From: Clostridia bacterium | Lineage (GTDB): Bacteria; Bacillota; Clostridia; Christensenellales; Christensenellaceae | Reading direction: 5' to 3' | Length of the DNA: 34,296 nt | Assembly: GCA_014805015.1 (NCBI GenBank) | Contig: JAAUYQ010000005.1 | Coordinates: 1-34,296, forward strand | Shown: positions 1 to 34,296 of the stretch, in pieces | Position numbering within the stretch: the stretch's first letter is position 1 | Layout of the letters: every line of letters begins with the position of its first letter | Made by a program: the position numbers and the translations under genes | The notes under the pieces: model-generated | Database searches by the model: none | Seen by the model: the letters and a program-made list of their open reading frames with translations, nothing else | What the model was told of the DNA's origin: nothing

Positions 1-13
1 TAAAATTCATAAC

Positions 14-75
14 AAAGAATCCCCCTTCGGTTAATGTTTGTCTATTTACCCTATCGGGATTCTTTTGTTTTTCTT
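14..75 (+). terminator. possible intrinsic terminator or element end
   Basis: AAAGAATCCC at 14-23 is the exact reverse complement of GGGATTCTTT at 56-65, and the second arm runs into a T-rich tract (63-75). The loop is long, about 32 nt, so this is only a fair terminator. It could instead be an end structure of the decayed insertion element that follows. Confidence 0.3.
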
Positions 76-122
76 TACACTATGAGGACATTAAATTCCC
101 CCTCTTTTTACCAAGACCCATA

Positions 123-435
123 GAAATTGCCTTCTTTGAGCTGAAAAATGCATTGGAATCTGGAGTCATACATGGTCCGCAGCATCACGGCAATGGACCT
201 GCTCAATCTGATCATTCTGGCCTATGCGCTGTGTAAGATCCTTCCATATGTGGACCGCGATTTCAAGGCATGGCGAGGCTGCAGCGCACAGCAGATCCGA
301 CTCAAAGTCGGGAAACTGATTCTGCAGCGAATCTTTTTGTATCGTATGGCCCAAGACCTCCAAACCGCGAAAAATAAGTCGAGTTTGGAGAAAGCATTTG
401 GAAAGCTACTTGTGCGCTTTGCTAAATTGAATTAA
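123..435 (+). pseudogene. C-terminal remnant of an IS1634/IS4-like transposase, frameshifted
   Basis: The frame 148-435 contains VRSITAMDLLNLIILAYALC followed by KILPYVDRDF, which resembles the C-terminal region of IS1634-type DDE transposases (a VRS..AMD..NLI.L.YAL pattern). The 148 ATG follows an in-frame TGA directly, so it is not a real start. A second frame beginning near 123 reads EIAFFELKN, the kind of segment expected just upstream (E-x-x-F-x-E-L-K), so the two parts are separated by a frameshift near 145. The N-terminal three quarters are missing. Neither catalytic Asp is present, so the product should be inactive. A head fragment of the same broad family lies at 32014-32205. Assignment rests on motif memory only. 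Confidence 0.5.
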
Positions 436-544
436 ATCTTGGAAAGTGCTGGTTTATATAACAAACGCAAGAAAGCCCGAACGACACAAGCATTGTACCC
501 TGTACAAAAGAATCAGACAAAGCCAAAATTCTATCTGATTTTGC

Positions 545-640
545 CAGCTGCGCAGCTGTCTTTTGTGACCCATGCGGCCTCTTCAGCTGTCATTCCTTGG
601 GCTGTAAGCGGGCAGGCGGACTGTCTGTCAGACCGCCTGC
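545..640. repeat. two strong palindromes in non-coding debris
   Basis: Positions 545-558 form a perfect 14-bp palindrome (CAGCTGCGCAGCTG). At 612-640, GCAGGCGG pairs with CCGCCTGC around a 13-nt interior. Neither is followed by a convincing T-run on either strand. The surrounding 436-745 stretch has no gene I can support. It may be decayed coding sequence. Confidence 0.35.
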
Positions 641-761
641 TGCGCGATGCTCACTGCGGTACACATGCCAATGAAAACTCTGGCAGGCAGTGTCTGAGGA
701 AAGGATGCCGGCGACCCTGCCCAGCTTACGGCCGCCATCATAGCCGGAGGTGTTAAGCGCA

Positions 762-1130
762 ATGACAATGGAAGAATACCTGTCGACAATAACGAACCAG
801 GGGCACAGAGCGCGACTGGGTCAGATCTTCGAATGGATCAGGGTGAATTTTCCTTCTCTGCAGTACAAGATATTGTGGAAACAGCCCATGTTTTTGGAGC
901 ACGATACTTTCATCATTGGCTTCAGCGCGGCGAAAGGTCATCTTTCAGTTTCGCCGGAGGCAAAAGGCATAGAGCGGTTTGCCCGGGAAATTGCTGCTGC
1001 AGGCTACTCGCAGACAAAGAACCTGTTCCGGATCGAATGGGAGCAGCCAGTGGATTACAGGCTGCTGCACAGTATCATAGACTACAATATGGCTGACAAG
1101 CGCAACTGCAGTGATTTCTGGCGCAAGTGA
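762..1130 (+). CDS. DUF1801 (YdhG-like) small protein
   Basis: The 122-residue product looks like the DUF1801/YdhG family: an early MEEYLSTI segment, then FEWIRVNFP, the conserved stretch YKILWKQPMF, then FIIGFSAAKGHLSVSPEAKG, and a C-terminal part ending near the LLHSIIDYNM segment. Some members are called iron chaperones (frataxin-like), but the role of most is unknown and I would not assign one here. The ATG at 762 is chosen because GGAGG (746-750) lies 11 nt upstream. A GTG at 750 in the same frame would overlap that ribosome site. A second ATG at 768 is possible. It stands alone between transposon debris and the ilv leader. Family confidence is good, functional confidence low. Confidence 0.7.
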   Translation: MTMEEYLSTITNQGHRARLGQIFEWIRVNFPSLQYKILWKQPMFLEHDTFIIGFSAAKGHLSVSPEAKGIERFAREIAAAGYSQTKNLFRIEWEQPVDYRLLHSIIDYNMADKRNCSDFWRK

Positions 1131-1570
1131 GACTTGTTTCTTGAGAGCTGCCCTGTGGAAGCGTGCTGGATGCGACGGGTCTGCTGCCTGAAACGCAGCT
1201 CTCTCAGCCCCTGCGACAAAGATTTGTTTTCTAAGGAGGCGAGCAACAAGTCTGTTAGCTCCAGACAGATGAGCGCTGCTCTGCGGTTCGTTTGCCTTCC
1301 TTTTTTTATCGACATATTTCCTGCGTGAATGGCCGCGGGGATCTGCTTTGGAGTTTTGGCTGAAGAGTGTTAATCCATTCACGCTACTCTGAGAGCCTTG
1401 CGCTGGAGATCACGAGCCCTTTTTGGCGAAGTATTACTGTTTTGTGCGAGATACCTGCGGGTTCGGAGCCTGCATAGCAGTTTGGAGGCAACTCCAATAT
1501 GAATACAGCGACATTGTGCTACTGCGCATTTCAACCAGAAAGTCCACACGGCCTGAAATTGATGAACGCG
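1131..1570. other. intergenic stretch without a supported gene
   Basis: Both strands carry short open frames, but none has a ribosome site plus recognisable sequence. I see no clear terminator for the DUF1801 gene here. The strong promoter of the ilv operon begins at its right edge. Confidence 0.5.
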
Positions 1571-1597
1571 TTGACATTTGTTTTTGCAGGCTATAAT
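1571..1597 (+). promoter_or_regulatory. ilv operon promoter
   Basis: A perfect -35 box TTGACA (1571-1576) and a perfect -10 box TATAAT (1592-1597) are separated by 15 bp, which is short of the usual 17. Transcription would start near 1604, giving a leader of about 250 nt before ilvB. Confidence 0.75.
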
Positions 1598-1628
1598 ATA
1601 GGCGGGACAGCGATGTGGAGAAATAAAC

Positions 1629-1730
1629 ATGAATTGCCGAAAAATAGACAACTTCATCGGCGTAGCCCTTAACCTTATTGGCGTCGTCATTACCGGCGAA
1701 GTAGATAAGGCTTTTTGGCGTTGCAGATGA
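1629..1730 (+). CDS. ilv operon leader peptide (33 aa, rich in Ile/Leu/Val)
   Basis: This short frame starts at ATG 1629, eight nt after GGAG (1617-1620), and ends at TGA 1728-1730. It encodes 33 residues, of which ten are Ile, Leu or Val. The densest stretch, residues 10-21 (1656-1691), reads IGVALNLIGVVI. This is the hallmark of an attenuator leader peptide, like the E. coli ilvL and leuL leaders: ribosomes stall on these codons when charged branched-chain tRNAs are scarce. The stall region overlaps the RNA arm 1673-1678, which would otherwise help sequester the antiterminator strand at 1710-1721. The role is inferred, but codon content, ribosome site and RNA folding agree. Confidence 0.8.
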   Translation: MNCRKIDNFIGVALNLIGVVITGEVDKAFWRCR

Positions 1731-1788
1731 TTTTGATAAGCATGAAGATATTCAGGATCTGCGCCAGAAAGCGTGGATCCTTTTTTTT
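1705..1788 (+). terminator. transcription attenuator of the ilv operon
   Basis: The terminator stem is 1755-1764 with 1771-1780 (10 bp including two G-U pairs), loop CAGAAA, followed by eight T (1781-1788). The competing antiterminator pairs GCTTTTTGGCGT (1710-1721) with GCGCCAGAAAGC (1761-1772), 12 bp with two G-U pairs, and cannot coexist with the terminator. A third alternative locks 1705-1719 to upstream arms: CCTTAT (1673-1678) with ATAAGG (1705-1710), and GCCGAAAAA (1636-1644, one bulged base) with TTTTTGGC (1712-1719). No T-box specifier structure is apparent. Confidence 0.8.
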
Positions 1789-1854
1789 CGATCATCACTG
1801 TAAGAAACCAGAGGCCGCTTTTCAGCCTGAGAGGCGGACGGAAAGGAGAGAAAC

Positions 1855-3543
1855 GTGCAGTTAACGGGTGCACAGATCATTTTAGAGTGCCTCAAGGAAC
1901 AAGGCGTGGATACCATCTTCGGTTTTCCCGGCGGGACCATACTGCCCGTCTACGACGCGCTCTATCAGTGTGCTGAAATAGACCACTTCCTGACGTGCCA
2001 CGAGCAGCACGCCGCCCACGCCGCCGACGGCTATGCGCGGGCCACCGGCAAGCCCGGTATTGTCTTCGCAACCAGCGGTCCTGGGTCAACCAATCTCGTC
2101 ACCGGGATTGCCACGGCTTATATGGACAGCGTGCCGATCGTTGCCATTACGGCCAACGTCGTCAAGGCCAACCTCGGCAAGGACAGTTTCCAGGAAGTGG
2201 ACATCACAGGCATCACAACCCCGATCACCAAACACAACATGATCGTCAAGGAAATCGACGATCTGGCAGATGCGATCCGGGAAGCTTTCTTTATCGCCAC
2301 GAGCGGACGCCCGGGTCCGGTCCTGATTGACGTACCGAAAGACATTACGACAATGGTCGGGGAATACCGCCGCCGTCCCCTGATGGCGCCGGACCGCTGT
2401 AACGATTTCTGGCCCTCGGAACTCGAGGAAGCCGCGAAGATTGCGAACAGCGCGGAGCGCCCCTTTATCATTGCCGGAGGCGGGATTATTGCTGCGGGAG
2501 CCGAAAAGGAGCTCCAGACGCTGGCGGATACGCTTGGGGCACCGGTTGCCACGACCCTGATGGGAATCGGCGGCTACCCGGAGTCGAGCGAAAAGTATAC
2601 CGGCATGATCGGCATGCACGGGTCGAAAACCAGTGCGCAGTGCGTCCTCAACAGCGACGTCATTATTGCCGTCGGAATGCGCTTTGCCGACCGCGTGATT
2701 TCAAACCGGAACAAGTTTGCCCCACAGGCCAGAATTATCCATATTGATGTGGATCCGGCAGAAATCAACAAGAACATTCCGGCGGGAGCGGAAATTGTCG
2801 GCAATGCCAAAGACGTATTGGTGCAGTGGCAGCCGCGGCTTGAGAAAAAGGACCGCAGTGCCTGGCTCGAGCAGGTGAGAGCGTGGAAGAAGGAATTCCC
2901 GATCGACCGGCCGGCAAAGAATGCCCGCTATCCCAAGAAGGTCCTGGAGACGCTGCAGCGCTATGCACCGGCGGACACAATCTTCACAACGGAGGTTGGT
3001 CAGCACCAGATGTGGGCGGCACAGTTCCTGGAGATCAACGAGCCGCGAAAGCTGCTGACAAGCGGGGGTCTCGGCACGATGGGCTTCGGTCTCGGAGCCG
3101 CAATCGGCGCGGCGGTCGGGACAGGGAAACCGGTCGTGAATATTGCCGGTGACGGCAGCTTCATGATGAATCTACAGGAGCTGAGGACGGCCGTGAAATA
3201 CAACCTGCCCGTTACCGTTCTGATCATGGACAATCATGTGCTCGGGATGGTCCGGCAGTGGCAGACGCTGTTCTACGACAAGCGGTATTCCGAAACCACG
3301 CTCGACGCGGAGCCGGATTATGTGCAGCTCGCGGCGGCCTTCGGGGCCCGCGGCTATCATGTAAAGGATGAGAGCGAGCTCGAAGAGACGATGAAGAAGG
3401 CCTTTTCCGAGGGCAGCGGCCCGGCCATCATCGCCTGCGATATCCACGAGGATGAGTCGGTTCTGCCGATGATCCCCGGCGGTGCCGGCTTCGATGAGAT
3501 CATCATCGATCTTGAGGAGGACAAGCAGGAGGCAGGAACATGA
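1855..3543 (+). CDS. ilvB: acetolactate synthase, large (catalytic) subunit
   Basis: This 562-residue protein is a full-length thiamine-diphosphate enzyme that condenses two pyruvates to 2-acetolactate (Val, Leu) or pyruvate with 2-oxobutyrate to 2-aceto-2-hydroxybutyrate (Ile). The N-terminal Pyr domain has the catalytic Glu region CHEQHAAHAADGYARATG followed by TSGPGSTN. The central domain carries the FAD/nucleotide-type fold, and the C-terminal PP domain shows the GDGSFMMN...N thiamine/Mg motif. The start is GTG at 1855, fixed by AAGGAGAG (1843-1850) 4 nt upstream. The stop overlaps the ilvN start (ATGA), consistent with coupled synthesis of the two subunits. Expression is probably controlled by the upstream leader-peptide attenuator. 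Confidence 0.96.
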   Translation: MQLTGAQIILECLKEQGVDTIFGFPGGTILPVYDALYQCAEIDHFLTCHEQHAAHAADGYARATGKPGIVFATSGPGSTNLVTGIATAYMDSVPIVAITANVVKANLGKDSFQEVDITGITTPITKHNMIVKEIDDLADAIREAFFIATSGRPGPVLIDVPKDITTMVGEYRRRPLMAPDRCNDFWPSELEEAAKIANSAERPFIIAGGGIIAAGAEKELQTLADTLGAPVATTLMGIGGYPESSEKYTGMIGMHGSKTSAQCVLNSDVIIAVGMRFADRVISNRNKFAPQARIIHIDVDPAEINKNIPAGAEIVGNAKDVLVQWQPRLEKKDRSAWLEQVRAWKKEFPIDRPAKNARYPKKVLETLQRYAPADTIFTTEVGQHQMWAAQFLEINEPRKLLTSGGLGTMGFGLGAAIGAAVGTGKPVVNIAGDGSFMMNLQELRTAVKYNLPVTVLIMDNHVLGMVRQWQTLFYDKRYSETTLDAEPDYVQLAAAFGARGYHVKDESELEETMKKAFSEGSGPAIIACDIHEDESVLPMIPGGAGFDEIIIDLEEDKQEAGT

Positions 3544-4040
3544 TCAGAAGATACGTTCTCAGTATCCTGGTGAAAAATACGTCCGGTGTGCTCTCGAAAG
3601 TAAGCGGACTGTTTTCACGGCGCGGCTACAATATCCGCTCCCTGTCGGTCGGGGAAACCATGGACCCGGCAGTCTCCCGTATCACGATTGAGCTGGTCGG
3701 CGACGAATACATCCTTGAGCAGATCAAAAAGCAGCTCAACAAGCTGGTCGACGTCATCAAGGTCAAGGCCCTCCGGAGCCAGAGCTCTGTCTACAAGGAG
3801 CTCGTGCTGGTGAAGGTGCGGGTTGATCACCGCGGCCGTGCCGGCATCATTGAACTGTGCGACATTTTCCGCACCCGTATTGTCGATACCGGCCGCCATT
3901 CCGTAATCATTGAGATGGCCGGATCACCGGAGAAGAATGCGGCGCTGCTCAGGCTCCTCGAGGAATACGACATCCTTGAGATCTCGCGCACCGGCATCAC
4001 GGCCATGGAGCGTGGCGAGAGCACGATTTACGACGACTGA
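3540..4040 (+). CDS. ilvN: acetolactate synthase, small regulatory subunit
   Basis: The 166-residue product is of normal length for IlvN/IlvH. It opens with an ACT domain (residues about 4-75) carrying GVLSKVSGLFSRRGYNIRSL, the valine-binding type of motif. A C-terminal ACT-like domain follows (about 80-160, with IIELCDIFRTRIVDTG). In this family the subunit activates the catalytic subunit and confers feedback inhibition by valine. The ATG at 3540 overlaps the ilvB stop by four bases, so translation is probably coupled. The following gap to ilvC is 49 bp. Confidence 0.95.
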   Translation: MIRRYVLSILVKNTSGVLSKVSGLFSRRGYNIRSLSVGETMDPAVSRITIELVGDEYILEQIKKQLNKLVDVIKVKALRSQSSVYKELVLVKVRVDHRGRAGIIELCDIFRTRIVDTGRHSVIIEMAGSPEKNAALLRLLEEYDILEISRTGITAMERGESTIYDD

Positions 4041-4062
4041 GAAACGCCCGACGTTTCTTTGA

Positions 4063-5086
<1,024 letters not shown>

Positions 5087-5088
<2 letters not shown>

Positions 5089-5115
5089 GGAGAGCCCAAA
5101 GGGCTCCCCTTTGGG
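5087..5115 (+). promoter_or_regulatory. ilvC-ilvD spacer hairpin beside a distant ribosome site
   Basis: CCCAAAGGG (5095-5103) and CCCTTTGGG (5107-5115) form a perfect 9-bp stem with loop CTC. The only good ribosome site for ilvD, AAGGAG (5087-5092), lies just before it and 33 nt from the ilvD ATG (5126). Folding the 21-nt hairpin would shorten the effective gap to about 12 nt. No T-run follows, so it is not an intrinsic terminator. Confidence 0.6.
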
Positions 5116-5125
5116 TATACACGAC

Positions 5126-6769
5126 ATGAATAGTGATAATGTAAAGAAAGGGCGCTCACGGGCTCCGCAAAGGAGTCTGTTCCACGCGCTCGGACTGACA
5201 GAAGAAGAGCTTGAGAGGCCACTGATCGGCATCGTCAATGCCCAGAACGAAATTGTCCCCGGGCATCTGCATCTTGATCAGATCGCCCGCGCTGCCGCAG
5301 ACGGCGTACGGATGGCCGGCGGCACTCCGATTGAATTTCCGGCGATCGGCGTCTGCGACGGTATTGCCATGGGCCACGACGGCATGCACTACTCACTGCC
5401 ATCCCGTGAGCTCATTGCGGACAGCATCGAGACAATGGCCAAGGCGCATGCTTTTGATGGTCTGGTGCTGGTACCGAACTGCGACAAAATCGTACCCGCC
5501 ATGCTGATGGCCGCTGCCCGGCTCAACATTCCGGCCATTGTCGTCTCCGGCGGTCCCATGTCCGCAGGCTGCGTGAAGGGGCAGAAAACCAGTCTCTCGA
5601 GTATGTTTGAGGCCGTGGGCGCCAACGCGGCCGGTAAGATCACGGATGAGGAACTGCTTGAATACGAGCAGAATGCCTGTCCGAGCTGTGGCAGCTGCTC
5701 CGGCATGTACACAGCCAATTCCATGAACTGTCTCACCGAGGCGCTCGGCATGGGTCTGCCCGGCAACGGCACAATTCCTGCTGTTTCGAGTGCACGCATC
5801 GCGCTCGCGAAAAAGGCCGGTATGCAGATCATGAAGCTGATCGAGGAAGACAAGCGGCCGCTTGATATCATGACAGCTGATGCGTTCCATAACGCCATTA
5901 CGGTCGATATGGGGCTTGGCTGCAGCACAAACAGTATGCTGCACCTGCCGGCAATCGCCAACGAATGCGGCATTGAGATTGATCTGCATGAGATCAACGA
6001 GATCAGCGAAAAAACGCCGAATCTGTGCCACCTGGCACCGGCCGGCCACAATTATGTGGAGGAGCTCGACCAGGCGGGCGGCGTTCCGGCCGTCATGGCT
6101 GAACTCGACAAGAAGGGCCTCATCGTGGACGGCCCGACCGTTTCCGGCACCGTTAAGGAACGCATCGGGGATGCGCAGCGCAGGAGTGATGTCATCCGCA
6201 GTGTGGAGGAGCCGTATTCTGAGACAGGCGGCATTGCGGTCCTGTACGGCAACATTGCGCCAAATGGCTGCGTCGTCAAGCGCTCAGCAGTGGCACCGGA
6301 AATGCTCCACCACCGCGGACCTGCCCGAGTCTTTGAAAGTGAAGAAGATGCCTATGATGCCATCATGAACGGCCGGATCAAGAAGGGCGATGTAATCGTC
6401 ATCCGCTTTGAGGGCCCGAAAGGCGGCCCCGGCATGCGGGAGATGCTCAATCCAACTTCTGCTCTTGCCGGCATGGAACTCGACAAGGATGTTGCCCTGA
6501 TCACAGACGGCCGGTTCTCTGGCGCTTCGCGCGGCGCTTCTATTGGACACGTTTCCCCCGAAGCGGCTGCCGGCGGGCCGATAGCCTACGTCCAGGAAGG
6601 CGATCCGATTGAGATCGACATCGATAACTACTCGATCCGCCTGGATGTGCCGGAAGAGGAGCTCGCGGCGCGTGAGGCTAAGCCGGCCCCGGCACGGGAA
6701 CTTACCGGCTGGCTGAAACGCTACGTCCGTATGGTGCAGAGTGCTGACCGCGGCGCCATTCTCGAATAG
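5126..6769 (+). CDS. ilvD: dihydroxy-acid dehydratase
   Basis: The enzyme dehydrates 2,3-dihydroxy-isovalerate and 2,3-dihydroxy-3-methylvalerate to the 2-oxo acids, the third shared step of Val and Ile synthesis. Three iron-sulfur cluster segments are present: [24 protein letters not shown], and [18 protein letters not shown]. The C-terminal part has the usual SALAGM and [11 protein letters not shown] signatures. The ATG at 5126 (547 residues) is preferred. A TTG at 5111 in the same frame falls inside the hairpin described separately. Length is normal for the family. The next gene begins about 12 bp after the stop. Confidence 0.95.
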
Positions 6770-6780
6770 ATGCAATACCT

Positions 6781-8400
6781 TTGGAGGTGAACCCCATCGA
6801 AGCGCCAGCGATAGAGATATTTGATTCCACGCTCCGCGACGGGATGCAGGGCGCCGGAATTGCGTTCTCCGTTGACGACAAACTGAAAATCGCCCGGGCC
6901 CTGGATGCAATGGGAATCGCCTACGTCGAAGCGGGCAACCCCGGCTCCAATCCAAAAGACATGGAGTTCTTCCGGCGGATCCAGGAACAGCCGCTCAAGA
7001 ATGCGAAGCTGTGCGCCTTTGGCAGTACCCGGCGCAAGGGCATACGTGCCGAGGAAGATGCCAACCTGGCGTCTCTCATTGAGGCCGGTACGCCGGCGGT
7101 CAGCTTTTTCGGCAAGAGCTGGGACCTGCATGTGGAGAAGGTCCTGGGGGCCACGCTCGAAGAGAATCTCCGCATGATTGAAGACACCGCTGCTTTCCTC
7201 AAGAGCCGCGGCCGTTATGTCATCTTTGACGCCGAGCATTTCTTTGACGGGTATGCGGCAAATCCGGAGTATGCACTGCGGACCCTCAAGGCGGCCGAAA
7301 GCGGCGGCGCTGATCTGCTGTGTCTGTGTGATACTAATGGTGGAACCTATTTTGCCGACATCCAGCGGATTGTGGAGACGGCGGCCGGTTCTGTGAGTCG
7401 GCCGATCGGGATCCATACGCACAACGACACGGGGATGGCCGTGGCTCAGGCGATGGCAGCTGTGGACGGCGGCGCAGTGCATGTGCAGGGAACCTTTATC
7501 GGTTTCGGGGAGCGGTGCGGAAACTGCAACCTGGCCACGATCATCGGGGACCTGCAGCTGAAGCGCAGCTTCCGCTGCGTGCCCGAAGACAAACTGCCGC
7601 GTCTGACGAAGACGGCGCTCCGCATCGCTGACGTTTCCAATGTGACGCTGGCGGCTTCACAGCCCTATGTCGGCAGCGGGGCCTTCGCCCACAAAGGTGG
7701 TATGCACATTGACGGAGTCAAAAAGATCTCGGAGTCGTTTGAGCATGTAGAGCCGGACAGTGTCGGCAACCGGCGCCGCTTCCTTACAAGTGAGGTGAGC
7801 GGCAAGGCGACTGTCCTTGAGACGATCCGACTGGTCGACCCGGAGATCGAAGCGGACGATCCAGTTGTCCGGCGTGCTGTCGAAGAACTGAAGCAGCGTG
7901 AGTTTGAAGGCTATCAGTACGAGGCTGCTGAGCAGAGCTTTGAGCTCCTGATCCGGCGCCTGCTGCACCGGTACCGGCCCTTCTTCCGCCTCGAATACTA
8001 CAAGGTGATCGGTGAGTTCCCGCTCTCAGCTGAAGGGTTTCCGTCGACGACGGTAATCAAGGTCCATGTGGGCGACGAATCGCGGATTGCCGGTGCGGAA
8101 GGCGTCGGCCCAGTCCATGCGCTCGATGTGGCACTGCGCAGAGCGCTCGAGCAGTTCTATCCGTCCCTGCGCGAGATGTACCTTACCGACTTCAAGGTGC
8201 GCGTGCTCGAACGCAGCGAGACAACTGCTGCCCGCGTCCGCGTGCTGATCGAATCAACAGACGGAGAAACCACATGGACAACCGTAGGGGTGTCCTCGGA
8301 TATTATGGAAGCGGCCATGGGCGCCCTGACCGATTCCATTGAGTACAAGCTGACGAAAGATATGGTTGCTCCGCCAGATGCGGAGCCCAGAAAGGAATAG
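6781..8400 (+). CDS. cimA: (R)-citramalate synthase (CimA type)
   Basis: The protein (up to 539 residues) belongs to the DRE-TIM metallolyase family: IEIFDSTLRDGMQGAGIAFS near the N-terminus, the metal motif GIHTHNDTG, and a C-terminal LeuA-type regulatory domain (about 400-515). The segment HKGGMHIDGVKK followed by GNRRRFLTSEVSGKA is typical of CimA/TIGR00977 rather than ordinary LeuA. Citramalate synthase joins pyruvate and acetyl-CoA on the threonine-independent route to isoleucine. The start is uncertain. In-frame TTG 6781 and GTG 6787 lie within the only ribosome site (GGAGGTGA, 6783-6790), and the codon at the ideal distance is ATC (6796). Coordinates give the longest frame. A 2-isopropylmalate synthase role cannot be excluded by eye. 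Confidence 0.88.
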   Translation: MEVNPIEAPAIEIFDSTLRDGMQGAGIAFSVDDKLKIARALDAMGIAYVEAGNPGSNPKDMEFFRRIQEQPLKNAKLCAFGSTRRKGIRAEEDANLASLIEAGTPAVSFFGKSWDLHVEKVLGATLEENLRMIEDTAAFLKSRGRYVIFDAEHFFDGYAANPEYALRTLKAAESGGADLLCLCDTNGGTYFADIQRIVETAAGSVSRPIGIHTHNDTGMAVAQAMAAVDGGAVHVQGTFIGFGERCGNCNLATIIGDLQLKRSFRCVPEDKLPRLTKTALRIADVSNVTLAASQPYVGSGAFAHKGGMHIDGVKKISESFEHVEPDSVGNRRRFLTSEVSGKATVLETIRLVDPEIEADDPVVRRAVEELKQREFEGYQYEAAEQSFELLIRRLLHRYRPFFRLEYYKVIGEFPLSAEGFPSTTVIKVHVGDESRIAGAEGVGPVHALDVALRRALEQFYPSLREMYLTDFKVRVLERSETTAARVRVLIESTDGETTWTTVGVSSDIMEAAMGALTDSIEYKLTKDMVAPPDAEPRKE

Positions 8401-8407
8401 CTAGCCA

Positions 8408-9667
8408 ATGGGCATGACAATGACGCAGAAAATCCTGGCCGAGCATGCGGGCCTGGAGAAGGTGTATCCGGGACAGCTGATTTCCACAACAGTGGACATG
8501 GTGCTGGCCAACGATATCACAGCGCCGGTGGCCATCCGTGAATTCAACCGCACGGGTCGCCCGGTCTTCGACAACGAGAAGATTGCGCTTGTGCTGGATC
8601 ACTTCACCCCCAATAAGGACATTAAAGCCGCAGAGCAGTCTAAGCTGGTCCGGGATTTTGCCCGCCAGCATGACATCGTCAATTTCTATGATGTCGGGCA
8701 GATGGGCATCGAGCATGCCCTGCTGCCGGAAAAAGGCCTGGTGCTGCCGGGAGACGCGGTGATCGGGGCCGACTCGCACACCTGTACATACGGGGCACTT
8801 GGGGCCTTCTCAACCGGTGTGGGCTCAACCGATATGGCAGCGGCCATGGCCACCGGCAAAGTCTGGCTGCGCGTGCCGCCGGCGATCCGCTTCAACCTTA
8901 CCGGCGAGCTGCAGAAATACGTGAGCGGGAAGGATGTCATCCTGCATATCATTGGGATGATCGGAGTGGACGGTGCGCTCTACCAGTCCATGGAATTCGG
9001 CGGTCCTGGGCTGCAGTCGCTCTCGATTGACGACCGGCTCTGCATCGCCAACATGGCGATTGAGGCCGGCGGCAAGAACGGCATTTTTGAGGTGGACGAC
9101 CAGACAGTGGAGTATGTCCGTCAGCGTACGGAAAAGCCGTTCAAGATCTACCAGGCGGATGAAGACGCCGAGTATACGGCGGTCTACAATATCAATCTCT
9201 CGGAGATCCGGCCTACAATCGCGTTCCCGCATCTGCCGGAAAACACCCGCACACTCGACGAGGTGACAACCCGTATTCCCATTGACCAAGTCGTTATCGG
9301 TTCGTGCACCAACGGCCGCATCAGCGATCTGCGCGCGGCTGCTGATATCCTGGTCGGCAAGAAAGTGGCCCCGGGTGTGCGCACTATCATCTTCCCGGCC
9401 ACACAGGCCATCTATAAGGAGGCCATGGAAGAGGGCCTGATCCGCATCTTCATCGATGCCGGCTGCGCGGTCTCGACCCCGACCTGCGGCCCCTGTCTCG
9501 GCGGGCACTGTGGCATCCTCGCTTCCGGGGAGCGGGCAGTCTCCACAACCAACCGCAATTTCGTCGGCCGCATGGGTGCCACGGATTCCGAAGTCTACCT
9601 GGCCTCGCCAGCCGTGGCGGCGGCGAGCGCTGTGCTTGGACGGATTGCATCGCCGTATGAACTGTAG
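8408..9667 (+). CDS. leuC: 3-isopropylmalate / citramalate isomerase, large subunit
   Basis: This 419-residue aconitase-family protein is of the short LeuC/HacA-like type. Iron-sulfur ligands appear in [13 protein letters not shown] (first Cys) and in [17 protein letters not shown] (the paired Cys). [22 protein letters not shown] is the substrate-site segment. With LeuD it isomerises 2-isopropylmalate to 3-isopropylmalate, and in bacteria with CimA also citramalate via citraconate to 3-methylmalate. Start ATG 8408 follows AAAGGA (8391-8396). In-frame ATGs at 8414 and 8420 are alternatives. The leuD gene follows 10 bp after the stop. Confidence 0.95.
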
Positions 9668-9677
9668 GAGGTAAAGC

Positions 9678-10175
9678 ATGGCTGAAGTACTCAAAGGTGT
9701 AGCCTTCCGCTACGGTGACAACGTAGATACCGATGTCATCATTCCGGCCCGCTACCTCAACACATCCGACCCCAAAGAACTTGCCGCGCACTGCATGGAG
9801 GACATTGATCCGCACTTCATCGAGCGGGTCAAACCGGGTGACATCATTGTTGCCGGCCGTAACTTCGGCTGCGGCTCATCGCGCGAGCACGCACCGCTTG
9901 CTATCAAGACGGCCGGCGTCTCGTGCGTCATCGCGGCCAGCTTTGCGCGGATCTTCTATCGGAACGCCATTAACATAGGCCTTCCAATCCTCGAATGCCC
10001 GCCGGCCGCAGCCGCGATTGAAAATGGCGATCATCTGGAAGTGAACCTCGACACTGGAGTCATCACGGACCAGACGAGTGGCGAGATGTTCCAGGCACCG
10101 CCTTTCCCAGCCTTCATCCAGGACATCGTGAAGAGCGGAGGCCTGATTGAGGCAGTGAAGCAGAACAAACTCTGA
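9678..10175 (+). CDS. leuD: 3-isopropylmalate / citramalate isomerase, small subunit
   Basis: The 165-residue swivel-domain subunit pairs with LeuC. The signature [18 protein letters not shown] is intact, and the N-terminal [20 protein letters not shown] segment is typical of archaeal/clostridial-type LeuD. AGGAGG (9666-9671) precedes ATG 9678 by 6 nt. It is the last gene of the operon. A strong terminator begins 11 bp after the stop. No leuB (3-isopropylmalate dehydrogenase) lies next to it, so that step must be encoded elsewhere. Confidence 0.95.
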
Positions 10176-10186
10176 AAATGAACAGT

Positions 10187-10222
10187 AAAGAGTCAGGAGC
10201 AGCACAGCTCCTGGCTCTTTTT
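10187..10222 (+). terminator. intrinsic terminator of the ilv-leu operon
   Basis: The stem is 10187-10200 with 10207-10220 (14 bp, one G-T pair), the loop AGCACA, and the 3' side ends in a run of T. It lies directly after leuD and is the clearest plus-strand terminator in the window. Confidence 0.9.
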
Positions 10223-10229
10223 CGAGTGC

Positions 10230-10570
10230 ACCGGGCATGGGCATTATCCGGGCGGCAAAAGCCCGCTGTGCGCTTGGTAGCGCGAGGCGCCAGCTGAAGA
10301 CAGAGATGTCTGTCGTGAGGCAGGATCTGAAGGAAGCCGCATGGGACGCGGTGAAACGTGTCCTGAGCAAAGCTCCGGACTGACGGACAGAAACCAGATC
10401 TGAAGTCGTTTTCGGACGGGAAAGTCTGCTTAACAAGATGAAGCCCGACCCTACACAGAATCCGGAGGCGTAAATCTGTTAGGCAGATGGAGCGAAAGAT
10501 AATGTTCTCGCCCAGGGAGGTATGTCTGCGGGTTGAAGCGTATGCCTCTGAAAAACAGCCGACGGCCCTG
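10230..10570 (+). other. non-coding stretch, possible group II intron 5' fragment
   Basis: There is no convincing gene between the leuD terminator and the Rpn-like gene. The stretch around 10437-10540 (AAGCCCGACCCTACACAGAA, then ATGGAGCGAAAG, then CGCCCAGGGAGGT) resembles, from memory, the RNA leader region of bacterial group II introns that precedes the reverse-transcriptase ORF. No reverse transcriptase follows. Low confidence. Confidence 0.25.
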
Positions 10571-10788
10571 CCGAAAACCGCCCTTCAGCGTCCGTAGCTG
10601 CGTTCAAAACCGGCGGGACGCGGCCGCCGGCAGGCGTTTCGGGAGCGCAGCGACCAGCCTACCCCAAAAGCGCGCGGCACCCCCGCATGATGGGTCAGAC
10701 AAACGTTCTGCCAGTCTCATCTGCTTCTTCTTCGTCCACCTTTCATGAATCCGTGCGAAAGACGCACCACGCCGCAGAAAAGGGCAAC

Positions 10789-10808
10789 AAAAAACGGCCC
10801 GAAGGCCG
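10789..10808 (-). terminator. intrinsic terminator of the Rpn-like gene
   Basis: Read on the minus strand this is CGGCC, tetraloop TTCG, GGCCG, followed by six T (plus-strand A run 10789-10794). The UUCG-capped stem is a classic terminator. It sits about 80 bp after the stop of the minus-strand gene 10885-11916. Confidence 0.8.
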
Positions 10809-10884
10809 CTTTGCGCTTTTTCAAAAAGGACAGGACTGCGACTATCTGGCTGTGTCTGCCGAATAGTTCCCGGCCCTTGTGCTG

Positions 10885-11916
10885 CTATGATTGCTGCATA
10901 TACTGCTGGTCTGCCGGATGTGTCTTCAAATAGTCATCCAGAAGTCTTTGAGCTTTCTCTGTGTCGCCATCGAAATTCAGTGCCAGCAGTGGTAGTATCG
11001 CATCGGGACTCATTTTCAGCGTCTTCGCCGCAAGCAGTGTTGCTTCGATTTTGCCCTGATCCCTGCCCTCGACTCTGCCTTCTGCTCTGCCTTTGTCCCA
11101 GGCTCTCGCTTCTATCGCCAGCTCCATGTTTTGCATTACCTCCAAATTGTCCGCCATTTCCGCCGTCGTCCGCAGACTGTACAGGTTCTTCAGAGTCTGA
11201 ATTTTCTGGTCCGCAGCTATCGTGTTAGAAAAAACAACGTCCAGCAACCCCAACAGTGAAGACTCCAGCTGCTCATCGTCCGGTTCTCCCAGGTTGAGGA
11301 ACCACACCTCTGACACCTGTGCTGCCTCCGGTGCGGCTTCAAACGAATCGGGTCCCGTCTGTCGTGCCGTTACCAGCCGCATGACCGTGTTCTCCATTTG
11401 CTTCCTTGGACCGCTGACAATCCAGATAGAATATACTTTCTTGCAATTTCTGTAGTCCGTTCCCTGCCGGCCGACAAGCCGGTCGGCGTAGATCACGGCT
11501 CTGCGCTCAAGTGGATACGGCAGGTTTGTGCGGTTCTGAACCTTCACATTGACAATGAGCAGAATTGGTTCGCGCTCACTCGGCAGTCTCAGCGTGAACA
11601 GAATATCGAACCGTACTGTTCCTTCATCTGCTGTCCCATCTTCCGTGTTGTCCTGGCGGACTCCGCCTGGATCTGCTGCCGCGTCCTCACGGCTGACCGG
11701 AACGGCGTTGATTTGCACGTCTCCAGGAATCAGCTGTTCAATCTCCCTGACAGAAAGCGATGCCGCTTCTACGACGCATTCCTTCACAATGCGAGCCAAT
11801 ATCTGACGATCTGCAGCTATGCTCTTGGACACCTGATCCAGCGCGCCGCGCATTGCCCGCAGCGACTTGCCTTCGCTGGCACGGATTGCCTTTGCAATAT
11901 GTGTCTCGCTTATCAT
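10885..11916 (-). CDS. Rpn/PDDEXK_2-family nuclease-like protein, possibly catalytically altered
   Basis: The 343-residue protein resembles the Rpn family (recombination-promoting nuclease / PD-(D/E)XK transposase-like, PF12784). An N-terminal DNA-binding-like part is followed by RFDILF (candidate catalytic Asp), then the core strand IVNVKVQNR, then an Arg/Tyr segment RRAVIYADRLVGRQ. The C-terminal third carries the family's usual low-complexity charged run, GRAEGRVEGRDQGK. In most relatives the core strand reads E-x-Q. Here the Glu is Lys (codon AAG at 11544-11542, one base from GAG), so activity may be lost. A terminator follows. Upstream purine-rich sequence gives only a weak ribosome site. 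Such genes are often multicopy and mobile. The biological role is not established. Confidence 0.7.
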   Translation of the reverse strand: MISETHIAKAIRASEGKSLRAMRGALDQVSKSIAADRQILARIVKECVVEAASLSVREIEQLIPGDVQINAVPVSREDAAADPGGVRQDNTEDGTADEGTVRFDILFTLRLPSEREPILLIVNVKVQNRTNLPYPLERRAVIYADRLVGRQGTDYRNCKKVYSIWIVSGPRKQMENTVMRLVTARQTGPDSFEAAPEAAQVSEVWFLNLGEPDDEQLESSLLGLLDVVFSNTIAADQKIQTLKNLYSLRTTAEMADNLEVMQNMELAIEARAWDKGRAEGRVEGRDQGKIEATLLAAKTLKMSPDAILPLLALNFDGDTEKAQRLLDDYLKTHPADQQYMQQS

Positions 11917-12438
11917 CGCCTTCTACTTCCCTATCTATTCTGATATGACTGCAACGCCGCTAAGGCTGCGGGCCTGACCTTCAGTCTCATCCGGCTTACG
12001 CCGCGTCGTCCACGTCAGTGTGTCAGGGTCTGCAGCTGTAAGCAGTGTTTACCAGGGGATTAACCGTCTCCCCCACAACAAAACAAAGCCTCGTACTGTT
12101 CGGGGCATGACGACTGGATTCATTCGCCGGTGTCAGCAGGGGCTGCCGTCACTTCAAACCGGGACCCGTCCAGCGAAAGGAGCATCTTCTGTGCTGTGCG
12201 GCTGGCAAGGCAGCATCCGCAATGCTCACAGGCCTGATTGACTGCCCAGTCCTCGAGTGCGTCCAGTCATTCGCCAACTCGCAGGTGCCCTGCAGTGAGT
12301 ACTTTTTTTACAGTTTCCGGCGAATCTTTGGCATCAGACTGCGAGCCATCCGCAGAGCCGCACAGCGCGGATCCTGCCAGCCCATCCGTGTTCGTCGGCT
12401 GCTGGAGATCAGTACAACAATCGAGCGTGAGAGTACAC
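11917..12438. other. about 520 bp without a supported gene
   Basis: Several short frames overlap on both strands, none with a ribosome site and recognisable sequence. On the minus strand a frame just left of the XRE pseudogene reads AKDSPETVKKVLTAGHLRVG, and another further left reads ALEDWAVNQACEHCG. These look like decayed coding sequence, but I cannot name a family. Confidence 0.4.
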
Positions 12439-13145
12439 CTATGCCTCATCCAGCCAGAACTGTTCTTCTGTCCAACGAGAAAAGTGGGAGGGATGCCAAT
12501 TAGGCATAGGTCTACCTGAATACAAAAAAACAAATCACAATCATCGAAGAGATCGAACGCCCATTCTTTCCAAGCACTGTCATCATCCGGCAGATCCATA
12601 CTCTTCATAAGAAAAGAGGATTCCTGCATAATCAGGTACAATGTCAACTCGTCAAGCACGCTGTGCGCGACTATGTGACCTCCATGATGCGCCACGTCGC
12701 AAAAATGAGTCACTCTTGAACGAAGAAGGAAGAGAAACCCGTAATCATAATCCATCAGAAATTGTGGCGGCAGCTCTGGAGCCAGAAACGACACATCCAG
12801 TTCTCCAACATGAGAACCCTTCGGCATGGAGGCGAGAGCATCTATATCTTCACTCAGATTGTCAAGAAGTATGTCACTTCCAATGACGAAGGACACTGCT
12901 GCCAAAGGCCCCAAAGATTCCTCCAAAGACAGCGACCATGATTTGTGCTTTTTATATTCTTCAATGTTGAAGTTGCTCAGGCTGTCTTCTTGTTCTCCGG
13001 AGAGCGCGCCAGTTCAGTGCTTTACAGATCCCTTTGCTTTTGTCCTTCCGGATATTGCCTCCGCTTTCATATCTGCTCCACGTCTTGGTTCCGACCCCCG
13101 CTCTTGAAGCAGCGTCTTCAATGCCCTTTGGTGGCCGGTCTTCAT
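12439..13145 (-). pseudogene. XRE-family HTH regulator, broken by frameshifts
   Basis: Reading the minus strand from ATG 13145 gives MKTGHQRALKTLLQERG. A second frame then reads AGVGTKTWSRYESGGNIR followed by KDKSKGICKALNW, a clear XRE-type helix-turn-helix. A third frame reads NFNIEEYKKH, SLSLEESLGPLAA and SDILLDNLSEDIDALASMPK. After another shift the end is HFSRWTEEQFWLDEA and a TAG (12441-12439). The pieces join in order into one plausible protein of about 230 residues, so this is a regulator gene damaged by at least three indels, one of which seems to delete part of the HTH. The largest intact piece is open from about 13015 down to 12267 but has no good start. The promoter and operator remain visible. 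Confidence 0.7.
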
Positions 13146-13179
13146 AATGTCATTATGTCGTAATGACAGGCACAGTCAA
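13143..13179 (-). promoter_or_regulatory. promoter and overlapping operator dyads of the XRE pseudogene
   Basis: On the minus strand, TTGACT (plus 13174-13179) and CATAAT (plus 13152-13157) are separated by 16 bp. Two overlapping dyads cover the -10 region and start codon: CATAATG-T-CATTATG (13143-13157) and TGTCATTA-N5-TAATGACA (13148-13168). The transcript would begin within a few bases of the ATG, so it would be leaderless or nearly so. The layout suggests autorepression by the former XRE protein. Confidence 0.6.
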
Positions 13180-13748
13180 GTAACTTGTCTCATAATGCAT
13201 TCAGACGACCACTGCTTATTGCATTTTATCCGGACTATATATTATGCGAATCATACGGCTGTAAGCGAACAGAGGTGCTTATGAAAGTTCTGAAAGCACA
13301 CAAGTAATTCACATGATTGCATATATCTATAATAATCTCGATAGCAATCCTGATGTGTCTAAACGCCAATGTATCCGATGCGGCTCAGCGATCCTTACGC
13401 GTCTAGAGCACTTTGCTCAAAACCTGTCCCAAAAGAGTATGGCTGCAAGGTCGTTCGATGCGGCGTCAGGCAACCGGTTGTACATACCTGTCCTTAAAGG
13501 CAGACAGTAATGATCTGTTTCGGAAGGCGCTTGCCTGCCGCTTATTTTGCAAATTGCTCTAGAAGTAGACAAGCGCTCCTCTACTCTTCTGATGATTGTA
13601 GCCCCGCAGACATGCAGGTTCTGCCTCGCGGCCCAGGCAGCCTCCATCTCCGGCCGGCGAATCCTCGCGGCTGGCAGCGGCACCTCTTGGAGGCTGCGCT
13701 CCATGACGCTCATGGACAAATCAGAAAGGAGAATTTCCCATAAGTGCA
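13180..13748. other. about 570 bp without a supported gene
   Basis: AT-richer than its surroundings, especially 13180-13380. The short frames on both strands lack ribosome sites and recognisable features. An AAAGGAGA at 13725-13732 probably serves the small gene that follows. Confidence 0.4.
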
Positions 13749-13973
13749 ATGGATGAAAAGATTATTGCCTTAGTCAAGCCAGAATACTTCGATAAGATCC
13801 CCCATATGTTCCGCAAACATGCAACGGAAGCCACCTGCGGACTGATCGCCCGAGAGTACCCGGATCTCTATGCGGCCTTCGAGCACGAGCCAAGCGCATC
13901 TGAGGTTGAGGAGATGACCAGGATCGTCAACGGCGTTTTCGAGGAGAGAATGGGAAAGCATCACATGCTGTAG
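13749..13973 (+). CDS. small protein of unknown function (74 aa)
   Basis: The ORF encodes a charged, soluble, probably helical protein with no signal peptide or membrane segment (MDEKIIALVKPEYFDKIPHM at the start, SEVEEMTRIVNGVFEERMGK near the end). AAAGGAGA at 13725-13732 is 16 nt from the ATG, rather far. Codon use resembles the neighbouring real genes. I do not recognise a family. It sits alone between pseudogene debris and a non-coding stretch. Moderate confidence that it is real. Confidence 0.5.
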   Translation: MDEKIIALVKPEYFDKIPHMFRKHATEATCGLIAREYPDLYAAFEHEPSASEVEEMTRIVNGVFEERMGKHHML

Positions 13974-13976
13974 ACT

Positions 13977-14364
13977 GTCGTTACAGGGCCGGCCCCAGTC
14001 CGTGGCCCTTCAACGCTGACCTGATCCGCCTGGCCTGCGGGCCGGAATGGCCGGTCCACTCAAGATTTCCGGCGAGCCGACCGATAGGGAAACAAGATGC
14101 ATTCCACAAGAATCCCGAGAGGTACTGCCGGCTTTTAGAAGCGACGGCCATGAAAGGAAGATTTTAATCAAGACAAGTGGAGAATATGCGTCTGTGCTCG
14201 TATATGTGGACCAGATAGACAGGGATACGGAAGGTCTGCTTGCGGGTACACACGGCGAGCCAGATCTCCAGTGGCAGCTGCATACAGATCAGCAGCGCGG
14301 CCACGCCCGCGCGGTCAGTGCCGGCTCGGCATTTGAGCGCAAACAGTAAAGGACAAAGCGGAGC
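13977..14364. other. non-coding stretch
   Basis: A 100-codon frame (14047-14349) exists but has no ribosome site and no recognisable motif, so I do not call it. GC-rich short inverted repeats occur at 13985-14015. Confidence 0.4.
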
Positions 14365-14399
14365 AAAAAGGAACGCGGAAGAACTTGCGTCCTTCCGCG
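14365..14399 (-). terminator. possible terminator for the minus-strand aromatic gene cluster
   Basis: On the minus strand CGCGGAAG (plus 14392-14399) and CTTCCGCG (plus 14374-14381) form an 8-bp stem with a 10-nt loop, followed after four bases by five T (plus A run 14365-14369). It lies about 210 bp beyond the end of the DIP1984-family gene. Confidence 0.4.
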
Positions 14400-14501
14400 C
14401 CCAGGCCCGCAATCCCGCCCTCGAGTCAGTAAATCCGGCACTGGTATTCAGCTGTAAAGTCCGCCTGCAAAAATGCTGCGGAATTAAGTGATACACATGT
14501 G

Positions 14502-14524
14502 ACAATAACAGGTAATTTGTTATT
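14502..14524. repeat. perfect 8-bp inverted repeat, operator-like
   Basis: CAATAACA (14502-14509) and TGTTATTG (14517-14524) flank a 7-bp spacer in otherwise non-coding sequence. It could be a protein-binding dyad or an RNA hairpin at the end of the minus-strand unit. There is no adjacent gene start to link it to. Confidence 0.4.
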
Positions 14525-14610
14525 GGAGTCCATGTATCTTTTGACGGATGTGGTTAGCCCCCTTGCACCGTCGTGGGGCGTGCCGCGCCTTTTCTGTCCC
14601 TACCGCCTTT

Positions 14611-15072
14611 TCAGTCTTCCTTCAGGTCTACCAGCCAGTTGAGACCCTGCAGCTTGGTGTCAAGCTCCCGGTACTCCTGGCAAACCTTGTCTATCGTCTT
14701 CTGGACATCTGCCGGATCCAGGCAGCGAACAAAGCGAATTTCTGTCTGCGAATACCGATCAGGCTGGATGGAAAGCTGATTGTAGAAGCTCTGATACAGC
14801 TTTTGCTTTTCCGAAAGGATATCCCGGCGTGCCAAAGCATCCGCAATCGTCTCTGTACCCTCAAACGTCGTGGAAGCGTTGGTGCGGTTGATCTGCATAA
14901 TCAGAGTCTGCAGATTCTGCAGCGTGGTATCCAGTACTGCCAGCAGGTTTTTTGGATCTTCTGCCGGTTCATCGCCGTCTTGTACTTTCGCGTTGTCCAG
15001 AACGCGCTGTTTCAGCCGGTCCCGGGTCTCTTTCAGTTCGGCCCGTTTCAGCAGGGCCTCTGCAAGCTTCAT
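14611..15072 (-). CDS. DIP1984-family protein
   Basis: This 153-residue soluble, helical protein matches the DIP1984 family: MKLAEALLKRAELKE at the start, KVQDGDEPAEDP, the hallmark MQINRTNASTTF, IADALARRDIL, RYSQTEIRFV and a C-terminal RELDTKLQGLNW. Older annotation calls some members septicolysin, a label with little functional support. The ATG at 15072 follows GGAGG (plus 15083-15087) by 10 nt. A TTG six bases upstream is less likely. The gene is 65 bp downstream of tyrA and may share its transcript. The function is unknown. Confidence 0.85.
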   Translation of the reverse strand: MKLAEALLKRAELKETRDRLKQRVLDNAKVQDGDEPAEDPKNLLAVLDTTLQNLQTLIMQINRTNASTTFEGTETIADALARRDILSEKQKLYQSFYNQLSIQPDRYSQTEIRFVRCLDPADVQKTIDKVCQEYRELDTKLQGLNWLVDLKED

Positions 15073-15137
15073 CGTCAAACAACCTCCGCTCCGTTTTATG
15101 CCCCTTCCTGCCGCCTGCGCGGCGCAGGTTGGGAATC

Positions 15138-15971
15138 TCAGCTCCGTTCCTCTGTCTGTCGGAGCCTAATGCGCCGCTCACTGCCCGCCTGGAGCAGATC
15201 GTGCAGCTCCAGGCTGTCCCCGGCGGCAATGGCATCCCGGGCCGCCTTAAGATGTCCCATGAATTCGTCGAGGTTTTCTGTCAGCATATCCCGGTTCTCT
15301 ATCATCAGCTCAGTCCACAGCCCCGCGTCCAGCTGCGCTACGCGCGTCAGATCCTTGAAACTGCCGGCAGAAAAACCTATTTCTTCGAGGGCCGCCTTAT
15401 TCTTGATGTAGGCGTTGGAGACCACGTGGGCCATCTGCGACGTGTAGGCGATGATGCGGTCATGCTCTTCTGGAGTCGCAATCTGCACTCGGCCGAAATG
15501 CATCTGTCGTGCGAGGTCTTCGAGCACCGCAAGCGCCGCGGAATCCGTGAGTTCATCCTGCGTGATGATGTACGATGCGCCCTTGTAAAGATCGGCGAGA
15601 CTCGATTCGTAGCCGCCCACTTCCCGTCCGGCCATTGGATGACTGCCCACAAAGCGGATGGAGCCGCTCCGCCGCACGTCATCAAGACTGTCAAGGACAA
15701 AGCGCTTGATGCCGCATACATCGGTCACCACAGCGCCGTCGCGGAAGCTGCCGCTGCGGATATAATCGACCGTCGCCTGCGGCGGCAGACACACATAGAC
15801 AACGTCACACTGATCGATTCCGCCAATCCCATGGATGCTGCCGTCTGCCAGGGCACGCTCGGCTGTTGCGAGCGTGCGGTTCTCGCCGTACACCTCATGA
15901 TCCGTGTATCTGGTGAGTGCCTTGGCCAGCGAGCCACCGATCAGACCCAGTCCGACAATTCCAATTCTCAT
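15138..15971 (-). CDS. tyrA: prephenate dehydrogenase
   Basis: The 277-residue protein has an N-terminal NAD(P)-binding Rossmann fold (IGIVGLGLIGGSLAKAL), then VTDVCGIK, the catalytic-His segment FVGSHPMAGRE, and a helical C-terminal dimerisation domain (from about 160, with SFKDLTRVAQLDAGLW). It converts prephenate (or possibly arogenate) to the tyrosine precursor with CO2 release. There is no fused chorismate mutase or ACT domain, so it is the short, monofunctional form. Its start overlaps the upstream hisC stop by four bases (ATGA), so the pair is translationally coupled. Confidence 0.93.
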   Translation of the reverse strand: MRIGIVGLGLIGGSLAKALTRYTDHEVYGENRTLATAERALADGSIHGIGGIDQCDVVYVCLPPQATVDYIRSGSFRDGAVVTDVCGIKRFVLDSLDDVRRSGSIRFVGSHPMAGREVGGYESSLADLYKGASYIITQDELTDSAALAVLEDLARQMHFGRVQIATPEEHDRIIAYTSQMAHVVSNAYIKNKAALEEIGFSAGSFKDLTRVAQLDAGLWTELMIENRDMLTENLDEFMGHLKAARDAIAAGDSLELHDLLQAGSERRIRLRQTEERS

Positions 15972-17014
15972 GAAATATGCTCCATGGCTTTAATAAATGC
16001 ATCCATATCGTCGTCTGTGCCTATCGTGACGCGCAGGAAATTTCTGGTGCGGCCGCTGCCGAAGTAGCGTACCAGGATACCCCGGTCCCGCAGTGCCTGG
16101 AACATGGATGCAGCATCCGGATCAGTACACTCGACAAACAGGAAGTTCGCTTCCGAAGGCAGCACCCGGTGACCGAGGTCTATGAGCGCCTGCCGCGTTC
16201 GGTCTCGTGTCTTCATGATTCGCCCGCAGCATTCTTTATGCCAGGCCTCATCCCGCAGTGCAGCGGCCGCCCCGGCAGCGGCGAGCCTGTCGACAGGATA
16301 CGAATTGTAGCTGTTCCGGATCGTTTCCAGCGCTGTGATGAGATGCGGCTGCCCGGCTGCATAGGCAGCCCGCAGCCCGGCCAGACTGTATGATTTCGAG
16401 AGGGTACGGACAACCAGCAGATTGTCATACTCCCCGACCCAGGGAAGCGCTGAGTGCGAGCCGAACCCGGCGTAGGCTTCGTCAATGATGACCGGACCGT
16501 CTGTACCTTCAATGATTTCCCGCAGAAGGCCTGGCCGCGCTGCCATGCCGGTCGGTGCATTCGGATTCGTCAGCACTACAGCGCCGGCACCCGCGAAGCT
16601 CCCCGGCATAACCGCATAGTCTTTATCCAGCGGCACTGTGCGGAGCTCAAGACCGAACAGATCTGCCCAGACCGGATAAAAGCTGTACGTGACGTCCAGC
16701 GTGTAAACGGGCCGGTCTGGATCAAAGAGCGCCAGAAAGGCCTGGGCAAGCACTTCGTCCGAACCGTTGGCGCAGAAAATCTGCGTGGTATCCAGACCAT
16801 GCAGCTGCGCGGCCGCCTCGCGGAAAATGCCGCCGTCAGAGGGCGGATAGAGCCGCAGATCTGCAGCTGCTTCCGCCACGGCGGCCGTCACGCGCGGACT
16901 CGGCGGATAGGCATTCTCGTTGGTGTTCAGTTTGATGAGCTTCTCACGCGGTTGTTCGCCGGCCGTATATGGCCTGAGCGCACGTGCTTTAGCACTCCAG
17001 TACGCTTTTTCCAT
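15968..17014 (-). CDS. hisC: histidinol-phosphate/aromatic aminotransferase
   Basis: A fold-type I PLP aminotransferase of 348 residues. LNTNENAYPPSP near the N-terminus, NPNAPTG at 150-156, IIDEAYAGFG near 177-185 and the PLP lysine in RTLSKSYSLAGLR (Lys207) are all intact. The family makes histidinol phosphate, but many members also transaminate phenylpyruvate and hydroxyphenylpyruvate. Coupling to tyrA and the absence of other his genes favour an aromatic role here. No clear ribosome site precedes ATG 17014. A weak TG-C-TACTCT box just upstream could make the transcript leaderless. Confidence 0.9.
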   Translation of the reverse strand: MEKAYWSAKARALRPYTAGEQPREKLIKLNTNENAYPPSPRVTAAVAEAAADLRLYPPSDGGIFREAAAQLHGLDTTQIFCANGSDEVLAQAFLALFDPDRPVYTLDVTYSFYPVWADLFGLELRTVPLDKDYAVMPGSFAGAGAVVLTNPNAPTGMAARPGLLREIIEGTDGPVIIDEAYAGFGSHSALPWVGEYDNLLVVRTLSKSYSLAGLRAAYAAGQPHLITALETIRNSYNSYPVDRLAAAGAAAALRDEAWHKECCGRIMKTRDRTRQALIDLGHRVLPSEANFLFVECTDPDAASMFQALRDRGILVRYFGSGRTRNFLRVTIGTDDDMDAFIKAMEHIS

Positions 17015-17086
17015 TCGGATAGAGTAGCACAGAACCTATAGGAAGAAAAGCCAGTCCACTGCCTGTGATGCAGCGGCTGCGATGTC

Positions 17087-18253
17087 CTATTTAAAGGACT
17101 TGCGCAGGATTTCCAGTGCGTCCTCGTCGGTGAGCGGTGCCGGATCCACAGCATACAGCCCGGTCATCGTATAGCGTGCGTCCTTGGCAATCGTTTCCAG
17201 TTCGTCCTCCGTGATCCCGAAGTCGCTCATTTTCAGATCGCCGACGCCGCAGTCCTCTTCGAGCTTTTTCAGTGCCACCAGGAAGTCCTCCGGGCGGCAG
17301 GCATCACAGACGCCAAGCGCGCGGGCGAGCGCGATAAAGCGGTCATCGCAGGCATGCTCCTTGATAAAGTGTCCATAGTAGGCAAGGGAAAGCATGACAA
17401 GACCAGCTCCGTGAGGCAGATTGTCGTGATGGCCGCTCAGGGCGTGTTCAAGCGCGTGCTCGCTTGAACAGGAACACACTTCCATCGAGTAACCGCTCAT
17501 CGTGTTCGCAAAAGCAACCTGGGTGCGTGCTTCCAGGTTATCTCCCTGATGCACGGCCAGCGGCAGGTATTTGCCGAGCGCTTTGACGGCTGTCAGCTGG
17601 AACATATCGCCAGCCTCGTTGCGGACATTGGAAATGAAGCCTTCAACGCTGTGGAAGAGTGCATCAAATCCCTGATAAGCCGTGAAGTTCGGCGGGACAC
17701 TGAGCATTAGCTCCGGATCGACCACGGCCAGTGTCGGCATCGCACCCTTAAAGCCGATTTTCTCCTTCGTCTTGGTGTTGGTAACAACGCCCCAGGCGTC
17801 CACTTCAGAGCCGGTGCCGGCGCTGGTTGTGATCTCCACATACGGCAGCGAAGGCTCGGAAAGCTCCTTTTTACCGCCGGAACCGCCCGGGACAAAATCC
17901 CACAGAACGCCTTCCTTCTGCGGCACAACGGCTGCAATGACCGTGACAGCATCGAGGACAGAACCGCCGCCGAGGCCGACCACAAAGTCGCAGCCGTTCT
18001 CCCGCGCAGTCTCAATACCGCCCGTCATGTTTTCCACGGTCGGATTTGCCTGGATCTGGTCATAGAGAACATACTCGCAGCCTGCCTTGCTGAGCTGCTG
18101 CTGCGTCTGCTCAAGGGCTCCGTTCTCGCGGACCGATTTTCCGTTCGAAATGACAAGCAGGGCTTTTTTGCCGGGCAGCTTTTCGTCTCCAAGTTTCTGC
18201 AGCATGCCGGGTCCGAAAAGAACCTTGGTTGGCAGGTTCCAGATGTAGCTCAT
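17087..18253 (-). CDS. iron-containing alcohol dehydrogenase (butanol dehydrogenase-like)
   Basis: This 388-residue group III dehydrogenase resembles the NADPH-dependent butanol dehydrogenase branch. It has the nucleotide-binding GLGGGSVLDAV (residues about 93-103), the ITTSAGTGSEVD motif, the metal ligand pair in FDALFHSVEGF (Asp-x3-His), and EHALSGHHDNLPHGAGL with the remaining His ligands. Such enzymes reduce aldehydes to alcohols in fermentation or detoxification. The ATG at 18253 is chosen because AGGAGGA lies 8 nt upstream. The frame stays open a further 34 codons upstream without a better start. The 72-bp gap to hisC on the same strand leaves co-transcription possible. Confidence 0.92.
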   Translation of the reverse strand: MSYIWNLPTKVLFGPGMLQKLGDEKLPGKKALLVISNGKSVRENGALEQTQQQLSKAGCEYVLYDQIQANPTVENMTGGIETARENGCDFVVGLGGGSVLDAVTVIAAVVPQKEGVLWDFVPGGSGGKKELSEPSLPYVEITTSAGTGSEVDAWGVVTNTKTKEKIGFKGAMPTLAVVDPELMLSVPPNFTAYQGFDALFHSVEGFISNVRNEAGDMFQLTAVKALGKYLPLAVHQGDNLEARTQVAFANTMSGYSMEVCSCSSEHALEHALSGHHDNLPHGAGLVMLSLAYYGHFIKEHACDDRFIALARALGVCDACRPEDFLVALKKLEEDCGVGDLKMSDFGITEDELETIAKDARYTMTGLYAVDPAPLTDEDALEILRKSFK

Positions 18254-18436
18254 TGCATTCGTCCTCCTGAAATTGCATTGTTCTGCCGGCAGATTCCAGT
18301 TCCATCGCCGACAGTCCCATATTAGCGCAGCAGGACGCAAATGGGTAGGCAGCATGCCGGTGGCCGGTGAAGTCGGCCGGGCCGCTGCCGGAAATCAAGG
18401 CCCGATAGTATCTGTTTCAATACTGGAACGTTGTGG

Positions 18437-18442
18437 TATCAT
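18437..18442 (+). promoter_or_regulatory. extended -10 promoter giving a leaderless tag transcript
   Basis: TG at 18434-18435, one base, then TATCAT (18437-18442) make an extended -10 box. The ATG of tag (18449) begins 7 bp after the end of the box, the usual distance to the transcription start, and no ribosome site is present between them. Confidence 0.5.
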
Positions 18443-18448
18443 AGAAAG

Positions 18449-18973
18449 ATGACTGAAGAAGTGAGACGGTGCAGCTGGGCTACCAACGAACTGCTGATAG
18501 CCTATCATGATCAGGAGTACGGCCGTCTTGAACGCAGTGAAGACTCGGTATTCGAGAAAATCTGCCTGGAGATGTTCAGCAGCGGCCTGTCCTGGTACAT
18601 AGCCCTGAAAAAGCGTCCGGCGCTGCGAAGCGTCTTTGCCGGTTTCAGGCCGGACGCCTGCGCTGCCATGAGCGACGCCGAACTTGAGGCGGCGCTCACA
18701 AATCCGGAGATTATCCGCAACCGCCGCAAGGTGTACGCGGTCCGAACGAATGCAGAGGTTGTCTGCGCGCTGCGCAGCGAGGGCGGTATTCTGGAATATG
18801 TGCTCAGGCATCCCCGGCCCCAGGAACTGGCTTCCGGGCTGAAAGAGCGCGGCATGCGCCAATTCGGCCCCGTCTGCGCCGGCGAACTGCTCAAGAGCCT
18901 CGGACTGCTGCCTGCGCACGAGCCAGGATGCTTTCTGCGCCCGGAAGGGAGTGGTATATGCCGGCCTTCCTGA
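18449..18973 (+). CDS. tag: DNA-3-methyladenine glycosylase I
   Basis: The 174-residue protein matches the Tag family, which excises 3-methyladenine from alkylated DNA. The N-terminus has RCSWATNELLIAYHDQEYG (the family reads RC-x-W and YHDxEWG), then FEKICLEMFSSGLSWYIALK. Further on is IIRNRRKVYAVRTNA, then GMRQFGPVCAGELLKSLGL. The family's usual Gln-Ala-Gly-Leu-Ser-Trp is here Ser-Ser-Gly-Leu-Ser-Trp. The C-terminus is a little shorter than typical (about 187). The ATG at 18449 is used. An in-frame TTG at 18431 lies inside the promoter. The last 16 bases overlap the next gene. Confidence 0.88.
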   Translation: MTEEVRRCSWATNELLIAYHDQEYGRLERSEDSVFEKICLEMFSSGLSWYIALKKRPALRSVFAGFRPDACAAMSDAELEAALTNPEIIRNRRKVYAVRTNAEVVCALRSEGGILEYVLRHPRPQELASGLKERGMRQFGPVCAGELLKSLGLLPAHEPGCFLRPEGSGICRPS

Positions 18974-19908
18974 CGCACAAAATTGCCGCCGACAACATCC
19001 GCGCCCAGATTGAGGACCCGGCTGTACGCAGCCTGATTGACGGCGCGGAGGATGCCTACTACTCCGGGGCGCAGGGCGGCGACTACTTCTACTCTTACAA
19101 ATATTATTCCATGTGGGCGGGGCACCGCTACAAAATGTTCGGCTGGGCGCTGCACCGCACGCGTCCGCAGCGTTTTTTTGTGGAGGGATCTGAATGGCTG
19201 CGCGACCATCCGAGTGAAAAAGGCAAGGCTTTTTTTCTGGGATATGTCACACACTATGCACTGGACATGTACGTGCATCCGCTTGTTATCGGCCTGGCCG
19301 GCCGCGACATGAAAGAGCACAACCGCGTGGAAAGTGCCCTGGACTGTATGTATGCGCAGCGTAATGGTGTTGACGCCTGGTCGTTTGACAGGGCGCAGTT
19401 CATCCGCGACACGTACGTCGAAACTGACGAGATTGACACATTCTTTCAGGCCATGATGGACCGGCTGTATGTGGGCTTCACGCTGCCGCCGCGACCGTAT
19501 CGCACGACCTACGCATATTTTGCGGACTTTCACGGCATGCTGCAGGACGAGAGCCTCAGAAGCCGCCTCTGGATGCGGATTCGGGATGTCTTCACGATCC
19601 TGAAGACGCGCACGCTTCTGTACAGGCCGGCGGATGTTATTGCGGACGCTTACGATTACGATACCTTTTTTGCCAGGATCGACACGGCTTCGGCGCATGC
19701 GCTGCGCATGATTTCTGCCGTGACGCGTTTCTGGAGCGGGCAGGGGGACATTACCGGGATTCAGTCTGTTTTCTATAACATCAATATGAACGGCACACCG
19801 ATCACGCCAATCGAAGAGCGCAGGCGCTTCCGTCAGCTCTATAAGCAGGCACCGCTTGTCCGCTCGGAGCCGGGCAGGATCAGGAGCACAAAAACAGCAA
19901 AAAAATAG
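18958..19908 (+). CDS. zinc-dependent phospholipase C-like protein
   Basis: The 316-residue product resembles the zinc-dependent phospholipase C family (PF00882): MPAFLTHKIAADNI at the very start (His7 as putative zinc ligand), then YYSGAQGGDYFYSYKYY with the conserved Gly-Ala-Gln-Gly-x-Asp, and AFFLGYVTHYALDMYVHPLV with His and Asp ligands. There is no signal peptide, so unlike secreted bacterial PLCs this one should stay in the cytoplasm. The substrate is unknown. GGGAG (18947-18951) is 6 nt before ATG 18958, and the start overlaps the end of tag, so both come from one transcript. Confidence 0.85.
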   Translation: MPAFLTHKIAADNIRAQIEDPAVRSLIDGAEDAYYSGAQGGDYFYSYKYYSMWAGHRYKMFGWALHRTRPQRFFVEGSEWLRDHPSEKGKAFFLGYVTHYALDMYVHPLVIGLAGRDMKEHNRVESALDCMYAQRNGVDAWSFDRAQFIRDTYVETDEIDTFFQAMMDRLYVGFTLPPRPYRTTYAYFADFHGMLQDESLRSRLWMRIRDVFTILKTRTLLYRPADVIADAYDYDTFFARIDTASAHALRMISAVTRFWSGQGDITGIQSVFYNINMNGTPITPIEERRRFRQLYKQAPLVRSEPGRIRSTKTAKK

Positions 19909-19922
19909 CCGGCAGACGGCTA
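19899..19922 (-). terminator. minus-strand intrinsic terminator with no matching gene
   Basis: On the minus strand TAGCCG, loop TCTGC, CGGCTA is followed by seven T (plus A run 19899-19905). The left arm includes the TAG stop of the plus-strand gene. No minus-strand gene is apparent just upstream (higher coordinates). Confidence 0.5.
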
Positions 19923-19941
19923 CCCAAATCATGCTGTTGTG

Positions 19942-19963
19942 TGCTATGATCCGTATATCATAG
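19942..19963 (+). promoter_or_regulatory. extended -10 promoter inside a perfect palindrome
   Basis: TG at 19942-19943, one base, then TATGAT (19945-19950) form an extended -10 element. The box is the left arm of a perfect dyad, CTATGAT (19944-19950), 6 bp, ATCATAG (19957-19963), which would place a bound protein over the transcription start. It is the likely promoter/operator of the repeat-HTH gene at 20061. Confidence 0.55.
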
Positions 19964-20060
19964 GAATCAACAGTCTGAACAAGACAGGGATGGAGAGGAT
20001 GAGACGCTGGCGGGATGCGGGAACGCCAGAGGCACCTTCACAGGGAGGAGAGCATCACGA

Positions 20061-20954
20061 ATGGGTGGTAAGGCATTCGATCAGGAGGAGGCTAAGCGGC
20101 TGTATGATGCCGGCAAATCGGATACCGAGATCGGCCGGGAACTGCATGCCTCGGTAGGCGCAGTGGGCCGCTGGCGAAAGGCCAATGATCTGCCGGCGCA
20201 GAAACCCCGGACGCGCCGCACATGGGACGTCGACAAGGCACTGGAGCTCTATCAGCAGGGACTGTCGGATGATCTGATCGGTGAGCAGGTCGGCACGACT
20301 GCCCAGGCAATTCATAACTGGCGCAACAGCCAGAAACTGCCGCCGCATCCGCGCAAGCGCTGGAGCCGGGACGAAGCAAGAAATCTGCTGGCAGAGGGAC
20401 TCTCGGATGAAGAGATTGCCCAGCGGCTCGGAACCACAACCAACGCCATCACCTGCTGGCGGTTTGGCGGCGGTGTCAAGGCGGCCGCAGCGCCGCGCTG
20501 GGATGTTGAGCGGGGTCGTGCCCTCTATGAGCAGGGTCTGACGGACCGCAAGATTGCCGCGGAGATCGGGGTGAGCGCCAAGACCTTCGGTGACTGGCGC
20601 CGCCGGAACAAGCTGCCGCCGAACCGGGTGGTTCCCTCCGGTCCGACCCGCAAGTGGGACACGGAGAAAGCACGCGAGCTGTACGAGGAAGGGTACAGCG
20701 ACCAGGAGATTGCAGAGCGGATCGGCACGACTCTGGCCGCAGTCGCCGCGTGGCGGCGTGAGAACGGCTACATCAAGGGAGCCCGCAAGCGCACCTGGGA
20801 CACCGAAAAAGCCAAGCAGCTTCTGGAAGAAGGCTACTCCGACCTGGAAATCGCCGAGGAGGTCGGCACCACCAAAGGTGCAGTCTGTGCCTGGCGCCGG
20901 CTGAGCGGACTCGGCAAGCCCGGCAAGGGCAGGAAGAAGCGCTCTGCAGAGTAA
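20061..20954 (+). CDS. protein of six tandem helix-turn-helix modules
   Basis: All 297 residues are occupied by six degenerate repeats of 46-52 residues beginning at about residues 6, 55, 101, 147, 199 and 246. Each repeat follows the plan W-D-x2-K-A-x-x-L-Y-E-x-G-x-S-D-x-E-I-A, then I-G-T-T (turn), x-x-A-V-x-x-W-R (recognition helix), and a short basic or proline-rich linker. The invariant Trp of the recognition helix recurs at 38, 87, 133, 179, 231 and 278. The modules resemble the HTH of resolvases, small terminase subunits or sigma region 4. There is no catalytic, ligand or membrane domain. GGGAGGAG (20042-20049) precedes ATG 20061. It probably binds long or repeated DNA sites. I do not know a named family with this architecture, and the function is open. 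Confidence 0.88.
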   Translation: MGGKAFDQEEAKRLYDAGKSDTEIGRELHASVGAVGRWRKANDLPAQKPRTRRTWDVDKALELYQQGLSDDLIGEQVGTTAQAIHNWRNSQKLPPHPRKRWSRDEARNLLAEGLSDEEIAQRLGTTTNAITCWRFGGGVKAAAAPRWDVERGRALYEQGLTDRKIAAEIGVSAKTFGDWRRRNKLPPNRVVPSGPTRKWDTEKARELYEEGYSDQEIAERIGTTLAAVAAWRRENGYIKGARKRTWDTEKAKQLLEEGYSDLEIAEEVGTTKGAVCAWRRLSGLGKPGKGRKKRSAE

Positions 20955-21041
20955 GACACAGGCCGCCGGCTCTTGGCGGCAGGCAGCAGGGAAAGCGGGC
21001 GCCCGTCCCGGACATGGGGACAGAAGAACCGACGCGATTCG

Positions 21042-21605
21042 ATGACAGACAGTGCATTTCTGGAACAGATGCGGACCGGAGAACCGGTCCGCCCGGATTC
21101 TGAGCAGGCCGAGGAGCTTGAAAAACTGAGCTGGCGGGCCCGTTGGCTCACCAACTATCTGAACTGCGTGCCGCACCGGCCGCCTATCGTCCGCAGGATT
21201 CTGTCCGAACTCACCGGGCGCGACGTTCCGGAAGATGTGGATGTCTGGACGCCAGTCTATGTGCAGATTGGTCTGGGTCTCAGCTTTGGACGCCGCGTCC
21301 GCATCGAACAAGGCGTGCACCTGCTTGATCTTGGCGGCATTTCCCTCGGGGACGGTGTCTGCATTGGCTGCGGCTCGATCATCATGACCTCGCTTCCGGG
21401 CGTGCATCTGCCGGACCGCAACATTATCTACCCGGCACCGGTAAATGTGGAGAAAGACGTCTGGATCGGCCCGGGGGTGACGATCATGCCCGGCGTGACC
21501 ATCGGGGCCGGCGCCGTCATTTCTCCCGGCTCCCTTGTTGCTGAGGATGTGGGGGCGGCCACCGTGGCTGCGGGACGGCCGGCCCGCTATGTGCGTGACA
21601 TATAA
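21042..21605 (+). CDS. hexapeptide-repeat (maltose/galactoside O-acetyltransferase-like) acetyltransferase
   Basis: The 187-residue protein has an N-terminal maltose-acetyltransferase-type helical segment (LSWRARWLTNYLNCVPHRPP) followed by left-handed beta-helix hexapeptide repeats: IRI-type turns, GISLGDGVCIG, then VNVEKDVWIGPGVTIMPGVT, IGAGAVISPGSLV and the closing AAGRPARYVRDI. Family members transfer acetyl from acetyl-CoA to sugar hydroxyls. The substrate cannot be read from sequence. The ATG at 21042 has a weak ribosome site. The frame is open to 20973 (TTG). It follows the HTH-repeat gene by 87 bp and may share its transcript. A chloramphenicol/serine-type substrate is less likely. Confidence 0.85.
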   Translation: MTDSAFLEQMRTGEPVRPDSEQAEELEKLSWRARWLTNYLNCVPHRPPIVRRILSELTGRDVPEDVDVWTPVYVQIGLGLSFGRRVRIEQGVHLLDLGGISLGDGVCIGCGSIIMTSLPGVHLPDRNIIYPAPVNVEKDVWIGPGVTIMPGVTIGAGAVISPGSLVAEDVGAATVAAGRPARYVRDI

Positions 21606-21632
21606 AAAGGCTGCCGGGAAACCCTGACAGCC
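21604..21632 (-). terminator. terminator of the tRNA-Arg gene
   Basis: Minus strand: GGCTG (plus 21628-21632) pairs with CAGCC (plus 21609-21613), with an inner GGG/CCC stem, then five T (plus A run 21604-21608). It begins 3 nt past the encoded CCA of the tRNA. Confidence 0.75.
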
Positions 21633-21634
21633 GC

Positions 21635-21711
21635 TGGCGTCCCAGAGAGGATTCGAACCTCCGGCCTCACACTTAGGAGGCGTGCGCTCTATCCAACTGA
21701 GCTACTGAGAC
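21635..21711 (-). tRNA. tRNA-Arg (anticodon CCU), CCA encoded
   Basis: Minus-strand cloverleaf: acceptor GTCTCAG/CTGGGAC, D stem GCTC/GAGC, anticodon stem CACGC/GTGTG with loop CTCCTAA (plus 21673-21679; anticodon CCT at 21677-21675), T stem GGAGG/CCTCT with loop TTCGAAT. Discriminator G and CCA are encoded (plus 21635-21638). It decodes AGG, a codon that should be uncommon in this GC-rich genome. Confidence 0.95.
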
Positions 21712-21722
21712 AGCACGTGTCA

Positions 21723-21751
21723 ATTTTAGTGCAGGCCGGAGGTATTTGCAA
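21723..21751 (-). promoter_or_regulatory. tRNA-Arg promoter
   Basis: Minus strand TTGCAA (plus 21746-21751) and TAAAAT (plus 21723-21728) are separated by exactly 17 bp, 11 bp before the tRNA 5' end. A GCAGGC/GCCTGC dyad (21731-21736, 21757-21762) spans it, in the divergent gap shared with the molybdenum operon. Confidence 0.65.
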
Positions 21752-21792
21752 TCCAGGCCTGCCGGGGTCTATTCGGAAAGACAGCAGTATTT

Positions 21793-22812
21793 ATGAAGAC
21801 AATTCCGACGACGGAGAGCGAAGGCTGCATTCTCTGTCACGATGTGACCCGTATTGTACGGGGCGAGACCAAGGGGCCGGCCTTCCGCAAAGGACATATC
21901 ATCAGGGCGGAGGACATTCCGGTGCTGCTCAGCATGGGCAAGGACCGGATCTATGTCTGGGAAGAGGATCCGGATCTGCTGCATGAAAATGACGGTGCCG
22001 AGATTCTGCGGGAGCTCACGCAGGGCGAGAATCTGAGCGCCACTGCGCCTTCTGAAGGCAAGATTGATCTTGTGGCCGAAACCGACGGCCTGCTCCTTGT
22101 GGACAGCGAACGGCTGCGGGCTCTGAACGGTCTTGGCGAAATGATGGTCGCGACCAGGAAGGGCGGCTTCCCTGTACGTAAGGGCGACAAAGTGGCCGGA
22201 ATGCGCGTTATTCCGCTTGTCATTGCCCGGGACAAAATGGAAAGCGCCCGCCAGGCGGCGGGATCCGAGCCGCTTGTGCGCGTGGTGCCGTTCCCCGTGC
22301 GCCGGTGCGGCGTCATTTCCACCGGGAATGAAGTATACTATGGAAGGATAGAAGATACGTTCACACCGGTGATCGAGGAGAAGCTTGCTGAATACGGTGC
22401 AGTTGTCTCTGAGCAGGTGAAGCTGCCGGACGATCCGGCACAGATCACGCAGACAATCAACAGGATGCTGCAGGACGGTCTTGACATGGTGATTGTGACC
22501 GGCGGCATGAGCGTCGATCCGGATGACCGAACGCCGCTTGCCATCCGCTCAAGCGAGGCAGATGTGGTGAGCTACGGAGCCCCGGTGCTGCCGGGCGCGA
22601 TGTTTCTGCTCGCATATACCGGAGACGGCCGGCCTGTAGTCGGACTGCCGGGCTGCGTAATGTATTCAAGACGGACCATTTTTGACCTGGTGCTGCCCAG
22701 CCTTATTGCCGGGATGCCGGTGAGCCGGGAGCAGCTTGTCGGTTACGGGGAGGGCGGACTGTGCCTGCAGTGCGGCGAGTGTACATTCCCTAACTGCGCA
22801 TTCGGGAGGTAA
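21793..22812 (+). CDS. MoeA/MogA-like molybdopterin-binding protein with Cys-rich tail
   Basis: The 339-residue protein carries an N-terminal MoeA-like region (from GCILCHDVTRI; GPAFRKGHIIRAEDIP) and a MoCF/MPT-binding domain (about 175-315) with GVISTGNEVYYGRI, DMVIVTGGMSVDPDDRTP and VVGLPGC. It is shorter than classical MoeA (about 400) and ends with four cysteines spaced C-x2-C-x2-C-x4-C (residues 324, 327, 330, 335), suited to a metal or Fe-S site. It probably acts in molybdate insertion or molybdopterin handling. The ribosome site is weak. It is the first gene of a seven-gene molybdenum operon, 80 bp from the divergent tRNA. Confidence 0.85.
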   Translation: MKTIPTTESEGCILCHDVTRIVRGETKGPAFRKGHIIRAEDIPVLLSMGKDRIYVWEEDPDLLHENDGAEILRELTQGENLSATAPSEGKIDLVAETDGLLLVDSERLRALNGLGEMMVATRKGGFPVRKGDKVAGMRVIPLVIARDKMESARQAAGSEPLVRVVPFPVRRCGVISTGNEVYYGRIEDTFTPVIEEKLAEYGAVVSEQVKLPDDPAQITQTINRMLQDGLDMVIVTGGMSVDPDDRTPLAIRSSEADVVSYGAPVLPGAMFLLAYTGDGRPVVGLPGCVMYSRRTIFDLVLPSLIAGMPVSREQLVGYGEGGLCLQCGECTFPNCAFGR

Positions 22813-22813
22813 C

Positions 22814-23311
22814 GTGTACAGGGATTTTTCTCACATAGATCATGACGGGAACGTCATCATGGTGGACGTGACCGGCAAAGAACAGACAACCCGCCATGCG
22901 GTCGCGATGGGCTCCATCTTTATGAGCCAGCACTGCTATGATGCGGTGGCGCAGCACACGGTGGAGAAGGGCGACGTGATCGGTGCGGCGCGCATCGCCG
23001 GGATCATGGCCGCCAAGAAAACCAGCGAGCTGATTCCGCTCTGCCACACGGTGGCCATCACCCATGCGGCGCTCGAATTTGACTTTTACCCGGAAGCACT
23101 TGAGATCCGGGCCCAGTGCACTGTTACCTGCAACGGCAGCACCGGCGTCGAGATGGAAGCCCTGACCGGAGTGACGGTGGCTCTTCTGACTATTTACGAC
23201 ATGTGCAAGGCGGCAGACCGCAAAATGGAGATCGGGGAGATCTACCTCGAGGCGAAGTCCGGCGGACGGAGCGGAACCTTCTTTAATGACCGGGCCCACC
23301 GCCGGCATTGA
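22814..23311 (+). CDS. moaC: cyclic pyranopterin monophosphate synthase
   Basis: From GTG 22814 the product has 165 residues, normal for MoaC. It has IMVDVTGKEQTTRHAVAMG, the active-site loop KKTSELIPLCHTVAITHA, STGVEMEALTGVTVALLTIY with the catalytic Lys/Glu/Met region, and DMCKAADRKMEIGEIYL. MoaC turns the MoaA product into cyclic pyranopterin monophosphate. GGGAGG (22804-22809) overlaps the preceding stop and sits 4 nt from the GTG. The frame is open further upstream but lies inside the previous gene. It overlaps moaA by four bases (TTGA). Confidence 0.95.
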   Translation: MYRDFSHIDHDGNVIMVDVTGKEQTTRHAVAMGSIFMSQHCYDAVAQHTVEKGDVIGAARIAGIMAAKKTSELIPLCHTVAITHAALEFDFYPEALEIRAQCTVTCNGSTGVEMEALTGVTVALLTIYDMCKAADRKMEIGEIYLEAKSGGRSGTFFNDRAHRRH

Positions 23312-24270
23312 AAGATTCTTTCGGCCGCAGCATTGATTACCTGCGTCTCTCGCTGACGGACCGCTGCAACCTGCGCTGCCGCTACTGCCAGCCCGTAGAC
23401 GGCCCCTACCAGCCGGCAGCGGATCTGCTGAGCCGCGAGGAGCTTCTGCGGGTCTGCCGCGCTGCAGCAGCCCTCGGCATCACCAATTTCAAGGTAACCG
23501 GCGGTGAACCTCTTATGCGGGCAGATGCGCTGGATTTTATCCGTGATCTCAAGCGTCTCGACGATGTGCGCACCGTAACGCTCACAACGAACGGCCAGCT
23601 GCTCAGTCCCGTGCTCGAAGATCTGGCAGCTATTCCCATTGACGCCATAAATGTCAGTCTGGATGCTGTTTCAGAACCCCTCTACGAACGCATCTGCGGC
23701 CGGCCGGGTGCCGCGCGGGTGCTTGAGGCAGTCCGCCGGAGTGCGGCCCTCGGCATTCACACCAAAGTCAACACAGTGCTCCTGGAGGAAAACAGCTCGG
23801 AGTGGCTCGACATCCTTGGACTTGCCGCGTCGCTTCCAATCGATGTACGCTACATAGAGCGGATGCCCGTCGGAACCGTGCATGCAGCAGAACCTGTTGT
23901 CCCGGGAAACGTTATCCTTGTGCGAGGACAACGGGTCTATCCGGACCTGCATCCGGCGGCCGGCGGACGCGGCAACGGACCTGCCAGGTATTACGAGAGC
24001 AATGCTCTCAGGGGCCGGCTTGGCATCATTGCGGCGAACTCGGAGCCTTTCTGCGCGCAGTGCAATCGTCTGCGGATTACCAGCACCGGTCAGCTGCGCC
24101 CGTGTCTCGGTCAGCCGGGCGGCACAGACCTGCGCTCCGCGCTTCGGGGCGGGGCAGGCAGCGAAGAGCTCGAAGAACTGCTGCGCGGAGCTATTGCGGC
24201 GAAGCCGGCAGGACATGATTTTGGAAGCGGCATCAACCCCGCCCGGCGCATGAATGAGATCGGCGGCTGA
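23308..24270 (+). CDS. moaA: GTP 3',8-cyclase (radical SAM)
   Basis: The 320-residue enzyme uses S-adenosylmethionine and two Fe-S clusters to cyclise GTP, the first step of molybdenum cofactor synthesis. The radical-SAM motif is TDRCNLRCRYC (Cys20, 24, 27). FKVTGGEPLMR follows. The C-terminal cluster is FCAQCNRLRITSTGQLRPCL. The normal C-terminal double glycine is present (IGG). The start is TTG at 23308, overlapping the moaC stop, with no separate ribosome site, so translation is coupled. The stretch at residues about 190-220 is compressed relative to typical MoaA, which might reduce length slightly. Confidence 0.94.
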   Translation: MKDSFGRSIDYLRLSLTDRCNLRCRYCQPVDGPYQPAADLLSREELLRVCRAAAALGITNFKVTGGEPLMRADALDFIRDLKRLDDVRTVTLTTNGQLLSPVLEDLAAIPIDAINVSLDAVSEPLYERICGRPGAARVLEAVRRSAALGIHTKVNTVLLEENSSEWLDILGLAASLPIDVRYIERMPVGTVHAAEPVVPGNVILVRGQRVYPDLHPAAGGRGNGPARYYESNALRGRLGIIAANSEPFCAQCNRLRITSTGQLRPCLGQPGGTDLRSALRGGAGSEELEELLRGAIAAKPAGHDFGSGINPARRMNEIGG

Positions 24271-24311
24271 AAGAGCGGCAGGTGCGGCCGTTTCCAAGGT
24301 GTGCCGCCATG

Positions 24312-24335
24312 CGTTATCCTCAGGCGAGGATAACG
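24312..24335. promoter_or_regulatory. perfect dyad resembling a ModE operator
   Basis: CGTTATCCT (24312-24320), six bases, AGGATAACG (24327-24335) is a perfect 9-bp inverted repeat. Its outer arms have the form CGTTAT-N12-ATAACG, the same arms and spacing I recall for the E. coli modA ModE site. It sits in the only sizeable gap (93 bp) in the molybdenum operon, before the MOSC-MoaB gene. Confidence 0.5.
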
Positions 24336-24363
24336 AAAAGCACGTGAACAGGAGGAGAGTCCA

Positions 24364-25278
24364 ATGGGACGAATCTGCGCACTCTGCATCAGCGAAAACA
24401 GAGGAACCGTTAAGAAACCGGTCTGCAGCGTCCGGGCCGTGGAGGATTTCGGGCTTGAAGGAGACGCACATGCCGGCCGCTGGCACCGGCAGGTGAGCCT
24501 GCTTGGTGCGGAGGAGGTGGCGGCATTCAGGGCCCGCGGCGCGGATGTGCAGGAAGGAAGCTTTGGGGAGAACATTGTGGTGGAAGGCTTCGACCTTCCC
24601 GGTCTGCCTGTTGGAAGTCTGCTTCGGAGCGGGGACGTTCTGCTCGAAATAACGCAGATCGGGAAGGAATGCCACCAGCACTGCGCCATTTACCAGGCTG
24701 TGGGTGACTGTATCATGCCGCGCTGCGGCGTCTTTGCCCGCGTTCTGCGCGGCGGAGACCTGCACGTGGGTGACGAAATCTCCCGGCTGTACCGCACAGC
24801 CGTGATTACCCTGTCGGACAGCTGCAGCCGGGGAGAGAATGAGGACAGAAGCGGTCCGGCCATCTGCGAATGCCTCGAAGCAGACGGCCGCTATAAAGTG
24901 GCCAGGACGCTGCTGCTTCCGGATGAGCCTGAGCAGCTCACGGCGGAGCTTTGCCGGCTGGCTGACGAAGAGAATATGGACCTCATCCTGACGACCGGCG
25001 GCACAGGCTTCTCGCCGCGGGACCGGACGCCGGAAGCGACGCTCGAGGCAGCGGACAGGCTGGCTCCCGGCATTGCCGAGACCATCCGCGCCGAGTCACT
25101 GAAGATTACGCCGCGTGCCATGCTGTCGCGGGGGGTAAGTGCCCTTCGGGGCGCTGCTCTCATTATCAACCTTCCCGGCAGTCCCAAAGCGTGCCAGGAG
25201 AGTCTCGGTGTTATTCTGGATACGCTTCCGCACGGGCTGGATCTGCTGCGCGGGCAGAGCGGACAGTGTGCGCGCTGA
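24364..25278 (+). CDS. MOSC domain fused to MoaB/MogA-type domain
   Basis: Residues 1-140 form a MOSC domain (moco sulfurase C-terminal type): VEDFGLEGDAHAGRWHRQVS, GSFGENIVVEGF, and a Cys region IGKECHQHCAIYQ. Residues about 143-304 form a MoaB/MogA domain: AVITLSDSCSRGENEDRSGP, LILTTGGTGFSPRDRTPEAT, and INLPGSPKACQESL. MoaB/MogA adenylates molybdopterin. MOSC domains bind sulfur or carry it to Mo/pterin products. AGGAGGAG precedes ATG 24364 by 8-9 nt. The gene lies 93 bp after moaA and 44 bp before modA. Confidence 0.9.
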   Translation: MGRICALCISENRGTVKKPVCSVRAVEDFGLEGDAHAGRWHRQVSLLGAEEVAAFRARGADVQEGSFGENIVVEGFDLPGLPVGSLLRSGDVLLEITQIGKECHQHCAIYQAVGDCIMPRCGVFARVLRGGDLHVGDEISRLYRTAVITLSDSCSRGENEDRSGPAICECLEADGRYKVARTLLLPDEPEQLTAELCRLADEENMDLILTTGGTGFSPRDRTPEATLEAADRLAPGIAETIRAESLKITPRAMLSRGVSALRGAALIINLPGSPKACQESLGVILDTLPHGLDLLRGQSGQCAR

Positions 25279-25322
25279 TATAAGGCAGATGATCTGCCTT
25301 CCTGTAATTCCTGGAGGGACTT

Positions 25323-26219
25323 ATGATGAGAAAACTGCTTATGATTGCTTTGTGCCTGCCGCTCGGACTTCTGGCGGGCTGTTCTGCAGGGACAGAAGCT
25401 GCACAGACGGCTGCAGCCAGTCAGGGAGCCGCGGCGTCTGGCAGCCAGGCGGCGGCTGAAACGGCTGATCAGGCAGAGAGCGGCCAAACCGAAGTGATTG
25501 TCTTTGCTGCTGCCAGCATGCAGGAGACACTCACCGAGATTCAGGAACTGTACAAGGTGCAGGCACCGGATACAGAGGTAGTCTGCAATTTTGATTCTTC
25601 GGGCACACTCAAGAGGCAGATTGAAGAGGGTGCACCCTGTGATGTCTTTATTTCAGCGGCACAGAAGCAGATGAACCAGCTGGATGACGGTGAGGACGGC
25701 GAGGAAGGTCTGCATCTGATCGATCCGGCTACGCGGGTGAACCTACTGGAAAACAAGGTGACGCTGGTCGTTCCGGAAGGAACCCCGGCTGGCATTACGA
25801 TTTTTGAGGACCTCGCAGACAAACTGAAAAACGACGAGATCCTGGTGGCTGTCGGCAACAGCGATGTGCCGGTCGGCCAGTATACGCAGCGCATCTTCGA
25901 GTTCTTTGGTCTCGATGAACAGCGGCTCGCGGATGCCGGCAGACTCAGCTACGGGACGAACGTCAAGGAAGTGACGACGCAGGTCTCTGAAAACAGTGTA
26001 TCCTGCGGCATTATCTACGCCACGGACGCGTTCAGCGCAGATCTCGAGATTGTGGCGGAAGCGACCCCTGAGATGTGCGGACAGGTTATCTACCCGGCGG
26101 CGGTGCTTGAAGCGGCCCAGGACAAAGCGGCGGCAGAGGCGTTACTCGACTATCTGCAGACGCCGGAAGCCATGGCTGTCTTTGAGAGTGTAGGGTTCTC
26201 GCCGGCAGTGCAGGAATAG
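25323..26219 (+). CDS. modA: molybdate ABC transporter substrate-binding lipoprotein
   Basis: The precursor (298 residues) has a lipoprotein signal with lipobox LLAGC (Cys20), then an Ala/Gln/Ser-rich linker to about residue 57. The binding domain begins VIVFAAASMQETLTEI and continues with NFDSSGTLKRQIEEGAPCDVFISAA, NKVTLVVPEG and VGNSDVPVGQYTQ, all characteristic of ModA. It captures molybdate (or tungstate) outside the membrane for ModBC. GGAGGG (25314-25319) precedes ATG 25323. A second ATG follows at once. Confidence 0.94.
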   Translation: MMRKLLMIALCLPLGLLAGCSAGTEAAQTAAASQGAAASGSQAAAETADQAESGQTEVIVFAAASMQETLTEIQELYKVQAPDTEVVCNFDSSGTLKRQIEEGAPCDVFISAAQKQMNQLDDGEDGEEGLHLIDPATRVNLLENKVTLVVPEGTPAGITIFEDLADKLKNDEILVAVGNSDVPVGQYTQRIFEFFGLDEQRLADAGRLSYGTNVKEVTTQVSENSVSCGIIYATDAFSADLEIVAEATPEMCGQVIYPAAVLEAAQDKAAAEALLDYLQTPEAMAVFESVGFSPAVQE

Positions 26220-26231
26220 CCAAGCTGCGCC

Positions 26232-26894
26232 ATGGACTGGTATCCGCTTCTCAACAGCCTGCGCATTGCCGGCCTGGCCAGTGTCATCGTATTCTTTGCC
26301 GGTATTCTGACGGCCTACTATGTCATCCGACTGCCGCGGCTTATCAAGGGCATCCTGGACGTTATCCTGACGCTGCCGCTGGTGCTGCCGCCGACCGTTG
26401 TGGGATGGCTGCTGCTGCTCGCCGTGGGAGCAAATCATCCGCTCGGAGCGTTCCTCAGTGAGATTGGCATGCCGCTCGTCATGCGCTGGCAGGGCGGTGT
26501 GCTGGCGGCGGCCGTCGTGGCCTTTCCACTGATGTACCGCACGGCCAGAGGTGCGTTCGCATCCTTTGACGAGACGCTTGCCCAGAGTGCCCGCACGCTT
26601 GGGCTCTCCAATACCTACATCTTCTGGCGTATCCGGCTGCCGGTGTGCCGGCAGGGAATTCTGGCCGGCATGGTCCTTGCCTTTGCCCGCGCCCTTGGGG
26701 AATACGGTGCCACGAGCATGCTGATCGGCTACACGCCGGGCCGCACGGCGACTATTTCCACGACGGTATACCAGCTGTGGCGGACCAACCAGGACGGAGC
26801 GGCCATGACCTGGGTTTTCATTAACATCGCGATCAGCGCAGCAGTTCTGGTAACGCTGAACCTGCTGGAGAAAAGGAGGAGTCCGGTGCGATGA
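26232..26894 (+). CDS. modB: molybdate ABC transporter permease
   Basis: The 220-residue membrane protein has about five hydrophobic segments and the permease EAA-type loop around AFASFDETLAQSARTLGLSN, the coupling site for ModC. LPLVLPPTVVGWLLLLAVG is typical of ModB. It forms the membrane channel with ModA and ModC. The ribosome site is weak. The start lies 12 bp after the modA stop, so coupling is likely. The stop overlaps the modC start (ATGA). Confidence 0.93.
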   Translation: MDWYPLLNSLRIAGLASVIVFFAGILTAYYVIRLPRLIKGILDVILTLPLVLPPTVVGWLLLLAVGANHPLGAFLSEIGMPLVMRWQGGVLAAAVVAFPLMYRTARGAFASFDETLAQSARTLGLSNTYIFWRIRLPVCRQGILAGMVLAFARALGEYGATSMLIGYTPGRTATISTTVYQLWRTNQDGAAMTWVFINIAISAAVLVTLNLLEKRRSPVR

Positions 26895-27940
26895 GTCTGG
26901 AAGTGCAGATCCGCAGGAAGCTCGGCAGTTTTGAGCTGGCCATAGACCTTGAGCATCAGGAAGGCAGCACGGCGATTCTGGGTGCCTCCGGCTCCGGCAA
27001 GAGCGTGACTCTGCAGGCCATTGCCGGGGTTCTCCGTCCCGATGCAGGCCGGATCGTGCTGAACGGCCGGGTGCTCTTTGACAGCAGCCGGCATATTGAC
27101 CTGCCGCCCCAGCAGCGCCATGTGGGCTTCCTCTTTCAGAACTACGCACTTTTTCCGAACATGACCGTTCTCGACAATGTGGCCTGCGGTGCCCCGCGCG
27201 GCCTTACGCGCCGTCAGCGGCTGGCTCTTGCTGCCGACTGGATCCGGACAATGCAGCTCGACGGTTTTGAAAGCCGTTATCCCCGGCACCTGTCAGGGGG
27301 ACAGCAGCAGCGGACGGCTCTCGCGCGGGCGCTCATTGGGCAGCCGGAGATCCTGATGCTGGATGAACCCTTCAGCGCGCTCGACGCCCAGCTTCGCGAG
27401 CAGCTGATTCCAGAGCTTCGAAAGCTGCTGGATACCTGGGAAAAAGATGCGCTGCTGGTGACGCACAGCCGGGATGAAGCCTATGAGTTGTGCAGTACGA
27501 TGGCGGTCCTCGATAACGGCCGGCTCGTCCGCTACGGACCCGTGCAGGAAGTTTTCGATAACCCGCAGACGATGGCGGCGGCAGCACTTACCGGGTGCAA
27601 GAACGTGACGCCTGCCTGCAAGGCCGGACCGCACACGGTCTTTGTCCCAGACTGGGGCATCCACCTCGAAACGGCGCGGGCCGTGGAGGATCATCTAAAG
27701 GGGGTCGGCATCCGTGCCCACTATTTTTCTCCAGGTATTGCGGTCAATGCCTTCCCGGTTGAGATTGTGGAAGAGGTTGAAGAACCGTTTGCCTGGATCC
27801 TCAAATTCCGCTATGCAGGGCAGAGCCCGGAGAGCCCGGCCATATGGTGGCGTCTCTCCAAGGATCGTCAGCGCACAAGCCGCCGGGATACGGCCGTGCT
27901 GGGCGTGGAACCCCATGACGTACTGCTGCTGTATACTTAG
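26891..27940 (+). CDS. modC: molybdate ABC transporter ATP-binding protein
   Basis: The 349-residue ATPase has Walker A GASGSGKSV, Q-loop FLFQNYALFPNMTVLDNV, signature LSGGQQQRTALARAL, Walker B EILMLDEPFSALD and H-loop LLVTHSRDEAYEL. A C-terminal extension (about 230-349) corresponds to a regulatory or MOP/TOBE-like domain, although the typical Mop sequence is weak. It powers molybdate uptake. AGGAGG within the end of modB serves as ribosome site. It is the last gene of the operon. Confidence 0.93.
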   Translation: MSLEVQIRRKLGSFELAIDLEHQEGSTAILGASGSGKSVTLQAIAGVLRPDAGRIVLNGRVLFDSSRHIDLPPQQRHVGFLFQNYALFPNMTVLDNVACGAPRGLTRRQRLALAADWIRTMQLDGFESRYPRHLSGGQQQRTALARALIGQPEILMLDEPFSALDAQLREQLIPELRKLLDTWEKDALLVTHSRDEAYELCSTMAVLDNGRLVRYGPVQEVFDNPQTMAAAALTGCKNVTPACKAGPHTVFVPDWGIHLETARAVEDHLKGVGIRAHYFSPGIAVNAFPVEIVEEVEEPFAWILKFRYAGQSPESPAIWWRLSKDRQRTSRRDTAVLGVEPHDVLLLYT

Positions 27941-27952
27941 ATCCCGCTGACT

Positions 27953-27996
27953 TGCAGCCCCGCAGGCAGCGTCCGACCTGACCGCGGGGGTCTGCA
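27953..27996 (+). terminator. hairpin after modC, possible end of the molybdenum operon
   Basis: TGCAGCCCCGC (27953-27963) pairs with GCGGGG (27984-27989) and CTGCA (27992-27996) with a 2-nt bulge and a 20-nt loop. No T-run follows, so intrinsic termination is doubtful. It may protect the 3' end. The rest of 27941-28150 holds no gene. Confidence 0.4.
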
Positions 27997-28153
27997 GAGC
28001 ACAATCTGGAAGGCAACATTCCTGCAGAAGGCGGGAGGTCCCTGGCCACGAACTGATGAAAAACGAATCTCTGCGCATGCAGCGATCAGAATCTGCAGTT
28101 TCTGAAACGCCGCTATTTTTGCCTGGACGGGGTGGCGTCTCTTATTTTCTTTG

Positions 28154-28324
28154 TGGTACACTTTTCTGCGACTGAAGTGACGGCGCGCCCGCGCTGCTCA
28201 CCTGGGCTTCAGTAGTTCAATTATCGTCCGGTGCTGCTTGCTTTTGCTGTGGCAGCTTCCGCAGCAGGCTGTATGTCCGGACCTTCACATATTTCCCGTT
28301 TTATAAGGAAGGGATAACTGCCCA
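28154..28324 (+). promoter_or_regulatory. promoter and structured leader of the ECF S-component gene
   Basis: TG-G-TACACT (28154-28162) is an extended -10. The leader of about 155 nt has two strong helices. ACTGAAG (28171-28177) pairs with CTTCAGT (28207-28213). GTCCGGTGCTGC (28226-28237) pairs with GCAGCA (28261-28266) and CCGGAC (28277-28282) around a 10-nt bulge. It does not match a riboswitch class I recognise, and no terminator is evident. Confidence 0.4.
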
Positions 28325-28906
28325 ATGCAAAACAGAAAAGAGGACAGTCCTGTCCGGAAAGCAGTTCTGTCTGCGATGTTTCTTGCCATCGGACTTTATC
28401 TGCCGTTCCTGACCGGTCAGATTCAGCAGATCGGCAACATGCTTCTTCCGATGCATCTTCCGGTTTTTCTCTGCGGCCTGATCTGCGGCTGGAAGTGGGG
28501 ATTCGGGGTCGGTTTCATTATGCCGCTTTTACGCTCTGTTATGTTCGGCATGCCGGTCATGTATCCCACGGCCGTTGCTATGGCTTTTGAACTGGCGACC
28601 TACGCTGCGGTTGCCGGCGCTCTCTATGCGCATTCAAAGTGGCAGTGCGTTCGGGCCTTGTACCGCTGCCTGATCGCAGCAATGCTGGCCGGACGTGTTG
28701 TCTGGGGCCTCGCCATGATCGCTCTGATGGGACTTGGCGAAAATGGTTTCACCTGGACTATGTTTATTGGCGGCGCATTCCTCAACTGCATACCAGGGAT
28801 TATTCTGCAGCTCATCGCTGTGCCGGCTATTATGGCAGCGCTTAACCGGACCGGGTTGGTACCGTACCGCAAGGAAGCACCGCAGAATTCAGCGCGCCCA
28901 GCCTGA
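28325..28906 (+). CDS. ECF transporter S component
   Basis: The 193-residue membrane protein has five or six hydrophobic helices and matches the ECF S-component fold (PF12822-type): AVLSAMFLAIGLYLPFLTG, MLLPMHLPVFLCGLICG, MPLLRSVMFGMPVMYPTAV, MAFELATYAAVAGALYA, and a last amphipathic segment. Such proteins bind a vitamin or other micronutrient and share a separate EcfA/A'/T energising module, which is absent here. The substrate is unknown. AAGGAAGGGA (28305-28314) is about 10 nt before ATG 28325. The aldo/keto reductase begins 21 bp after the stop. Confidence 0.85.
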   Translation: MQNRKEDSPVRKAVLSAMFLAIGLYLPFLTGQIQQIGNMLLPMHLPVFLCGLICGWKWGFGVGFIMPLLRSVMFGMPVMYPTAVAMAFELATYAAVAGALYAHSKWQCVRALYRCLIAAMLAGRVVWGLAMIALMGLGENGFTWTMFIGGAFLNCIPGIILQLIAVPAIMAALNRTGLVPYRKEAPQNSARPA

Positions 28907-28927
28907 AGGCGATCGAAAGGAGATAAA

Positions 28928-30103
28928 ATGTCTATACCAGTTCAGCAGAACAATATGCTCGGTTTCGGCTGTATGCGCCTGCCGCTTATGGCCGGTGCTT
29001 CCGGACCGGATGCGGCGACGCAGATCGACATTGAAGAGTTTGCCCGCATGGGCGACGTCTTCATGAACAGCGGCTACACCTATTTTGACACGAGCTTTGT
29101 GTATCATAACGGCAAGAGCGAGAACGCTGTGCACGAGGCAATCGTGAAGCGCCATCCGCGTGACTCATTTCAGCTGGCGACCAAATTTCCGACAATGATG
29201 GTCAAGACGGAAGACCAGGTGGATGAGATTTTCAATCAGCAGCTCAAGAACCTGGGCGTTGAGTACCTCGACTTCTACCTGCTCCATATCCTCATGACCC
29301 AGCACCTCACAGACGGGCACGGCGGTCCGGGCGTGGTGGAGACCTGCCATCTTTTTGATCATCTGCGCAAGTGGAAGGAAGAAGGCAAGGCAAGGCACAT
29401 CGGCTTCTCGTTCCATGACAGCCCGGACGTTCTTGACAGACTGCTTACCGAGCATCCGGAAGTCGAGTTCGTGCAGATCGTTATCAACTACTATGACTGG
29501 GATTCAATGTGGATCCAGTCGCGGGACAATCTCGAAGTCATCCGCAAGCACGGTAAAGCTGCCATCTCCATGGAGCCCGTGAAGGGCGGTTACCTGGCCA
29601 GTGTTCCGGACGAATGCCTCGAGCTGATGAAGAAGATGAATCCGGATCTCACCCCGGCAGGCTGGGCAGTGCGGTTTGCTGCTTCGCAGCCGGGCGTTTT
29701 CAAGGTGCTGTCCGGCATGTCGACAATGCAGCAGGTGGAAGACAATACGAAGGCCATGCATGATTTTAAGCCGCTGACGGACGAAGAACAGCAGATGCTG
29801 TTTGAGTGTGCCCGCATCATGAGGGAAAAGGGTCCGCTGCATGAAAGCGATTTCTCAAAATATGGAGATCTGAAATTCCGTGGCATTCCGGTTTCTGCCA
29901 TTCTGCAGGACTACAATGCGCTCGTGGTGCAGCCGGATCCTGGCTTTGCGGCAGACAATAACTATCTGCGCCAGGAGCTCCTGAAACAGGGTGTTGCGGA
30001 CATCCACCAGAAATGGCCTGAGGAAAAGGTCATGTTTGACGGCACGGACATCACGCCGCAGCTCGAAGAGGCCTGGGAGACGCTCGTCAAATACGCCTTC
30101 TGA
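28928..30103 (+). CDS. aldo/keto reductase (long type, C-terminal domain without Fe-S cysteines)
   Basis: The N-terminal 290 residues are a TIM-barrel aldo/keto reductase with the tetrad Asp54, Tyr59, Lys86 and His120 (FDTSFVYH, ATKFP, YLLH), followed by IGFSFHDSPDVLDRLL and MEPVKGGYLA. Long relatives in anaerobes carry a C-terminal 4Fe-4S ferredoxin segment (C-x2-C-x2-C-x3-C). Here the matching part, GPLHESDFSKYGDLKFRGIP, has no cysteine, so the cluster is absent. The substrate is unknown. AAAGGAGAT precedes ATG 28928. It probably shares a transcript with the S-component gene. Confidence 0.88.
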   Translation: MSIPVQQNNMLGFGCMRLPLMAGASGPDAATQIDIEEFARMGDVFMNSGYTYFDTSFVYHNGKSENAVHEAIVKRHPRDSFQLATKFPTMMVKTEDQVDEIFNQQLKNLGVEYLDFYLLHILMTQHLTDGHGGPGVVETCHLFDHLRKWKEEGKARHIGFSFHDSPDVLDRLLTEHPEVEFVQIVINYYDWDSMWIQSRDNLEVIRKHGKAAISMEPVKGGYLASVPDECLELMKKMNPDLTPAGWAVRFAASQPGVFKVLSGMSTMQQVEDNTKAMHDFKPLTDEEQQMLFECARIMREKGPLHESDFSKYGDLKFRGIPVSAILQDYNALVVQPDPGFAADNNYLRQELLKQGVADIHQKWPEEKVMFDGTDITPQLEEAWETLVKYAF

Positions 30104-30123
30104 TCGTAGATCAGTTAGGTTTC

Positions 30124-30294
30124 TGCTATGATAATGGCGCGCAAAACCGCAGCCGGCTGTGTATTCTCCGTGGGGAGCAGGCCGGCAGTGTGCTGAGCGC
30201 GCTTTTCTGTTCTCTGAACTTTGTCTCAGCGGACTGCCGCCGATTTCAGCACTGTGTACAGAAGCAGGCCGCCGTCCAGCAAAAGGAGGAAATC
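30124..30294 (+). promoter_or_regulatory. promoter and structured leader before a small gene
   Basis: TG-C-TATGAT (30124-30132) is a good extended -10. In the leader of about 155 nt, GCGCGC near 30137 can pair with GCGCGC near 30197, the latter followed by TTTTCTGTTCTCT, with an inner CCGGC/GCCGG pair. It could be an attenuator. Uncertain. Confidence 0.4.
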
Positions 30295-30519
30295 ATGCTG
30301 ATCAACAACGAAGACTCTCAGGACCAGGGATACGCCAGTGACGGTCTTGCCGCGGAGCGGCAGTACAGCATTGCTATTTTTGGTCAGACCGGGGAAGAAA
30401 TCGGCGAATGGCTGCGCTGCACCGGCATCCGTGAGCAGCCCGGTCGCGTCACCTTTATCGACGACCACAATCACGAGGTGATCCTGCGCGGCGGGATTAT
30501 CGTCATCCAGGAGCAGTAG
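30295..30519 (+). CDS. small protein of unknown function (74 aa)
   Basis: The ATG at 30295 follows AAAGGAGG (30282-30289) by 5 nt, a strong ribosome site. The product is acidic at the N-terminus (INNEDSQDQGYASDG), followed by a compact alpha/beta-like part (YSIAIFGQTGEEIGEWLRCT, then VTFIDDHNHEVILRGG). There is no signal peptide or membrane helix. The frame continues upstream to 30190 but without a ribosome site. I do not recognise a family. Its own promoter and the convergent fic gene make it a stand-alone unit. Confidence 0.65.
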   Translation: MLINNEDSQDQGYASDGLAAERQYSIAIFGQTGEEIGEWLRCTGIREQPGRVTFIDDHNHEVILRGGIIVIQEQ

Positions 30520-30619
30520 GGTCCCGGCAGGTGCGGGTGGCTGGAGATTTCCATGCTGCCGAAGTCTCCCGAATACCCGCGCCCTTTCCTCTGTACCGGA
30601 AAACCATGCAGCCGGAAGC

Positions 30620-31666
30620 CTATCCCCGATATACGTATTTTGTCCCGCGGCCAGTCCCTTTTCGCTCCAGCACTCCCTGCTCGTGCAGTGAGCGTACGGA
30701 TTTCTCGATGGACGCACGGCTCAGTGTAGGAATTCTTTCAACCAGATTCCGCAGCGCAAACTCACCGATCATGCCGCTGCATACGGACGCAACAAGCTCT
30801 CGTGCGCTGAGTGCCCCCGTTGCTTCTCCAAGACGACTCTCGAATTCACGGTATGCCTTGAGCAGAATGCCAAGTGTATAGTCAATAAACGGCACGGGAT
30901 CGTCTGTCCCGGCGTGCCAACCGGCATTACAGGTCTGCAGCACATCATAGTACGTCTCCTGCGAATCCTGAACGATTTTTTCGAGGCTGATATATTTACC
31001 GACCAGATAGTCTGACTGGTACAGGAGCAGTGCCAGCAGCAGCCGTCCCATCCGGCCGTTGCCGTCCGTAAACGGATGAATGGACAGAAAATCCAGCACG
31101 AAGTTCGGGATCAGCAGCAGTGGATCCACAATCCCCAGTTCGCGGACCTGTGTGAAGCTTGCGCAGATTTCCGCTATGGCTGCCGGCGTTTCGGCTGGCA
31201 GCAGTGGTTCAAACCGGACACGCCGGCTTCCGTCAGGAAAGCGTTCTTCGATATAATTCGCGACGTTCTTGAACCGCCCAGCTGGACTGTTTGGTACCTG
31301 TGAAAAAAGGTCGCGATGCAACTGCAGCAGGACATTCGGCGTCAGCGGTATGACGTCGTAACTCTCGTGGATGGTGGCGAGGACCTGGCGGTAGCCGGCA
31401 ATCTCCTGCTCGCTCCGATTCCGCGGCGTTGTTTTTTCCATGACCAGAGCCTGGAGTCTCGGATTGGTCGTGACGATGCCCTCGATTCGGTTCGAGGCGT
31501 CTATGCTCTGAACCTTAGCGATCTCCACGAGCTTGTCCAGAATCTGGGGTCTCTGCTTCAGATGCAGCAGCTGACGCCCCTTGTGTTCGTGGATTTCAGC
31601 AACAGCCTGGAGCGTATTCCCTGACCACAGGTGGTCCGCAAGTTTTGTGTAATCAAAATGACGCAA
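30620..31666 (-). CDS. Fic-family protein with N-terminal inhibitory motif
   Basis: This 348-residue Fic/DOC protein has the active motif HPFTDGNGRMGR (residues 197-208) and an N-terminal S-x3-E-G inhibitory motif (Ser58-Asn-Arg-Ile-Glu62-Gly63), making it a class II, self-inhibited Fic. An N-terminal Fic_N part and a C-terminal winged-helix segment (about 285-348, with GTKYVY at the end) complete the common three-part form. Such enzymes transfer AMP to target hydroxyls. Targets are unknown. The start is TTG at 31666, with a G-rich ribosome site (seven G on the minus strand, plus 31677-31683). It is possibly autoregulated through its wHTH and the TTTACGG boxes in its promoter. Confidence 0.9.
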   Translation of the reverse strand: MRHFDYTKLADHLWSGNTLQAVAEIHEHKGRQLLHLKQRPQILDKLVEIAKVQSIDASNRIEGIVTTNPRLQALVMEKTTPRNRSEQEIAGYRQVLATIHESYDVIPLTPNVLLQLHRDLFSQVPNSPAGRFKNVANYIEERFPDGSRRVRFEPLLPAETPAAIAEICASFTQVRELGIVDPLLLIPNFVLDFLSIHPFTDGNGRMGRLLLALLLYQSDYLVGKYISLEKIVQDSQETYYDVLQTCNAGWHAGTDDPVPFIDYTLGILLKAYREFESRLGEATGALSARELVASVCSGMIGEFALRNLVERIPTLSRASIEKSVRSLHEQGVLERKGTGRGTKYVYRG

Positions 31667-31687
31667 AAGCCTATCACCCCCCCTTAT

Positions 31688-31765
31688 CCGTAAATCATAG
31701 CCTATATTACGGACAAAGTCATTGCTTTACGGATTCAATACCCGTAAAACGTGATGCATTTACGG
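31688..31765 (-). promoter_or_regulatory. fic promoter with five TTTACGG boxes
   Basis: Minus-strand ATGACT (plus 31717-31722) and extended TATGAT (plus 31694-31699) are 17 bp apart. Five copies of TTTACGG or its complement lie at 31688, 31706 (TTACGG 31707-31712), 31726, 31742 and 31759, alternating in orientation with 16-20 bp spacing. They bracket the -10 and -35 boxes. Confidence 0.7.
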
Positions 31766-31865
31766 AAACATGTCCATAGAACTGCTTCCGATGACTACCC
31801 TCAGGGGTCCCATGCCAATCAGATTCCAGAATTGGACGACCTTTTATCCGAAGAGTTGCAAAAAA

Positions 31866-31980
31866 GGTTCACTACATGAACCCCGGTGCGGGACGGAAAT
31901 ATTTTTGGCTCAACTGAATAAATGTGATTGCTTTGAGCATGCCTGGTTTACGAAAATGTAGGGCGCATGGTTCACTACAC
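31866..31980. repeat. direct repeat GGTTCACTACA, probable transposon end sequences
   Basis: GGTTCACTACA occurs at 31866-31876 and again at 31969-31979. The first copy continues as a dyad (GGTTCA, 5 bp, TGAACC, 31866-31882). It lies just upstream of the IS1634-like transposase head, as an inverted-repeat end would. Confidence 0.45.
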
Positions 31981-32013
31981 TGGGGTATGCTTAGCAGAGG
32001 GTGTGTCGGGTAT

Positions 32014-32205
32014 ATGTTTATCAAGGTTCACAGACCCAAAAAGAATGAGGAAGGACTTATCGTCGGCGGCTCCGCCTATGTTGCTCAAAGCAGCTACGAC
32101 AAAGGAGTTGAGTCTGGATATAGCCGGCAGACGATAATAGAGCGGCTGGGCCGAGTTGCCGAAATGTCTTCGGACAGGAAAAGTGGTCTGTTTTTGTCAT
32201 GTTGA
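32014..32205 (+). pseudogene. N-terminal fragment of an IS1634-like transposase
   Basis: From ATG 32014 the frame reads FIKVHRPKKNEEGLIVGGSA and SSYDKGVESGYSRQTIIERL before stopping at 32205. This is the usual N-terminal opening of IS1634-type transposases (F-I-K-x2-R-P-K-K-N, then R-x2-I-I-E-R-L-G). Only about 63 residues remain. The catalytic domain is absent, and the ISL3 element is inserted 31 bp downstream. The fragment at 123-435 has the tail of the same broad family, but the two cannot be joined within this window. Confidence 0.65.
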
Positions 32206-32228
32206 TTGAGGAAGTGGTTGCAACCTCC

Positions 32229-32236
32229 TGCCCCGC
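32229..32236. repeat. target site duplication, left copy
   Basis: TGCCCCGC immediately abuts the left end of the ISL3 element. The identical copy is at 34200-34207. Eight bp is the usual ISL3-family duplication length. Confidence 0.9.
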
Positions 32237-34199
32237 GGTTCTTTCTTGATTTAGGCTATCAAAGCAGATTGTTCGACATACCAACTCCGCGCATATCGTT
32301 TATATTTTATTGCATCAACCAGATTCAAGGATTCCTTACGTGAGGCGAAAACAGCGATGCATTTACTTTCCAAATGCTGTCGGCTGGCCCTCCCGTACAG
32401 CGTTCGTTTGATTAGCTTGAACTTGTTGTTGCTTCCCTCAACCCACCCAGAATTCAAATCTGTTGTGACAGCATTGCTTACTGCCTGGAAATCCTGAGTA
32501 AGGCCGAGGCAGAAATTCCTCAGAAAAGAATTCTGATACTTTTCAACGAATGCATCTAAACCAGCTGCATTATCACCAAATATCATCTGATGAAAGTCCT
32601 GGGCAGCCTCCCGAATTTCTCGGGCTGCAGGGAAACGATTGCAGACAGGAGTCAGTGCATGGACTAGATCCGCTTTTTGGGAGAGTTTCTTTTCGTCGTG
32701 CGTCAGTAACCCATAGAACACTTCCATTCTGCTGAATCGTCTGACCCCGTCAGGCAAATCAGGTTCCTTTTTCTCCATCAGCTTGCCCGGATGCACCGTA
32801 GTTTTGCGCCTGGGAAAATGATTCATACTGATCGCCCTCATCCGGGAATGCAGCGTTCCCAGTGCATAATTGTAGCCCTGCGCACGGAGATAGCTGAGAA
32901 TCGTGATGTCATCATGTCCGTCGGCCATCATTTTGTACATGATGGGGATGCACTCTTCTCCCACCCGGTTCTTTCTGGGTGCTTTCCTGGTGGGGTGGTC
33001 TAAAGCGTCAATTTCTGTTTGCTGCATGTTCGCATATTTCTTCACGGTTCCGTGTGAAATACCCATCTCCTTCGAAATCTGATTGAAGTTCATTCCATCT
33101 GCGTGAAATTCCTGTACCTGCTGAATAATCCGCTTTTTCTTTTGGCGGCTGGCCGCATCGGCTGCAGTTTGCTGCTTGGAAGGTGACTTGTGCCGTTGCG
33201 CGTCAATTGTGACCGGCGTTCCGTCAGAATCCAGCGGTGGGGAGGTATCATACTGGAGACCACTGACGTCGACTTTTCGCTCTCTGTACACGGGTTTCAG
33301 CAATTCTGGTGATACATCTGTTACCTCGTCATCCTCGAGAACAATCTGCTCAGGAACTTCGTTTTTGAAATGCGCAAGCAGATGCTCTGACATATTAGCG
33401 AACAGGTGGTATCTGTCTGCAGTCTGTGCGCACTGCGGCAGAACCTCAGATATTGCTTTGGCATAAGCACTCGCCCGGTCCCGGGCAACCCGCTCAACCC
33501 TCGGATGCTTTTCCAGCCATGCACGCAGTTCACTCCCGTCCCTTCCTTCCAGCAGTGCTAACATTGCGCCGTCACGTTTATCATAGATGGCCGTTGCGTA
33601 CGAATGACCTTTTCGGATGGCTACATCGTCAACGCCTATCTCTGTAACTTCCGGTCTGTCACGGAACTCGACCTGGGACCAAAGTGCCTGGATCGCATCG
33701 TTGCTGATGCGCACGCCAACCATGCCGAGCACCTGACTTGCTCCTTCAGCGCTCAAATACAGCGAAACCGCAAGTATAAGTTCATTCAGTTTATCCGTGC
33801 GACGTTGCAGACTGTGGGCAAAGGGCAGCACCTCATTAAATGTCTTCACCATACAATCTGGATTCAGACACTTGTACTTGTATGCCCTCACGGCCAGATA
33901 TGTCGTTTTCCCGCCATATGGGACATCCTGGATGAGGCGTTCGTAAGTGGAACTCCTCGCATTGCTTAAGGTTCCGCAATATGGGCACGCGCATGCATAC
34001 GGTTTGGACTTCAGCCGAATGATAGTCTTGTCTGCATCCTCTTCCCACGCATATGGAAAATGGTCGGCACCCCAAATGAACTGGTTGATTGTCAGCTCTT
34101 CATACCTCGTACTGCGCATTGTAATGATCTCTTCTCTCTAAAATAGTTATATTACACAAATATCATATCGAATTTGATAGCCTAATTCAAGAAAGAACC
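32237..34199 (-). mobile_element. complete ISL3-family insertion sequence (1963 bp)
   Basis: Inverted repeats of 27 bp (32237-32263 and 34173-34199) differ at one position and start GGTTCTTTCTTGA. They are flanked by perfect 8-bp duplications (TGCCCCGC). The single minus-strand transposase is intact. Conserved ends and duplication indicate recent insertion. Confidence 0.93.
32251..34119 (-). CDS. ISL3-family transposase
   Basis: The 622-residue DDE transposase has an N-terminal zinc finger of the zf-ISL3 type (Cys45, Cys48, Cys84, Cys89), then the first catalytic Asp in EIGVDDVAIRKGHSY (about 160-174), the second Asp in VARDRASAYAKA (about 214), and the last Glu in GWVEGSNNKFKLIKRTLYGR. An insertion in the core carries an extra HTH (FNQISKEMGISHGTVKKYA), giving the long form of the family. 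The reading frame is uninterrupted, so it may be active. The start ATG 34119 lies 54 bp inside the right inverted repeat, and the stop falls within the left one. Confidence 0.95.
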   Translation of the reverse strand: MRSTRYEELTINQFIWGADHFPYAWEEDADKTIIRLKSKPYACACPYCGTLSNARSSTYERLIQDVPYGGKTTYLAVRAYKYKCLNPDCMVKTFNEVLPFAHSLQRRTDKLNELILAVSLYLSAEGASQVLGMVGVRISNDAIQALWSQVEFRDRPEVTEIGVDDVAIRKGHSYATAIYDKRDGAMLALLEGRDGSELRAWLEKHPRVERVARDRASAYAKAISEVLPQCAQTADRYHLFANMSEHLLAHFKNEVPEQIVLEDDEVTDVSPELLKPVYRERKVDVSGLQYDTSPPLDSDGTPVTIDAQRHKSPSKQQTAADAASRQKKKRIIQQVQEFHADGMNFNQISKEMGISHGTVKKYANMQQTEIDALDHPTRKAPRKNRVGEECIPIMYKMMADGHDDITILSYLRAQGYNYALGTLHSRMRAISMNHFPRRKTTVHPGKLMEKKEPDLPDGVRRFSRMEVFYGLLTHDEKKLSQKADLVHALTPVCNRFPAAREIREAAQDFHQMIFGDNAAGLDAFVEKYQNSFLRNFCLGLTQDFQAVSNAVTTDLNSGWVEGSNNKFKLIKRTLYGRASRQHLESKCIAVFASRKESLNLVDAIKYKRYARSWYVEQSALIA

Positions 34200-34207
34200 T
34201 GCCCCGC
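34200..34207. repeat. target site duplication, right copy
   Basis: TGCCCCGC directly after the right inverted repeat, identical to 32229-32236. Confidence 0.9.
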
Positions 34208-34296
34208 AGAGGATTGCAACCAGCGGTTCAAAGCAGAGGGTTGCGGTGACCTCTGCAACAGTGGTTGTGGAGGGAGGGGGGTAAGGGGGAGGGGAA
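34208..34296. other. repeat-rich non-coding end of the window
   Basis: GCAGAGG (34233-34239) and CCTCTGC (34251-34257) form an inverted repeat. A G-rich run (GGAGGGAGGGGGG) follows from about 34269. Several half-sites of GAGG-N-TTGCAACC occur here and at 32217-32227. No gene is seen. Confidence 0.4.

Follow-up and report, generated by a model that had tools for sequence, protein, structure and literature searches.

A six-module helix-turn-helix array protein from a Christensenellaceae bacterium and its variable-module relatives in phages and mobile elements

The array gene and its six modules

We analysed a window of 34,296 nucleotides (the whole stretch of DNA under study) from a gut-type bacterium of the Christensenellaceae. 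On its plus strand lies a gene for a protein built of tandem helix-turn-helix (HTH) modules, with a likely ribosome-binding site and an imperfect palindrome upstream. The features, in window coordinates, are as follows.

19929..19978, no strand: imperfect palindrome, candidate operator, upstream of the array gene; 22-nt arms, 77% complementary
20044..20052, plus strand: likely ribosome-binding site GGAGGAGAG, 8 bases before the ATG, read from the sequence
20061..20954, plus strand: six-module HTH array gene, 297 aa, ATG to TAA
20076..20222, plus strand: module 1 and linker, residues 6-54; Phe replaces Trp before helix 1
20223..20360, plus strand: module 2 and linker, residues 55-100
20361..20498, plus strand: module 3 and linker, residues 101-146
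20499..20654, plus strand: module 4 and linker, residues 147-198; 57% identity to the only module of L009, a phage-contig locus
20655..20795, plus strand: module 5 and linker, residues 199-245
20796..20951, plus strand: module 6 and basic C-terminal tail, residues 246-297

An earlier note on this DNA had described the protein as six tandem HTH modules filling its whole length, and both a self-comparison and a module HMM bear out this count and extent. The modules begin at residues 6, 55, 101, 147, 199 and 246 and are 46-52 residues long. Pairwise identity of their 40-residue cores ranges from 28 to 68%, with modules 5 and 6 as the closest pair, and the mean BLOSUM score of module pairs is 86, where 2000 shuffles reach at most -10. 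The module HMM finds exactly six domains of 57-68 bits apiece; because it was trained partly on the protein's own modules, these scores define the register and are not an independent detection. Independent detection comes from Pfam HTH_23, which exceeds its own cut-off with five stretches of the protein. The invariant Trp claimed for every module holds for helix 3, where it occurs (as WR) in 6/6 modules, but not for the position preceding helix 1, which is Phe in module 1. Basic residues stand immediately before each of modules 2-6; a basic arm before the HTH is typical of arm-plus-HTH proteins such as resolvases.

The protein as a whole is basic (pI 9.6, 56 K+R to 44 D+E) and holds just 2 Cys, both inside modules; no Cys-rich part was found in the open frame upstream of the gene. 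GC content of the gene is 0.64 and GC3 is 0.74, with only slightly lower values in the neighbouring genes. Domain-model searches of the 297 residues detected no domain other than the HTH modules, in agreement with the earlier view that neither an enzymatic nor a ligand domain is present. Matches to sigma factors are confined to the HTH in region 4 models, and identity as a sigma factor was rejected since no region 2 stands beside region 4. Identity as a defence protein was also discarded, the matches being at the level of the HTH only (mad1, 51 bits).

For all module pairs with estimable dS, dN was lower than dS, and the modules therefore appear to be kept at the protein level. Synonymous sites between modules are saturated or close to it, which together with the low dN indicates old copies and rules out recent module duplication by slippage.

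AlphaFold2, run with a seven-row alignment, predicts three helices in each of modules 2-6, where the blocks mostly have a pLDDT of 80-95. Module 1 shows its first two helices clearly, while the model of its helix 3 is poor (pLDDT <50 at residues 34-41). The predicted structure is in keeping with the HTH folds read earlier from the sequence. The pTM of the whole protein is 0.33, so the folds of the modules are reliable and their mutual arrangement is not, as for beads on a flexible string. A single-sequence model of a four-module relative described below, of lower confidence (mean pLDDT 66), has the three-helix pattern four times. Foldseek of the array model against the PDB returned nothing below 0.001. 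With VIA-align, a single module matched the GcrA DBD (Z 6.9, rmsd 1.8, 45 aligned) and further Tn3 and gamma-delta resolvase, Mos1 and Pax, the solved matches being mostly DNA-binding HTHs, and a two-module stretch matched the CRISPR-repeat-binding protein 2lvs with Z 4.7. These middling Z values may reflect a common arrangement at most, and a shared fold does not show function. The best stretch for Pfam GcrA aligns positions 8-38 of a 155-position model and is not a whole-protein match. The crystal structure 8VD6, entitled CAP Repeat, has repeat units whose sequence resembles that of helices 1 and 2 of the module, but these units are 33 residues long, the sequence match ends before helix 3 and Foldseek gives an E of only 0.015.

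Relatives, distribution and genomic setting

The array gene occurs once in its own genome. None of 17 other genomes of the family has it, which speaks against a core function. One family member (G017) encodes a single module; the protein that holds it is 192 aa long and its C-terminal part is different. Among 396 genomes of the order, a protein query at 1e-8 detected a single distant relative, and in the class and phylum genomes searched it detected none; all three sets are samples given a loose first look, and absence from them is no proof. Peptide patterns from the window protein alone retrieved no close relatives from genome and viral collections, and a DNA-level search of plasmids did not find the array gene. 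A profile built from internal modules together with one relative did retrieve further relatives.

The relative from the order (L012, also recorded as L002) is a protein of 288 aa with a Cys-rich start and four modules, and its contig also carries two tyrosine recombinase genes and genes for PcfJ and DUF3102. Module counts vary among the relatives, a point that the earlier note had proposed to check: the module HMM finds one module in L009, L010 and L014, two in L008, three in L013 and four in L012. L008, L009 and L010 (with a matching L011) are IMG/VR loci, L013 is from a Ruminococcaceae MAG, and L014, from an Oscillospiraceae MAG, is without the Cys-rich start. This N-terminus, with four invariant Cys, is common to the other five (L008, L009, L010, L012 and L013). 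In both L009 and L012 the gene lies 3' of a DUF3102-type gene and 5' of an unnamed ORF of similar sequence; therefore, the module number of one kind of gene differs between elements, being one in L009 and four in L012. The gene of the phage relatives is found near replication, partition-type or DUF1492 genes, a setting that would agree with a regulator role and does not show one.

By sequence comparison, the array protein comes closest to proteins from phages and integrative elements whose bacteria are of the Oscillospirales type, and this Cys-HTH family is undescribed. The array protein is an uncommon but real six-module HTH protein related to phage and mobile-element proteins of variable module number. 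It has in common with them a module marked by G13, D16, W33 and R34, all present in 6/6 of its modules, and often an LPPN/LPAN tail. The Cys-HTH proteins have the Cys-rich N-terminus, 1-4 modules and a phage or mobile-element setting, whereas the window protein has six modules, lacks the four-Cys N-terminus and sits among chromosomal neighbours. Because it is without the Cys-rich part, our claim is one of shared module ancestry and not of full family membership, and the protein appears to be a chromosomal relative with six modules and without this part. The earlier note had held the architecture not to be described as such, and a search for a well-characterized counterpart in the open-licence literature on tandem DNA-binding repeats and arrays of HTHs turned up no six-HTH family.

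In a module tree that rests on only 42 columns, with most forks weak, the window modules intermingle with those of phages and mobile elements. Module 1 groups with the second module of L012 (87/78) and module 2 with the single module of L010 (89/83); module 4 falls among the phage-type modules without an exact place, and modules 3, 5 and 6 form a group of their own (93/95). The modules of Bacillus phage PM1 make up a separate clade (98/97), and the PM1 array therefore appears to have expanded independently.

The neighbours of the array gene are genes for TagI, a Zn-dependent PLC and a hexapeptide transferase, a tRNA-Arg and Mo-cofactor genes. The left flank (TyrA, HisC, TagI and PLC) is kept whole or in part in related genomes, where other genes follow PLC, and the MoeA-like gene to the right of the array gene is found in none of the 17 other family genomes; the array gene thus sits at the border between a conserved and a lineage-specific region. 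The Mo-cofactor genes (MoeA-like, MoaC, MoaA) and, after them, a molybdate-type ABC transporter occupy 21793-27940 of the window. Neither an integrase or phage gene nor an attachment repeat lies beside the array gene in the window, and the 3' end of the tRNA-Arg was dropped as an attachment repeat since no direct repeat involving it was found. The gene was presumably acquired from a mobile element. Elsewhere in the window, a group II intron RNA (RF02001) matches 10309-10506 on the plus strand over the full model with 110 bits; no intron-encoded reverse transcriptase is obvious among the long ORFs near it.

Recognition faces and a proposed mode of DNA reading

Across 18 modules, G13, D16, W33 and R34 are unchanged, and the four most variable positions (27, 28, 31 and 32) form one face of helix 3. 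These four were picked from the window modules and then tested on 12 modules from other proteins, where their variability exceeds that of other variable positions (p about 0.001, kinship between modules being ignored) and their ranks are 1, 5, 8 and 2, respectively. The earlier observation that recognition helices differ between modules extends to proteins beyond the window. Such hypervariability would agree with a diversified DNA preference, although drift at exposed sites may account for part of it. In modules 5 (L, A, A, A) and 6 (K, G, C, A) the faces consist mostly of small residues, so that some modules may bind weakly or without specificity.

Since the modules present different recognition surfaces, the protein would most likely lie along one long asymmetric stretch of DNA. 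We propose a monomer-type DNA reader with six homeodomain-like HTH modules, short basic arms and flexible linkers, in which each module would contact its own subsite through its differing recognition-helix surface. Assuming about 8 bp per module, by analogy with Cbp1, the six modules would cover ~50 bp, and occupation of this stretch could lead to repression, masking or modulation of transcription. We give this reading, a monomeric reader that acts by occupancy along one long asymmetric site, a probability of about 0.58; DNA binding, one-module-one-subsite reading and occupancy as the mode of action are what we infer, and the protein is probably a regulator or a DNA-masking protein. The long composite site envisaged in the earlier note has a precedent in Cbp1, which sets its three HTH domains 5' to 3' along one CRISPR repeat (PMC10883916), but no target site was found for the array protein. 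Tandem DNA arrays in the window were set aside as a target, only three short two-copy repeats being present. The chromosome-organizing role that had also been suggested finds no support, as the gene is missing from 17 other family genomes and its relatives are found in phages and integrative elements.

Few palindromes in the window are as strong as the one at 19929-19978, which occurs only once in the genome with up to 3 mismatches allowed. It is a candidate for autoregulation, although binding by a monomeric array should not require a palindrome. Folding of the leader RNA shows nothing unusual (z -1.3).

The basic character of the protein, its flexible linkers and the small residues on the faces of modules 5 and 6 might also suit a nonspecific DNA-coating or nucleoid-type protein, in which six weak modules would sum to avidity and the recognition faces would vary unconstrained. 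However, the excess variability of these faces in the 12 outside modules is not expected from drift alone, and a gene missing from the 17 other family genomes searched does not encode a core nucleoid protein. We therefore regard DNA coating as unlikely.

According to the open-licence literature, DNA readers made only of tandem HTHs are described chiefly for archaeal Cbp1, with three modules. A family of one to six modules with variable faces and repeated independent expansions would provide a new modular DNA-binding series, in which a rule linking module sequence to subsite could be tested directly. It is tempting, if doubtful, to go further and regard the ~47-residue unit as a natural modular DNA-reading repeat, with four exposed helix-3 positions per subsite and phages gaining, losing and swapping modules to tune the length and sequence of the site; were this true, one could decipher the code that links module to subsite and reprogramme it.

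Comparison with known HTH systems

HTH arrays can form the DNA-recognition part of a nuclease. ORF23 of the haloarchaeal virus HJTV-4 (L005:3926-4900) combines four HTH modules with an HNH nuclease, and two modules akin to those of the window lie in an intein-like insertion in the ribonucleotide reductase of Halomarina halobia (L015:7095-12749). The array protein could accordingly be read as what is left of a homing endonuclease, or as its targeting subunit, with the nuclease gone. We consider this very unlikely, because neither the window protein nor its closest relatives have a nuclease domain and dN below dS places the modules under selection, which would still be compatible with a repurposed remnant. 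It is highly improbable that the protein is a phage packaging protein (a terminase small subunit) reading a pac or cos site: it matches the terminase HTH models Terminase_5 (1.7e-20) and phrog_7344, but the L009 contig encodes a separate DNA-packaging protein, gp3, besides its Cys-HTH gene, and there is no terminase gene among the scanned flanking genes in the window.

Cbp1 and Cbp2, the CRISPR-repeat-binding proteins of Crenarchaeota, resemble the array protein in having tandem HTH domains that arose by duplication (three and two, respectively), whereas the window protein is bacterial, has six modules and has no link to a CRISPR array. A Cbp1-like protein coating the CRISPR array of its own genome would fit HTH_Cbp1 being the best NCBIfam match (2.7e-14) and a genome that encodes Cas1 and a 16-repeat array, but the match reaches 53.2 bits where the cut-off is 140, the array, a short one, lies on a different contig, and the relatives occur in phages and mobile elements, leaving this reading highly improbable. 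The CRISPR array itself (L062:8452-9412, contig C53 of the genome) has 16 repeats of CGGTTTACCCCCACGTGTGTGGGGCTGAC and lies beside Cas1 and other cas genes, which are type I-E-like.

The C-terminal regions of TnsD-like proteins of Tn7-like elements form multiple HTH domains (PMC10293859). The window protein differs from TnsD/TniQ in having no zinc-finger/helical TniQ core, and Pfam TnsD scores 28.3 bits on it against a cut-off of 32.4.

Two further proteins come close to the array protein in architecture. WP_216826637, from a plasmid of Euzebya pacifica, has about six tandem HTH modules in 299 aa, but it is only 24.5% identical to the window protein, with different recognition helices; it is annotated as a helix-turn-helix domain-containing protein and nothing more, and no arrays of its type were found in phages at 1e-10. 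Gp19 of Bacillus phage PM1 (K203_gp19), whose gene adjoins one for a RusA-like resolvase, likewise consists of six or seven tandem HTH modules only, but its identity is about 23% and, given the separate clade of its modules, it represents an independent expansion. The PM1 gene (L003:4983-6077) is annotated as an RNA polymerase sigma factor, a name that looks wrong for a protein made only of tandem HTH modules.
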